Shown here: positions 1-64,000 of the stretch, piece by piece | Numbering within the stretch: position 1 is the stretch's first letter | How the letters are laid out: each line of letters opens with the position of its first letter | From: Rhizobium acidisoli | GTDB lineage: Bacteria > Pseudomonadota > Alphaproteobacteria > Rhizobiales > Rhizobiaceae | Direction of reading: 5' to 3' | DNA: 64,000 bases | Assembly (NCBI RefSeq): GCF_002531755.2 | Contig: NZ_CP034998.1 | Coordinates: 4,146,501-4,210,500, forward strand | Notes under the pieces: model-generated | Seen by the model: the letters and a program-made list of their open reading frames with translations, nothing else | The model's database searches: none | What the model was told of the DNA's origin: nothing | Translations under genes and position numbers: made by a program

Positions 1-840
1 GAGTGGGTGGCGCCGGCCGACATCCGCATCGAGGAGATCGACGGCAAACGCCGCGCCCTTCTACTGACAACGGGTGAGGAAATTGCCATCGGCTCGATCG
101 AGAAGATGTCGAAATCGAAGAAGAACGTTGTCGATCCCGACGACATCATCGCTTCCTATGGCGCCGATACCGCCCGTTTCTTCGTTCTGTCCGACTCTCC
201 GCCGGAGCGCGATGTCATCTGGTCCGAAGCCGGCGTCGAAGGCGCCCATCGTTTCACCCAGCGTCTGTGGCGGCTGATTGCCGAAGCCGCGGACGCACTG
301 TCCGCCGTCGCGCCTGCGCCGGCAACCGAGGGGGAAGCACTGTCGATCTCCCAGGCCGCCCACAGGACCCTGAAGGCTGTCGAGAACGATTACGACAAGC
401 TCTGGTTCAACAAGGCCGTTGCCAGGATCTATGAGCTGGTGAATGCGCTGGCCGCGCCGATGACGAGAGTTGCGGCGGGCGAGGGTGATGCCACCTATCG
501 CGCGGCAGTGCGCAATGCCGCCGAGATCCTGATCCAGCTTGTCGCGCCGATGACGCCGCATCTGGCTGAGGAATGCTGGACCGCTCTCGGCAATGAAGGG
601 CTGCTTGCCCGGACCGGCTGGCCGCAATACGACGAAACGCTGGTTATCGAAAATGATGTCGTCCTGCCGGTCCAGATCAACGGCAAGAAACGCGCTGAAT
701 TGACAATTTCTCGCGACGCAGATCAGAATGCCGTCACCAACGCCGTGCTGGATCTGGATGCGGTGAAGAACGCGCTGAACGGACAGGCACCGAAAAAGAT
801 CATCGTGGTTCCCCAAAGGATTGTGAACATTGTCGTCTGA
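1..840 (+). CDS. leuS: Leucyl-tRNA synthetase, C-terminal part (5' end outside window)
   Basis: Attaches leucine to tRNA-Leu in the cytoplasm. The frame is open from base 1, so only the last 279 codons are present. The class I signature KMSKS is at bases 103-117 (followed by [11 protein letters not shown]), which closes the active site over ATP. It is followed by the helical anticodon-binding domain and the small C-terminal domain (VQINGKKR, then the [12 protein letters not shown] tail typical of LeuRS). Family proteins are roughly 860-880 residues, so about two thirds lies upstream. The stop codon overlaps the start of lptE by 11 bases, suggesting translational coupling. Confidence 0.97.
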
Positions 841-1351
841 TATCGCTTGCAAGCTGGCTCGCAACGCCGGCATCGCCATGATCCTTGCCTCGGCGGCTTT
901 TCTCTCTGCCTGCCAGGTCCGGCCGCTTTATTCGGAAAGTTCCGGTCTCACCGAAAAGCTGGCCGCGGTCGGCTTTTCCCCGGCGGGCAGCCGGATCGAG
1001 CAGCAGGTCCGTAATCATTTGATCTTCATGGCGTCGCGTGGTGCCGGCGAACCTGAAAAACCGGACTATCAGGTCGATCTGCACGTCACTTCATCCGTGG
1101 CCGATACGCTGCTGACGGATTCGGCCGATACGTCGCGTGCCGGTCGTGTCACCGTCAGCGTTACCTACACGCTGCGCGCGGCAACCGATAACCACGTCAT
1201 CAAGGCCGGCAGCCGCTCGACCACAGCACTGGTAGATTTCCCCGACCAGGAGTTCGCCAAGCAGCGGGCAATCCGCGATGCCCAGAACCGCGCGGCCGAT
1301 CAGGTGGCGGAATTCGTCGGGGCCGATATCGCCGCTGCGCTCAGCCGCTGA
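830..1351 (+). CDS. lptE: LPS-assembly lipoprotein LptE
   Basis: Outer-membrane lipoprotein that plugs LptD and helps insert lipopolysaccharide into the outer leaflet. The 173-residue product has a basic N-terminus, a hydrophobic stretch and a lipobox LSAC at residues 25-28, with Cys28 the predicted lipidated residue, followed by QVRPLYSES, the usual mature start in alphaproteobacterial LptE. The start used is TTG at 830, inside the end of leuS; an ATG at 878 would leave only about 11 residues before the lipid Cys, so the longer form gives a better signal peptide. The leuS-lptE-holA order is conserved in many proteobacteria. Assignment rests on lipobox, length and context. Confidence 0.88.
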
Positions 1352-1361
1352 GGGCGGGGAT

Positions 1362-2402
1362 GTGGCGGAGATAAAATCCCACGAATTCGAAACATTCCTG
1401 CAGAAATCGGCGCGGAACTATCGGATCTTTGTCATTTACGGACCCGACCGCGGTCTGGTGTCCGAGCGGGCCGGTCAGTTGGCCACTAAGACCGGTGTGG
1501 CCCTTGATGATCCCTTCTCACTGACCAAACTCGATATCGGCGACCTGCAGAAGGATCCCGGACGGTTGGTCGACGAGGCCCAATCTATCGGACTGTTCGG
1601 TGGTGAGAAGCTGATCTGGATCCGCGGCGCCGCCAACGAAAAATATCTTGTCGACCCCTTGGCGCTGCTGGCCGAAAAGCCACTCGAAGCCGCCCATCTG
1701 ATCGTCGAAGCCGGTGACTTAAAGAAGGGTTCGCTGCTACGCAAGACCGCCGAGGCAGCGCGATCGATCATGACGATCCCGTCTTATGCCGATGACAGCC
1801 GCGCCCTGAACACTCTGATCGATGCCGAATTGAGCGCAGAAAAGCTCGGCATCACGCCGGCCGCGCGCCAAGCTCTAATCGCCCTGATCGGGGGCGACCG
1901 CATCGCTTCACGCAACGAGGTGCGCAAGCTTGCGCTCTATTGCCGCGGCTTTCCGACGGTCGAAGAACATCACGTTACCGAAATAATCGGCGACGCCAGT
2001 GCGACATCCGTTGACGATGCCGTCGACGCCATTTTGAGCGGCGATCTCAACGGTTTTCTGCACGCAATGCAGAAGATCAGCAGCTCCAAAACCGCGATTT
2101 TTCTCGTGTTGCAGGCATGCCTGAAGCAGTTCCAGCTTCTCGATACCATGCGGGCCGAAATGGAAGAGAAGCACCTGCAGGCGCCTCAGATCATGCAGAC
2201 GATGGGCCGTCATTTGCATTTCCGCCGCAAGCCGATCATCGAACAGGCATTGCGCCAATGGACCGCGGAAGCCATCGCGCGTGAATCCAACCGCCTGCAG
2301 GCCGCCATTCTGCAAAGCCGCCGGCGACAGGTGCTGGAGGATAGCGTGGCGATGCAAACACTTCTGTCCACGACCCTTCAATCCGGCCGCAAATCCGCCT
2401 GA
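1362..2402 (+). CDS. holA: DNA polymerase III delta subunit
   Basis: Clamp-loader subunit that opens the beta sliding clamp. The 346-residue product (family about 340) begins AEIKSHEFETFL and carries the delta N-terminal pattern IFVIYGPDRGLVSERA, where the P-loop is degenerate as expected for delta, then the helical lid and the C-terminal collar domain. I chose GTG at 1362, 10 bases after the lptE stop and preceded by GGGCGGGG; the frame stays open to 1278 but that stretch lies inside lptE. The gene is convergent with parB, and a palindromic repeat fills the 60-base gap. Confidence 0.93.
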   Translation: MAEIKSHEFETFLQKSARNYRIFVIYGPDRGLVSERAGQLATKTGVALDDPFSLTKLDIGDLQKDPGRLVDEAQSIGLFGGEKLIWIRGAANEKYLVDPLALLAEKPLEAAHLIVEAGDLKKGSLLRKTAEAARSIMTIPSYADDSRALNTLIDAELSAEKLGITPAARQALIALIGGDRIASRNEVRKLALYCRGFPTVEEHHVTEIIGDASATSVDDAVDAILSGDLNGFLHAMQKISSSKTAIFLVLQACLKQFQLLDTMRAEMEEKHLQAPQIMQTMGRHLHFRRKPIIEQALRQWTAEAIARESNRLQAAILQSRRRQVLEDSVAMQTLLSTTLQSGRKSA

Positions 2403-2414
2403 CCGAGTTTCATC

Positions 2415-2465
2415 AATGCATGTCGTTATCCCGGAACTGCTGCGCAGCTCCGGCAACTTGCATTA
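2415..2465. repeat. Palindromic intergenic repeat, copy A (between holA and parB)
   Basis: An imperfect inverted repeat: the left arm starts AATGCATGTCGTTATCCCGG and the right arm ends CTCCGGCAACTTGCATTA. It sits between the convergent holA and parB stops and covers the parB stop codon. About 42 of 50 positions match the reverse complement of the copy at 45840-45890, and a more diverged copy lies at 29715-29759. It probably forms a hairpin in both transcripts and may act as a bidirectional terminator, although no U-run follows. Confidence 0.75.
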
Positions 2466-3344
2466 ACGTCTTTCGAGCAGACGGCAGATTTCCTCGAGCT
2501 GCTCCAGCGACTTGTAGGAAATTTTGATCTGGCCGCCGCTCGTCTTGTGATTGATTGCAACATCGAGGCCGAGTGCATCGGACAGCGTCCGCTCCAGGGC
2601 CAGCGTGTCTGAATCCTTCTGATCTCGCCGCGAGGCGGCCAGCTGCGGCTCGGATTGAGCTTTGATATTGTTTTGCGCCAGCTTTTCCGCATCGCGCACC
2701 GACATGCCTTTGGCAACGATGGTGCGAGCAAGACCTGCTGGATCCGGCGTCGAAACCAGTGCGCGCGCATGCCCGGCCGACAAGCTGCCGGCGGCCAGCA
2801 GATCGCGAACCGGATCGGGCAGCTTCAGCAGCCGCAACGAGTTTGCAACGTGGCTGCGGCTCTTGCCGATGATTTCGCCGAGGTCGTTTTGCGTATAACC
2901 ATATTCGGCAATCAGCTGCTCGTAACCCAGAGCCTCTTCGAGGGGATTGAGATCGGCGCGCTGTACGTTTTCGACAATGGCGATCTCCAGCGCCGTCTTG
3001 TCATCCACATCCCGGACAATCACGGGGATCTCGATCAACCCAGCCAATTGGGCGGCACGCCAGCGTCGCTCGCCGGCGATGATCTCGTATCGATCGCGAT
3101 CCATTGTCCGCACGACGATCGGCTGCACGATACCGTGCTGGCGAATGGAGCTGGCGAGATCGTGCAGTTCGGTGTCATCGAAGAAACGACGAGGATTGCG
3201 CGGATTGCGGCTGACGAACTCGATGGGGATCATTCTGTCGGCGCTGATCGCCCGCTCGGCTTCCACCGGGACAGGCTGATCCATTTCGCCAATCAGCGCC
3301 GCAAGGCCACGGCCCAATCGCCTTTTCGATACATCGTCATTCAT
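2463..3344 (-). CDS. parB: Chromosome-partitioning protein ParB
   Basis: Binds parS palindromes near the origin, spreads as a CTP-dependent clamp, and drives origin segregation with ParA. 293 residues, normal length. The N-terminal ParA-stimulating motif is RRLGRGLAALIGE (residues 8-20); the CTP-binding ParB domain has NPRNPRRFF (47-55) and GERRWRAAQL (91-100); the helix-turn-helix includes IIGKSRSHVANSLRLL near 155-170; and a dimerisation region closes the C-terminus. It starts at ATG 3344, 27 bases after the parA stop, as the last gene of the origin-proximal leftward series. Matching parS sites are at 4768, 6757 and 13095. Confidence 0.97.
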   Translation of the reverse strand: MNDDVSKRRLGRGLAALIGEMDQPVPVEAERAISADRMIPIEFVSRNPRNPRRFFDDTELHDLASSIRQHGIVQPIVVRTMDRDRYEIIAGERRWRAAQLAGLIEIPVIVRDVDDKTALEIAIVENVQRADLNPLEEALGYEQLIAEYGYTQNDLGEIIGKSRSHVANSLRLLKLPDPVRDLLAAGSLSAGHARALVSTPDPAGLARTIVAKGMSVRDAEKLAQNNIKAQSEPQLAASRRDQKDSDTLALERTLSDALGLDVAINHKTSGGQIKISYKSLEQLEEICRLLERR

Positions 3345-3371
3345 GATCCAAACTCACCCCTGCAATGATAG

Positions 3372-4166
3372 TTACGCTGCCAGCCGCTGGCGCTCGCGTT
3401 GAATGACCTCCGAGGCCAGCTGCAGATAGGCCTGACTGCCCGCGCATTTCAGATCATAGAGAATGGCTGGCTTGCCGTAGGAGGGCGCCTCGGAGACCCG
3501 TACGTTGCGCGGAATTAACGTGTGGTAAACCTTTTCACCGAGATGTGTGCGCACATCATTGACCACTTGCTGGGCAAGATTGTTGCGCGCATCGAACATC
3601 GTCAAGACGATCCCCTGGATATCCAGACGCGGGTTCACCGTCCTGCGAACCTGGCTGACGGTCTCGAGCAATTGGCTCAACCCTTCCAGCGCGAAGAATT
3701 CGCACTGCAGCGGCACCAGCACCGAATGGGCTGCCGCCATCGCATTCATCGTCAGCAGGTTGAACGAGGGCGGGCAATCCAGGAGAATATACGAAAATGC
3801 CATGGCTTCGGGCGACGACAGCGCCTTGCGCAATTTGAATACCCGATCGCTCTGCTGCGAGATCTCCATCTCGACACCGAGCAGATCCATCGTCGAAGGA
3901 ACGATGAAAAGATTGGGCACGGCGGTTTCGAGCGTCACTTCGGTTATTCCACGCTCGCCGATCATCAGGTCGTACGAGGAGAGCTTGCGGTCCCGACGGT
4001 CGATGCCAAGACCAGTGCTGGCATTGCCCTGCGGATCGAGATCGACGATCAGGACACGCTCGCCAATAGCAGCGAGCGCTGTTGCCAGGTTGATAGCGGT
4101 GGTCGTTTTGCCAACGCCACCCTTTTGATTTGCGATGGTGATAATCCGATGTCGTTCGCCAGCCAT
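3372..4166 (-). CDS. parA: Chromosome-partitioning ATPase ParA
   Basis: Deviant Walker ATPase that forms DNA-bound dimers and moves ParB-parS complexes. 264 residues; Walker A is KGGVGKTT at residues 15-22 with the signature first Lys of the ParA/MinD family. LIVDLDPQGNASTGL is the A' region and YILLDCPPSF the Walker B region. The short N-terminus without a DNA-binding domain marks the chromosomal rather than the plasmid RepA type. It lies 20 bases downstream of the rsmG stop, in the usual rsmG-parA-parB order. Confidence 0.97.
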   Translation of the reverse strand: MAGERHRIITIANQKGGVGKTTTAINLATALAAIGERVLIVDLDPQGNASTGLGIDRRDRKLSSYDLMIGERGITEVTLETAVPNLFIVPSTMDLLGVEMEISQQSDRVFKLRKALSSPEAMAFSYILLDCPPSFNLLTMNAMAAAHSVLVPLQCEFFALEGLSQLLETVSQVRRTVNPRLDIQGIVLTMFDARNNLAQQVVNDVRTHLGEKVYHTLIPRNVRVSEAPSYGKPAILYDLKCAGSQAYLQLASEVIQRERQRLAA

Positions 4167-4185
4167 TGCCGCAATATCCGATCTG

Positions 4186-4803
4186 TTAAACCAAGCGCCG
4201 GAGATTCGATATTTCCAGAATGACAGATTCCTGCTCGACGGCGCTACTATGTTCTAACAGATCGAATTCCCACCGACCACGTGCTTTGTCGATTTCCCTC
4301 AGGTAATCCCGGCCTTTATGAAAAAAGCCGCGGCAATCTTTTTCGCCCAGCATCCAGGGAGCAGAATATTCGAGGAGTCTGTCAAGATCGGCGAGCGCCC
4401 GGGCCGAAATCGCCCCGCATTCCCCGATCTCCGCATGGGCATCTTCGATCCGGCTGCTGTGCACGCTGCCGCGGGCATTTGTTTCCCGCAGCGCTGTTCG
4501 GAGGAAAGCGGCCTTCTTGTGATTGCTCTCGACCAGATGCACCCATCCGTCCTTCAGTTCGGCCAGGAAGATCGCCGTGATGACGCCGGGAAAACCGCCG
4601 CCGCTTCCGAGGTCGGCCCAGATCACCGGCTTGGGATGGATTTGAAACACTTGGCTGCTGTCGGCGATGTGCCGGTTCCAGAGATCGTCGAGCGTCGACG
4701 GCGCCACCAGGTTGATGGTTTTTGCCCATTTCTGAAAGAGCGCCGAGAAGTGTTGAAGCCGTTCCTGTGTTTCACGTGAAACACGTAAACCGTTTAATTC
4801 CAT
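4186..4803 (-). CDS. rsmG: 16S rRNA (guanine527-N7)-methyltransferase RsmG
   Basis: Methylates G527 in the 530 loop of 16S rRNA using SAM. The 205-residue product has the SAM-binding motif [10 protein letters not shown] at residues 64-73 and the family motif [19 protein letters not shown] before it. I used ATG at 4803, preceded by GAGAGTAAGA; an in-frame TTG at 4815 would add four residues. A perfect 16-bp parS is embedded in the coding sequence at 4768-4783 and read as VSRET, so the N-terminus is constrained by both protein and partition function. It follows mnmG by 22 bases. Confidence 0.95.
4768..4783. promoter_or_regulatory. parS site 1 (perfect)
   Basis: TGTTTCACGTGAAACA, an exact match to the ParB-binding consensus known from Bacillus and many other bacteria, within the rsmG N-terminal codons, about 6.6 kb from the DnaA boxes and 0.6 kb from parA. 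Confidence 0.95.
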
Positions 4804-4825
4804 TCTTACTCTCAATATCTTGTAT

Positions 4826-6703
4826 CTAGGCGCTATATCGCTCGGAGGTGTTGCGCCGACGCAGATGCACGAGCAACAGCGCGACGGCCGCCGGAGTCAT
4901 CCCTTCAACGATTGCGGCCTGGGCAATATTGAAAGGGCGAGCAGCGCCGAGCTTGGCCTTAAGCTCGTTCGAAAGGCCGGACAGCGCCGCATAGTCGAAA
5001 TCAGCCGGTATATGCCGGTCCTCGTCGCGCTGCTGATCGGCGATCGCCGCGGCCTGCCGGTCGAGGTAGACCGAATAGCCCGCTTCGATTTGCAATGCCT
5101 CCGCGACTTTCCCGGAAATCGCCCCCAGCTCTTCAGGCCACACCTTTCGCAGGATATCAAAATCATAGTTCGGATAGGAGAGCAGGTCATAAGCCGTTCG
5201 GCGCTGGCCGTCGAGATTGATGTTCAAACCGACGCGCCGCGCCTCGTTCGGCGTCAACGTCAATGACTGCAGAAGCATCCGACCCGCTTCGATTTCTGTC
5301 TGATAGCGTGTGAATCGCTGTTTTCGTTCGCCGCTCACACATCCGAGCTGCATCGCCAACGGCGTTAGCCGCATATCGGCATTGTCTGCCCTTAGCGTCA
5401 GCCGATATTCCGCGCGCGATGTAAACATTCGGTACGGTTCCGTAACGCCGCGCGATGTCAGATCATCAATCATCACGCCGATATAGGAATTTGTACGGCT
5501 GAAATGAAACGGATCCGAATCGCTGCTTCGCAATGCAGCATTCAACCCGGCGGCCAAGCCTTGGGCGGCCGCTTCCTCGTAACCGGTCGTGCCATTGATC
5601 TGACCCGCGAGAAAAAGGCCGCTCAGCCGTTTGACCTCGAGCGAGGGTGTCAGCTCTCTCGGATCGACATGATCATATTCGATCGCGTAACCCGGCTGAA
5701 TGATTCTCGCCCTCTCAAGCCCGGGAATCGTCTTGATGAATTCGGCCTGGACCTCTGCCGGCAGAGATGTCGAGATCCCGTTTGGATAGACGGTATCATC
5801 GTCGAGACCTTCCGGCTCAAGAAAGACCTGATGTCCGTCCCGCTCTCCGAACTTAACGAGCTTGTCTTCGATCGACGGACAATAGCGCGGACCCACGCCT
5901 TCGATCTGGCCGGAATACATGGCAGACCGCATGATGTTGTCGACGATGATGCGGTGTGTCGCCTCGGTCGTCCGGGTGACCCCACATTCGATCTGCGGAG
6001 TGGTAATTGCATCGGTCATCAGCGAAAAGGGGACAAGCTCCTCGTCGGGCCCCTGTCGGCCAACGGCCTGCCAGTCGATGGTCTTTCCCTCCAACCGCGC
6101 CGGTGTCCCGGTCTTCAACCGTCCCAGCCGCAATCCAAGCCTGGCCAGGGTGGCCGACAGCCCAATCGACGGTGCTTCACCAACGCGACCAGCCGGCGTC
6201 TTCTCTGAACCGATATGAATGAGGCCGCGAAGAAAGGTCCCGGTCGTCAGTACAACGGCCGCCGCTCCAAGCACGCGGCCGTCCTGCATGATCACCCCGG
6301 CCACGCGGCCATCGACGACCTTCACATCAAAGGCGTCGCCTTCGACGATATCCAGACCGGCAGTGGCCTCGATCGCCGCCAACATCGCCAAACGATAAAG
6401 TTTTCGATCGGCCTGGGTCCGCGGTCCGCGCACGGCCGCGCCTTTTTTCTTGTTCAGCATCCTGAACTGGATGCCGGCGACATCGGCGACGCGCCCCATG
6501 AGCCCGTCCATCGCGTCGATCTCGCGAACCAAATGGCCCTTGCCGAGCCCGCCGATTGCCGGATTGCAGGACATCACCCCGATCGTATCGCGTCTATGTG
6601 TCACCAAAGCGGTTTTGGCGCCAAGGCGCGCGGCCGCACTGGCGGCTTCCGACCCCGCATGGCCGCCACCGATCACAATGACATCATAGACATTATCGGA
6701 CAT
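4826..6703 (-). CDS. mnmG: tRNA uridine-5-carboxymethylaminomethyl modification enzyme MnmG (GidA)
   Basis: FAD enzyme that, with MnmE, installs the cmnm5 group on wobble U34 of several tRNAs. 625 residues, usual length. The dinucleotide-binding motif GGGHAG is at residues 12-17, [13 protein letters not shown] is the GidA signature, and [18 protein letters not shown] is the second family signature. The start is ATG 6703, with TTGGAG seven bases upstream; an in-frame TTG at 6715 is less likely. It is downstream of mnmE with a short gap holding two parS-like palindromes. Confidence 0.97.
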
Positions 6704-6725
6704 CCGATACTCCAACTCACCCGTC

Positions 6726-6739
6726 GTTTCAGGTGAAAC
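6726..6739. promoter_or_regulatory. parS-like palindrome with mismatched centre
   Basis: GTTTCAGGTGAAAC keeps both parS arms but reads CAGGTG instead of CACGTG in the core. It lies 18 bases from a better site in the mnmG-mnmE gap. It could be a weak ParB site or a decayed copy. Confidence 0.5.
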
Positions 6740-6756
6740 CGAGGCATAAACCCCGG

Positions 6757-6772
6757 TGTTTCACGTGAATCA
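6757..6772. promoter_or_regulatory. parS site 2 (one mismatch)
   Basis: TGTTTCACGTGAATCA differs from the parS consensus at one arm position. It spans the mnmE stop codon and the gap before mnmG, about 4.7 kb from the DnaA boxes. Confidence 0.88.
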
Positions 6773-8089
6773 CTTGCCGATACAAAACTCTGAGAAGATT
6801 ACGCCGAGCAGCTGCTCGACATCCACTCTGCCGGTAATTCTGCCCAAATAGTCCGCAGCAATGCGAAGCTGTTCGGTGCGCAGCTCAAGATTGACATCCG
6901 TCGCCGAGATGGCGTTCTCAAGCGCCGCCAAACATTTCGCCAGCGAATCCTTATGCCGTTGGCGGCTGGGAATTGCCATGGACAGGCCGGTAAGCCGCGT
7001 CGCAACGCTGTTGCCGATCACCTGCCGCAATTCCAACAAGCCGTCACCCGTTGTCGTCGAGATCTGCAGGTCGTAATGACCCGAGACGACATCGACGAGA
7101 TCCTTCTTCGTCCCGACAGTAACATGTGGCGAAGCCTGGTCCAAGTCGTCAGGGAGCAGGGGGTTTGTCATGTCGACTAGCAGCAGCACCAGATCGGCAT
7201 CACGGAGCGCGACACGTGCGCGCCGCACGCCCTCCATCTCGACCCGGTCATCCGCCTCGCGAAGACCCGCCGTGTCATAAAGCTTGATCAGGTAGCCATC
7301 AATATCGAAATCGACCTGCAGGACATCGCGGGTGGTTCCGGCGATATCCGTGACAATCGCCACGTCGCGTCGCGCGAGAGCGTTCAGCAGGCTGGATTTC
7401 CCCGCGTTCGGCGCCCCGGCGATGACCACCTTGAAGCCGTCCCGGATAATCTCTCCCGCCGAGGCTGCCGACAGGTGCTGCCCGATATCATGGTGTAGCC
7501 TTTCCATCTCAGCCCAGACCATGTCGGATACTGAGCCCGGAACATCATCCTCGTCGGGAAAATCAAGTTCCGCCTCGATCAGCGCGCGGGCGCGCGTTAA
7601 TCGTTTCGCCCACGAATCGTAAATCAGGGAAAGCCCGCCGGCACTCTGTTCGACCGCAAGACGCCGCTGCATCTCGGTCTCGGCGCCGATAAGATCGGCC
7701 AGGCCTTCGGCTTCGACGAGATCGAGCTTACCGTTTTCAAAAGCGCGGCGGGAGAACTCGCCCTCACCCGCCATCCGAACGCCTGGCATTTCACCAAGGG
7801 CCTCAAACAGCGCCGCCAGCACGGCTTTGCTGCCGTGCAGCTGAAGTTCGGCGACGTCTTCGCCGGTAAACGAGTGTGGCCCAGGAAAAAACAATACGAG
7901 GCCGCTGTCGATCGGCTGGTTGTTACGAGTCCGAATCGTTCGCCGTACGGCATATCGGGCTGTCGGCACTGATCCGACGAGCCTCGCCAATATGTCTTTG
8001 GTCAACGGGCCGCTGATTCGAACGACCGACACACCTGAGGGTGTGGCACCGCTCGATAGCGCATAGATCGTATCATGCAACATGGCCAT
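6770..8089 (-). CDS. mnmE: tRNA modification GTPase MnmE (TrmE)
   Basis: Partner of MnmG in wobble-uridine modification. 439 residues. The N-terminal tetrahydrofolate-binding domain begins [12 protein letters not shown]. The central G domain has the P-loop GAPNAGKSS near residue 225, DIAGTTRD (G2) and DTAGLRE (G3). The C-terminal FCIGK motif carries the Cys implicated in catalysis and ends the protein exactly as expected. ATG 8089 has AGGCG upstream; ATG 8083 is an equal alternative, and the frame stays open to a TTG at 8128. Confidence 0.96.
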
Positions 8090-8191
8090 ATCGCCTGTTT
8101 CGGTTCGAGCCCGAATCGATCCTGCCAAACAGAAAAGCTGGCGACATCGTTCGGATGCCTCCAGCTTCTATAGGATGAATCCGGCTAAGGA

Positions 8192-9457
8192 TTATGTATT
8201 CATCGAGTCGAAGAAGTCGGAATTGTTCTTCGTCTGCTTCAGCTTGTCGATCAGGAATTCGATCGCATCGGTCGTGCCCATCGGGGCCAGAATGCGGCGG
8301 AGGACGAAGATCTTCTGCAGATCCTGGCGCGGAACGAGCAGGTCTTCCTTACGCGTGCCGGACTTCAGAATGTCCATCGCCGGGAAGATACGCTTGTCGG
8401 CGACCTTGCGATCGAGGACGATTTCCGAGTTGCCGGTACCCTTGAACTCTTCGAAGATGACTTCGTCCATGCGGCTGCCGGTATCGATCAGCGCGGTGGC
8501 GATAATCGTCAGCGAACCGCCTTCCTCGATGTTGCGGGCAGCACCGAAGAAACGCTTCGGCCGCTGCAGGGCGTTGGCGTCGACACCGCCGGTCAGGACC
8601 TTGCCTGAGGAGGGAACGACGGTGTTGTAGGCACGACCGAGACGGGTGATCGAATCGAGCAGGATAACGACGTCGCGGCCATGCTCGACAAGGCGCTTCG
8701 CCTTTTCGATGACCATCTCCGCCACCTGGACGTGGCGCACGGCCGGTTCATCGAAGGTCGAGGAGATGACCTCGCCGCGGACGGAACGCTGCATGTCGGT
8801 CACTTCCTCGGGGCGTTCATCGATCAGAAGAACGATGAGATAGCATTCCGGATGGTTTGCCGTGATCGAATGGGCGATATTCTGCAGCAGCACGGTCTTA
8901 CCGGTGCGCGGCGGCGCGACGATCAGTCCGCGCTGGCCCTTGCCGAGCGGCGCCACCAGGTCGATGACGCGCGGCGACAGATCCTTGGAAGTGGGGATCT
9001 CGAGTTCCATCTTGAAACGCTCGTTCGGATAGAGCGGCGTCAGATTGTCGAAATGAACCTTGTGACGGATCTTTTCCGGATCGTCGAAATTGATGGTGTT
9101 GACTTTCAGCAGCGCGAAATAGCGCTCGCCTTCTTTGGGTCCCCGGATCGGCCCTTCGACCGTATCGCCTGTTTTGAGCGAGAACCGGCGAATCTGCGAG
9201 GGGGAGATATAGATATCGTCCGGACCCGGCAGGTAGTTTGCATTGGCCGAACGCAGAAAACCGAAACCATCCTGCAGAACCTCGACGACCCCTTCGCCGA
9301 TAATTTCGACATCCTGGCTGGCAAGCATTTTGAGGATCGCAAACATCAGCTCCTGCTTGCGCATCGTGCTGGCATTCTCGACCTCGAGCGATTCGGCGAA
9401 AGCCAGAAGATCCGTCGGGGATTTGCTTTTAAGTTCCTGAAGCTTCATTTCAGCCAT
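8192..9457 (-). CDS. rho: Transcription termination factor Rho
   Basis: Hexameric RNA helicase that ends untranslated transcripts. 421 residues, canonical length. The N-terminal Rho domain includes [15 protein letters not shown]; the cold-shock-like RNA-binding fold holds GFGFLRS (RNP-1); the ATPase has Walker [14 protein letters not shown] and Walker [37 protein letters not shown] is the Q/R-loop region. Start ATG 9457. It lies 199 bases downstream of hemJ with a hairpin between them, so it likely has its own promoter. Confidence 0.98.
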
Positions 9458-9638
9458 GAAGTGACCAATACTCTTTTCAATTTTGAAGGGGAAAGGCGAT
9501 GTTGGGTCGTATTCGGTACCGCGAAAGGGCTCGCAGACGACTGAACTCTACACACATGCCACGTAGATGAGTTGCGCGGAAAATAGCGACTCGCAATCGC
9601 CGCCGCAAGAGGGCTGCTTAAAATGAAGCAAATTTAAC

Positions 9639-9660
9639 CTGAGGGCGATTTTCGCCTCAG
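9639..9660 (-). terminator. Hairpin after hemJ
   Basis: CTGAGGGCG and CGCCTCAG arms around a TTT loop overlap the hemJ stop codon. The following minus-strand bases are only moderately T-rich, so this may be a weak terminator or a stabilising hairpin separating hemE-hemJ from rho. Confidence 0.45.
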
Positions 9661-10199
9661 AACGGCTTCACCACGACAAGGATCACGATCACGATCATCA
9701 GCAAGGTCGGCGCTTCGTTCATGAAGCGCCAATAGCGCGCGGAGCGGCGATTTTCATCTTGCTCGAAGGCGCGGACCGCGCGGCTGAAAAACATATGAAC
9801 ACCGGTCAGCAGCACGACGAGGCCGATCTTGGCATGCAGCCAGCCGCCCTGGAATCCATAGACGGACCAGGCGAGATAGAGGCCGAAAATCCACGTCAGC
9901 ATCATCGCCGGCGTCATGATGATCCGAAGCAGCCGGCGCTCCATCACCTTGAAGGTTTCCGATTGCACCGAGCCCGGTTCGGCATCGGTGTGGTAGATGA
10001 ACAGCCGCGGCATATAGAACAACCCGGCCATCCAGGAAATCACCGCGATGATGTGCAGCGCCTTGATCCAGAGATAGAGATTATCAGGGTTCCAGGCGAA
10101 AAGCCCGACCGCCATCAGCGCGAAGAAAACCAGCGCAAAATGGGCGCGCCGGCGGGCATAGGCGCCGGGTCTGCGATCGGTCTGCCTTTCCATCGTCAC
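9657..10199 (-). CDS. hemJ: Protoporphyrinogen IX oxidase HemJ
   Basis: Inner-membrane, heme-binding enzyme that oxidises protoporphyrinogen IX to protoporphyrin IX in heme synthesis. The 180-residue product has about four membrane segments: 22-38, 46-70 ([18 protein letters not shown], containing the conserved His), 95-115 and 125-140, plus a hydrophobic C-terminal tail. GTG at 10199 overlaps the hemE stop as GTGA, supporting coupling; ATG 10193 would remove two residues. Its place directly behind hemE, another heme-pathway enzyme, supports the call over an uncharacterised UPF0093 label. Confidence 0.92.
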
Positions 10200-11242
10200 T
10201 TCCCGCCTCGCATCTGGCCGCCCCGCACGCGATCGACCAGCAGGCGCACATGCTCGGGGTCGGCCTGCGGCGTGATGCCGTGGCCGAGATTGAAAATCAG
10301 CGGGCCATGGCCGAGATGCTGCAGAATATCGTCAATACCCTCTTCGAGCGCCCGCCCGCCGGCAACGACGCGCATCGGATCGAGATTGCCCTGCACCGGT
10401 CCGTCCTTCTGAAGTTCGGCGGCAAAGGCCAAAGGCACCGACCAGTCGAGGCCGATCGCATCGGCGCCCGTCTTCTGACGATAGTTCTTCAGCTGGTAAC
10501 CGGCGCCCTTGGCAAAGGCGATGATGCGCGCCTGCGGCCGCTGCGATTTGACCGAAGCGATCATTCGCGCAACCGGCCGGATCGCGAACGCCTCGAACTC
10601 CCTCTCGCCGAGAACGCCAGCCCAGGAATCGAAGATCTGCACGGCATCGGCGCCGGCATCGATCTGGGCGACGAGATAATCGGCCGACACATCCGCAAGC
10701 AGCATCAGCAGCTGTTCGAAGGCGCGGGGATGTTTGTAGGCGAAGAGACGGGCAGGGGCCTGATCCGGCGTGCCGTGACCGGCGATCATATAGGTCGCAA
10801 CCGTCCAGGGCGCCCCGCAGAAGCCGAGCAGCGTCGTCTCATCAGGCAACTCCTGGCGCAGCCGCCGCACCGTTTCCAGAACCGGTCTGAGATAATCGAC
10901 GACCTCTTCCCCGTTCAATCGCCCGATACCGGCTTCATCGATTGGATCCATCTCAGGGCCATGACCCTCGGTGAACCGGACGTTCCGCTTCATTGCATCG
11001 GGAATAACCAGGATATCGGAAAACAGAATGGCGGCGTCAAAGCCATAACGGCGGATCGGCTGCAATGTCACTTCGACGGCATGATCGGGCGTATAACAGA
11101 GATCGAGGAAACTTCCGGCCTTTGCCCGTGTCTGCCGATATTCCGGGAGATAACGTCCCGCCTGTCTCATCAGCCAGAGAGGAGGAGGGGAGAGGCTTTC
11201 ACCTTCGAGAACCCTCATGATCTTTCGGCGCGTGTCGCTCAA
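10196..11242 (-). CDS. hemE: Uroporphyrinogen decarboxylase
   Basis: Cytosolic enzyme removing four carboxyl groups from uroporphyrinogen III to give coproporphyrinogen III. 348 residues, usual size. Family signatures are [17 protein letters not shown] near residues 20-36 and [17 protein letters not shown] at 11242 is the best start because the product then begins [11 protein letters not shown] as in related proteins; AGGGAAG lies upstream. The next ATG (11218) would remove eight residues. It is the first gene left of the replication origin and is transcribed away from it, as in Caulobacter. Confidence 0.96.
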
Positions 11243-11249
11243 GCGCTTC

Positions 11250-11300
11250 TTCCCTATAAAAAATCAAAGATATTTTAAAAGGTTTCTATTTCTTAGAGTC
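11250..11300. other. AT-rich candidate DNA-unwinding element of oriC
   Basis: A run rich in A and T (including ATAAAAAATCAAAGATATT) that contrasts sharply with the GC-rich surroundings, 160 bases from the first perfect DnaA box. It may also hold hemE promoter elements. Confidence 0.6.
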
Positions 11301-11459
11301 GGTGTCTATCAAGGATTAAAATCCATCCACTGCCGATGCCATTTGTCGCGTGCTCGCAAAAAATATCGGAAGGATTTCGCCATTTCATCGAAAGTTCGGG
11401 GAGAAACCGAATCTGAAAATGATTCCAAATCCTTCCGGATCAATGATTTTTCTCGTGGC

Positions 11460-11468
11460 TGTGGATAA
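11460..11468 (-). promoter_or_regulatory. DnaA box 1
   Basis: TGTGGATAA, the exact complement of the consensus TTATCCACA. A second partial copy (TGTGGACCT) begins at 11471. Confidence 0.92.
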
Positions 11469-11548
11469 GCTGTGGACCTCATCTCGACAATTCAACCTCT
11501 TCCACATCGTCCACAGGGCCTGCCGAAACCGATCTGCAAAATTCGAAA

Positions 11549-11557
11549 TGTGGATAA
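11549..11557 (-). promoter_or_regulatory. DnaA box 2
   Basis: TGTGGATAA, a second perfect DnaA box in the same orientation, 89 bases from the first. Confidence 0.92.
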
Positions 11558-11642
11558 GGGGGCATGTTTTCCCTTGCCGGGAGATGCCTCGCCGCCTTAG
11601 CTCTGTTTCATCCAGTCTTTTCAACAGGCAGTGGAAAATAGC

Positions 11643-12464
11643 GTGGAGAACAGAACGAACTTCTTTCATCTGCATCTGATTTCTGACTCAACCGGGGAGA
11701 CTCTGATCTCCGCCGGGCGCGCCGCATCGGCGCAGTTCAGATCCGCGCAGCCGATCGAACATGTCTATCCGCTGATCCGTAACCGCAAGCAGCTGCTGCC
11801 GGTTCTGCAGGCGATCGATGATGCCCCCGGCATCGTGCTCTATACGATCGTCGACCGGGAGCTTGCGAGCCTGATCGATGAACGCTGCGTCGAGATGGGT
11901 GTCGCCTCGGTGAATGTGCTGGAGCCGGTCATGAATGCGTTTCAGATCTATCTCGGTGCGCCGTCGCGCCGTCGGGTCGGTGCCCAGCATGTGATGAATG
12001 CCGGATACTTCGCGCGCATCGAAGCGTTGAATTTCACCATGGATCATGACGATGGCCAGATGCCGGACGATTATAATGACGCCGATGTCGTCATCATCGG
12101 CATCAGCCGCACGTCGAAAACACCGACCAGCATCTACCTTGCCAACCGCGGCATCAAGACGGCGAACATTCCGATCGTTTATGGCGTGCCGTTGCCGGAG
12201 AGCCTGTTCACGACGACCAAGCCGCTGATCGTCTGCCTGATCGCCACCACCGACCGTATCTCCCAGGTGCGGGAAAATCGCATCCTCGGCGCGACGCATG
12301 GCTTCGATCGTGAACACTACACCGATCGCGCCGCAATATCCGAGGAGCTGAAATATGCCCGCTCGCTCTGCGCTCGCCACAACTGGCCGCTGATCGACGT
12401 CACTCGCCGCTCCATCGAGGAAACCGCCGCGGCAATCGTTGCCCTGCGCCCAAAGCTGCGCTAA
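11643..12464 (+). CDS. ppsR: Pyruvate, phosphate dikinase regulatory protein (DUF299 kinase/pyrophosphorylase)
   Basis: Bifunctional kinase/phosphotransferase that phosphorylates and reactivates pyruvate phosphate dikinase or PEP synthase. About 273 residues. The N-terminus [15 protein letters not shown] and the P-loop-like [18 protein letters not shown] (near residues 150-167) are family signatures, followed by [12 protein letters not shown] chose GTG 11643 ([10 protein letters not shown]), with GTGGAAA upstream; GTG 11631 would add four residues but lacks a spaced ribosome site. It is the first gene right of oriC; I recall a DUF299 gene also flanking the Caulobacter origin opposite hemE. 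Which dikinase it controls is not visible here. Confidence 0.9.
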
Positions 12465-12497
12465 GCGCTGACCGGCAGCCGGTACGTCGAGGAGCCT

Positions 12498-13097
12498 ATG
12501 ACAACAAAACTCATCCTTGCATCGTCGAGCCCGTTTCGACGGATGCTGATGGAAAATGCCGGCCTATCCTTCGAGGCGCATGCCGCGCAGATCGATGAAC
12601 GGGCGGTCGAAGCCCCGTTGGAAAAAGCTGGCGCTCAACCAGATGCCGTTGCTCTCGTTCTCGCCAGGGCCAAGGCCGAAGAGGTCAGCAGCCGTTTCCC
12701 CGATGGCCTGGTCATCGGTTCGGATCAGACGATGTCGCTCGGCGATCGCGTCTTCCATAAGCCCACGGATATGGTAGAGGCGGCCAATCACCTTCAGACT
12801 CTTTCGGGAGCAACCCACCGGTTGAACAGCGCTGTGGCAATCGTCCGCAACGGTGTTGTGGTGTGGGAACATCTCGCCCATGCCGATCTGACCATGCGGC
12901 CGCTGACGGCGGATTTCATTGGCCGGCACCTGGCCCGGGTCGGCAACAAGGCGCTCTCCAGCGTCGGCGCCTATCAATTGGAGGGGGAGGGCATCCAGCT
13001 GTTCGAGAAAATCGAAGGTGATTATTTCACCATTCTCGGCCTGCCGATGCTGCCGCTTCTGGAAAAATTACGAGACCTCGGAGCGATCGATGGGTGA
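12498..13097 (+). CDS. maf: Maf-family nucleoside triphosphate pyrophosphatase
   Basis: House-cleaning enzyme hydrolysing non-canonical or modified nucleotides to monophosphates. 199 residues; the N-terminal [16 protein letters not shown] contains the Maf S-S-P-x-R signature, and GSDQTMSL and HKPTD hold further conserved residues. ATG 12498 has GAGGAG seven bases upstream. It begins 33 bases after ppsR, and its last codons overlap aroE by eight bases. The subfamily (dTTP/UTP or m7GTP type) cannot be settled by eye. Confidence 0.93.
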
Positions 13098-13947
13098 TTC
13101 ACGTGAAACATTCGGGCCGAAAGCGTTTGTCACGGGCTTTCCGGTCAAGCATTCGCGCTCGCCGTTGATCCACGGATATTGGCTGAAGACGCTCGGCCTG
13201 CCAGGCAGCTATCGCGCCCATGAAGTGGCGCCCGAGGCCTTTGCCGATTTCATCGCTTCGCTGAAGGATGGCAGTTCCGGCTTTACCGGCGGCAATGTCA
13301 CCATTCCCCACAAGGAACTGGCTTTCCGTCTCGCCGACAAGCCGGACGAACTATCGCACGAGCTCGGCGCCTCGAACACGCTTTGGCTGGACGATGGCCT
13401 GCTGCATGCGACGAACACCGACGGCCGCGGCTTCACCGCCAATCTCGACGAACGCCATCCGGGCTGGGACCGCCAGGACACGGCGGTCGTCTTTGGCGCC
13501 GGCGGCGCCAGCCGGGCGATCATCCAGGCGGTTCGTGATCGTGGTTTCAAGACGATTCACGTCGTCAACCGCACCGTCGAACGCGCCCGTGAACTGGCCG
13601 ATCGCTTTGGTCCGAAGGTTGAGGCCCATCCGGCGGGTGCGCTTGTCGAGGTCATGAAAGGCGCCGGCCTCTTCATCAATACCACCTCGCTCGGCATGGA
13701 CGGCGAAGCCGCACCCCAACTCGACTTCACCCCTCTTGCGGCTGGAGCCGTCGTCACCGATATCGTCTATATCCCCCTGAAGACGCCGATCCTGGCGCAG
13801 GCGCAAGAGCAGGGATTTCCGATCGTCGATGGTCTCGGCATGCTGTTGCATCAGGCCGTGCCGGGATTCGAAAAATGGTTCGGCAAGCGTCCTGTCGTCG
13901 ACGCAGCACTGCGCGCGCTGATTATCGCCGATATGGAAGCACACTGA
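13090..13947 (+). CDS. aroE: Shikimate dehydrogenase
   Basis: NADPH-dependent reduction of 3-dehydroshikimate to shikimate in aromatic amino acid synthesis. 285 residues. [13 protein letters not shown] binds shikimate, GNVTIPHKE carries the catalytic Lys, NTDGRGF holds the conserved Asp, and GAGGASRAI is the Rossmann loop. ATG 13090 overlaps maf by eight bases, and the product starts [10 protein letters not shown] near-perfect parS lies in codons 2-7, which suggests a dual-use N-terminus. The stop overlaps the coaE start. Confidence 0.96.
13095..13110. promoter_or_regulatory. parS site 3 (one mismatch), inside aroE
   Basis: TGATTCACGTGAAACA differs from the consensus at one arm position and is read through as DSRET of AroE. 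It lies about 1.6 kb to the right of the DnaA boxes, so the origin is bracketed by parS sites on both sides. Confidence 0.88.
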
Positions 13948-14558
13948 TGCTGAAGATCGGACTGACCGGCTCCATCGGTATGGGAAAATCGACGGCGGGC
14001 AAGCTCTTTGCCGAGGCCGGGATCCCGCTGAACGATTCGGATGCCGTGGTCCACGATCTCTATGCCGGCGAGGCCGCACCCCTGGTGGATGCCGCCTTTC
14101 CCGGCACGATGAAGGATGGCGCCGTCGACCGGCACGAACTCGGCCGTCAGCTGGCGCTTGATCCCGGTGGCTTCAAACGCCTGGAAGCGATCGTCCATCC
14201 GCTGGTGCGCAAACGCGAGACGGAATTTTTAAAGCGGCAGCGCCGCGCCGGCACTGAGATGGTCGTGCTCGATATTCCGCTGCTCTTCGAAACCAACGCC
14301 TGGGAAAGAGTGGATGTCGTTGTCGTCGTCAGCGCCGGTCCACAGATTCAACGCGACAGGGTGCTTGCGCGCGAAGGCATGACCGAGGAAAAATTCGAAA
14401 TGATTCTCTCACGCCAGACGCCGGACGCGGAAAAACGGCGCCGGGCGGATTATCTGATCGACAGCAGCGGCAGTATCGCGGAGACGAAGGAACGGGTGCT
14501 GGAGATTATCGCCGACCTGAAAACGCGGATTGACAAGGGAGATTTCCGGAATGCGTGA
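13947..14558 (+). CDS. coaE: Dephospho-CoA kinase
   Basis: Last step of CoA synthesis, phosphorylating dephospho-CoA at the 3' hydroxyl. 203 residues. The P-loop GSIGMGKST is at residues 9-17, NDSDAVVHDLY is the conserved substrate-binding region, and VVLDIPLLFE follows. ATG 13947 shares a base with the aroE TGA (TGATG), so translation is probably coupled. The 3' end overlaps dnaQ by eight bases. Confidence 0.96.
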   Translation: MLKIGLTGSIGMGKSTAGKLFAEAGIPLNDSDAVVHDLYAGEAAPLVDAAFPGTMKDGAVDRHELGRQLALDPGGFKRLEAIVHPLVRKRETEFLKRQRRAGTEMVVLDIPLLFETNAWERVDVVVVVSAGPQIQRDRVLAREGMTEEKFEMILSRQTPDAEKRRRADYLIDSSGSIAETKERVLEIIADLKTRIDKGDFRNA

Positions 14559-15273
14559 GATCATCTTCGATACGGAAACCACCGGCCTCGACAACCGCGC
14601 CGACCGCATCATCGAAATCGGCGGCATCGAGCTCTTCAATCATTTCCCGACCGGCAATGTGATCCATATCTACATCAATCCAGGCGATCAGAAGGTTCAT
14701 CCGGATGCGCTCGCCGTGCACGGCATCACCGACGAATTCCTGAAGGACAAGAAACCCTTCGCCGAGGTCGCCGAGGAAATCCTGACCTTCTTCGGCGACG
14801 CCAAGTGGATTGCCCACAACGCCACCTTCGATATGGGCTTCATCAACGCCGAATTGGCGCGGATCGGTTTGCCGCCGATCCTGCCGGAGCGGGTGCTTGA
14901 CACCCTGTCGATGGCGCGGCGCAAACATCCGATGGGGCCGAATTCGCTCGACGCGCTCTGCCGGCGTTACGGCATCGACAATTCGCACCGCACCAAACAC
15001 GGCGCGCTGCTCGACTCCGAACTGCTCGCCGAAGTCTATATCGAGATGATCGGCGGCAGGCAGGCAGCTTTCGGCCTGAGCATGACCGCTACATCAGGGC
15101 AGAACGGTCGCGGCGATGCGACTGAGCAAGACGATGTGGTGATTGCATCCGTGCTCGAGCGGCCCCGCCCGCTTGCCCCCCGCCTCAGCCAGTCCGAGGC
15201 GCAGGCGCATGAGGCGCTCGTCGCCAAGCTCGGTGAAAAAGGCATCTGGGCGAAATATGCCAGCCTGAACTAA
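14551..15273 (+). CDS. dnaQ: DNA polymerase III epsilon subunit (proofreading exonuclease)
   Basis: 3'-5' exonuclease subunit of the replicative polymerase. 240 residues. Exo I FDTETTGLD, Exo II HNATFDMGF and Exo III HGALLDSELL (DEDDh type with the catalytic His) are all present, and the C-terminal tail should bind the alpha subunit. ATG 14551 overlaps coaE. It ends the maf-aroE-coaE-dnaQ overlapping series and is followed by a strong hairpin. Its origin-proximal position pairs it with holA on the other side. Confidence 0.96.
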   Translation: MREIIFDTETTGLDNRADRIIEIGGIELFNHFPTGNVIHIYINPGDQKVHPDALAVHGITDEFLKDKKPFAEVAEEILTFFGDAKWIAHNATFDMGFINAELARIGLPPILPERVLDTLSMARRKHPMGPNSLDALCRRYGIDNSHRTKHGALLDSELLAEVYIEMIGGRQAAFGLSMTATSGQNGRGDATEQDDVVIASVLERPRPLAPRLSQSEAQAHEALVAKLGEKGIWAKYASLN

Positions 15274-15290
15274 ACCGGCCTCAATTGAAA

Positions 15291-15313
15291 ATGCCCGGGA
15301 CTTGCCCGGGCAT
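15291..15313. terminator. Bidirectional-looking hairpin between dnaQ and secB
   Basis: A perfect 9-bp stem ATGCCCGGG/CCCGGGCAT with a 5-base loop between the convergent dnaQ and secB genes. The short A-tract (TTGAAA) precedes it on the plus strand, so a U-run would follow in the minus-strand (secB) transcript. Confidence 0.75.
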
Positions 15314-15339
15314 CCGCATCTCAAAACCGAAAAATCCGA

Positions 15340-15822
15340 TCAGTTCGGAACGGCTTCAACCTTGGCGCGGGCCTGTTCTTCGGCAACGCGCTGGGCGAAC
15401 ATCTGCGTGAAGTCGATCGGGTCGATCATCAGCGGCGGGAAACCGCCGTTGCGGGTGACGTCGGCGATGATCTGACGGGCGAAGGGGAAGAGCATGCGCG
15501 GGCACTCGATGAAGAGAACCGGCAGCATATGTTCCTGCGGGAAACCGGCAACGCGGAAGACGCCGCCATAAGCGAGTTCCGTATGGAACACCGTCTTGTC
15601 GCCGTCCTTGGCTTCCGCATTCAGCGACAGCACGACATCGAAATCCGTATCCGAAAGCGGGTTGGCGTTGACGTTCACATTGATGTTGATCGTCGGCGCC
15701 TTGTCGCGGGCCTGCAGCGAACGCGGCGCACCCGGATTTTCGAAGGATAGGTCCTTGGTATACTGCGCAAGGATCGAAAGGGTGGGGCTGGCCGCACCGT
15801 TGCTGTTGTTATCGTCTGCCAT
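15340..15822 (-). CDS. secB: Protein-export chaperone SecB
   Basis: Cytoplasmic tetrameric chaperone that keeps preproteins unfolded and hands them to SecA. 160 residues, standard. The core has [16 protein letters not shown] near residues 15-30, YGGVFRV, and [18 protein letters not shown], all strongly conserved in SecB. The start ATG 15822 gives MADDNNSNG; the upstream open frame lacks family resemblance. It is downstream of fxsA on the same strand. Confidence 0.96.
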
Positions 15823-15923
15823 TGGCTTTTCCTCGAGGGGCATGGGAATGGTGCCGCCATCTAACATTTCAGGGAAGGGCTTACAACCCTGAGCGCTTGC
15901 CGCCGTTGATCGGTCGAAGCGCC

Positions 15924-16430
15924 TCAATCTCCGAGATGTTTGCCCGACCATGGCGAGTTACGGTCCGGCTCCCTATGATAGTCCTCGTCGTCGAGATCGA
16001 CCACCTTCGAATTCTGGTTGCGGTCGCGGAAATCCGGTTTCGGCCCAGCGGAAAAGCCGCTCCTGGCGTTGACGGTGACGAAGCGTTTGGCGACCCACCG
16101 CCAGACGAAAACACGCACCGGCGGAATGAGGATCAGGATTGCGATGACATCCGTGATGAAACCGGGAATGATGAGCAGCAGCGAGGCGATGACGTTCATC
16201 GCCGGCCGCAGCAACTCGCGGCCCGGCATCACCCCGTTTCGTCCTTCGCTCGACATGCGGCGCAAAATACCGATGCCCTGCCGGCGCAGCAGAACCATCC
16301 CGAGAACGAAGCCCAGCATGACGAGCGCCAGCGTCAGCCACAATCCGATTGCGCGGCCGACGACGACGAAACCGGCAATTTCGGCGAGCGGCAGCAGCAG
16401 AATGAAAGCTGGCAGGATGGAAAAACGCAT
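15924..16430 (-). CDS. FxsA-family inner-membrane protein
   Basis: 168 residues with an FxsA domain: hydrophobic segments at about 5-25, 28-50 and 78-105, the last containing [20 protein letters not shown] with the family's [10 protein letters not shown] pattern. The C-terminal third is charged and cytoplasmic. In E. coli FxsA overproduction relieves phage T7 exclusion by F, but the normal role is unknown. It is divergent from timA across a 131-base gap that must hold both promoters. Confidence 0.88.
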
Positions 16431-16561
16431 GGTCGTGATGTCCCGGACTTGCCGGTCTCCTCTTGGCGCCGGCGAAGATGCCAGCCATCATTTGAATCAT
16501 CTGTATAGGCAGACTATATGGGAGTACAAATCAGAGATGTTAACGGCGGCTGCGATACGAT

Positions 16562-17266
16562 ATGAGTTCGAACGACTTCATCACATTATTCTTCCTGGTG
16601 GCGGCAGTGCTGATTTTCTTTCAGCTCCGCTCCGTGCTCGGGCGCCGCACAGGAAATGAGAAGCCGCCGCGCGATCTCTATACGCCGCGCGATGCGGCTC
16701 CGGCCGAAGCCGCCGATGCCGGCAAAGTCGTGACGCTGCCGCGCCGCGATGCGACGACGGAGGATGAGGATCGTTTCGCCGCCATCGACGCCTTCGCCGC
16801 ACCCGGAACGCCGCTCAACGAATCGCTGCGCGCGCTGAACAAGGCCGATCCGGCCTTCAGCCCGAAGGAATTTTTGAACGGCGCCCGCATGGCTTACGAG
16901 ATGATCGTCATGGCTTATGCCGATGGTGACCGGAAAACCCTGAAGAACCTGCTGTCGCGCGAGGTCTATGATGGCTTCGATGCTGCGATCGGCGAGCGCG
17001 AAACCCGGGGCGAGAAAGTGAAGTCCACTTTCGTCGGCATCGACAAGGCCGAAATCACCCATGCGGAGACGAAGGGCAGCGAAGCGCAGATCACCGTTCG
17101 CATCATCAGCCAGCTGATATCGGCGACTTACGACAAAGCGGATGTGCTGATCGAAGGCGATGCCGAAAACGTCGCCGAGGTCAACGACCTCTGGACCTTC
17201 GCCCGCGACACCCGCTCGCGCGATCCGAACTGGAAACTCGTGGCGACCGAATCGGAACATGAGTGA
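16562..17266 (+). CDS. Tim44/TimA-like membrane-anchored protein
   Basis: 234 residues. One N-terminal transmembrane segment (about 5-22, FITLFFLVAAVLIFFQLRS) is followed by an acidic/Pro-rich linker and a C-terminal Tim44-like domain (about 95-230, from FLNGARMAYEMIVMAYADGD). Mitochondrial Tim44 links the inner-membrane translocon to Hsp70. Bacterial homologues (TimA) are less well understood. The stop overlaps the mltA start by eight bases. Adjacent secB and fxsA give an export/envelope context but do not prove a translocation role. Confidence 0.85.
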   Translation: MSSNDFITLFFLVAAVLIFFQLRSVLGRRTGNEKPPRDLYTPRDAAPAEAADAGKVVTLPRRDATTEDEDRFAAIDAFAAPGTPLNESLRALNKADPAFSPKEFLNGARMAYEMIVMAYADGDRKTLKNLLSREVYDGFDAAIGERETRGEKVKSTFVGIDKAEITHAETKGSEAQITVRIISQLISATYDKADVLIEGDAENVAEVNDLWTFARDTRSRDPNWKLVATESEHE

Positions 17267-18377
17267 CCACGCATCGGACTTCGTCCTGCAGGCCATAAGC
17301 TTCGACACCCTGGAAGGCTGGAAGGATGACGATCCCTCCGGCCTTTTTGAAGTCATGCGACGCTGCCGCCGCCAGATCAGCGATGTCAAAGCCTACCGCA
17401 CCGGATCGCTTGGCCTGAGTTCGGAAGACCTGCTGCCGCTTCTGCACGCCGCCGAAGATTTCACGCCGTCATCGCCATCAGCGGCGCGCGCCTTTTTCGA
17501 GACGCATTGTCGGCCCTTCCTGATTCGCCGCAAGGATGGCAATCCCGGTTTCGTCACCGCCTTTTACGAACCTGATATCGAGGTGTCGGAGCAGCCGGAC
17601 GAGGTTTTCCGTTTTCCTTTCTACCGGCGCCCGGACGATCTGATCGATCTCGACGATGCCAATCGCCCCGCCGAGCTCGACAGTTCCTATGCTTTCGGCC
17701 GCCTGCATGACGGCCATATCGCTGCCTATCCGGATCGCCGCGCCATCGACCAGGGTTTTCTCGAAGGCCGAGGTCTCGAAATCGCCTGGGCGAAGTCGAA
17801 GGTCGATGTCTTCTTCGTGCATGTGCAGGGTGCGGCCCGTTTGCGTTACAGCGACGGCCGCATCGGCCGCATCACCTATGCGGCGAAGGCCGGCCATCCT
17901 TTCTCGGCGGTCGGCAAGCTGCTGATCGACCGAGGCGAGATCGCTCGCGCCGACATCTCGATGCAGTCGATCCGCGCCTGGCTGGCGCGGAATCCCGAGC
18001 ACGTCGACGAGGTGCTGTGGCATAATCGCTCCTATATCTTCTTTCGTGAGGCGCTGGTGGCCGATCCCGAGGCCGGTCCGATCGCCGCCGCTAAGGTGCC
18101 GCTTCTTGCCGGACGCTCGCTTGCCGTCGACCGGGTGATCCATAACTTCGGCTTTCCCTTTTTCATCCGCTCCGAAAGCCTCACCCATCTCGATCACGGC
18201 CGGCCCTTCCGCCGGCTGATGCTGGCGCTCGATACCGGCTCGGCGATCGTCGGACCGTCGCGCGGCGATATCTTCACCGGCTCGGGGGATCTGGCGGGAG
18301 AAAGGGCCGGCACCGTTCGCAACGACGCCGATTTCGCCATCCTTATTCCCCAGGGCGCCGCCGGACGGTTCGCCTGA
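17259..18377 (+). CDS. mltA: MltA-family lytic murein transglycosylase
   Basis: 372 residues matching MltA, which cleaves peptidoglycan to 1,6-anhydro-MurNAc products. PGFVTAFYEPDIEVS, HVQGAARLRYSDGRIGRITYAAK, IRAWLARNPEHVDEVLWHNRSYIFF and the 3D-domain stretch LALDTGSAIVGPSRGD with catalytic-type Asp are seen. There is no signal peptide or lipobox at the chosen start (MSDHASDFVLQA), nor in the upstream in-frame extension, which is odd for a periplasmic enzyme. It is overlapped by timA (8 bases) and by the Smr gene (1 base). Confidence 0.9.
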   Translation: MSDHASDFVLQAISFDTLEGWKDDDPSGLFEVMRRCRRQISDVKAYRTGSLGLSSEDLLPLLHAAEDFTPSSPSAARAFFETHCRPFLIRRKDGNPGFVTAFYEPDIEVSEQPDEVFRFPFYRRPDDLIDLDDANRPAELDSSYAFGRLHDGHIAAYPDRRAIDQGFLEGRGLEIAWAKSKVDVFFVHVQGAARLRYSDGRIGRITYAAKAGHPFSAVGKLLIDRGEIARADISMQSIRAWLARNPEHVDEVLWHNRSYIFFREALVADPEAGPIAAAKVPLLAGRSLAVDRVIHNFGFPFFIRSESLTHLDHGRPFRRLMLALDTGSAIVGPSRGDIFTGSGDLAGERAGTVRNDADFAILIPQGAAGRFA

Positions 18378-18946
18378 TGGCCAGGGATCGAAAACTCAGC
18401 GCGGACGAGAGGATCCTCTGGGGCAAGGTTGCCCGCAGCACGCGGCCGATGCCCGGTAAGGCGGGTGCGTTGACCGAACTCGATGCTTTTCTTGTCGAAG
18501 CCGAAGCGGCGGCCGAACAGGAGAAGGCAGGAAAGCAGACATCCGCCGCGCCTCTGCCGCCTCAGCCGGCAGCACCCTCGGCGCCGAAACCGCCGGCTGG
18601 CGTGCATCATCCACTGGAAAAGCCGGTCAAGCGCAAGATCGCCAAGGGCCGGCTGGCGCTCGAAGCGCGCATCGACCTGCATGGGCTGGTGCAGAGCGAG
18701 GCTCATGTCATCCTGCTCGATTTCCTGATGCGCGCCCACGAGCGCGGCATGCGCCACGTCCTGGTCATCACCGGCAAAGGCAGCTCGATGGGCAGCGACG
18801 GCGCGCTGAAGCGGGCCGTGCCGCTCTGGTTCTCGAAGCCGGAATTCCGCTACCTGATCTCGTCTTATGAGTCGGCCGCACAGCATCACGGCGGGGAGGG
18901 CGCTCTCTACATTCGCCTCTCGCGGCGGCATGGGGAAAAGCCATGA
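18377..18946 (+). CDS. Smr-domain protein
   Basis: 189 residues. A charged, Pro/Ala-rich N-terminal half precedes a C-terminal Smr domain (about 95-187) with the signatures IDLHGLVQSEA and HVLVITGKGS. Smr domains are structure-specific DNA or RNA endonucleases or nickases; bacterial stand-alone versions include the ribosome-rescue nuclease SmrB. Start TGATG overlaps mltA, and the end ATGA overlaps the next gene, so three or four genes are likely translated together. No substrate can be inferred. Confidence 0.88.
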   Translation: MARDRKLSADERILWGKVARSTRPMPGKAGALTELDAFLVEAEAAAEQEKAGKQTSAAPLPPQPAAPSAPKPPAGVHHPLEKPVKRKIAKGRLALEARIDLHGLVQSEAHVILLDFLMRAHERGMRHVLVITGKGSSMGSDGALKRAVPLWFSKPEFRYLISSYESAAQHHGGEGALYIRLSRRHGEKP

Positions 18947-19320
18947 CCCCTTTCGGAGAGGCGGTTCGCAAGCTGAGAGCGCGTAAGGGTGTCTCGCAGA
19001 AGGAAATGGCGGAAGCGCTGAATGTCTCTCCCGCCTATCTCTCGGCGCTGGAACATGGCAAGCGCGGTTTGCCGACATTCGATCTGCTGCAGCGCATCGC
19101 CGGCTATTTCAACATCATCTGGGATGAGGCCGAGGAACTGTTTCTGCTCGCCCGCTCCTCCGACCCGCGCGTCGTCATCGACACATCAGGCCTGCCGCCG
19201 GAATATACCGAATTTGCCAACCGATTGGCGCGGCGGATCCGCAGCCTTGACAGTGCAGAGATAGGCCGGCTATCCGCTCTTCTCGAAAATGGCGTCAAAG
19301 GCGACGGAAAAGCGTCATAA
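18943..19320 (+). CDS. XRE-family helix-turn-helix regulator
   Basis: 125 residues. The Cro/C1-type HTH spans about 6-60, with SQKEMAEALNVSPAYLSALEHGKRG as the helix-turn-helix region, followed by DLLQRIAGYFNIIWDEAEEL. The C-terminal half is alpha-helical without a recognised sensor domain. It overlaps the Smr gene by 4 bases (ATGA). Related proteins follow mltA-smr in other rhizobia as I recall, so it may control this envelope cluster, which is inference. Confidence 0.88.
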   Translation: MTPFGEAVRKLRARKGVSQKEMAEALNVSPAYLSALEHGKRGLPTFDLLQRIAGYFNIIWDEAEELFLLARSSDPRVVIDTSGLPPEYTEFANRLARRIRSLDSAEIGRLSALLENGVKGDGKAS

Positions 19321-21891
<2,571 letters not shown>

Positions 21892-21908
21892 TTGTCATTT
21901 TTACAAGC

Positions 21909-21942
21909 AAAAGCCCCGCTGTCCCCAGACGGCGGGGCTTTT
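21909..21942. terminator. Strong intrinsic terminator between gyrB and the nitroreductase gene
   Basis: AAAAGCCCCGC and GCGGGGCTTTT arms around a 12-base loop. The flanking A- and T-runs allow termination of both convergent transcripts. Confidence 0.92.
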
Positions 21943-21957
21943 GCTCGTGTCGGGCGC

Positions 21958-22557
21958 TTAATCCGCGACGAAACGGCCGTTGAACGCGACCTCGGCGAGC
22001 GGTTTGCGCTGACTGGGGAATTCGCGCGCCTGGTTGCGTTCGGAAAGAACGCTCTTGTCGGCCAGACGGCCGACCGCGACGCCGGCTTCCACCCGGTAAC
22101 CTTCGGGAATGCCGAAGCTCTTCATGATTTCCGGGTGTTTGATGCCGCCCATGCCATGGGCGTAGAAACCGGAGAGGCGCGCCTGCAGCGACAGGTGGCC
22201 CCATGCCGCGCCGGCATCGAAGGAATGGGTGTAGCTGGGCTTCTCCTCGCCGGAACCGGCAGCCCCGGTGAAGCTGCGCGATACGACAAAGATCAGCGCC
22301 GATGCATTCCTGGCCCACTCCTGATTGGCATCGACGAGCAATGCGACGAATTTCTCCCAATGTTCCGACCCCTTGAGCGCATAGATAAAACGCCAGGGCT
22401 GCTGATTGGACGAAGATGGCGCCCAATGGGCGGCATCGAGCAGGCTGAGCAGTTGGGCTTCCTCGATAATTTCGCCGGTGAAGGCGCGGGGCGACCAGCG
22501 GTCGAGAAACATCGGATCGATCGGATATTGGGATTCGCGGCTATTGCTCTTGGTCAT
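21958..22557 (-). CDS. Nitroreductase-family FMN oxidoreductase
   Basis: 199 residues of the NfnB/FMN-dependent nitroreductase fold. DRWSPRAF is the N-terminal FMN phosphate-binding pattern with conserved Arg-Ser-x-Arg, then AAHWAPSSSNQQPWRF, and the C-terminal GIPEGYRVEAGVAVG. Members reduce nitroaromatics, flavins or quinones using NAD(P)H; the real substrate cannot be told. It is convergent with gyrB and 39 bases downstream of the DUF2218 gene. Confidence 0.87.
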   Translation of the reverse strand: MTKSNSRESQYPIDPMFLDRWSPRAFTGEIIEEAQLLSLLDAAHWAPSSSNQQPWRFIYALKGSEHWEKFVALLVDANQEWARNASALIFVVSRSFTGAAGSGEEKPSYTHSFDAGAAWGHLSLQARLSGFYAHGMGGIKHPEIMKSFGIPEGYRVEAGVAVGRLADKSVLSERNQAREFPSQRKPLAEVAFNGRFVAD

Positions 22558-22596
22558 GCTTATTCCTGAGGGCAGAAATTTGGATCGGGGTTCGGG

Positions 22597-22881
22597 TCAG
22601 TCGGTCCAGACGATGTCGAGTTCCTCGCGAAAGGCGAAGCGCTTCAGATGATCGTCGATGACGCCCTGCATCCTTGCCTGCTGCTCGGGGTCGGCGACGG
22701 AAAGCACCATGGTCAGCGCCGCATCGTCGGCGGTAAATGTCACCTCGGCCGTCTCGCTGAACGGCACGCGGCCCTTGTGCGGATCGAAATCGACGCTGAA
22801 TTTATGGCTCCAGTGTTTGCAAAGCTGCTGCAGATAGCGGCTTGCATGTTCCGTGCGCACGACAGCCTGGGAGAGATGCAT
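22597..22881 (-). CDS. DUF2218 protein
   Basis: 94 residues recognised as DUF2218: TEHASRYLQQLCKHWSHKF, where the His and Trp are conserved, and FTADDAALTMVLSV. The fold is a small alpha/beta domain of unknown function, often near iron-uptake or redox genes. I chose ATG 22881 because GTGGAG lies 7 bases upstream; ATG 22899 adds six residues but has no spaced ribosome site. It probably shares a transcript with the nitroreductase. Confidence 0.8.
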   Translation of the reverse strand: MHLSQAVVRTEHASRYLQQLCKHWSHKFSVDFDPHKGRVPFSETAEVTFTADDAALTMVLSVADPEQQARMQGVIDDHLKRFAFREELDIVWTD

Positions 22882-23137
22882 ATTCGAACTCCACGTCATC
22901 TTTAGATCGGTTGGGAGTCATATTTCCTGCTTCATCCGCTTGGCAAGCGCAGCATCGTCGCAATTCGGGTGCACAGACCGTTGTCATAAAAGCGGCTTAC
23001 GACATGCAAAACATCGCCGAAATCCGACTGAATTCTAGGAAAGCCGTACCGCTTCGCGCCAAAGCCGTAATGACACCGGTGAATAATTCGTTCATAGGTG
23101 GCTGCAAATCCGTTTTTTTCGATGAGGAGGAAATTCC
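22882..23137. other. Divergent intergenic region, DUF2218 gene / FAH-family gene
   Basis: 256 bases that must carry promoters in both directions. I see no convincing RNA gene, repeat or coding frame. GAGGAGGAAA just before 23138 is an unusually strong ribosome-binding site. Confidence 0.5.
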
Positions 23138-23980
23138 ATGAAGCTGATGCGTGTTGGCCAAGCAGGCAATGAAAAACCCGCGCTTCTCGACGCCGATGGC
23201 AAGATCCGCGATCTCTCCGGCCATGTCGCCGATATCGGCGGCGAGGTGATCACGCCGGCCGGTCTGGCAAAGATAGCGGCGATCGATCCGAAGAGCCTTC
23301 CGGAACTTATGCCTGGCCGCATCGGCGCCTGTGTCGCCGGCACCGGCAAATTCATCTGCATCGGCTTGAATTATTCGGATCATGCTGCCGAAACCGGCGC
23401 CACCGTTCCGCCCGAGCCGATCATCTTCATGAAAGCAACATCGGCAATCGTCGGGCCGAACGACGATGTCATCATTCCCCGCGGTTCGGAAAAGACCGAT
23501 TGGGAAGTCGAACTCGGCGTCGTCATCGGCAAGACTGCCAAATATGTAACGGAAGCCGAAGCGCTGGATTATGTCGCCGGTTATTGCGTCTCCAACGACG
23601 TTTCCGAGCGCGCCTTCCAGACCGAGCGGTCCGGGCAATGGACGAAGGGCAAATCCTGCGACACCTTTGGCCCGATCGGCCCATGGCTCGTGACCAAGGA
23701 CGAGGTTCCGGAACCGCAGAACCTCGGCATGTGGCTGACGGTCAACGGCCAGAAGATGCAGAACGGCTCGTCGAAGACCATGGTTTACGGCGTGGCTTTC
23801 CTGGTCTCCTACCTCAGCCAGTTCATGTCGCTGCATCCCGGCGACGTGATCTCAACCGGCACGCCTCCGGGCGTCGGCATGGGCCTCAAGCCGCCGCGTT
23901 ATCTCAAGGCCGGCGATGTGGTCGAACTTGGTATCGAAGGTCTCGGCACACAGAAGCAGACCTTCGTAGCGGACCGTTAA
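23138..23980 (+). CDS. Fumarylacetoacetate hydrolase-family protein
   Basis: 280 residues of the FAH superfamily, which cleaves or isomerises 3-oxo-acid and hydroxy-diene substrates with a divalent metal. IGLNYSDHAAETGA, EPIIFMKATSAIVGPND, the metal-ligand motif DWEVELGVVIG (E-x-E) and GDVISTGTPPGVGMGLKPP are diagnostic. This subgroup includes ureidoglycolate lyase-like and 2-hydroxyhepta-2,4-diene-1,7-dioate isomerase-like proteins; no neighbouring catabolic genes settle the substrate. The start ATG follows a strong GAGGAGGAA site. Confidence 0.88.
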   Translation: MKLMRVGQAGNEKPALLDADGKIRDLSGHVADIGGEVITPAGLAKIAAIDPKSLPELMPGRIGACVAGTGKFICIGLNYSDHAAETGATVPPEPIIFMKATSAIVGPNDDVIIPRGSEKTDWEVELGVVIGKTAKYVTEAEALDYVAGYCVSNDVSERAFQTERSGQWTKGKSCDTFGPIGPWLVTKDEVPEPQNLGMWLTVNGQKMQNGSSKTMVYGVAFLVSYLSQFMSLHPGDVISTGTPPGVGMGLKPPRYLKAGDVVELGIEGLGTQKQTFVADR

Positions 23981-24022
23981 CGACGCTTCCTGCTGAGAAA
24001 CTTAAGTTTTCAGGGCGATTAT

Positions 24023-24052
24023 GATGCCGGGGATCAAATCTCCGGCATTTCT
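24023..24052 (+). terminator. Terminator after the FAH-family gene
   Basis: GATGCCGGGGA pairs with TCTCCGGCATT around a short loop and is followed by TTTCTTGT. Confidence 0.7.
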
Positions 24053-24073
24053 TGTGCGGGTCTGGTTCGTCCA

Positions 24074-24088
24074 TGTTGCTGTGCAACA
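24074..24088. promoter_or_regulatory. Perfect palindrome upstream of phaZ, candidate operator
   Basis: TGTTGC-TGT-GCAACA, a 6-3-6 palindrome 85 bases before the phaZ start. Spaced TGC/GCA half-sites resemble sites reported for the PHB regulator PhaR in other alphaproteobacteria. The link is inference; no PhaR gene is in the window. Confidence 0.45.
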
Positions 24089-24172
24089 AAAAACTGTTAG
24101 TCTGCATTACGTGCCCGCGTAACGAAAAGAGTCGATGCCGCTCAATCGGTGTCATCTTTTCGATAGAGAAAG

Positions 24173-25459
24173 GTGGCGCTTTTGTTTTATCAGCTTTATG
24201 AATTGAACCATGCCGCCATGGCGCCGTTTCGCGCCGCGGCCGATATCATGCGATTTGCCTATGCCAATCCGCTGAACCCGTTTTCTCATACGCCGCTCGG
24301 CCGGACGATGGCGGCCAGCCTTGAAATGTTCGAACGCACGACGCGCCGTTACGGCAAGCCGGAATTCGGACTGAAGCAGACGGCGATCGGCGATCGGATG
24401 GTTTCCGTCCGCGAAGAGATCGTCTGGTCGCGGCCCTTCTGCAATCTCCTGCATTTCGCCCGCAGTGTTCCAGCCGCCCGCGGCAACGATCCGCGCATTC
24501 TGATTGTCGCGCCGATGTCCGGCCATTATGCGACGCTGCTGCGAGGCACGGTGGAGGCGCTGCTGCCGAGCGCCGATGTCTACATCACCGACTGGATCGA
24601 CGCCCGCATGGTGCCGATGACGGAAGGCACCTTCGATTTCGACGATTATGTCGATTACGTCATCGAGATGCTGCATTTCCTCGGTCACGACACCCATGTC
24701 ATCGCCGTCTGTCAGCCTTCCGTTCCGGTACTGGCTGCGGCTGCGGTGATGGAGGAAGCCAATGATCCGCTGTCGCCGGCGTCGATGACGCTGATGGGCG
24801 GCCCGATCGACACGCGCATCAACCCGACGGCGGTCAACAAACTCGCCCAGGAGCGGTCGCTGCAGTGGTTCTCCGACAATGTCATCATGAACGTGCCCTG
24901 GCCGCAGCCGGGCTTCATGCGCCCGGTCTATCCGGGATTCCTGCAGCTTTCGGGATTCATGTCGATGAATCTCGACCGGCATCTCGTCGCCCACAAGGAA
25001 TTCTTCATGCATCTCGTGAAGAACGACGGCGAACCGGAAAAACATCGCGATTTCTATGACGAATATCTCGCCGTCATGGATCTGACCGCTGAATTCTACC
25101 TGCAGACGGTCGAGCAGGTCTTCATCAGGCATTCGCTGCCGAAGGGCGAACTGATGCATCGCGGCAAACGTGTCGATCCGGCAGCGATCCGCAAGGTGGC
25201 GCTTCTGACCGTCGAAGGTGAGAATGACGATATCTCGGGGGTCGGCCAGACCAAGGCGGCGCAGACGATCTGCGTCAACATTCCCGAAGATATGCGCATG
25301 CATTACCTGCAGCCGGATGTCGGCCATTATGGTGTATTCAACGGCTCGCGGTTCCGCCGCGAGATCGCGCCGCGCATCCTCGATTTCGTCCGTCAGCATT
25401 CCCGTTCTGCCGTCAAGCCTCCGGTCCCGCGTGTCATCAAGGGCGGGCGGACAGCCTAA
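24173..25459 (+). CDS. phaZ: Intracellular polyhydroxybutyrate depolymerase
   Basis: Mobilises stored PHB granules to hydroxybutyrate. 428 residues. A lipase-box-like VCQPSVP puts Cys180 at the nucleophile position, as in the Ralstonia-type intracellular depolymerase, rather than Ser of extracellular enzymes. YITDWIDARMVP, MTLMGGPIDTR and GENDDISGVGQT (acid residue region) and HYGVFNGSRFR (catalytic His) complete the alpha/beta-hydrolase triad. GTG 24173 gives MALLFYQLYELNH, the usual N-terminus. PHB turnover fits a rhizobial lifestyle. Confidence 0.93.
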   Translation: MALLFYQLYELNHAAMAPFRAAADIMRFAYANPLNPFSHTPLGRTMAASLEMFERTTRRYGKPEFGLKQTAIGDRMVSVREEIVWSRPFCNLLHFARSVPAARGNDPRILIVAPMSGHYATLLRGTVEALLPSADVYITDWIDARMVPMTEGTFDFDDYVDYVIEMLHFLGHDTHVIAVCQPSVPVLAAAAVMEEANDPLSPASMTLMGGPIDTRINPTAVNKLAQERSLQWFSDNVIMNVPWPQPGFMRPVYPGFLQLSGFMSMNLDRHLVAHKEFFMHLVKNDGEPEKHRDFYDEYLAVMDLTAEFYLQTVEQVFIRHSLPKGELMHRGKRVDPAAIRKVALLTVEGENDDISGVGQTKAAQTICVNIPEDMRMHYLQPDVGHYGVFNGSRFRREIAPRILDFVRQHSRSAVKPPVPRVIKGGRTA

Positions 25460-25604
25460 ATCAGGCATAGCTGAATTAGCAAAACGGATTCAAGGCCTTG
25501 TCCGATTTTATGGGCAATCGTCTTGAAGGTCGTTATTGCGGTAACCACATCGATTTCAGCGTTCGGTATCCTGCCGGGCGTGGAAAGCGAGGGATACCCG
25601 CACG

Positions 25605-26039
25605 ATGAACCAGTCAGCATTGCTTCGACCGGATTGGACTCCGGCTACCATTGCCCTGATGATTATCGGCTTCATGGTTTTCTGGCCTCTGGGTCTTGCC
25701 ATGCTTGCCTACATCATCTTCGGCGACCGCCTGCGCGGCTTCAAGCGTGACGTCAACCAGGCGACCGATGGCTTCTTTGCCTCCTGCCGCCGCTCGAACG
25801 GCCGTCACCGCCCGCATTTCTCGACCGGCAACGTCGCCTTCGACGACTGGCGCAAGGCCGAGATCGACCGGATCGAGGAAGAGCGCCGCAAGCTCGATGA
25901 AATGCGCGAGGAATTCGACGCCTATATGCGCGAACTTCGCCGCGCCAAGGACCAGGAAGAGTTCGATCGCTTCATGCGTGACCGCAAGAACGCCAAGCGT
26001 GACGACAATGGCCCGGTCGCCGAATACCAGACGCCTTGA
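25605..26039 (+). CDS. DUF2852 membrane protein
   Basis: 144 residues. One N-terminal transmembrane segment (about 14-40, TIALMIIGFMVFWPLGLAMLA) is followed by a basic region and then a long, highly charged helical C-terminus (about 80-135) with the look of a coiled coil. It matches the DUF2852 pattern, found mainly in Rhizobiales; function unknown. Its own terminator follows, so it is probably a single-gene unit. Confidence 0.82.
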   Translation: MNQSALLRPDWTPATIALMIIGFMVFWPLGLAMLAYIIFGDRLRGFKRDVNQATDGFFASCRRSNGRHRPHFSTGNVAFDDWRKAEIDRIEEERRKLDEMREEFDAYMRELRRAKDQEEFDRFMRDRKNAKRDDNGPVAEYQTP

Positions 26040-26061
26040 AGGCCTGAACGCTGAATTGATG

Positions 26062-26087
26062 ACCGGCATCTTCCGATGCCGGTTTTT
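26062..26087 (+). terminator. Intrinsic terminator after the DUF2852 gene
   Basis: ACCGGCATC-TTCC-GATGCCGGT followed by TTTTC: a perfect 9-bp stem with a tetraloop. Confidence 0.92.
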
Positions 26088-26126
26088 CTATGTCCGTTCC
26101 CCCGGCGAATCGGATAGAAAACACCC

Positions 26127-26885
26127 ATGTTCTCGCTTCTGAAGACAAGGCCGAAAGCGCGGAAACCGGCGCCGCCCGAAACCCGGACGCTTGAGGTGGC
26201 CGGCCGGCTGATGCCGTTGACCATCAAGCAGCATGACCGGGCGACGCGCATCACCTTGCGCATCGAGCCGGGCGGCCGGGCCTTGAAGATGACGGTGCCG
26301 AAAGGTCTTGCTGCACGCGAGGTCAATGCCTTTCTCGATCGGCACCAGGGTTGGCTGCTGACCAAACTTGCCAAGTTTTCGACCGATGCCGGCTTGCGCG
26401 ACGGCGGCGAAATTCTCTTTCGCGGCGTTTCCCATCGCATTCAGCATACCGGCAGCTTGCGTGGGCTGACGGAGGCGGTTTTGGTGGACGGCAGACCGGT
26501 GCTGCGGGTCAGCGGAATGGAGGAACATGTCGGACGGCGCATCGCATCCTTTCTCAAGAAGGAGGCGCGCGCCGAACTGGTGAAGTTGGCGACCATGCAC
26601 GCCGCAACGATCCGGGCGCCGATCCGCTCGATCTCGATGAAGGATACGCGCAGCCGCTGGGGCTCCTGCTCGTCGGAAGGAAATCTGAGCTTTTCCTGGC
26701 GCATCGTCATGGCGCCGCCCTCGGTGATCGACTATCTCGCCGCCCACGAAGTTGCCCATCTCAAGGAGATGAACCACGGGCCTCACTTCTGGGCGCTTTG
26801 CAAGAAGCTTTGCCCCGGCATGGAGGAAGCGAAATCCTGGCTGAAGCGGCACGGAAGCCAGCTGCACGCCATTGATTTCGACTGA
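26127..26885 (+). CDS. YgjP-like zinc metalloprotease (SprT/DUF45 family)
   Basis: 252 residues. The zinc motif HEVAH with downstream MNHGPHFW matches the DUF45/YgjP group, as does the preceding TRSRWGSCSSEGNLSFSW. The N-terminal half is a beta-rich domain (VAGRLMPLTIKQHDRATRIT). Some members have been described as metal-dependent hydrolases or UTP pyrophosphatase-like; no peptide substrate is established. No signal peptide, so cytoplasmic. It starts 40 bases after the preceding terminator. Confidence 0.87.
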   Translation: MFSLLKTRPKARKPAPPETRTLEVAGRLMPLTIKQHDRATRITLRIEPGGRALKMTVPKGLAAREVNAFLDRHQGWLLTKLAKFSTDAGLRDGGEILFRGVSHRIQHTGSLRGLTEAVLVDGRPVLRVSGMEEHVGRRIASFLKKEARAELVKLATMHAATIRAPIRSISMKDTRSRWGSCSSEGNLSFSWRIVMAPPSVIDYLAAHEVAHLKEMNHGPHFWALCKKLCPGMEEAKSWLKRHGSQLHAIDFD

Positions 26886-26960
26886 TCGACGTTGGCGCTA
26901 AATGCAGCCTAGCACGCAAATTGGCTCGACTCTTGCTGCATTTCGTGTCACTTCGCTGCC

Positions 26961-27629
26961 ATGAAACCCGATATCAAGATCTGTGGCTTGAAGACGCCAG
27001 AAGCGATCGATCGTGCGCTGAAACGCGGCGCGACCCATATCGGTTTTATCTTCTTCGAAAAGAGCCCTCGTTACATCGAGCCGGACCTGGCGGGTAAACT
27101 GGCCGAGCCCGCGCGTGGCAAGGCGAAGATCGTCGCCGTCGTCGTCGATCCCAGCAACGACGAGCTTGATGAGATCGTCTCGCTGTTGAAGCCGGATATT
27201 CTGCAGCTGCACGGCAATGAGAGCCCCGAACATGTGCTGACGATCAAGGCGCTCTATGGCCTGCCGGTCATGAAAGTCTTTTCCGTGCGCACGGCCGACG
27301 ATCTGAAGCGCGTCGAAGCCTATATCGGCATCGCCGACCGTTTCCTGTTCGACGCGAAAGCGCCGAAGGGTTCGGAACTGCCGGGTGGCAACGGCATTTC
27401 CTTCGACTGGAGCCTTTTGAGCTGGCTCGACGGCAGCATCGACTACATGCTGTCCGGCGGGCTGAACAAGGACAATGTCGCGGATGCGCTTGTGAAGACC
27501 AAGGCACGTGGTATCGACGTCTCCTCGGGCGTCGAAACTGCGCCTGGCGTGAAGAGCGTCACAATGATCGATGAATTTTTCGATGCGGTCGAAGAGGCGG
27601 ATGCGCCTGTCATGGCCTCAGGGAGTTGA
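26961..27629 (+). CDS. trpF: Phosphoribosylanthranilate isomerase
   Basis: Third step of tryptophan synthesis, an Amadori rearrangement giving CdRP. 222 residues forming a TIM barrel. KICGLKTPE carries the catalytic Cys, [12 protein letters not shown] is conserved, [12 protein letters not shown] carries the catalytic Asp, and SGGLNKDNV binds phosphate. The start of trpB follows 3 bases after the stop, and trpF-trpB-trpA are in pathway order. Confidence 0.96.
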
Positions 27630-27631
27630 GA

Positions 27632-28852
27632 GTGAACGAAACGCCTAAACCGAATTCCTTCCGTTCCGGGCCTGATGAAGACGGCCGCTTCGGCATTTAT
27701 GGCGGTCGTTTCGTTGCCGAAACATTGATGCCTTTGATCCTCGATCTGCAGGACGAGTGGAACAAGGCGAAGAACGATCCGGCATTCCAGGCCGAATTGA
27801 AGCATCTCGGCGCCCATTATATCGGCCGCCCGAGCCCGCTCTATTTCGCCGAGCGGCTGACGGCCGAACTCGGCGGCGCCAAGATCTATTTCAAGCGCGA
27901 GGAGCTGAACCACACCGGCTCGCACAAGATCAACAACTGCATCGGCCAGATCCTGCTCGCCAAGCGCATGGGCAAGACCCGCATCATCGCCGAAACCGGC
28001 GCCGGCCAGCACGGCGTCGCCTCGGCCACCGTTGCCGCCCGCTTCGGCCTTCCCTGCGTCGTCTATATGGGCGCGACCGACGTCGAGCGTCAGGCGCCGA
28101 ACGTTTTCCGCATGAAGCTACTCGGCGCGGAAGTGAAGCCGGTGACGGCCGGCAGCGGCACGCTGAAGGACGCCATGAACGAGGCGCTCCGCGATTGGGT
28201 CACCAATGTCGAGGATACCTACTATCTGATCGGAACGGCGGCCGGTCCGCATCCCTATCCGGAGATGGTCCGCGATTTCCAGTCGGTGATCGGCACGGAA
28301 GCGAAAGAGCAGATGCTGGCAGCCGAAGGCCGCCTGCCGGATCTCGTCATCGCTGCCGTCGGCGGCGGGTCGAATGCGATCGGCATTTTCCATCCTTTCC
28401 TCGATGATCCCACCGTGAAGATCGTCGGCGTCGAAGCCGGCGGCAAGGGTCTGCAGGGCGACGAACATTGCGCGTCGATCACCGCCGGTTCGCCGGGTGT
28501 GCTGCACGGCAACCGCACCTATCTGTTGCAGGATGGCGACGGCCAGATCAAGGAAGGCCATTCGATTTCGGCCGGTCTCGATTATCCCGGCATCGGCCCC
28601 GAACATTCCTGGCTGAACGATACCGGCCGCGTCGACTATGTGCCGATCATGGATCACGAAGCGCTGGAGGCTTTCCAGACGCTGACCCGCCTCGAGGGCA
28701 TCATCCCGGCGCTCGAGCCCTCGCACGCGATTGCCGAGGTGATCAAGCGCGCGCCGAAGATGGGCAAGGACGAGATCATCCTGATGAACCTCTCCGGCCG
28801 CGGCGACAAGGATATCTTCACCGTCGGCAAGATTCTGGGAATGGGACTGTAA
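27632..28852 (+). CDS. trpB: Tryptophan synthase beta chain
   Basis: PLP enzyme condensing indole and serine. 406 residues. [16 protein letters not shown] contains the PLP Lys, [17 protein letters not shown] the Glu-region loop, and [10 protein letters not shown] the phosphate-binding loop. GTG 27632 was chosen (NETPKPNSF), with GGGAG eight bases before; a TTG six bases upstream overlaps trpF and is less likely. Its product channels indole from TrpA. Confidence 0.97.
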
Positions 28853-28855
28853 GAC

Positions 28856-29695
28856 ATGACCGCACGCATGGACAAACGCTTTGCCGAGCTGAAGGCCGAG
28901 GGCCGTCCGGCGCTTGTGACCTATTTCATGGGCGGCGATCCTGATTACGATACCTCTCTCGGCATCATGAAAGCGCTGCCGGAGGCCGGCTCCGACATTA
29001 TCGAGCTCGGCATGCCCTTTTCCGATCCGATGGCCGACGGCCCGGCGATCCAGCTCGCCGGCCAGCGTGCGCTGAAAGGCGGCCAGACGCTGAAGAAGAC
29101 GTTGCAGCTGGCGGCGGATTTCCGCAAATCCGATGACGCGACGCCGATCGTGATGATGGGCTACTACAATCCGATCTATATTTACGGCGTCGAGACATTC
29201 CTCGACGATGCGATTGCTGCCGGCATCGACGGCCTGATCGTCGTCGATCTGCCGCCTGAGATGGACGACGAGCTCTGCATTCCGGCGATCCGCAAAGGCA
29301 TCAATTTCATCCGCCTGGCGACGCCGACGACGGATGAGAAACGCCTGCCGAAGGTTTTGAAGAACACCTCCGGCTTCGTCTATTATGTCTCGATGAACGG
29401 CATCACCGGTTCGGCGCTGCCGGATCCGTCGTTGGTTTCGGGCGCGGTCGAACGCATCAAGCAGCACACGCAACTGCCCGTCTGCGTCGGCTTCGGCGTC
29501 AAGACGGCGGAACATGCAAAGGTCATCGGCGCTTCGGCCGATGGCGTCGTCGTCGGCACCGCCATCGTCAATCAGGTCGCGACGAGCCTGACGAGTGACG
29601 GCAAGGCGACGGCGGACACGGTTCAGGCCGTTGCCACGCTGGTGCGCGGCCTTTCCACGGGAACACGTTCGGCGCGCCTTGTTGCTGCCGAATAG
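28856..29695 (+). CDS. trpA: Tryptophan synthase alpha chain
   Basis: Cleaves indole-3-glycerol phosphate to indole. 279 residues, TIM barrel. [14 protein letters not shown] holds the catalytic Glu and Asp regions, [11 protein letters not shown] follows, and [11 protein letters not shown] binds phosphate. It starts 3 bases after trpB. A palindromic repeat copy lies just downstream. Confidence 0.97.
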
Positions 29696-29714
29696 TTTGC
29701 CCACATTGGTGTCA

Positions 29715-29759
29715 AAGCATGTCGCGCAAAACTGTGCAGCGGTTTAGCGGGAACACAAA
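29715..29759. repeat. Palindromic intergenic repeat, copy B (trpA-accD gap)
   Basis: AAGCATGTCGCGCAAAACTG then TGCAGCGGTTTAGCGGGAAC. Its reverse complement shares the ACCGCTGCACA core and the GCGACATGC arm with the copies at 2415 and 45840. Confidence 0.65.
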
Positions 29760-29824
29760 GATCCAAAGCTGGCAAGCGATCTTGAAAGATCGTGACGCGC
29801 TTTAGTCAATCAGGAGTATTCGAG

Positions 29825-30730
29825 TTGAACTGGATCACCAACTACGTTCGCCCGCGGATCAATTCCATGCTGGGCCGTCGCGAAGTGCCGGAGAACCTCT
29901 GGATCAAGTGCCCGGAAACCGGCGAGATGGTCTTCCACAAGGATCTTGAAGGCAACAAATGGGTTATTCCGGCCTCCGGCTATCACATGAAGATGCCGGC
30001 TAAGGCCCGCCTGGCCGATCTGTTCGACAATGGTGACTATGAATCGCTGCCGCAGCCGAAGGTCGCCCAGGACCCGCTGAAATTCCGCGATTCGAAGAAA
30101 TACAGCGATCGCCTGCGCGACAGCCGCCTGAAGACCGAACAGGAGGATACCATCCTCGCCGGCCTCGGGAAGGTGCAAGGCCTGAAGCTCGTCGCGGTCG
30201 TGCACGAATTCAACTTCATCGGCGGTTCGCTCGGCATGGCTGCCGGCGAGGCCATCGTCAAGGCGTTCGAGCGTGCGACGTCTGAAAAGTGCCCGCTGGT
30301 AATGTTCCCCGCTTCCGGCGGCGCGCGCATGCAGGAAGGCATCTTGTCGCTGATGCAGCTGCCGCGCACGACGGTTGCCGTCGACCTGCTGAAGGAATCC
30401 GGTCAGCCCTATATCGTCGTCCTGACCAATCCGACCACAGGCGGCGTCACGGCCTCCTATGCTATGCTCGGCGATATTCATCTGGCTGAGCCGGGCGCCG
30501 AAATCGGCTTTGCCGGCAAGCGCGTCATCGAGCAGACCTTGCGCGAAAAACTGCCCGAAGGCTTCCAGACCTCCGAATACCTGCTGGAGCATGGTATGGT
30601 CGATATGGTCGTCAAACGTCACGATATCCCGGAAACGCTGGCGCGCGTCCTGAAGATCCTGACGAAGAAGCCGGTGTCAGTGGCGAACAACATGAATAGC
30701 GGCGCGATCGCCCTGGCGGCGAGCGCCTGA
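29825..30730 (+). CDS. accD: Acetyl-CoA carboxylase carboxyltransferase subunit beta
   Basis: Transfers CO2 from biotin to acetyl-CoA with AccA, giving malonyl-CoA for fatty acid synthesis. 301 residues. The crotonase-like core has [35 protein letters not shown] and [18 protein letters not shown] 29825 ([10 protein letters not shown]) has AGGAG upstream. The N-terminal four-Cys zinc ribbon of E. coli AccD is not preserved: at [13 protein letters not shown] only one Cys remains, and the second pair is replaced by PASG. It precedes folC, as is common. Confidence 0.96.
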
Positions 30731-30757
30731 TAACCGATAAGCAGGCGGGGTGCCGAA

Positions 30758-32110
30758 ATGATACCCAGGGGCCAAACCGCGGTGAGTGAGGCAGCACAGG
30801 AGATCGACAAGCTCATGGGATTGCATCCCAAGGGTTTTGATCTGTCTCTCGATCGCATCACCCGTCTTCTCGATCAACTCGGCAATCCGCACCGGAAACT
30901 GCCGCCGGTGATCCATGTCGCCGGCACCAACGGCAAGGGGTCGGTCACCGCCTTCTGCCGCGCTTTGCTCGAAGCCGGCGGCTACAGCGCTCATGTTCAC
31001 ACCTCGCCGCATCTCGTCAATTGGCACGAGCGTTATCGCATCGGCGTTAAGGGCGGCCGCGGGCAGCTTGTCGATGACGCCGTCTTTGCCGATGCCTTGC
31101 GCCGTGTGGCCGATGCCAATGCCGGACAGCACATCACTGTCTTCGAAATCCTGACGGCGGTCACCTTCATCCTGTTTTCCGAACAGCCGGCCGATGCCGC
31201 GATCATCGAAGTCGGCCTCGGCGGCCGGTTCGATGCCACCAATGTCATTTCCGACCCGGCCGTCTCGGTGATCATGCCGATCTCGCTGGATCACCAGCCC
31301 TATCTCGGCGACAGGGTCGAGCTGATCGCCGCCGAAAAGGCCGGCATCATGAAGCCGGGACTTCCCGTCGTCATCGGCCACCAGGAATATGACGCCGCAC
31401 TCGACGTGCTGATGTCGACGGCCGAACGGCTGCATTGCCCGAGTGCCGTCTTCGGGCAGGATTTCATGGCGCATGAGGAATATGGCCGGCTCGTCTATCA
31501 GGACGAATTCGGTCTGGCCGACCTGCCGCTGCCGCGCCTTCCCGGCCGCCATCAATATGCCAATGCCGCCGCCGCCATCCGCGCCGTCAAGGCGGCGGGT
31601 TTCACCGTCACCGAGACGATGATGGAAAAGGCGATGAATTCGGTGGAATGGCCGGGCCGGCTGCAGCGCCTCGGCGAAGGCCGGCTGCTGCAACATGCGC
31701 CCGCCGGCGCCGAGATCTGGATCGATGGCGGGCACAATCCCGGTGCCGGCGAGGTGATCGCCGAAGCCATGGCCAATTTCGAAGAGCGCCAGTCCCGGCC
31801 GCTTTTCCTGATCATCGGCATGATCAACACCAAGGACCCGGTCGGCTATTTCAAGGCCTTTGCCGGCTTGGTCGAGAAGGTTTTCTGCGTACCGATCCGC
31901 AACAGCGATGCGATGATCGACCCGGTGATCTTGTCGAACGCCGCCTACGATGCCGGCCTGGTTGCCGAACCGATGTCGACTGTCGGCGATGCGTTGGAAG
32001 CCATAAAAGCCGTCCTTGATCCGGAGGGTCTACCCCCGCGTATCCTCGTCGGCGGCTCTCTCTATCTCGTCGGCGATGTGCTTTCCGACAACGGCACGCC
32101 TCCGAAGTGA
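30758..32110 (+). CDS. folC: Bifunctional folylpolyglutamate synthase / dihydrofolate synthase
   Basis: Adds glutamate to dihydropteroate and to folates. 450 residues of the Mur ligase fold. HVAGTNGKGSVTAFCRALL is the ATP P-loop signature, EVGLGGRFDATNV binds magnesium and folate, and DGGHNPGAG begins the C-terminal domain. ATG 30758 is used; a GTG at 30782 would shorten the product by eight residues. The accD-folC-trxA order is typical, but trxA here is on the opposite strand, facing folC across a terminator. Confidence 0.95.
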   Translation: MIPRGQTAVSEAAQEIDKLMGLHPKGFDLSLDRITRLLDQLGNPHRKLPPVIHVAGTNGKGSVTAFCRALLEAGGYSAHVHTSPHLVNWHERYRIGVKGGRGQLVDDAVFADALRRVADANAGQHITVFEILTAVTFILFSEQPADAAIIEVGLGGRFDATNVISDPAVSVIMPISLDHQPYLGDRVELIAAEKAGIMKPGLPVVIGHQEYDAALDVLMSTAERLHCPSAVFGQDFMAHEEYGRLVYQDEFGLADLPLPRLPGRHQYANAAAAIRAVKAAGFTVTETMMEKAMNSVEWPGRLQRLGEGRLLQHAPAGAEIWIDGGHNPGAGEVIAEAMANFEERQSRPLFLIIGMINTKDPVGYFKAFAGLVEKVFCVPIRNSDAMIDPVILSNAAYDAGLVAEPMSTVGDALEAIKAVLDPEGLPPRILVGGSLYLVGDVLSDNGTPPK

Positions 32111-32135
32111 TCGGTGAAATGAAGAATACGAAATG

Positions 32136-32165
32136 AAAAAAGCCCGGTCGAAGCCGGGCTTTTTC
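32136..32165. terminator. Bidirectional terminator between folC and trxA
   Basis: AAAAAAGCCCGG and CCGGGCTTTTT arms with a 6-base loop lie between convergent genes, with A- and T-runs on both sides. Confidence 0.92.
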
Positions 32166-32186
32166 GTCAATGTGAATCGGGCGATA

Positions 32187-32507
32187 TCAGGCGGCGCTGG
32201 AAATCCAGTTCGAAAGCGCGGTCTTCGCCTTGGCGCCGACAGAAATATCGGCGACTTCGCCGCCCTTGAAAATTGCCAGCGTCGGAATGGAGCGCACACC
32301 GAACTGTGCGGCGAGTTCCGGGTTCTCATCGATATTCAGCTTGGCGACCTTGACCTTGCCTTCCATCTCGACGGAGATTTCTTCAAGGCTCGGCGCAATC
32401 ATCTTGCACGGGCCGCACCATTCAGCCCAGAAATCGACGACGACGGGCTCTGCGGATTCCAGAACTTCCGACTGGAAATTGTTGATATCGACTTTCACGG
32501 TAGCCAT
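32187..32507 (-). CDS. trxA: Thioredoxin
   Basis: Small dithiol reductant for ribonucleotide reductase and others. 106 residues; active site WCGPC near residues 28-32, the cis-Pro loop SIPTL, and [10 protein letters not shown] at the start. ATG 32507 follows AAAGGAGCAGCCC. It is 71 bases downstream of addA on the same strand and may have its own promoter in that gap. Confidence 0.97.
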
Positions 32508-32578
32508 GGGCTGCTCCTTTACCTCGGGTGTTGAACCACATGTGATGGTGCGGTGCCGAATTTTCAATGTCCGGTATT

Positions 32579-35500
32579 TCACTTTGTCTTGACCGCTGCA
32601 AGCGCCAAACCAAGCGCCTTTTCGCTCAGCGTGTAGAGCGAGGCGTTCTCGGTATAGACGAGCATGCACTCGATAGGCTTGCCGGGATAGAGCGGCGCCA
32701 GGATCTCGCGATAGATGGCCAGCTGCGCCCGGTGCGCGAAGGGAATAGCTGCCTCTGTCGCCGGCGGCACCCGATTGGTCTTGTAATCGAGGATGACGAC
32801 ACGATCGGCAAGGACGGCAAGCCGGTCGATGCGGCCGGAGACGGCATAGCGCCTGTCCTCAAGCGTCAATGTTCCCATGATCGAGACTTCGGGCTGGGCC
32901 TCGTCACCGAGGACGGCCTGCAGACCCTCTTCGTCCAATAGTTTCAGAACCGAATCGACCAGCTTGCGGCGTTCGGCTTCCGGCCAGAACCGCGCCGCCC
33001 GTTCGGCATAGCGACTTGCGGCATCAGCCCGTTCGGCAGGCGAAATTTCGGGAAGCGCCTGCAGCATGCGATGGATCAGCCGGCCCTTCTCCAGCGACCG
33101 ATCGCTGCGCTCCTTCTCGCCGAACAGCGGCGAAACGACAAGCAAGCCGCCCTCGTCTTCGTCGATGATCGTCCCGGCGCCGGACGGGCTGAGCGGCCGC
33201 GGCAGCTCGGCCTGCGGCGGCAATGGCCGCAACAGGCCGTCCGGCAGCCTCTCCTCGCTGTCGCGCTCTTGGCTGCGGTCGATGCGCTCGAAGCTTCGCT
33301 CCACCCGCGGCACACGCCATTTGATACCCGGCCATTCGCCATCGGGACTGGAGAATGTCGTCGCCTCGACATGCGGATGGTCGTCGCGCAGTGCCGTTGA
33401 AATCATCATATGCCAGGTGTCGTTGTTGAGACGCACGCCGCGATAGCCGCAGACGACCAGCCGGTCGGCGGCACGCGTCATGGCGACGTAGAGCAATCGG
33501 CGATATTCTTCCTCCGCCAGCATCTGGATACGAACGGCGTCGTTCTGAGTCAGCGAGTTGGCGAGATCGGAGACGGGAACCCAGACGGGCATCGGCGGTT
33601 CGTCGGCATCGGTCTCGATCAGGCGAAGTTTCGGCAGATGGGTATGGGTGAAGGCCTTGGAACCGCCGTCGACCAGGAAAACGATCGGTGCCTCGAGACC
33701 CTTGGAGGCATGCACCGTCATGATCCGCACTTCGTTGCGCCCCTTGTCCTGCTCGCGCTTGACCACCGGAGCTTCGAGTTCCAGCGTCGAGATGAAGGAT
33801 TGCAGCCCGGGAAGGCCGGAGCTCTCGTGGTCGAGGGTAAAGGTCAGGAATTCGTCGAGGATATCGCTGACCTCGGTGCCGAGCCTGGCAAGGAATTGCC
33901 GCCGCCCGCCATGGCTGCCCAGCACACGCGCATAGAAATCATGAACCGACAGGCTTCTGGATTGGCGAAGGAACAGCTCCAGCCTCTCCACGGCCGCGCG
34001 GAAGCGCTCGGTGCCGTCGGCGGCGAAGCGTCTGAGATGGTTCCAGACGCTCTCATTGTCGCCGCGTAGCGCGGCAATCGCAAATATGTCGTCCTCGGAA
34101 AGATCGAAAAGCGGGCTCTTGAGCACGGCGGCGAGCGAAAGATCGTCTTCCGGCAGCAGCAGGAAGCGGCCGAGCGCCAGCAGATCCTGCACGGCGATAT
34201 GGCTGGTCAGCACCAGCCTGTCGGCGCCGGCGACCGGAATGTCGCCGCGGCGTTTCAAGGCACGCGTCAAGGCATTGACGAAGGCGTCGCGCTTGCGCAC
34301 CAGCACCAGGATGTCGCCGGCTTCGATCAAGCGCTCTTTGCCTTTGTCGACGATCGTCTCGCGGCCGACAAGCGCGCCGATCGAATGGGCGATCCGCCGG
34401 GCCAGGATTGCGGCCGGCGCGCTTTCCGGCGTTGCATCGAAGGGCGCCGTCCAGTCCTCTTCCTTGACCACCGCTTCCGGCGCGACCATCTCCCAGAGAT
34501 CGACGGCGCCGGGATGTCCGATGCGGCTGGAGCGATGCACGACCGGTTCGCCGAGCGCGCTGAGGCCGCGCGAATTGTCGGGTTCCCTGAAAATATGGTC
34601 GACGGCCTCAAGCACATCGGCGGTCGAGCGGAAGGAGAGTGGCAGCCGCACGGAGGAAAAGTTTTGCCCGCTATCTGAGACGCGCCGCCGCGTCCGGTCG
34701 CTCTCCTCGGAAAAACGCTCGGGCCGCGCTCCTTGAAAGGAATAGATCGACTGTTTCTCGTCGCCGACGGCAAAGAGCGTGCGCACCACCGGCCGGGCGC
34801 TTTCGCCGGAGAAGAAATCCTCGGCGAGCGACTGGATGACGCTCCACTGGATCGGGCTGGTATCCTGCGCTTCGTCGACGAGGATATGATCGATGCCGCG
34901 ATCGAGCTTGTAGTGGATCCAGGGGCCGACGCCGCTTTTCGTCAGCAGGTCGGCGGTGCGGGTGATCAGATCCTCGAAATCGAGTTGGCTGCGCTGCTTC
35001 TTCAGCTCCTCATAGTCGTGATTGAGCCGCTCTGCCAGCACCAGCGCGGCATAGGTCGCCCCATACATCCGCATCAGTTTCAGCCGGTCGCGGCTTGCAG
35101 CGACATGGGCGCGGGCAGCGGCGATGGCGCCCGCCAGCAGCGGCGCTTCGGCAAGCATCGCCTTGACCGTGAATTGTGAATCCGCCTTCGGCTCGCCCTT
35201 CACCGTCAGAAAGATTTTCTCGAGAAACTCGGCGCGTTTTGCGTCATCGCGTTCCCGCCCGGCAAGCCTGAGACCGTAGGCAACTTCCTGCGCCTTCGCG
35301 CCGCCCTTCTGATCGGCAAGCGACAGATAAAGCTCCAGCATACCGCCGGAAAGCTCCGGCAACGGCCAATATTGCGCCGCGATCCGGCTCTCCGTGTCAT
35401 CCGGGGCAAGGCCCAATCTTTCGCGCAGAACCATCTCGATGCCGCCCTGCCGTTCGGCCGTTGCCGTAAAACGACGGATGGCGTTGCGGTTGGCGACGAT

Positions 35501-36130
35501 GTCGCCGAGCAGATTTTCCAGGCCGGATTCGTCGCCGAGATCGAGCACATAGGCGAATGCCTCGGCAAGGCCGGCGTCTCCCTCCGGCGCGGTCGCCGTC
35601 AGCAGTGCCCGGCGCGCATCGGACAGCAGTGCCTCCGCCGCGCGATCGTCGAGAACCGAGAAATGTCCGGCGACATTGGCCTCCAGCGGGAACTGATGCA
35701 GCAGCGCCTCGCAAAAGGCATGGATCGTCTGGATCTTCAGGCCACCCGGTGTCTCCAGCGCCTTCGCAAACAGCCGGCGGGCCTCGGCAAGCTTTATTCC
35801 GTCGGGTGCCGTCCCCTCGATCTGGGTGATCCGCCGGCCAAGGTCTTCATCGTCAAGCACCACCCAGTCCGCCAGCCGTTCGAAGACGCGGTTCGACATT
35901 TCGGAGGCGGCGGCCTTGGTATAGGTGAGGCATAAAATGGCGGAAGGCCGCGCACCCGCAAGCAGAAGACGGATGACGCGCTGGGTCAGCACATGCGTCT
36001 TGCCGGAGCCGGCATTGGCCGAGACCCACGCGGAACGCTCGGGATCGGATGCGATCGCCTGCTGGATCGTCGTCCAGCCGATCCAGGCGCCCGGATCATC
36101 GTCATTGGGAAGCGCGGTCACGTCACTCAT
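32579..36130 (-). CDS. addA: Double-strand break repair helicase-nuclease AddA
   Basis: UvrD-like helicase and nuclease that, with AddB, resects DNA ends for RecA loading. 1183 residues. Walker A is [13 protein letters not shown] near residue 40, IHAFCEALL and [11 protein letters not shown] (motif II) follow, [16 protein letters not shown] and [19 protein letters not shown] are the C-terminal helicase motifs, and VILDYKTNR is the RecB-type nuclease motif near the end. ATG 36130 overlaps the addB stop by 8 bases; an upstream in-frame start at 36190 is possible. It is the alphaproteobacterial form. Confidence 0.96.
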
Positions 36131-39100
36131 CGCCGCCGCCTTCTTCGGTTTCTGCCGTCGACCATTCGGAGACGCGGGCGAGGTGATCATAATCGCCGCC
36201 GAAATCGAATTGCTGTGCCGGGATCAGCCGCGAGGTGAAGCCCTTCTCGCCGGATTGCAGCAAGCTCACGAACTTGACCAGCTGATCGATCGATTCTTCG
36301 GCGAGATCCATCGCCGATTTCGCCTTGTCGCTGCGCGCCGAACTCTCATTGTTGACGGTGTCGACCTGAAAGCGGCGTCCCGGACGTAGGCGTACATAGA
36401 GCAGGTCCTGCGGAATGAGGCTGCCGACATCGCGGAAGGCGCCGTCGCGCAAGGCTGCCGCTTCGAGCGCTAGCTGCGGATCGAGAAGCACCCGTGCCTG
36501 CGCCGGCGAGGGATTGTAGCCTGTCTTGTAGTCGATGATATCGGCGGCATGCGGTCCGGTGACGTCGATCCGGTCGGCAACACCGTTGAGCCGGATATTG
36601 ATCGTTTCCAGTTCGACGCCGCCCCGCACCTCCGTCAGCGTCTTGCGGATGCCGGGCCGCCGTCCGGCCTCCCAGTCGAGGAAGGCGCCGGCCACAGCAC
36701 GAAAGCGCGGCCGCCACACTGCATCGATATGCGGCGGCAGCTGCTCCATGTCGAAGAGCTCGGAAAGAATGCGCTCCATCGCCGCTGCCGCATCCGGCGT
36801 GCCGGCGACATGGGCTTCGCGAATGAACCGGTCGATGATCGTGTGGTAGAGCGTGCCGCGCTCGGCGGCTCCCGGATCGCGGTTGAACGCATCGACAGGA
36901 TCGAGCCGCAGAATGCGGCGGGCATAGATGGCATAGGGGTCCCGGCGCAGCCGTCCGACTTCGCTGAAAGAGTAGGATGTCGGCTGCAGCGTCAGCGGCG
37001 GTTTCGGCGAGGGCCGCTGCGCCGGGGCCTGGGCCTCGCCCCGGTCGATCAGGCCGGCCCATTGGAGGAAGCGGTTGCCGCGTCCCTTCAATTCCGCTTC
37101 GAAGGTCTCTCCGGCAAGCGCCAGCAGCCGCTGCAGCCAGCGCGAGGCGACCGTCGGCGTCGAGCCCTGGCGCAGCGCGCGCGAATAGATCAGATGGCGC
37201 GTGCCGTTCGCCATCTCGAAGTCATGCGCCAGCTGACCGATACGCCGTTCCGGCGGCTCGAGGCCGATCTCCGTCTTCATCATGCGCGGAATGAAGGGAT
37301 TGTTGGCGGTCTGCCCCGGCCAGGTGCCCTCGTTCAGGCCGCCGAGGATCATCGTATCGACGCTCTGCAGGCGGGCTTCCAGCGTGCCGAAGATGAAGAG
37401 GCGGGGATGGCTGAGCGCCCGCGGCTTCACCGCATGACCGGCGGCAAGGGCTGCCATGATGTCGATCCATTGCGGCCCGTCGGCCTCCATCTGGCCGTTG
37501 GTGTCGATCACTTCGCCGAGCAGCGCGGCAAGCGCATCGCCGGCTTCGCCCGACCAGAGATCGGCGAGATTGCCGTGCGGATCGGCCGCCACCGCTTCAA
37601 GCGAACGGCCGGTGCGTTCCGCCCATTCGGACAAGGTAAAACTTGTCGTCCTCCCGCGATCTTCCGGCCGGTGCCGCATCAGGGCCGAAGCCAGCGGCTC
37701 GGTCGCTTTTGTGACCCGGCGGGCAAGGTCGTAAGCGGCCTCGGCAGCGTCGGGCGCAAGTGCCTTTCGCCATTGCGGCGCGTGCCTGTCCCCAGCCTGT
37801 TCGGCAAGCTGATGGGTGAGCAGCGGTTCGAGCCTACTGATATCCACCTCCGCCACACCGCCGCGCAGCGCCAGCAGCTCGAGCGTCTCGGTGGCGGAAA
37901 TCAATGCGGCGCGGTCGAGGCCGAAGCGGGCCAGCGGATGTTTGAGCAGCGAGACGATCGCTACCGGATCGCCCGGGCGCAGCGCTGCCTCCAGCAGCAA
38001 TTGCAGAAGCGTGCCCTGCGGCGCGGCCGCAAGCGGAGTACCGGCCGAATCGTCGGCGAGGATGCCGAAGCGGGAAAGCTCGGCCATCACCCGGCGGGCG
38101 AGATTGCGGTCCGGCGTGATGAGCGCCGCCCGGCTTTCGCCGTCCTGCCCCGGTCTTTCCAACGCCAGCCGGAGCGCGATGGCAATCGCGGTTGCTTCTT
38201 CGCGCTCGTTGGCGGCTTCGATCAGCGAAACATCGGCGAAAGCTGAAGAAAACGCGCCCTCCGGCAGCTCGCTCTTCCAGGCGCCCCAATCGCTGGTCGC
38301 CTCTGCCGGCACGAGTGCGCGGGACAGGATTTCGGCGCGCCGGTCAAGATCGGCTTCCGGCCTGTCGAGGAGGGTGACGTCGGCACGCGTGAGCTTCAGC
38401 CGCTTGAGCAGCGATGACAGGCCATATTGCGGGTGGCTTCGGCTTGCGGGATTGGCATGTTGGCCGGGGGAAAGCTCCGGCGCCACCATCTGCCAGTGCC
38501 TTTCAGGCATGGCAAGATCGAGGCCCGGAAGCACGATCACGCCCTCGGGCAGATTGGTGACGGCAGCGATCAGATCGGCGGTGGCAGGAACGGAACCCGT
38601 CGAACCGGCAATGATGATCGGCCCGGTGGGCTTCGTCGCCGAAAGCCTAGAAGCTTCGGCCCGCAGAATGGCGTTTCGGTGCCGCGCCGGCGAGGATTTG
38701 CCGAGTTCGGAAAGCCGCTCGGGCCAGAAGGCACTGGCGATCTGCAGGAATTCCGCAGTCAGCTGCCACCAGGCGGCGTAATCGCCGGTGTCGAGTTTCG
38801 ACAGTTCCGACCAGTCGAGGTCTTCGGTTTCGATGGAATCGATCAGTTCCGCGAGGTTGCGGGCGAGCCAGATCGCATCCGCCGGGCTTGCCGGCGCGAC
38901 AAGCGGTGAGTCCGAATGAATGTGGCGGACGATCTCCGGCAGCTTGTTTCGCCAGGCGAGAATGAGGCGCGCAAGCTCCAGCAGGCGGGCGGTATTCGAC
39001 AGCGGCTGGGCGAGATCGATCGTTGCCGGCAGCGCCTCGTCGAAATAGCCGCTGTCGTCGTCGGTTTCGCCGAGGGGACGAATAACCGGCAGGATCGCCG

Positions 39101-39317
39101 AGCGGCCGCCGAGCAGGTCGACGAATTCCGAACGCAGCACGCGCACGGCGCGCCGGGTCGGCAGATAGATCGTTACCCTCGAAAGCGACAGCGGATCATC
39201 GGCCTCATGCCGGAAGAGCGGCGTCAGCCGGCCGTCGCAAAGCGTCGTCGCCAGCGTTTTCAGGAAGGAGAGGCCCGCCGGGATCGTCAGAATGCGTGGC
39301 TGGTGCCGCTCCGCCAT
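36123..39317 (-). CDS. addB: Double-strand break repair protein AddB (alphaproteobacterial type)
   Basis: Second subunit of AddAB. 1064 residues. The N-terminal helicase-like half has no intact Walker A (the expected place reads PAGLSFLKTLATT). MILGGLNEGTWPGQTANNPF is a recognisable family motif, and the C-terminal RecB-type nuclease has ADIIDYKTGYNP. Only one Cys (residue 27) occurs in the whole protein, so the four-Cys iron-sulfur cluster of Bacillus AddB is absent. It starts 3 bases after the murU-like gene and overlaps addA by 8 bases. Confidence 0.93.
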   Translation of the reverse strand: MAERHQPRILTIPAGLSFLKTLATTLCDGRLTPLFRHEADDPLSLSRVTIYLPTRRAVRVLRSEFVDLLGGRSAILPVIRPLGETDDDSGYFDEALPATIDLAQPLSNTARLLELARLILAWRNKLPEIVRHIHSDSPLVAPASPADAIWLARNLAELIDSIETEDLDWSELSKLDTGDYAAWWQLTAEFLQIASAFWPERLSELGKSSPARHRNAILRAEASRLSATKPTGPIIIAGSTGSVPATADLIAAVTNLPEGVIVLPGLDLAMPERHWQMVAPELSPGQHANPASRSHPQYGLSSLLKRLKLTRADVTLLDRPEADLDRRAEILSRALVPAEATSDWGAWKSELPEGAFSSAFADVSLIEAANEREEATAIAIALRLALERPGQDGESRAALITPDRNLARRVMAELSRFGILADDSAGTPLAAAPQGTLLQLLLEAALRPGDPVAIVSLLKHPLARFGLDRAALISATETLELLALRGGVAEVDISRLEPLLTHQLAEQAGDRHAPQWRKALAPDAAEAAYDLARRVTKATEPLASALMRHRPEDRGRTTSFTLSEWAERTGRSLEAVAADPHGNLADLWSGEAGDALAALLGEVIDTNGQMEADGPQWIDIMAALAAGHAVKPRALSHPRLFIFGTLEARLQSVDTMILGGLNEGTWPGQTANNPFIPRMMKTEIGLEPPERRIGQLAHDFEMANGTRHLIYSRALRQGSTPTVASRWLQRLLALAGETFEAELKGRGNRFLQWAGLIDRGEAQAPAQRPSPKPPLTLQPTSYSFSEVGRLRRDPYAIYARRILRLDPVDAFNRDPGAAERGTLYHTIIDRFIREAHVAGTPDAAAAMERILSELFDMEQLPPHIDAVWRPRFRAVAGAFLDWEAGRRPGIRKTLTEVRGGVELETINIRLNGVADRIDVTGPHAADIIDYKTGYNPSPAQARVLLDPQLALEAAALRDGAFRDVGSLIPQDLLYVRLRPGRRFQVDTVNNESSARSDKAKSAMDLAEESIDQLVKFVSLLQSGEKGFTSRLIPAQQFDFGGDYDHLARVSEWSTAETEEGGGDE

Positions 39318-39320
39318 ATC

Positions 39321-40052
39321 TCACGCGAACGCCCGCAGCCGCCGGATCGTTTCCTCCGCTTCGCCGATTGCCTCCGGCGTTCCCACCGTCAGCCAGTGGC
39401 CCTCGAGCACCATGCCGAAAAGCCGCCCGCGCGCGATCGCCTTGTCGAAATAGATATTGAGGTTGAAGGCATCCTGCGGCGCATCGTCTAGCAGCGACGG
39501 GTTCATGACGATCGCGCCGGCATAGACGACGGGATTGGATGGATCGTCGCGGTACCGCGTCAGCCGGCCGTCGGCCGCCATGCCGAAATCGTTCTTGCCG
39601 TTGTGACCCGTCGTATCCTCGATCCTCACGCAGAGCAGCGCCATGTCCATACGTTCGGCATCGAAGAATCCGGCTAAGCGCTGCAAGTTCGTCGGTCGTC
39701 CCGGCTGTTCGCCGATCCAAAAGAGATCGGCATTCATGACGAAAACGTTGTCGCGATCGAGCAGGGTCAGACCCTTCGCCAGCCCGCCGCCGGAATTCAT
39801 CAGCGCTTCCCGCTCGTCGGAGATGATGATGTCGAGGCCGTGATAGGCCTCGAGATGATTGAGCATCTGGCCGGCAAAGTGGTGAACATTGACGACGGTC
39901 CGTTCGACGCCGGCCGCAACCAGCATATCCAGCGCATAGTCGATCATCGGCTTGCCGTCGATTTTCACCAGCGGCTTCGGGATCGTGTCGGTGATCGGGC
40001 GCATACGGGTCCCAAGACCCGCGGCCAGTACCATGGCTTGTCTGATGGTCAT
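39321..40052 (-). CDS. murU: Sugar-1-phosphate nucleotidyltransferase, MurU-like (MurNAc-1-P uridylyltransferase)
   Basis: 243 residues. MVLAAGLGTRMRPITD is the G-x-G-T-R-M nucleotide-binding signature, PKPLVKIDGKPMI holds the conserved Lys, and FVMNADLFW and GTPEAIGEAE follow. In Pseudomonas, MurU makes UDP-MurNAc from MurNAc-1-phosphate in a recycling route that bypasses fosfomycin. Position 13 bases downstream of an AmgK-type kinase domain, which supplies that substrate, is the main reason for choosing MurU over a generic mannose-1-phosphate guanylyltransferase. Confidence 0.8.
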   Translation of the reverse strand: MTIRQAMVLAAGLGTRMRPITDTIPKPLVKIDGKPMIDYALDMLVAAGVERTVVNVHHFAGQMLNHLEAYHGLDIIISDEREALMNSGGGLAKGLTLLDRDNVFVMNADLFWIGEQPGRPTNLQRLAGFFDAERMDMALLCVRIEDTTGHNGKNDFGMAADGRLTRYRDDPSNPVVYAGAIVMNPSLLDDAPQDAFNLNIYFDKAIARGRLFGMVLEGHWLTVGTPEAIGEAEETIRRLRAFA

Positions 40053-40065
40053 CCTGATCCGGAAC

Positions 40066-41577
40066 TTATGATTCGCTTTGGCCTATTCCAGCCCTTGCGC
40101 ACCAATCGCGCAAGGGGGCAAGCGCTTCGTGCTCGAATGCGACCTGGAGATAGGCAAGCGTTCGCGGCATATGTTTGAGATAGCCGGGCTTGCCGTCGCG
40201 CTGCAACAGCCGCACCCAGAGACCGGCAAGCTTGCAATTGCGCTGCGCCGACATGATCGCCCAGGCCTTCATGAATTCGGCTTCGTCAAAGCCGCCCTGG
40301 GCGCGGCGAAGGCTGAGATAATCATCCATCAGCTGCCGGAAGAGCGCCGGTTCGATCGTGACCCGCGCATCCTGGACGATGGAGGCGAGGTCATAGGCGG
40401 TCGGGCCGATCATCGCATCCTGGAAGTCGATGATGCCGATTTTGCCAATACCACTTCTCTCGTCGCGCCAGATGATATTAGGCGAATGGAAGTCGCGCAG
40501 CAGCAGGTTCTTCTCGGCGGTCGTGAGCTCGTCGATGAGCGCGTCCCAGATCGCCAGATACTCCGCCCGTTCGATATCGGTGGGAGGTGTGCCGCGTTTC
40601 CAGGCAATATGCCAATCGAGCACAAGCTGCACTTCCATCCTCATTGCCGTGCGGTCGAAGTCCGGAATGTGATGCGTGTGCGTCGCAGACACCGGGATAT
40701 CCTGCGGGATCTGCATGGAATGAAGATGGGCAAGGCAGGCGACGCTTTGCCGGTAACGTTCGGCGATGGGCCTTCCGTCCTCATCGAGCATGCCTTCGCT
40801 GCCGAGATCCTCGATCAGCAGGATGCCCTGCTCATAATCGACCTTATAAATCTCCGGCGCCGCAAAACCCCGCTCGCGCAAGGCATCGGCAATCGCAACG
40901 AAAGGATAGGCGTTTTGTGCCAGATGCGCGACCTTGGGATAGGGCTTGCCGTCATAGACCGGCGGTCCCTCGGGATGCGGGCGCCAATCCATCAGTATTT
41001 TTCGCGGGCCACCGTCCGGATAGATCGCCTCATAGGCGCGCAGCGAAGCATCGCCGGTCAGGAAGCGGCGTTTGACATCGGGATAGCCGGCTTCGTCGAG
41101 GAAGGCGCGGATCGCCAGGACCCTGCGGATGCGTGAAGCCTGCGGCTCTGCGGCTTTGATCGTTGCCCGGCGGCCGGCGCCTTCATGGTCCAGCCTCAGT
41201 GCGATACGATCGGCCGGCAGTTCGCCCTCAGCCATCTCGGGCCATTCGACGAGGCAGATGCCGTTCTCCAGGGCCTCGTCGAATCCGAGTTCCGTCAGTT
41301 CGGCCGGATCGCCGAGCCGGTAGAGATCGAAGTGCGAAACGGGAATACGTAGATCATAGGATTGCACCAGCGTGAAGGTCGGGCTCGGGACCTCGAGCCC
41401 CTCGTCATCGGCCATGGCGCGCAGGATCGCCCGGGCGAGCGAGGATTTGCCGGCGCCGAGATCGCCGGAAAGGGCAAGGCAATCGCCGGCTTTCAAGGCG
41501 AGCGCCAGGTCTTCGCCGAAGCGGATGGTCGCGGCTTCGTCCTTCAGGAAAAGCGAGATCGTGTCGCCGGTCGTCAT
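40066..41577 (-). CDS. TsaE-AmgK fusion: tRNA t6A ATPase joined to anomeric sugar kinase
   Basis: One 503-residue frame with two domains. Residues 1-150 are TsaE (P-loop SGDLGAGKSSLARAI near 38-52, SPTFTLVQSYD, HFDLYRLGDPAELTELGFDE), which powers TsaBD in making t6A37. Residues about 175-500 are an aminoglycoside-phosphotransferase-fold kinase like AmgK: LLRDFHSPNIIW (catalytic Asp kept; the usual first His of HRD-type motifs reads Leu) and IDFQDAMIGPTAYDLASI. AmgK phosphorylates MurNAc/GlcNAc at C1 for MurU. ATG 41577 overlaps the divL stop (ATGA). The fusion is known in Rhizobiales annotation. Confidence 0.9.
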   Translation of the reverse strand: MTTGDTISLFLKDEAATIRFGEDLALALKAGDCLALSGDLGAGKSSLARAILRAMADDEGLEVPSPTFTLVQSYDLRIPVSHFDLYRLGDPAELTELGFDEALENGICLVEWPEMAEGELPADRIALRLDHEGAGRRATIKAAEPQASRIRRVLAIRAFLDEAGYPDVKRRFLTGDASLRAYEAIYPDGGPRKILMDWRPHPEGPPVYDGKPYPKVAHLAQNAYPFVAIADALRERGFAAPEIYKVDYEQGILLIEDLGSEGMLDEDGRPIAERYRQSVACLAHLHSMQIPQDIPVSATHTHHIPDFDRTAMRMEVQLVLDWHIAWKRGTPPTDIERAEYLAIWDALIDELTTAEKNLLLRDFHSPNIIWRDERSGIGKIGIIDFQDAMIGPTAYDLASIVQDARVTIEPALFRQLMDDYLSLRRAQGGFDEAEFMKAWAIMSAQRNCKLAGLWVRLLQRDGKPGYLKHMPRTLAYLQVAFEHEALAPLRDWCARAGIGQSES

Positions 41578-44159
41578 TCGGCGGCAGCGGAATGCGGGAT
41601 ATCGACCGAGGGAATGCGGCAGACGACGGTCGTGCCCTTGCCCGGCTCGCTGTCGATCGTCACGTCGCCATGATGCAGGCTGACGAAGCTGTCGACGATC
41701 GACAGTCCGAGGCCGGCACCGCCGCGTTTGCCGCTTTTCGCTCCCGTCGCAAAACGGTCGAAGACGGTGGCGATCATATCGGGGGAAATGCCGGGGCCGC
41801 GATCGCTGACGGAGAAGACGAAATCCGTGCCTTCGCGATGGCATTCCAGCGAGATCGAGGTGCCCTCGGGCGAGAAATTCGCCGCATTGGAAAGCAGCTT
41901 CAGCAGGATCTGCTTTAGCCGCTGCGGGTCGGCAACGATCGAGCCGAGATAGGCCGGCGCGGTGATTTCGAGCGCGACGCCGCTTTCATGCAGGCGATCG
42001 GCGATCTGCATCGAGACGTCGTCGAGCAGGTCGTTGAGATCGATATCCGCATAGTTCAGCCGCATGATGCCGGCATCGACGGTCGCAAGGTCGAGAATGT
42101 CGTTGACGAGCGTCAAGAGAACCGAGGACGAGGTCGAGATATGGTCGATATATTCGGCCTGGCGTTCGTTCAGCGGCCCGACGCCCTGGGTGCGCAGCAG
42201 GTCGGTGAAGCCGATGATATTCGTCAGCGGCGAGCGCAGCTCGTAGGAGACGTGCTGGACGAAGTCGTTCTTCAGCTCGTCGGCCTTGCGCAGCGCTTCG
42301 TTCTTCTCGGTCAGCGCCCGCTCGGCCCGCACGCTGTCCGTCATGTTGACGAAGGTCAGCATGGTTTGCGCATTCGGCAGCGGGATGACCGCATAGTCGA
42401 GCACGAGGCCGGAGAAAAGTTCCAGCGTTCCCTGGCCCGAGCGGCGTTCGTCGTCGAAGCTGGTGATCAGTTCCGCGAACGCCTTCCAGCCGTCCGGCCG
42501 GTCATAGGATGGCGCGCAGGCCTCGCCAAGCGCGCGGATATGGGTGCCGGGCTTGGCTTCGGTTTCGGTAATCCCCCAGAGCGCGCGGAAGGCCGGGTTC
42601 GACAGACGGATGCGTCCATCCGGGCCGAACACCGCCACACCTTCGGAAAGATGATCGATCGTTTCGCCCTGCACCTTGACCAGCGTGTTGTAGCGCGTTT
42701 CGAGATCGACCTGCTCGGTCAGGTTTTCGAACACCCAGGTGGCGCCGCCCTGCGGATGGGCGGTCGCAAAGACGCGCAATGTCTGCCCGTTCGGCAGGTG
42801 CCAGAGATCGGATTGCGTGTCGAGCGCGCGGTAGACGGAAAGGGCCGCTTCCTTCCAGCTCTTCCAGTTGAGCTGGTCTGGCAGCTTCTTGGCTGCCCGC
42901 AGCCGCTCGAGCAGCTCGCTATTGTCCGGCCGGCCTTCGAGAAAGGCGATATCCAGCTCCCAGAGGGCGACGAAGGCCTGGTTGTAGAATTGCAGCCGGC
43001 GGTCGCCGTCGAAGATCGCGACCGGCGTGGCCAGATGGTCTAGCGTTTCGGCATGGCTCTTCAGCGTCCGTTCCAGCTCGGCGCGCACCGCCTCGATGTC
43101 GGACACATCGATTGCGATGCCGGCCGAGCCGCCGGGAAGCCTGACGTCGACGACGTCAAAGAAGGTGCGGTTGCCGTGCACGACCGTCGAGATCGTGTCG
43201 TGGAAGGGCGATTCCGGCGTCACCGTCGCGCGAATGCGTTCGCGCGCCACGGTGGTCAGCATCTCGCGGCCTTCATTGATCGCCTGTTGCGGCGAGCGCG
43301 CTTCGACGGCCTCGCCATAAGCCTGGTTGACCCAGGTGAGGCGGCCGGCCGGATCGCGCTGCCAGGCCGGCATGTCGATCGCGTCGAGCATGGTCTGGAA
43401 GGCCGAGATCGAGGTCATCAGCCGGTCGCGCTCGATCCTGAGTTCCGCAAGCTCGGCGCGCAGATTGTTGAGCGCCACGAAACGGACGAAGGCGCGGCCG
43501 CCGGAAACCCGGCCCTGCGCCTCGAGGATTTCATCGCGGATGGTTTCGACCACCATGTCGAAGCTCTGTGCCCCGTCGCGCAGCCGGTCGATGGCCTTTT
43601 CCAGATCGGCGGCCGAGCGTGACTTCAGCCAGAGGCCGAAGGCCAGGAACTCGCCGTCCTGCGGCGCGCCGGTCTCGGGCGGAAGCTGGCCGAGCAGTTC
43701 GGGGCGGGCATTGCCGTCCCAGATGACGATCCGCCGGTTCTTGTCGGCGATCAGCGCCTGGTATTGCGAAATGCGCTGTTGGGCATCGGAGAGCGCCGAG
43801 CGGATTTCCCGGCTCTCGCTTTCCAGATTGCCGCGCTGGCGCACCAGCCACAATGTCGAAAGCAGTGCTGCCGATATCACGCCGATGACGACGGAAACGC
43901 CGACGACCTGCGAGGATGTGAAGAGGTGAGCCGCTGCCGCTGCTTGCTGCTCCGTCTGTGCCAGAACCGGCCGCGCCAGCGCGGCAAGCGCCGTGCCGGC
44001 TGCGCAGGCTTTCAGAAAGCGCGCCAATGATCCATGCTCTTGCTTTGCGGCCTCGTGTGCCGTTGCAGATTGATGTTCTTGGCCTGCCATCAGCGGGCGG
44101 CGACCGGCGCGAGCGCCATCATCCGCCTGACCGGGCAGGCTGTGTTTCAGTTCCGACAT
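41574..44159 (-). CDS. divL: DivL-like PAS-domain pseudo-histidine kinase (Tyr at phospho-acceptor site)
   Basis: 861 residues. One transmembrane segment near residues 82-105, a charged coiled-coil stretch, several PAS-type domains (about 235-590, with FYNQAFVALWELD and RLSNPAFRALWGI repeats), then a kinase core. The H-box reads VSYELRSPL: Tyr639 (codon at 42243-42245) replaces the usual His, the hallmark of Caulobacter DivL, which signals from DivK to CckA and CtrA. The ATPase domain keeps DRGPGIS and GGAGLGLSIV. ATG 44159 is used; a TTG at 44183 is also in frame. Confidence 0.87.
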   Translation of the reverse strand: MSELKHSLPGQADDGARAGRRPLMAGQEHQSATAHEAAKQEHGSLARFLKACAAGTALAALARPVLAQTEQQAAAAAHLFTSSQVVGVSVVIGVISAALLSTLWLVRQRGNLESESREIRSALSDAQQRISQYQALIADKNRRIVIWDGNARPELLGQLPPETGAPQDGEFLAFGLWLKSRSAADLEKAIDRLRDGAQSFDMVVETIRDEILEAQGRVSGGRAFVRFVALNNLRAELAELRIERDRLMTSISAFQTMLDAIDMPAWQRDPAGRLTWVNQAYGEAVEARSPQQAINEGREMLTTVARERIRATVTPESPFHDTISTVVHGNRTFFDVVDVRLPGGSAGIAIDVSDIEAVRAELERTLKSHAETLDHLATPVAIFDGDRRLQFYNQAFVALWELDIAFLEGRPDNSELLERLRAAKKLPDQLNWKSWKEAALSVYRALDTQSDLWHLPNGQTLRVFATAHPQGGATWVFENLTEQVDLETRYNTLVKVQGETIDHLSEGVAVFGPDGRIRLSNPAFRALWGITETEAKPGTHIRALGEACAPSYDRPDGWKAFAELITSFDDERRSGQGTLELFSGLVLDYAVIPLPNAQTMLTFVNMTDSVRAERALTEKNEALRKADELKNDFVQHVSYELRSPLTNIIGFTDLLRTQGVGPLNERQAEYIDHISTSSSVLLTLVNDILDLATVDAGIMRLNYADIDLNDLLDDVSMQIADRLHESGVALEITAPAYLGSIVADPQRLKQILLKLLSNAANFSPEGTSISLECHREGTDFVFSVSDRGPGISPDMIATVFDRFATGAKSGKRGGAGLGLSIVDSFVSLHHGDVTIDSEPGKGTTVVCRIPSVDIPHSAAAE

Positions 44160-44295
44160 CCGCGGTATGTCTCCGTCCTTCAATGTGCCGCATTACGACA
44201 AGACATCCCATTTCCGGAGCGGCCGGACAGGGTCCGACGCCACGAATCAAGTCTTAAAACAATACTTCGGATGGGAATCGGCGGGAAGGGAGCGC

Positions 44296-44334
44296 CCAAA
44301 AAATAAGCCGCGGCATTTGTCAATGCCGCGGCTT
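44296..44334 (-). terminator. ahcY terminator
   Basis: AAGCCGCGGCATT-tgtc-AATGCCGCGGCTT, a perfect 13-bp stem. On the minus strand it is followed by ATTTTTTGG, so it ends the ahcY transcript before divL. Confidence 0.93.
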
Positions 44335-44362
44335 CTACATCTTGTGGATATTAACGATCAGA

Positions 44363-45763
44363 TCAATATCTGTAGTGGTCTGACTTGAAAGGGCCCTTCG
44401 GCGAGACGCCGATATAGGCAGCCTGCTCTTCGGAAAGCTGCGTCAGCTTCACGCCGAGCTTGTCGAGATGCAGGCGCGCGACCTTTTCATCGAGGTGCTT
44501 CGGCAGGATATAGACCTGGTTGGAATATTGATCGGGCTTGGTGAAGAGTTCGATCTGCGCCAGCGTCTGGTTGGTGAAGGAGGCCGACATCACGAAGGAC
44601 GGATGGCCGGTGGCGTTGCCGAGATTGAGCAGGCGGCCTTCGGAAAGAAGGATAATGCGGTTGCCCTTGGGGAATTCGATCAGGTCGACCTGCGGCTTGA
44701 CGTTGGTCCACTTGAGATTGCGAAGTGCGGCGACTTCGATTTCATTGTCGAAGTGGCCGATATTGCCGACGATCGCCATGTCCTTCATCTGACGCATGTG
44801 GTCGATGCGGATGACGTCCTTGTTGCCGGTGGTGGTGATGAAGATATCTGCCGAGGAAACGACGTCCTCAAGCAGCACGACTTCATAACCGTCCATGGCG
44901 GCCTGCAGGGCGCAGATCGGATCGGCTTCGGTTACCTTGACGCGGGCGCCGGCGCCGGAGAGCGAAGCGGCAGAACCCTTGCCGACATCGCCGTAGCCGC
45001 AGACGACGGCAACCTTGCCGGCCATCATCACATCGGTGCCGCGGCGGATGCCGTCGACCAGCGATTCCTTGCAGCCGTACTTATTGTCGAACTTCGACTT
45101 GGTGACGGAATCGTTGACGTTGATCGCAGGGAAAGGCAGCAGGCCCTTCTGGCTGAGCTGGTAGAGGCGGTTGACGCCGGTCGTCGTTTCCTCGGTGACG
45201 CCCTTGATCGCGTCGCGCTGCTTGGTGAACCAGCCAGGCGAAGCGGCGAGGCGCTTCTTGATCTGCGCGAAGAGGATTTCCTCTTCCTCGGAATGCGGAT
45301 GCGACAGCACGTCTTCGCCGGCTTCGGCGCGGGCGCCGAGCAGGATGTACATGGTGGCGTCGCCGCCGTCATCGAGGATCATGTTGGAAAGGCCGCCATC
45401 GGCCCACTGGAAGATCTTGTCGGTATAGACCCAGTAATCTTCGAGCGACTCGCCCTTGATGGCGAAAACAGGAACGCCGGCGGCGGCGATCGCGGCAGCG
45501 GCGTGATCCTGCGTCGAGAAGATGTTGCACGAGGCCCAGCGAACTTCGGCGCCGAGAGCAACCAGCGTTTCGATGAGCACGGCCGTCTGGATGGTCATAT
45601 GCAGCGAGCCGGTAATGCGCGCGCCCTTCAGCGGCTTTGCCTGGCCGAATTCGGTGCGGCAGGACATCAGCCCCGGCATTTCGGTTTCGGCGATCGTAAT
45701 TTCCTTGCGGCCGAAATCCGCAAGCCCGATATCGGCGACGACATAATCTTTTTCAGTGCTCAT
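44363..45763 (-). CDS. ahcY: Adenosylhomocysteinase
   Basis: NAD-dependent hydrolysis of S-adenosylhomocysteine to adenosine and homocysteine, keeping the methyl cycle running. 466 residues, usual bacterial length with the internal insertion. [14 protein letters not shown], the NAD-binding [13 protein letters not shown], and the C-terminal KSDHYRY with the conserved Lys and Tyr are present. ATG 45763 has GGAGGCC upstream. The 273-base leader holds a perfect palindrome and two repeat-like hairpins. It lies downstream of ptsH. Confidence 0.97.
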
Positions 45764-45839
45764 AGAGGCCTCCAGGCTGAAAAACGTCTCAAAATTGGCG
45801 CAGGCGCGAAAATGACCGCGCGATGGATGGGCCGCGTCC

Positions 45840-45890
45840 TGATGCAGGTCGCCCGGATGTGTGCAGCGGTTCCGGGATGACGACATGCAC
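45840..45890. repeat. Palindromic intergenic repeat, copy C (ahcY leader)
   Basis: Left arm TGATGCAGGTCGCCCGGATG, right arm GGTTCCGGGATGACGACATG. Its reverse complement aligns to copy A at 2415-2465 over about 50 bases with few differences. It would form a hairpin in the ahcY 5' leader. Confidence 0.75.
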
Positions 45891-45900
45891 AAAAAAGAGA

Positions 45901-45946
45901 GCTGAAGCGTGTCGCATGAAGCAAGTTCGATGCAACATGCTTTAGC
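45901..45946. repeat. Second imperfect inverted repeat in the ahcY leader
   Basis: GCTGAAGCGTGTCGCATGAA pairs imperfectly with TTCGATGCAACATGCTTTAG across a short centre, directly beside copy C. It may be a diverged member of the same repeat class. Confidence 0.5.
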
Positions 45947-45995
45947 GCACGGCATATCCGCCGTTTAGCAGGCTTCGGGTGGGAAGGCAATAAGG

Positions 45996-46015
45996 ATATA
46001 AAGAAGTCTTTATAT
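45996..46015. promoter_or_regulatory. Perfect 9-2-9 palindrome upstream of ahcY, candidate operator
   Basis: ATATAAAGA-AG-TCTTTATAT, 233 bases before the ahcY start and 22 bases from the ptsH stop. The shape suits an ArsR-type dimer; SAH-responsive ArsR regulators (SahR) are known to control ahcY and methionine genes in proteobacteria. Assignment to SahR is inference. Confidence 0.6.
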
Positions 46016-46036
46016 GTTTATATGAGCTCGGAGAGC

Positions 46037-46312
46037 TCACATCTCTTCGCCGAACCGGTTCTGGATCAGCTGGTCCAGGGCCTCGAGCGCTTCGGCGGCC
46101 TGGCTGCCGCTTGCCGAGACGACGACGCTCGATCCGGGGCTTGCCGCCAGCATCATCAGGCCCATGATGGAGGTGCCGCCGACCGTCATTCCGTCCTTGG
46201 AAACGGTAATGGCGGCATCGAAAGTCTCGACCATCTGCACGAATTTTGCGGAGGCGCGTGCGTGAAGGCCGCGCTTGTTGATGATGAGGAGTTCCCGGGA
46301 GAGCGATGTCAT
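46037..46312 (-). CDS. ptsH: HPr-family phosphocarrier protein
   Basis: 91 residues. The active site RGLHARASAKF puts His17 as the residue phosphorylated by EI-Ntr, and GTSIMGLMMLAASPGS holds the Ser region that HprK phosphorylates. No sugar-specific EIIB/C is nearby, so it belongs to the regulatory PTS (PTS-Ntr) of alphaproteobacteria rather than sugar uptake. It starts 9 bases after manX and ends in a short TGAGCTC hairpin. Confidence 0.93.
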   Translation of the reverse strand: MTSLSRELLIINKRGLHARASAKFVQMVETFDAAITVSKDGMTVGGTSIMGLMMLAASPGSSVVVSASGSQAAEALEALDQLIQNRFGEEM

Positions 46313-46321
46313 GAAGGGCCG

Positions 46322-46723
46322 TTATTTTCCGCTGAGCACGCGGCTCGCGACATTGATATATTTCCGCCCGGCTTCGGAAGCCTCCACCAGCGCCTTCTCC
46401 ATGTTGTTCTCGCCACGCACGCCGGCGAGCTTGATCAGCATCGGCAGGTTGACGCCGGCAATGACTTCGGTATGGCCGCTGCTCATGACTGATATGGCAA
46501 GATTGGACGGCGTTCCGCCGAACATGTCGGTCAGAATGACGACGCCATGGCCGTCATCGGCACCGGATACAGCTTCCAGAATGTCCTGCCGTCTTTGATC
46601 CATGTCGTCTTCGGGGCCAATACAGACCGTCTCGATGAATTTTTGAGGACCGACGACGTGCTCGACAGCATGACGAAACTCTTCAGCCAGCTTGCCATGA
46701 GTGACAAGCACAAGTCCGATCAT
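46322..46723 (-). CDS. manX: PTS EIIA component, mannose type
   Basis: 133 residues of the EIIA-Man fold. LVLVTHGKLAEEF carries the phospho-acceptor His9, and VVILTDMFGGTPSNLA is the family signature. With HPr, EI-Ntr and HprK it forms a regulatory phosphorelay; the partner EIIB/C/D are not in the window. ATG 46723 has GGGAG nine bases upstream. A 150-base gap separates it from hprK. Confidence 0.92.
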   Translation of the reverse strand: MIGLVLVTHGKLAEEFRHAVEHVVGPQKFIETVCIGPEDDMDQRRQDILEAVSGADDGHGVVILTDMFGGTPSNLAISVMSSGHTEVIAGVNLPMLIKLAGVRGENNMEKALVEASEAGRKYINVASRVLSGK

Positions 46724-46873
46724 GATATTACTGCTCCCATATACGCCAACGGTGGCCCCAATATCGCAATGCAGCAATTACGTCCACCGGTGGGGGCACA
46801 TCTTGGCCATGAAAAGCCGAAGTGCAAGATAAAAATGCGAATATATAAGGCAGATTGATCAATCCGGAAGGCC

Positions 46874-47323
46874 TCAATGTCCGATATCGGGCGCTTTCGC
46901 CATCAGCATTGCCAGCGGTGAAGCGACGCCTGTGAGCAGCCGCAATGCGGGAAGCGAAAGACCGGGCGCGAGGCTGACGATTTCACCCTCCGGCGGCACG
47001 CGGTTTTCACCGGACGCACTGCCCGGAAGCACGGCATAATGCATCGCCGCCTGGGGCACATGCTCCTGTCGGACGATGCCGGTGCCGCGAAGCTCGATCA
47101 GTCCGGCGATCGACGGCGGGCATGTGGCCACCACGGCGCCGGTCTCTTCGGAGAGAAGAACCTGGTCGTCGGCGACCAGTGCCGTAAACAGCCCGAGCCG
47201 GCGCGCCTCGGTCATGCAGGTGAAGGCGAGCATCGATTTTCCCCAGCCGGAGGGACCGCTGAACAGGAGCCCCGTCCTGCCGACGACGATCGCCGTCGCA
47301 TGGATGTTCTGGGCCGCCGTCAT
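46874..47323 (-). CDS. hprK: HPr kinase/phosphorylase, short alphaproteobacterial form
   Basis: 149 residues, only the catalytic C-terminal domain of the 310-residue Firmicute enzyme. Walker A is GPSGWGKS at residues 23-30, LVADDQVLL follows with conserved Asp residues, and IELRGTGIV matches the HprK signature ELRG-I/L. It phosphorylates or dephosphorylates HPr on Ser. ATG 47323 overlaps the chvG stop (ATGA), tying it to the two-component system; a comparable operon is described in Brucella with BvrR/BvrS. Confidence 0.92.
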   Translation of the reverse strand: MTAAQNIHATAIVVGRTGLLFSGPSGWGKSMLAFTCMTEARRLGLFTALVADDQVLLSEETGAVVATCPPSIAGLIELRGTGIVRQEHVPQAAMHYAVLPGSASGENRVPPEGEIVSLAPGLSLPALRLLTGVASPLAMLMAKAPDIGH

Positions 47324-49110
47324 GCGGCGGCATCGACTGGTAAAGCGAGGATAAAGCGGGCACCGAGCACCTGCCCGCCTTCGGCGTCGGTGATGTTCTC
47401 CGCTCGCAGCGAGCCGCCATGAGCCTCAGCGATCTGGCGGCTGATCGACAGGCCGAGGCCCGAATTCTGGCCGAAGCCTTCCGATTCCGGCCGGTCGGTA
47501 TAGAAGCGCTCGAAGATGCGGTCGATATTTTCCGCCTGGATGCCGGGGCCGTTGTCTTCGATCGTGGTGACGCAGCGCGACCGTGTCCGAACCAGCCGCA
47601 CGGTAATCTTGCCACCCTTCTCCGGCACGAAGGAGCGGGCGTTCTCGATCAGGTTGGCGATGATCTGGCCGATGCGCAGGTCGTGGCCGGTAACGACGAA
47701 GCGGGTCTTGACGTTCGGCTTGCGGTCGATCGCATATTCGATCTCCACCTGCTTCTTGGTGCTCCTGACCTGGCGCGAAACCTCGATGAGGTCGCGCAAC
47801 AGCACCTCCATGTCGACGGAACCGGCATCGACGCGAGCAAGCTCGGCATCGAGGCGCGAGGCGTCGGAGATATCGCTGATCAGCCGGTCGAGGCGGCGGA
47901 CATCGTGCTGGATGACGTCCATCAGCCGTTTCTTGGAATCGTCGGATCGGGCAAGCGGCAGCGTTTCGACGGCGCTACGCAGCGACGTCAGCGGATTCTT
48001 GAGTTCGTGGCTGACATCGGCGGCGAAACTCTCGATCGCATCGATGCGGTCGTAGAGCGCCGTCGTCATTTCGCGCAATGCAATGGAAAGATTGCCGATT
48101 TCATCCTGGCGGGCGGAGAAGTCAGGAATCTGCTCACGTGTCTTGGCTCCGCGGCGCACCCGGATGGCGGCGGCCGAAAGGCGGCGCAGCGGATTGGCGA
48201 TCGTCGACGAGAGCACCAGCGAAAGCAGCACGTTGACGAGCGTCGCGACGCCGAAGACGCGCATGATCGCAAGCCGCTCGGCATGAACGATATTGTCGAT
48301 GTCTCCAGCCTGTGTCGACAGCAGCAGCACCCCGAGCACGGCGCGGAAACGCTGGATCGGCACGGCGACCGAAACGATGAGTTCGCCTTTTTCGGTCGTG
48401 CGCACGACGGCGCCGCGCACGCCGGTAAGCGCGTTCATCACTTCCGGATAGATCGAGCCGTCGCCGCCCGGCGCTTCCTTGTAGAGCGGCAGGTTGCCCG
48501 GCTGCAGCGCCTTGTTGAACAGGGTGGCGAACCATTCGCTCCAGGTCTGCTTCTCCTCCTCGACCGGCGGCAGGTCGAAACGCAGCACCTGGCCGCGCGA
48601 ATAAAGATGACGGGAATCCAGCAGCAGATTGGCATCGGCATCGAAGATGCGGGCGCGCGTGCGCGTCGGAGAGATCAGCCGGCGCAGCACCGGCGCGACC
48701 TTCTCGGGATCGATCGGGAATTCGAGGTCTTCGTCGTTCGGTACCGGGGTGATGCTCTGGCCGGCCTGCAGCTCGAGCAGCTTCTGCGGATCGATGGTGA
48801 TCGAGTTCGTATCGACCGATGCGGAAGCCGAAATGGCGCCGGCGATGATCTCGCCTTGCGTCAAAAGGCTCTCGGCGCGGGCGTCGATCAGCCCCTCGCG
48901 AAACTGGTTGAGGTAGAGGATACCGCCGACGAGCACCAGCAGTGCGACGAGATTGAAGAAGACGATGCGTCGCGTCAGGCTCGAAAACACGGCATTGCCG
49001 AAGATGCGGCGGATCAGCGTGAAGGGATGCGACCAACGGCGGCCTCGGACGCGACGGGTGCTCACGCCCTCCGCATCGTCGAGATCCCTTTCCTGCACCA
49101 ACTGTGCCAA
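47320..49110 (-). CDS. chvG: Sensor histidine kinase ChvG (ExoS/BvrS)
   Basis: Inner-membrane sensor for acid or envelope stress. 596 residues. Transmembrane segments are at about 48-68 and 275-298, with a 200-residue periplasmic domain between them, then HAMP, the H-box ADVSHELKNPLTSLRSAVE, N-box ANLIENARSF, and G-boxes EDNGPGIQ and GLGLSISRQIAEAHGG. TTG 49110 is the longest start, and a GTG 12 bases in is possible. It is downstream of chvI by 79 bases. In Sinorhizobium the pair is essential and controls succinoglycan and motility. Confidence 0.95.
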   Translation of the reverse strand: MAQLVQERDLDDAEGVSTRRVRGRRWSHPFTLIRRIFGNAVFSSLTRRIVFFNLVALLVLVGGILYLNQFREGLIDARAESLLTQGEIIAGAISASASVDTNSITIDPQKLLELQAGQSITPVPNDEDLEFPIDPEKVAPVLRRLISPTRTRARIFDADANLLLDSRHLYSRGQVLRFDLPPVEEEKQTWSEWFATLFNKALQPGNLPLYKEAPGGDGSIYPEVMNALTGVRGAVVRTTEKGELIVSVAVPIQRFRAVLGVLLLSTQAGDIDNIVHAERLAIMRVFGVATLVNVLLSLVLSSTIANPLRRLSAAAIRVRRGAKTREQIPDFSARQDEIGNLSIALREMTTALYDRIDAIESFAADVSHELKNPLTSLRSAVETLPLARSDDSKKRLMDVIQHDVRRLDRLISDISDASRLDAELARVDAGSVDMEVLLRDLIEVSRQVRSTKKQVEIEYAIDRKPNVKTRFVVTGHDLRIGQIIANLIENARSFVPEKGGKITVRLVRTRSRCVTTIEDNGPGIQAENIDRIFERFYTDRPESEGFGQNSGLGLSISRQIAEAHGGSLRAENITDAEGGQVLGARFILALPVDAAA

Positions 49111-49189
49111 CGACTGGCCCTTTCGAAGGGCGGGGCCGGATAAACCGGCCCGCAGCCCTCAACAATGTCTCGCGCTGCGCCGTTTGGGC

Positions 49190-49942
49190 TCAGGCTGCTT
49201 CGCGGAAGCGGTATCCCACTCCGTAGAGTGTTTCAATCATATCAAAGTCGGTGTCGACCATCTTGAATTTCTTGCGCAGCCGCTTGATGTGGCTGTCGAT
49301 GGTCCGGTCGTCGACATAGACCTGTTCGTCATAGGCTGCGTCCATCAGCGCGTCGCGGCTTTTGACGACGCCGGGGCGCTGCGCCAGCGAATGCAGGATC
49401 AGGAATTCGGTGACCGTCAGCGTCACGGCCTCACCCTTCCAGGTGCAGGTATGGCGTTCCTGATCCATGACCAGCTGCCCGCGTTCCAGCGAGCGGGCCT
49501 GCTGCACGGCGCCGTTCTTCGGCGCGCCGACGGGGCTGGTGCCGGCGGCGGCGGCTTCACGGCTCGAGGCACGGCGCAGCACGGCGCGGACACGCTCGAC
49601 CAGCAGGCGCTGCGAAAAAGGCTTGGTGATAAAATCGTCGGCGCCCATCTTCAGGCCGAACAGCTCATCGATCTCCTCATCCTTGGAGGTGAGGAAGATG
49701 ACGGGAATATCCGACTTCTGCCGCAGACGGCGCAGCAATTCCATGCCGTCCATGCGCGGCATCTTGATGTCGAAGATCGCCAGCTGCGGCGGGCGCGCCA
49801 GCAGGCCGTCGAGGGCCGAAGCACCGTCCGTATAGGTCTCGACCTTATATCCTTCGGCCTCCAGTGCGATCGACACCGAGGTGAGGATGTTGCGGTCGTC
49901 ATCAACGAGCGCGATTGTCGGCATGGTGTTCGTCTCCGTCAT
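49190..49942 (-). CDS. chvI: Response regulator ChvI
   Basis: OmpR-type regulator phosphorylated by ChvG. 250 residues. The receiver domain has the acidic pocket LVDDD, the phospho-acceptor in [10 protein letters not shown], and the Lys in TKPFSQRL; the C-terminal winged helix has [16 protein letters not shown] and [16 protein letters not shown]. An Ala/Gly-rich linker (about 130-150) separates them. ATG 49942 is used; ATG 49924 ([10 protein letters not shown]) has an equally good ribosome site. It is divergent from pckA. Confidence 0.95.
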
Positions 49943-50105
49943 CAGTGCGCAATCTCCCGGATTTGCTTTCCCCAGGCGGTCTCAGTGACCGGATGCGCTT
50001 ATGGAGGATAAAGGTGGAACAAATTGTGGCAAAGATAAAGGGAAAGATTGTCGTCGAATTCGAAGGCAATCCTGAGTGGTGCGGTAAAATGTTTCAACGC
50101 GCCCA

Positions 50106-50121
50106 TTTAAAACGATTTAAA
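50106..50121. promoter_or_regulatory. Candidate LacI-type operator 1 upstream of pckA
   Basis: TTTAAAACGATTTAAA, a near-palindrome centred on CG, the usual centre for LacI-family sites. In Sinorhizobium pckA is controlled by the LacI-type PckR; the link here is inference. Confidence 0.45.
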
Positions 50122-50135
50122 ATTATGGCGTTAAA

Positions 50136-50151
50136 TTTAAATCGATTAAAT
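50136..50151. promoter_or_regulatory. Candidate LacI-type operator 2 upstream of pckA
   Basis: TTTAAATCGATTAAAT, the same design as the first site, centred 30 bases away from it (about three helical turns). Confidence 0.45.
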
Positions 50152-50261
50152 AATTGATATTACTATATTTTTTCAAGTTTCGTCTCTTGCGTTTTAAAAT
50201 TTCTCCCCGTATTTTCGCGATTAGTTTTAACGGCAACGAGCCTGAGCGAAGGGAACTAGCC

Positions 50262-51872
<1,611 letters not shown>

Positions 51873-51885
51873 AACGAATAATCTT

Positions 51886-51901
51886 TGACTCACGTGAAAC
51901 C
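51886..51901. promoter_or_regulatory. Degenerate parS-like sequence after pckA
   Basis: TGACTCACGTGAAACC retains the CACGTGAAAC core half but has three mismatches. It lies about 40 kb from oriC. Possibly chance. Confidence 0.3.
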
Positions 51902-51927
51902 CGGCATCGCAGGATTGCCGGGTTTTT
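51897..51927 (+). terminator. pckA terminator
   Basis: AAACCCGGCA and TGCCGGGTTTTT arms around a 9-base loop with a U-run. Confidence 0.92.
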
Positions 51928-51979
51928 CGGTTGACGGCCGATATTTTCAACGGGCTGCCGATGTGAGATAGAACGGCGC

Positions 51980-52420
51980 ATGGCCAGCGACGCACTCTAT
52001 ATCAACGACAGGATCACCATCGCCGGATGGGAGCTGACGGAACAGTTCGTTCTGGCGGGCGGCCCCGGCGGGCAGAATGTCAACAAGGTCTCGACTGCGG
52101 TCCAGCTGTTCTTCAACATTCCGAATTCACCGTCGCTGAATGACCGTGTCAAAACCAATGCGGTCAAGCTCGCCGGCCGGCGAATGTCGAAGGACGGCGT
52201 GCTGATGATCGAGGCGAGCCGGTTTCGCAGCCAGGACCGCAACCGCGAGGATGCGCGCGAGCGGTTGAAGGAATTGATATTGGAGGCTGCCAAGCCGCCG
52301 CCGCCGCCGCGCAAGAAGACCAAGCCGACCAAGGGTTCGGTCGAGCGCCGCCTGAAGGAAAAATCCGGCCGCTCGGAAGTCAAGAAGATGCGGGGCCGCC
52401 CTGGTGGCGGCAGTGAATGA
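51980..52420 (+). CDS. arfB: Ribosome-rescue peptidyl-tRNA hydrolase ArfB (YaeJ)
   Basis: Frees ribosomes stalled on non-stop mRNA. 146 residues. A release-factor catalytic domain with the GGQ motif (AGGPGGQNVNK, near 26-36) has no codon-recognition domain, and it ends in a long basic C-terminal tail (KKTKPTKGSVERRLKEKSG) that would sit in the empty mRNA channel. The tail and short length distinguish it from RF1/RF2. It overlaps the alkB start if GTG 52404 is used. Confidence 0.93.
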   Translation: MASDALYINDRITIAGWELTEQFVLAGGPGGQNVNKVSTAVQLFFNIPNSPSLNDRVKTNAVKLAGRRMSKDGVLMIEASRFRSQDRNREDARERLKELILEAAKPPPPPRKKTKPTKGSVERRLKEKSGRSEVKKMRGRPGGGSE

Positions 52421-53039
52421 CATGCCGGAGCTCTTGAGCGGCATTCGCCATCTCCCCGGCTATCTCGACCGGGCGCGTCAGGAGGCCCTAGTCGAGGTGA
52501 TCCGCACGATTGTCGCCGAGGCGCCGCTTTATGTGCCCGTCATGCCCGGGACCGGCAAACCGATGTCGGTGCGGATGACCAATTGCGGGCCGCTCGGCTG
52601 GGTGACCGACAAGGAGCGCGGCTATCGCTACCAGCCGACGCATCCGGCGACCGGCAGGCCTTGGCCCTATATGCCGCAGGAATTGCTCGAAATCTGGAAT
52701 GACGTTGCCGGCTACGACAAGCCGCCGGAAGCCTGCCTGATCAATTTCTACTCCGACGACGCCCGCATGGGCCTGCATCAGGACAAGGACGAGAGAGATT
52801 TGCAGGCGCCTGTCGTCTCGATCTCGCTCGGCAACAGCTGCCTCTTCCGCGTCGGCGGCCTCAGCCGCAATGATCGCACGCTATCCTTCAAGCTTTCGAG
52901 CGGCGATCTGGTCGTGCTGGGCGGCGAGGGGAGACTGTGTTTCCACGGCGTCGACCGCATTCATCCGGCGACGTCGACGCTCTTGAAGAATGGTGGCCGC
53001 ATCAATCTGACGCTGCGCCGCGTCAATCCTCCAGGCTGA
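52404..53039 (+). CDS. alkB: Alkylated DNA repair dioxygenase AlkB
   Basis: Fe(II)/2-oxoglutarate dioxygenase that demethylates N1-meA and N3-meC in DNA or RNA. 211 residues. LINFYSDDARMGLHQDKDE contains the iron ligands H-x-D, CFHGVDRI the distal His, and GGRINLTLRRV the 2-oxoglutarate Arg. VRMTNCGPLGW is the nucleotide-recognition lid. GTG 52404 overlaps arfB by 17 bases; ATG 52422, just after the arfB stop, is a good alternative. It is convergent with coaA. Confidence 0.94.
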   Translation: MAAVNDMPELLSGIRHLPGYLDRARQEALVEVIRTIVAEAPLYVPVMPGTGKPMSVRMTNCGPLGWVTDKERGYRYQPTHPATGRPWPYMPQELLEIWNDVAGYDKPPEACLINFYSDDARMGLHQDKDERDLQAPVVSISLGNSCLFRVGGLSRNDRTLSFKLSSGDLVVLGGEGRLCFHGVDRIHPATSTLLKNGGRINLTLRRVNPPG

Positions 53040-53059
53040 TGGGCAGCAAGAATCGCCTG

Positions 53060-54055
53060 CTATAGTTTCCGCAGCGCGACCTGCTCGATCAGATGGTCCT
53101 TGCCCTTTTTCAGGATGAGATCGGCACGCGGGCGCGTCGGCAGGATGTTCTGCCGCAGGTTTTTCAAGTTGATGTTCGCCCAGAGATCCCCGGCGATTTC
53201 GAGCGCTTCCGCGTCGCTGATCGAAGCGTAGCGATGGAAATAGGAATTCGGATCGCGGAAGGCGGTTTCGCGCAGCCGCATGAAACGTGCGACGTACCAG
53301 TTGTGAATCAGATCTTCCGCGGCATCGATATAGATCGAGAAGTCGAAGAAGTCGGAGACCATCGGCACGATCTTGCCGCCGGCCGGCAGGTCGCGCGATT
53401 GCAGCACGTTGATGCCCTCGAAGATCAGGATGTCCGGCCGGTCGACGATCTTGTATTCGTCGGGCAGCACGTCATAGACGAGGTGCGAATAGCTGGGCGC
53501 CTTGACATCCGGCTGCCCGGCCTTGATCGCCGAGAGAAAGCGCAGGATCGCAGCCGTGTCGTAACTCTCCGGAAAACCCTTGCGCTGCATCAGCTTTTCC
53601 CGCTGCAGCACGGCATTCGGATGAAGGAAACCGTCGGTGGTGACAAGATCGACCTTCGGGCTGGAAGGCCAGCGCCCCAGTAGTTCCTTGAGAACGCGGG
53701 CCGTGGTCGATTTTCCGACGGCGACCGAGCCGGCGATGCCGATGACGAAAGGCGTCTTGGTCACATCGGAGAGGCTGAGGAAGCGGTTTCGCTGTTCGAA
53801 CAGCATCTGCGAGGATTCGACATGCGCCGACAGCAGCCGCGACAGCGACAGATAGATGCGCCTGACCTCGTCGAGATCGATCGGGTCGCCCATCGAACGC
53901 AGCCGCTTGACCTCGTCGCTGGTCAGCGTCAGCGGCGTGTCGGCGCGGAACTTCGCCCATTGTTCGGAAGAGAAGAAGTGGTAGGGCGAATAGGAGTCCG
54001 ACTGAAAGTGATCCAACGTTTCCGGCACCCCGATAATCTCAGTCGCGATACTCAT
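53060..54055 (-). CDS. coaA: Pantothenate kinase type I
   Basis: First, rate-setting step of CoA synthesis. 331 residues. P-loop [17 protein letters not shown] near 110-126, [18 protein letters not shown], and [11 protein letters not shown] are conserved. ATG 54055 overlaps the hisE stop (ATGA), so it is read as the last gene of the his cluster, a common rhizobial arrangement. Together with coaE at 13947 the window carries the two ends of the CoA pathway. Confidence 0.96.
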
Positions 54056-54375
54056 GAACTCTGCCGGCCGGCCTTTTCCTTGAGGCCGGACTGCGCGGTT
54101 CTGCGCTCGAGCTCGGCCATGACATTCTCTAACGGTATTTCAGCAATCTTCAATACGACCAATAGGTGATAGAGCACATCGGCGGCTTCATAAGTCAGAT
54201 TGTCGCGGTCGCCGGTCACTGCCGCCATCACCGCTTCAATCGCCTCTTCACCGAGCTTCTTGGCCGCTTTCGGCTGGCCGGCGGCGACAAGCTTCGCTGT
54301 CCAGGATTGCTCCGGCGAGGCTGTCGAGCGCTCTGCGACGATGCTTTCGAGATCGGAAAGGGAAAATCCGCTCAT
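54052..54375 (-). CDS. hisE: Phosphoribosyl-ATP pyrophosphatase
   Basis: Second step of histidine synthesis. 107 residues of the MazG-like all-alpha fold; [15 protein letters not shown] and [14 protein letters not shown] contain the metal-binding E-x-x-E and D residues. ATG 54375 is the only start that gives a family-like N-terminus (the open frame further upstream is Arg-rich shadow). It follows hisF by 17 bases. Confidence 0.95.
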
Positions 54376-54392
54376 ATGTCCGCTTTCAAGGT

Positions 54393-55181
54393 TCAGTCGA
54401 GACGCATGTCGATGCCGCACTTCGACATATAGTGCTTCGCTTCTCCGACGGAATAGGTGCCGAAGTGGAAGATCGATGCGGCGAGAACGGCGTTGGCATG
54501 GCCCTCTTTCACTCCGGCGACGAGATCGTCGAGGTGGCCGACGCCGCCTGAGGCGATGACGGGCACACGCACCGCATCGGCAATCGCCCGCGTCAGCTCC
54601 AGGTCGTAGCCGACCTTGGTGCCGTCGCGGTCCATCGAGGTCACCAGCAGCTCGCCGGCGCCGCGTTCCACCATCTTCTGGGCGAATTCGACGGCGTCGA
54701 TGCCGGTCGCATTGCGGCCGCCATGCGTATAGATTTCCCAGGCGCTGAGATTGTCGCCGCCGACCGCCTGCGTGCGTCTGCGCTTGGCGTCGATCGAGAC
54801 GACGATGCACTGGTCGCCGAACTTGTCGGCCGCCTCAGTGACGAAGTCGGGATTGCTGACCGCCGCCGAATTGATCGAGACCTTGTCGGCGCCGCACAGC
54901 AGGAGCTTGCGGATATCGGCGATGGTGCGCACCCCGCCGCCGACCGTCAGCGGCATGAAGCATTGGTCGGCCGTGCGCGACACGACATCGAAGATCGTCT
55001 CGCGATTGTCCGAGGAAGCGGTGATGTCGAGGAAGCAGAGTTCGTCGGCGCCGGCCGCATCATAGGCCTTCGCCGCCTCGACGGGATCGCCGGCATCAAC
55101 GAGATTGAGAAAGTTGACGCCCTTGACGACGCGGCCGTCCTTGACGTCGAGGCAGGGGATGACACGGGCCTTGAGGGTCAT
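54393..55181 (-). CDS. hisF: Imidazole glycerol phosphate synthase, cyclase subunit
   Basis: Cyclase half of IGPS, using ammonia from HisH. 262 residues, TIM barrel. [19 protein letters not shown] holds the catalytic Asp; VGGGVRT and [11 protein letters not shown] are phosphate-binding loops; [11 protein letters not shown] carries the second catalytic Asp. ATG 55181 overlaps the hisA stop by one base (TAATG). Confidence 0.97.
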
Positions 55182-55927
55182 TACGCAGTCTCCTTTGCCC
55201 TGCTGGCCTTGATCAGCGCCAGTGCTTCCGCGGGGTCGATGCGGCCGTCGTAAAGCGCGCGGCCTGAAATTGCCCCTTCGAGCTTCTGCGCATCCGGCTC
55301 CAGCATGCGCCTGACGTCATCGAGAGAGGCAAGGCCGCCGGAGGCGATGACCGGAATGGAAACGGCCTCGGCAAGTTCCAGCGTCGAGGTCCAGTTGATG
55401 CCGGCAAGGATGCCGTCACGGTCGATATCGGTGTAGATGATCGCGGCAACGCCGGCGCCTTCGAATTTCCGGGCGAGCTCGATGACACCGAGCTCGGAAG
55501 CTTCAGCCCAGCCCTCGACGGCCACCTTGCCGCCCTTGGCATCGATGCCGACGGCGACGTGACCAGGAAACTTCCGGCAGGCTTCGATGACCAGATCAGG
55601 ATTTCTGACCGCGACGGTGCCGAGAATGACGCGCCGCAGCCCGCGCGACAGCCATGCTTCGATATGATCGAGCGTACGAATGCCGCCGCCGAGCTGCACC
55701 GGATTTTTCGTTGCCTTGAGGATCGCTTCCACGGCATCGCCATTGGCCGAATGTCCCGCAAAGGCACCGTCGAGATCGACCACATGCAGCCATTCGAAAC
55801 CCTGGTCTTCGAAGGATTTCGCCTGGGCGGCCGGATCGGTGTTGTAGACCGTCGCCTGTTGCATGTCGCCGAGCTTCAGGCGGACGCATTGGCCGCCCTT
55901 CAGATCGATCGCGGGAAAAAGGATCAT
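55181..55927 (-). CDS. hisA: ProFAR isomerase
   Basis: Amadori rearrangement of ProFAR to PRFAR. 248 residues, TIM barrel. [15 protein letters not shown] carries the catalytic Asp; [16 protein letters not shown] (second Asp) and [11 protein letters not shown] follow. It is paralogous to the adjacent hisF, and the two overlap by one base. It lies 6 bases downstream of an uncharacterised membrane-protein gene. Confidence 0.97.
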
Positions 55928-55933
55928 GTCGTC

Positions 55934-56491
55934 TTACGTCCGTAGAGTGGTCGGTACCATCAGCGCATTCCACGCATCTACGATATCCGAGTGAAAAAAG
56001 ACAGCGGCAATGGTGGCCGCGCCGAAAAGCAGAAGAAGGAGCAGGGTGACGGTGAAGCCGGCCCGAACCTGGCGCCAGAAGCCGAGACGCCGCTTCATCG
56101 ATTTCTCGATGTCGCGCACCTCTCGCAGCGCCTGGCTGTTGACGGCGGCGAGGCGGATTTCCGGCTCCATCGCCTCCACATAGGTTTCGGCATAACTCGA
56201 AAGGATCTGCGAGGCGCGGTCGCGCAGCGTATTGCGCAGATCGGTGGAGAGGTAGTTGCCGGCGACCGCGGCAAGCTCGGCCTCGTTGGGAGAACGGCCG
56301 GCATTGCGCTTGCGGTAGCTGAGGACGAAATCGCGCTTCTGCCGCTCGTAAAGGGCATAGGCCAGCAGGCCGATCAGATCGTCCTCGCCTTCGATATAAA
56401 ATTCCAGCACGGCCTCAGCGATATCGTCGGCGTTGATGCCGTTGGCGCGCAGCTGCGAATTCTCGTTGCCGGCAAGAAATTCGTGGATCAT
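55934..56491 (-). CDS. Conserved hypothetical protein with C-terminal membrane anchor
   Basis: 185 residues, not recognised. The N-terminal 135 residues are charged and helical (ADDIAEAVLEFYIEGEDDLI, YRKRNAGRSPNEAELAAV). One hydrophobic segment near 143-168 (FTVTLLLLLLFGAATIAAVFF) follows a basic stretch (KSMKRRLGFWRQ), so the bulk is probably cytoplasmic. It sits inside the his cluster: overlapped by the preceding 60-residue gene (ATGA) and 6 bases before hisA. No histidine-pathway role is apparent. Confidence 0.8.
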   Translation of the reverse strand: MIHEFLAGNENSQLRANGINADDIAEAVLEFYIEGEDDLIGLLAYALYERQKRDFVLSYRKRNAGRSPNEAELAAVAGNYLSTDLRNTLRDRASQILSSYAETYVEAMEPEIRLAAVNSQALREVRDIEKSMKRRLGFWRQVRAGFTVTLLLLLLFGAATIAAVFFHSDIVDAWNALMVPTTLRT

Positions 56492-56670
56492 CGGTCCAGC
56501 CTTTCTTTCAACGCCTTGGCTGCATTGGAAAGCGCTCTTTTGTGAATGGCCTCATCGACACGGCGGATGATTGTTCCGCCGGGAAGCCGGATATCCGAGA
56601 AGGGCGGCAGACCTTCTCTGGAGGGACTCAGCATATAGAACACCTTGCCTGATTTCCGCGAAGCCGGCAT
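56488..56670 (-). CDS. Small conserved-looking hypothetical protein (60 residues)
   Basis: Not recognised. 60 residues starting MPASRKSGKVFYMLSPSREG, basic and without membrane segments or Cys. I chose ATG 56670 because AGGAG lies eight bases upstream; the open frame to 56751 runs back towards hisH. It ends ATGA on the 185-residue gene, indicating coupled translation. It lies 52 bases after hisH. The ribosome site and both-side spacing support a real gene. Confidence 0.65.
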   Translation of the reverse strand: MPASRKSGKVFYMLSPSREGLPPFSDIRLPGGTIIRRVDEAIHKRALSNAAKALKERLDR

Positions 56671-56722
56671 CGAGCGCACTCCTGTTCCGCCGTTTCCATA
56701 AAGGGGAAATAAGGCGGCGGTA

Positions 56723-57373
56723 TTACGGGTTCCAGCGCAGGAAATTGGCAATCAGCGCCAGGCCGAGCTTCTGGCTCTTCTCCGGGTGAAACTGGGCGCC
56801 GACCATGTTGTCGCACCCGACCAGAGCCGTCATCGCACCGCCATAATCGACGGTCGCAATGACATCCTCGGCGTTCTCGGCGGCAAGATGATAAGAATGC
56901 ACGAAATAGGCATGCAGCCCCTCGGACCCCGTCGGAATGCCGTCGAGGAGCGGATGTTCGCGCGTCAGGTCGAGCGTGTTCCAGCCGATCTGCGGGATCT
57001 TCAGCGCCGGATCACCGGGCGTCATCTCGACGACGTCGCCGGGAATCCAGCCGAAGCCGTGGGTCACGGTCTTTTCCAGTCCGCGCGAGGACATCAGCTG
57101 CATGCCGACGCAGATGCCGAGGAAGGGCCGCGCCTTTTTCTCGACAGCTTCGATCAGCACCTCGGCCATACCGGGCACGGCATCGAGCCCGCGCCGGCAA
57201 TCGGCATAGGCGCCGACGCCGGGAAGCACGATACGATCGGCGGCGGCAACATTTTCGGCCTTGTCGGTGAGGTCGATATGCGCATCGATGCCCGCTTCAC
57301 GGGCGGCCCGTTCGAAAGCCTTGGTCGCCGAGCGCAGATTGCCGGAACCATAATCGATAATCGCGACGCGCAT
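56723..57373 (-). CDS. hisH: Imidazole glycerol phosphate synthase, glutamine amidotransferase subunit
   Basis: Supplies ammonia to HisF. 216 residues, class I amidotransferase. [15 protein letters not shown] at the start, [10 protein letters not shown] with the nucleophile Cys, and [11 protein letters not shown] with the catalytic His and Glu. It starts 2 bases after the DUF2628 stop, while hisA is about 0.8 kb further on because two other genes intervene. Confidence 0.97.
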
Positions 57374-57375
57374 CG

Positions 57376-57861
57376 TCAGCGTCCTCCCTCAAAACCAAAG
57401 AGACCAAGCGAGGTGGCCTGGCCAGGCGGATTGTTCGGACGGGTCTTGTTCTCCCAGTCCGGTGTGGTGTCCTTGTTGCTGTCGGCAACAGCCGCCTTGT
57501 CCGAGAAATAGACGTCCTCAGCAATGCCGATCGTATCGGCTGCAACGAGCCCATCTTCGGTCCAGCCCTTGGCGGCGAGGCTGCGGATGCGGAAATTCTG
57601 GCCCTCGAGGCCGACCAGCACATTCACACCCAGCATGAGCGCCGCTCCCGCCAGCCCGAGACCCCGCTCCTCCATCAGCGCACCGCCGATTGCCTGCAGC
57701 AGAAAGGCTGCGGCCGCATGCAGCCATAGCCGATGTGCGAGCAGCCAAACCCATGGAAACAGAAAGCCGAGCAGCGTGAAACCGTCACGGATGGTCCGAG
57801 TCTCTTCGACCGTAGCGCGCGTGCCGCTGGGCGGCGTCAGGAAAATATAGCTGGATGTCAT
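57376..57861 (-). CDS. DUF2628 membrane protein
   Basis: 161 residues. [20 protein letters not shown] is the typical DUF2628 start, with hydrophobic segments at about 28-45, 48-62 and 68-85, then a soluble acidic C-terminus. Function unknown. It lies 22 bases after hisB and 2 bases before hisH, so it is read within the his transcript. ATG 57861 is the first start with family resemblance. Confidence 0.83.
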
Positions 57862-57883
57862 TGTCGCCGCTCCCTTGAGGGGC

Positions 57884-58492
57884 TCAGACGAGCGTGCCCT
57901 TCGTCGAAGGTACACGGCCGGCCTGTCTCGGATCGATCTCTGTCGCCGTGCGCAATGCGCGGGCAACGGCCTTGAAGCATGTCTCGGCAATATGGTGATT
58001 GTTGGCGCCATAATGGTTGAGAATATGCAAGGTGATGCCGGCATTCTGGGCGAGTGCCTGGAAGAATTCGCGAACGAGTTCGGTATCGAACGTGCCGATC
58101 TTCGGCGCGCTGAAGGCGACGTTCCAGACGAGGAACGGCCGGCCGGAAAGATCGACCGCGGCCTTGGTCATCGTCTCGTCCATGGCGAGATCGATCGAGG
58201 CGTAACGCGTGATGCCGCGCCGGTCGCCGAGCGCCTTGGAGATCGCCTGGCCGATGGCGATGCCCGTATCCTCGACCGTGTGGTGGTCGTCGATGTGCAG
58301 GTCGCCCTGGGATTCGATTTCCATGTCGATCAGGGAATGCCGCGAAAGCTGGTCGAGCATATGATCGAAGAAGCCGACGCCGGTCGAAATCTTCGATTTG
58401 CCGGTGCCGTCGAGATTGACGGAGACGGAAATCGAGGTTTCGTTGGTCTTGCGGGAAACGCTGCCCGTGCGGCTTGCTGCGGTCTCGGCCAT
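57884..58492 (-). CDS. hisB: Imidazoleglycerol-phosphate dehydratase
   Basis: Dehydrates IGP to imidazole acetol phosphate. 202 residues, monofunctional (no fused phosphatase as in E. coli). [31 protein letters not shown] and the mirror-image [17 protein letters not shown] supply the two manganese sites. ATG 58492 is used. It is the first gene of the leftward his cluster and divergent from hslV. Confidence 0.97.
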
Positions 58493-58668
58493 ATGGCCCT
58501 CCATCGGAATAAGGCCGTTCCTTATCAGGCGGATCGGCAAATATCCAGAAGCCGGGCAAGAGAAAAGCCCGCCCATTTGCAAACGGCGCCGGCCCACTTA
58601 CATAGGGCTCAACAGGGCCGGTGTGCGGCCCAGCATAGTAGCCCGCGTCGTGGGCAGACAGGTGTTTT

Positions 58669-59196
58669 ATGACAACGATCATTACAGTTCGAAAAGGCGG
58701 CAAGGTGGTAATGGCCGGCGACGGCCAGGTGAGCCTCGGCCAGACCGTCATGAAGGGCAATGCCCGCAAGGTGCGCCGCATCGGCAAGGGCGAGGTGATC
58801 GCCGGTTTCGCCGGCGCCACGGCCGATGCCTTCACCCTGCTCGAAAGGCTTGAAAAGAAGCTGGAGCAATATCCCGGCCAGCTGATGCGCGCCGCCGTCG
58901 AGCTCGCCAAGGACTGGCGCACCGACAAATACCTGCGTAATCTCGAAGCCATGATGCTCGTCGCCGACAAGTCGATCACGCTGGCGATCACCGGCAATGG
59001 CGACGTCCTGGAGCCCGAGCATGGCACGACGGCGATCGGTTCGGGCGGCAATTTTGCCTTCGCCGCCGCCCGCGCGCTTATGGATACCGACAAATCGGCC
59101 GAAGAGATCGCGCGCCGCGCCCTCGAAATCGCCGCCGACATCTGCGTCTACACGAACCACAATATCGTGGTTGAATCGCTGGATGTCGAAGGCTGA
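58669..59196 (+). CDS. hslV: ATP-dependent protease proteolytic subunit HslV (ClpQ)
   Basis: Proteasome-like peptidase working with HslU. 175 residues. The mature N-terminus after Met removal is Thr2 ([13 protein letters not shown]), the catalytic nucleophile; [20 protein letters not shown] and [15 protein letters not shown] are family signatures. ATG 58669 therefore gives an active enzyme without a propeptide. It is 90 bases upstream of hslU, a gap without a convincing gene. Confidence 0.96.
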
Positions 59197-59286
59197 ATCT
59201 CAGGCCTTCCGGCCGCTGCCGCGGCGAACAAAGACGAATTGCGGCCGGGCGCTGATGGCCCTGGACCGCCAGGAGAATGACACGCA

Positions 59287-60594
59287 ATGACGACCTTTTC
59301 CCCCCGCGAAATCGTTTCCGAACTCGATCGCTACATTATCGGCCAGCATGATGCCAAACGCGCCGTTGCGATCGCCTTGCGCAACCGCTGGCGTCGGCAG
59401 CAGCTCGACCCGAGCTTGCGCGATGAAGTCATGCCAAAAAACATCCTGATGATCGGTCCGACCGGTGTCGGCAAGACCGAGATTTCCCGCCGCCTGGCCA
59501 AACTCGCCGGCGCGCCGTTCATCAAGGTTGAGGCCACCAAATTCACCGAAGTCGGTTATGTCGGCCGCGATGTCGAGCAGATCATCCGCGATCTGGTCGA
59601 GGTCGGCATCGGTCTGGTGCGTGAGAAGAAGCGGACCGAGGTCCAGGCCAAGGCGCATGTCAGCGCCGAGGAGCGTGTTCTCGATGCGCTGGTCGGCACC
59701 ACCGCATCGCCCGCCACCCGTGAGAGCTTCCGCAAGAAGCTGCGGGACGGTGAGCTCGACGACAAGGAAATCGATATCGAGGTGGCCGATGCCGGTTCCG
59801 GCATGGGAGGATTCGAAATACCCGGCATGCCGGGCGCCAATATCGGCGTGCTCAATCTGTCTGAGATGTTCGGCAAGGCGATGGGCGGACGCACCAAGAA
59901 GGTCCGCACGACCGTCAAGGCCTCCTATACCGACCTGATCCGTGATGAATCCGACAAGCTGATCGACAATGAGGTGATCCAGCGCGAGGCCGTTCGCTCC
60001 ACCGAGAATGACGGGATCGTCTTCCTCGACGAAATCGACAAGATCGCCGCCCGCGACGGCGGCATGGGCGCCGGCGTTTCGCGTGAAGGCGTCCAGCGCG
60101 ACCTTCTGCCGCTCGTCGAAGGCACGACGGTTTCGACCAAATACGGGCCGGTGAAGACGGATCATATCCTCTTCATCGCCTCAGGCGCCTTCCATGTCTC
60201 CAAACCCTCCGATCTTCTCCCGGAGCTGCAAGGCCGCTTGCCGATCCGCGTCGAATTGCGCCCGCTGAACAAGGAGGACTTCCGCCGGATCCTGACCGAG
60301 ACGGAAGCAAGCCTCATCCGCCAGTATCGCGCGCTGATGGAGACCGAAAGCCTGAACCTCGAATTCACCGACGACGCGATCGATGCGCTGGCCGATGTCG
60401 CCGTCCATCTGAACTCCTCCGTCGAGAATATCGGCGCCCGCAGGCTGCAGACGGTAATGGAGCGGGTCCTGGACGACATTTCCTATAACGCCCCCGATCG
60501 GGGCGGGACGGCCGTCACCATCGATGCCGCCTATGTGCGCGAACATGTCGGCGATCTCGCGCAGAATACCGATCTCTCGCGCTTCATTTTGTGA
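59287..60594 (+). CDS. hslU: ATPase subunit HslU (ClpY) of the HslUV protease
   Basis: AAA+ unfoldase that feeds HslV. 435 residues, standard. Walker [31 protein letters not shown] (pore-loop region), Walker [14 protein letters not shown], sensor motifs further on, and the extreme C-terminal LSRFIL that docks into HslV. The I domain (about 110-240) shows [13 protein letters not shown] strong terminator follows. Confidence 0.97.
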
Positions 60595-60660
60595 TATCGG
60601 CGCACCGGTCCATGTCTTTCCCGATGTGAATGCCGGATTGTGACGAACTCTCTCTCGACA

Positions 60661-60695
60661 GCGGGCCTTTTACTTTTTAGTGAAGGCCCGTTTTG
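60661..60695 (+). terminator. hslU terminator
   Basis: CGGGCCTT and AAGGCCCG arms with a 13-base loop, then TTTTG. Confidence 0.85.
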
Positions 60696-60782
60696 TTTCC
60701 GCTCCGGCTTTATTCGGCCAAGATTCTGGTCCAGTCAGCCGCATCGCAAACAGGACGATGGAACGGGACGGGATAGCGGATC

Positions 60783-61730
60783 GTGCGACGCCTTTTGACA
60801 AGCCTTTTGATTGCCGCTGCCCTGGTGAATTCGGCGCCTGCCTTCGCCATGCAGACGGTGCCGGCCGGCAATCGTCATGCCGAGCAGCCCGATATTCCGG
60901 GCGCTTCCGTCAGGCGCACAAAGGGAACCAAGAGCAGCTTCGATCTGAAGTATGAAAAGGTCCGCGAGCTGCTGGCGACCGATCACGAGCTGATGGCCAA
61001 GATCCGCAAGGTCTCCAGCGCTTACGGCATCAATCCCATCCATGTCGTCGGCGCAATCGTCGGCGAACACACCTATAATGTCGACGCTTACGACCGGCTG
61101 CAATCCTACTATGTCAAGGCTGCTTCCTACGCCGGAGAAAGCTTCCGCTTCGCCTATGACGGCGAAAACGTCGATGAATTCGTGGCGCGGCCGCAATTTG
61201 CCGAATGCAAAGGCAAGAGTGATTCCTACACGCTGTGGTCCTGCCGCGAGGATGTCTGGGAAAGTGATTTCCGAGGCAAGACCGTGGGTGGCAAGAGCTT
61301 CCCCAACAACCGCTTCAGCGCGGTCTTCTTTCAGCCCTTCTACGCCGGACAAACCTTCGGCCTCGGCCAGGTCAATCCGCTGACGGCGCTGATGCTCTCC
61401 GATCTCGTGGCCCGCGTCTCCGGTTATCCGAAATTGAACGAGAAGAATGCCGGCGCCGTCTACAAGTCGATCATGGATCCCGATGTCTCGCTCGCCTTCG
61501 TCGCCGCCTCGATCCGCCGGTCGATCGACGATTACAAGGAGATTGCCGGCATGGATATCTCCGGCAACCCCGGCCTGACGGCAACGCTTTATAATGTCGG
61601 CAACTCGCGTCAGCGCGCCGCCGCACTCGCTGCGAAGAACCGCTCTTCGGGTGCGACCGTCTGGCCGGAGGAGAATTATTACGGCTGGCTGATCAACGAC
61701 AAGCTGGACGAACTGAAGGGCCTGCTCTAG
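60783..61730 (+). CDS. Secreted DUF1402 protein
   Basis: 315 residues with a clear signal peptide (RRLLTSLLIAAALVNSAPAFA, cleavage near residue 22). The mature part includes INPIHVVGAIVGEHTYNVDAY, a Glu in a lytic-transglycosylase-like helix, then FGLGQVNPLTALMLSD and LYNVGNSRQRAAAL, all echoing goose-lysozyme/Slt folds. DUF1402 is mostly found in Rhizobiales; periplasmic peptidoglycan cleavage is inferred, not shown. GTG 60783 is the start. Confidence 0.83.
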   Translation: MRRLLTSLLIAAALVNSAPAFAMQTVPAGNRHAEQPDIPGASVRRTKGTKSSFDLKYEKVRELLATDHELMAKIRKVSSAYGINPIHVVGAIVGEHTYNVDAYDRLQSYYVKAASYAGESFRFAYDGENVDEFVARPQFAECKGKSDSYTLWSCREDVWESDFRGKTVGGKSFPNNRFSAVFFQPFYAGQTFGLGQVNPLTALMLSDLVARVSGYPKLNEKNAGAVYKSIMDPDVSLAFVAASIRRSIDDYKEIAGMDISGNPGLTATLYNVGNSRQRAAALAAKNRSSGATVWPEENYYGWLINDKLDELKGLL

Positions 61731-61778
61731 CTTCAGAGCCTGACGGGAAGCGTTGATCTTCCCCAAAAGGCTTTTCCG

Positions 61779-63185
61779 ATGGACATGCGTCCTGAACCCT
61801 TCGTTCCGCCGGCACCATTGCCGCGCACCGTGCCGCCGAGCCGGCTGGAAATCATCCGCACCATCCTGCGCAATCCGCTCGAACTCTGGGGTGAGCCGTC
61901 CTATACGCTGCCCTGGATCAAGACGAGCTTCTTCGGTCAGCACACGCTGATCGTCAACGATCCCGGCTTGATCAAGCATGTGCTGGTCGACATTGCTGGC
62001 AATTACCGCATGTCCGATATACGCCAGCTGGTGCTGCGCCCGATCTTGCGGGACGGCCTGCTGACGGCAGAAGGCTCCGTCTGGAAAAGATCACGCAAGG
62101 CGGTGGCGCCTGTTTTCACGCCCCGCCATGCCCAAGGATTCGCCGGGCAGATGCTGCGCCAGTCGGAAGACTATGCCGGCAAATATCAGAGCGCGGGCGA
62201 GACGGGGGCAATTTTCGATATCAGCACGGACATGACGGAGCTGACATTCGCGATTCTCGCCGACACGTTATTTTCGGGTGAAATCGTCACCTCGAGCGGC
62301 CATTTCGCCGATGACGTCAATGCTCTCCTGCATCGTATGGGCCGCGTCGACCCGATGGATCTGATGCGCGCTCCCTCCTGGGTTCCACGTGTGACACGCA
62401 TCGGCGGTCAGAAAGTGCTGGAGAAATTCCGTGCCATCGTGCGCGACACGATGGATATGCGAACCGCAAAGATGAAGGCCGATCGCGCCACGGCCCCCGA
62501 AGATTTCCTCACCCTGCTGCTGGAACAGGCCGGCCCCGACGGGCTGACGAAGGAAGAAATCGAAGACAATATTCTGACCTTTATCGGCGCGGGGCATGAG
62601 ACCACGGCACGGGCATTGGCTTGGACGCTCTATTGCGTCTCGAACAGCCCGCATATCCGCGATGCGATGGAAACAGAAATCGATGCGGTGCTCGCCACCG
62701 GGGCCGAACCGGTGGAATGGCTGGATATGATGCCGCAGACGCGCGCCGCCTTCGAAGAGACCTTACGCCTCTATCCGCCGGCGCCATCGATCAATCGCGC
62801 CGCCATCTCGGATGATTCCTGGACAAGCCCCAAGGGCGAGCGGGTCGAGCTCGAGGCCGGGATCACGGTGCTCATCATGCCCTGGACGCTGCATCGCCAT
62901 GAACTTTATTGGGACAGGCCGCGCGCCTACATGCCCGAGCGCTTCCTGCCGGAAAATCGCGGCTCTATCGGCCGCTTCCAGTTCCTGCCTTTCGGCGCCG
63001 GCCCGCGCGTCTGCATCGGCGCAACCTTTGCGCTTCAGGAGGCGGTGATCGCGCTTGCCGTGCTGATGCATCGCTATCGCTTCGATTCCACCGATAAGAC
63101 CAATCCCTGGCCGGTGCAGAAGCTGACGACGCAGCCGCAGAACGGCCTGCCGATGCGGGTAACACCGCGCATAATTTCCCGATAA
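61779..63185 (+). CDS. Cytochrome P450
   Basis: 468 residues, soluble (no N-terminal anchor). The I-helix oxygen-binding motif is GAGHETTARAL, the K-helix ETLR gives the E-x-x-R pair, PERFLPEN is the PERF region, and FLPFGAGPRVCIGATFAL is the heme-ligand loop with the proximal Cys. Substrate unknown; no ferredoxin, reductase or biosynthetic genes are adjacent. It lies 48 bases after the DUF1402 gene and may share its transcript, although no functional link is apparent. Confidence 0.93.
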   Translation: MDMRPEPFVPPAPLPRTVPPSRLEIIRTILRNPLELWGEPSYTLPWIKTSFFGQHTLIVNDPGLIKHVLVDIAGNYRMSDIRQLVLRPILRDGLLTAEGSVWKRSRKAVAPVFTPRHAQGFAGQMLRQSEDYAGKYQSAGETGAIFDISTDMTELTFAILADTLFSGEIVTSSGHFADDVNALLHRMGRVDPMDLMRAPSWVPRVTRIGGQKVLEKFRAIVRDTMDMRTAKMKADRATAPEDFLTLLLEQAGPDGLTKEEIEDNILTFIGAGHETTARALAWTLYCVSNSPHIRDAMETEIDAVLATGAEPVEWLDMMPQTRAAFEETLRLYPPAPSINRAAISDDSWTSPKGERVELEAGITVLIMPWTLHRHELYWDRPRAYMPERFLPENRGSIGRFQFLPFGAGPRVCIGATFALQEAVIALAVLMHRYRFDSTDKTNPWPVQKLTTQPQNGLPMRVTPRIISR

Positions 63186-63276
63186 GCATAAATCTTTCGA
63201 ATTATTGCGGAATTGACTGTGAATGAAAGCCGGGCAAAGTGGCAGCAATCAAAGTCGTTGCCAGGGAGTATGTCGC

Positions 63277-64000
63277 ATGAGCCGCATTGATAAGAACGGT
63301 CTTGCCATCGAAGCCGTCCTTCATGATTTCCTCGTCCAGGAGGTTCTGCCGGGTCTGGCGATCGATGTGGACAAGTTCTTTGCCGACTTTTCGGCGATCG
63401 TCCACGATCTCGCCCCGAGGAATCGCGCCCTGCTGGCAAGACGCGACGAGCTGCAGGTCAAGATCGACGACTGGTATCGCCAGCACGGCGCGCCTGCGGA
63501 TATGGACGACTACCAATCCTTCCTGCGCGGGATCGGTTATCTCCTGCCGGAAGGATCGGACTTCCAGGTTTCGACCCAAAATGTCGACCCCGAGATCGCC
63601 TCGATCGCCGGCCCGCAGCTCGTCGTTCCCGTCATGAATGCCCGTTATGCACTCAACGCCGCCAACGCCCGCTGGGGCTCGCTCTATGATGCGCTCTATG
63701 GCACGGACGCCATTCCGGAGAGCGACGGCGCGGAAAGGGACAAAGGGTACAATCCGAAGCGCGGCGAGAAGGTCATCGCCTGGGTACGCGATTTCCTCGA
63801 TATGTCGGTGGCCTTGCAGGACAGCAGCTGGAAGAACGTCGCAAGCTTCGCCGTCAAGGATGGGGTGCTTGCCATCAGATCAATCGATGGCGAGCAGGCC
63901 ATGCTTGTCGATGGCGGGCATTTTGCCGGCTATCGCGGCGATGCTGCCGCCCCGACGCATCTTCTCCTGAAGAACAACGGCATCCATATCGAGATCGTCA
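63277..64000 (+). CDS. glcB: Malate synthase G, N-terminal part (3' end outside window)
   Basis: Condenses glyoxylate with acetyl-CoA to malate. 241 codons are present, of about 720 expected. ATG 63277 follows GGGAG by eight bases. [25 protein letters not shown] at the N-terminus, [16 protein letters not shown], and [17 protein letters not shown] match the G-type enzyme; A-type malate synthases lack these. Isocitrate lyase is not in the window, so a glyoxylate shunt cannot be confirmed; use of glycolate or purine-derived glyoxylate is equally possible. Confidence 0.95.

Follow-up and report, generated by a model that had tools for sequence, protein, structure and literature searches.

A conserved 21-bp element adjoins hemE at the probable chromosomal replication origin of Rhizobium acidisoli and of most other Rhizobiaceae examined

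The window analyzed in this study is a 64,000-nucleotide stretch of Rhizobium acidisoli DNA, corresponding to bases 4,146,501–4,210,500 of contig NZ_CP034998.1 (hereafter C1; 4,569,280 bases) in a 7.5-Mb genome of five contigs. C1 starts at dnaA (match at base 523), and the contig was assumed to be circular because of this start. No repC was detected on C1, and six were detected on the other contigs of the same genome; for this reason, C1 was interpreted as the main chromosome. Within the window, a gap at 11,243–11,642 is bounded by two divergent genes identified by gene match, hemE on the left (10,196–11,242, minus strand) and ppsR, a COG1806-type kinase/pyrophosphorylase, on the right (11,643–12,464, plus strand). 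The eight genes to the left (hemE, hemJ, rho, mnmE, mnmG, rsmG, parA, and parB) are all on the minus strand, and the five to the right (ppsR, maf, aroE, coaE, and dnaQ) are on the plus strand, followed by secB on the minus strand. An earlier reading of this DNA, made from the sequence only, had described eight genes on the left and five on the right as pointing away from the gap, and the directions match. The genes parB and parA, also found by gene match, occupy 2,463–4,166 (minus strand), and a site scan located one perfect parS (4,768–4,783) and two parS sites with one mismatch each (6,757–6,772 and 13,095–13,110), all on the plus strand. All of these partition genes and sites lie less than 9 kb from the gap.

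The gap contains two perfect DnaA boxes (TTATCCACA) on the minus strand, at 11,460–11,468 and 11,549–11,557, and three boxes with two mismatches on the plus strand, at 11,498–11,506, 11,507–11,515, and 11,618–11,626 (the last a DnaA-box-like TTTTCAACA); the sequence-only reading had mentioned both kinds of box, and both are present. The alignment of dereplicated origins added a weak box with three mismatches at 11,471–11,479 (minus strand). Box recurrence was counted in 54 dereplicated origins, which were loci picked by means of the block pattern described below. The box at 11,549–11,557 was the best conserved, with at most one mismatch in 96% of these origins (72% for the box at 11,460–11,468), and the three two-mismatch boxes recurred at the same alignment place with at most two mismatches in 50, 57, and 98% of the 54, respectively. 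In a 2.05-Mb sample of C1 (45% of the contig), seven perfect boxes were found vs. 6.0 expected, and the two in the gap were the sole pair less than 400 bp apart; given the base composition, the probability of two perfect boxes in one 400-bp gap is ∼7 × 10^-7. Over the whole window, perfect and one-mismatch boxes together showed no excess (5 found vs. 4.3 expected). The origin signal in the boxes is their clustering and not their number over the window, and lone two-mismatch boxes carry little meaning. A box cluster above chance, one of the marks of a hemE-type origin, is present in the gap. Outside the sample, at least one further perfect pair occurs, at C1:1649211 and C1:1649222, 11 bp apart. 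This pair is part of an intergenic array of three DnaA boxes in tandem, of which two are perfect (TGTGGATAAGCTGTGGATAATAGGTGGAT; C1:1649211–1649239; L002:1501–1529), and it is possible that they form a DnaA-titrating or regulatory site.

The gap is also unusual in base composition, with an AT content of 55% vs. a mean of 38.5%, which places it at the 99.86th percentile among sampled 400-bp windows. The AT-rich stretch pointed out in the sequence-only reading corresponds to the 40-mer at 11,255–11,294, which is 85% AT, a value reached by ∼1 in 100,000 of the sampled 40-mers, and this stretch is a candidate start of unwinding. The gap contains no Caulobacter-type CtrA site (TTAA-N7-TTAA) and no full match to the IHF site WATCAANNNNTTR; by inspection, TATCAAGGATTAA at 11,307 differs from the latter at one specified base.

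On the scale of the chromosome, strand asymmetry was analyzed in 20-kb stretches taken each 45 kb along C1, which make up the 2.05-Mb sample. A two-breakpoint GC-skew fit with no prior yielded 4.16 Mb for the origin and 1.85 Mb for the terminus, and four GC- and keto-skew fits on the 20-kb grid gave origins at 4.16–4.18 Mb and termini at 1.63–1.85 Mb. The gap is located at 4.158 Mb, at most ∼25 kb from the skew-fitted origin; a skew switch elsewhere had been named in advance as a result that would speak against an origin here, and this outcome was not observed. The KOPS motif GGGNAGGG showed a polarity of 120:26 in the right arm vs. 21:113 in the left arm of the same sample, with fitted switches at 3.8–4.14 and 1.73–1.81 Mb; this polarity was about equal on both arms, whereas the GC skew was weak on the right arm and strong on the left. 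Local skew within the window was noisy, with no sharp turn at 11.4 kb, and gene-orientation bias gave no origin signal in the C1 sample. A gamma-type dif pattern had no match in the genome. In four relatives, the contigs start near this gap (ppsR at bases 393 and 473; the conserved block at bases 41 and 112), as if base 1 had been placed at the origin by the authors of those assemblies.

The same arrangement is known from other members of the class. The Caulobacter origin lies between hemE and COG1806 and is 404 bp long (PMC1914354), in agreement with the sequence-only reading, which had cited a Caulobacter origin next to hemE; Table 1 of the same report lists four Rickettsia origins between these genes with lengths of 383–396 bp. 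The gap studied here therefore has the same flanking genes as Caulobacter crescentus Cori and the Rickettsia origins and nearly the same length, and a hemE–ppsR gap of ∼400 bp appears across the class, in Rhizobiaceae and, in that table, in Caulobacter and Rickettsia. In Hyphomonas, read depth peaks near hemE (PMC6650430). The skew fits, KOPS polarity, parS sites and parAB, the absence of repC, and the conservation in the family described below, together with the boxes and AT content, agree with the interpretation of the gap as the chromosomal origin (oriC) that had been proposed from sequence. We consider it nearly certain that 11,243–11,642 is a DnaA-dependent chromosomal origin, and as such it is ordinary both in kind and in place.

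We then examined which parts of the gap are conserved. When 30 congeneric loci found via ppsR were aligned, the strongest block adjoined hemE and not the boxes. A pattern for this block, with up to three mismatches allowed, had a single match in each of 88 genomes out of 394 from the family, and no match was in reverse orientation. A laxer exact pattern matched at least 120 stretches in named genomes, and the 80 listed belonged to Rhizobium, Agrobacterium, Sinorhizobium/Ensifer, Shinella, Neorhizobium, Martelella, and other genera. In these 80 loci (8 kb each, with one shorter), hemE was on one side of the block in 79 and ppsR on the other side in 77; in the remaining four cases, the block was at the end of the locus. 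The distance from the block to ppsR was 353–360 bp in the 74 loci measured. Because selection on the block itself was to be avoided, ppsR and hemE alone were then used as search seeds. Among 116 family genomes, 114 had hemE and 88 had ppsR, and in 86 of the 87 with both genes these were divergent on one contig, with a median gap length of 400 bp (5–95% range, 378–444; 86 genomes). As controls of length, the rho–mnmE gap was variable (5–95% range, 31–343; n = 38), and the hemJ–rho gap was also fairly steady (quartiles, 189–198; 5–95% range, 179–213; n = 60), so constant length by itself is no proof of function. The origin was read in 76 of the 86 ppsR-selected genomes (the nine with the most diverged ppsR were left out, and G016 was used only in the 30-locus alignment), and the hemE flank was read in 19 of 27 family genomes that had hemE and no ppsR match, giving a total of 95 origins.

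The searches also returned several records with unexpected labels. A metagenome bin named Parasphingorhabdus (JAUCYS010000007.1) has a Rhizobiaceae-type block with hemE and ppsR matches, and its label or binning looks wrong. A 489-kb “circular plasmid” of Rhizobium sp. NLR16a (p3, NZ_CP072868.1) contains the entire hemE–origin–ppsR region with no repC match and no DnaA match, and is either a misassembled piece of a chromosome or a replicon living solely on the hemE–ppsR origin. CP090106.1 and four more Sinorhizobium/Shinella records of 3.5–4.6 Mb filed as plasmids (one as pSymB) carry both the conserved block and dnaA, and look like chromosomes.

The best conserved part of the gap is a 21-bp element at 11,283–11,303 (plus strand; family consensus yTTcTrwTTCTwwGASTCkGT) with a T at each third base (11,284, 11,287, 11,290, and 11,293), which the sequence-only reading had not mentioned. 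The element has the AT-rich stretch on one side and, on the other, a degenerate DnaA box with four mismatches (GGTGTCTAT; 11,301–11,309, minus strand), in a slot that is often TGTGGATAA in other alphaproteobacterial orders and is GGTGGATAG in several Rhizobiaceae. On the plus strand beyond it are CAAGGATTAA (11,310–11,319), the counterpart of a CGGGGAT found 3′ of the box in other orders, and a TCCAC (11,326–11,330), a DnaA-box core conserved in the alignment of 76 origins. At least 16 of the 21 bases were matched in 74 of the 76 ppsR-selected origins. The element was also present, adjoining hemE, in 17 of the 19 genomes read without ppsR, and the two without it are reduced genomes. In total, 91 of 95 family origins reached 16/21, and column figures for those 91 are inflated by this threshold. 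The four below it comprise two with a recognizable variant containing GAGTC (G140 and G169) and two reduced genomes of 1.1–1.5 Mb with no recognizable element (G065 and G100). In the 76 origins, T occupies columns 1, 4, 7, and 10 (counted from 0) in 76, 74, 75, and 75 cases, respectively. In the 2.05-Mb sample, the element scored ∼59 bits above the next place with a profile that includes the window itself. A 3.7-Mb record of Sinorhizobium meliloti has the element and the gene order ppsR–maf–aroE–coaE within its first 3.1 kb. The chromosomal origin of that species was reportedly the subject of a study by Sibley in 2006, and we found no earlier account of the element in the open-licence literature, which excludes that paper.

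The element contains the CcrM site GAGTC (11,296–11,300), which is at the same position in 75 of the 76 ppsR-selected origins and is shifted by one base in the 76th; the third base of this GANTC is G or C in all 76 (GASTC). At C1:699403, the genome encodes a CcrM-like adenine methylase that has a RAMA domain, so that it has both a GANTC conserved at a fixed place and a methylase of the kind expected to act on it. Because the site lies between the tract of spaced T residues and the degenerate box, full or hemi-methylation could tune opening after each round of replication, and such gating of the element is speculative. In Agrobacterium, CcrM depletion is reported to have delayed or disturbed ori2 and to have made no obvious difference to ori1 (PMC11514494), which speaks against a strong effect of methylation on an origin of the present type.

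The conservation of the element could also have arisen if it were the promoter or leader of hemE, perhaps under CcrM/GcrA control, with the origin working by the box array alone. In the ppsR-selected origins, the element is upstream of hemE, and the distance between its start and the hemE start as extrapolated is 31–85 bp (median, 45), with 35–60 bp in 69 of the 74 that score at least 16; moreover, as noted above, it stays with hemE where no ppsR was matched. A conserved GANTC in a promoter would suit GcrA/CcrM control. However, a crude consensus scan of 11,100–11,800 found no sigma-70-like promoter pair, the family keeps the columns of a box–GGGAT module that is found near hemE in other orders, and DnaA differs in the same lineage (both described below). 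A weaker point against it comes from one genome, in which an additional hemE, distant from the origin (G091:C1:2011934–2012971) and a paralogue with 46% identity, has no element. We consider a promoter or leader function unlikely as the explanation, and an unwinding module at the origin, for which the comparison with other alphaproteobacteria is informative, is the reading that we prefer.

In 20 loci of other families in the same order, the best match to the element was 13–18 of 21 bases, which is mostly background. A class-wide search covered 115 genomes, of which 97 besides that of R. acidisoli had hemE, and the 29 best-scoring loci were examined (28 from other orders and one from the same order). 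Beside hemE, the other orders often have, by eye, an AT-rich region, then a G/T-rich trinucleotide tract (TAG, TTG, and TGG), and then CC and TGTGGATAACGGGGAT. The best match to TGTGGATAACGGGGAT in the 29 hemE-linked loci averaged 12.0 of 16 bases vs. 9.2 in shuffled sequences. A test of register was made in the 14 of these loci that passed a cut of 12/16 within 160 bp of hemE, anchored on the box. T was favored at positions −8 and −11 (11 of 14 each), and the near-invariant T residues of the Rhizobiaceae at −8, −11, −14, and −17 share this register; the support is modest, as 107 of 5,000 random frames were as good. Four further columns, which played no part in the selection, are retained in the family: C at +9 (87/91), G at +12 (82/91), A at +14 (80/91), and T at +15 (87/91). 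The AT content peaks on the same side of the module in the family (91 origins) and in other orders (14 origins). Based on the shared T register, kept columns, and side of the AT peak, the element appears to be a derived form of an alphaproteobacterial tract-plus-box module.

This layout resembles the basal unwinding system (BUS) of Bacillus subtilis and others, in which DnaA-trios lie on the 5′ tail adjoining a box and, by definition, comprise a minimum of three NAN triplets no more than 16 bp from a box (PMC8287927). It may therefore be asked whether the Rhizobium origin is an ordinary DnaA-trio origin that has diverged past the pattern used. In both, the tract is on the 5′ side of a box of the TGTGGATAA type, on the same strand, and AT-rich DNA lies beyond the tract. 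The T at each third base is in register with the other orders, and one family origin, G112, matches the trio pattern within the element, with TAT TAT TAG before TGTGAATAG. However, inspection of the element in the window revealed no run of three NAN triplets in any frame, and its box at 11,301, with four mismatches, fails the limit of two mismatches within 16 bp of the tract; three consecutive NAN triplets occurred in only 2 of 91 family tracts (G098 and G112), and only G112 has the box as well. The pattern was found anywhere in 8 of 95 family origins on each strand vs. 2.7 expected. A canonical BUS at the Rhizobium origin was accordingly rejected, because the window and almost the entire family did not pass the formal test, and a diverged but ordinary trio origin is decidedly improbable. 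In the other orders, the strict test gave 4 of 29 loci with the expected polarity and 4 of 29 with the opposite one (0.6 expected); as the two polarities are equal, the basis for the likeness to trios there is the box, together with the layout and the modest register test, and a trio reading of these orders is supported by layout. The E. coli oriC, with its 13-mers and R1 box, shares a T-rich strand beside a TGTGGATAA-oriented box; homology to it was considered and dropped because, among 99,704 places in 50 kb scored with the family profile, E. coli oriC came only 22nd. Finally, that the true origin lies elsewhere, either at dnaA (rotation of a contig to dnaA, here at base 523, is a common convention) or at C1:1649211 with its two perfect boxes 11 bp apart, is highly improbable, as a distance of 411 kb separates dnaA from the skew switch and likewise from the box pair of the gap, and C1:1649211 is near the fitted terminus (1.63–1.85 Mb).

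The interpretation of the element as an unwinding module also bears on DnaA, the protein that would act on it. The R. acidisoli DnaA was closest, among the matches listed, to that of Rhizobium leguminosarum (97% identity), and in a DnaA profile search the named matches among the best 120 listed were only Rhizobiaceae and Paracoccus. Alignment to solved and named DnaA proteins showed that the segment that includes the residues gripping single strands reads FMWRFATAI in R. acidisoli, FTNEFINSI in the B. subtilis type, and FVQDMVKAL in E. coli. In the B. subtilis protein, Asn187 contacts an adenine of the trio, and the Ile190Ala change causes a severe growth defect (PMC10721633); in E. coli, Val211 and Arg245 bind the single-stranded unwinding element with sequence specificity (PMC10316083). 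In the R. acidisoli protein, the position of Ile190/Val211 is occupied by Ala and that of Asn187 by Trp, unlike in the B. subtilis type. This combination was found in all 120 hits to the R. acidisoli query (the best 120 of 7,999) and in all 61 further hits of a second list, which makes a total of 181 close hits out of 181; those with names are Rhizobiaceae. The loop before QxEF was one residue shorter in 119 of the 120 and in all 61. Among the 120 listed hits to a Paracoccus query, the 190 position was Val in 117 and Ile in 3, with Tyr at 187, and Val or Ile at 190/211 was also found in Sphingomonas, Bandiella, Priestia, and E. coli. The DnaA sample consists of lists of closest hits, and the DnaA of the window's own genome is the one that it includes from the origins read. 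Because Trp187 and Ala190 sit at known contact positions, the residues that contact the tract differ in a lineage in which the tract also differs, and the change in DnaA and the change in DNA are one shared lineage event and not repeated ones. Loss of Arg245 was dropped as a lineage-specific trait, as the other alphaproteobacteria compared also have Ser. A dnaA-like stretch with 77% identity, split over two tblastn pieces and without a listed gene, was seen on the 440-kb plasmid pRlX5 of Rhizobium johnstonii (NZ_CP140850.1).

Based on these results, we propose the following model. DnaA would load on the strong and weak boxes arrayed over 11,460–11,626 and would spread from there to the degenerate box on the hemE side, where the strands are predicted to open at a module made up of the AT-rich stretch, the 21-bp element, the degenerate box, and CAAGGATTAA. 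The box-anchored DnaA would use its AAA+ domains to capture one of the element's strands and would run along it into the AT-rich stretch, whose opening would be followed by helicase loading. In the Rhizobiaceae, the trinucleotide tract of other alphaproteobacteria would have given way to a fixed T-rich sequence, and the residues with which DnaA grips the single strand would have changed in the same lineage. On the comparative evidence, it is probable that the 21-bp element is the unwinding module, and we propose that it is a lineage-specific unwinding element with which DnaA co-evolved. A stronger version is possible but doubtful: the Rhizobiaceae may have rewired origin opening, with a near-invariant element carrying a CcrM site and a co-evolved DnaA grip (Trp187, Ala190, and the shorter loop) that would be incompatible with the standard pair and may read the methylation of a new origin.

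The way in which bacterial origins specify their own opening is unsettled, and broad conservation is assumed for the trio model. The Rhizobiaceae, a large and well-studied family in which both the tract and the DnaA residues that contact it differ, would be a natural swap experiment, and the relationship between the element and DnaA can be tested with purified proteins and the genetics of S. meliloti. For the family itself, the 21-bp element can serve as a tag for the chromosomal origin, as it is present in most of the Rhizobiaceae examined, and it is useful where an assembly has been rotated to dnaA.
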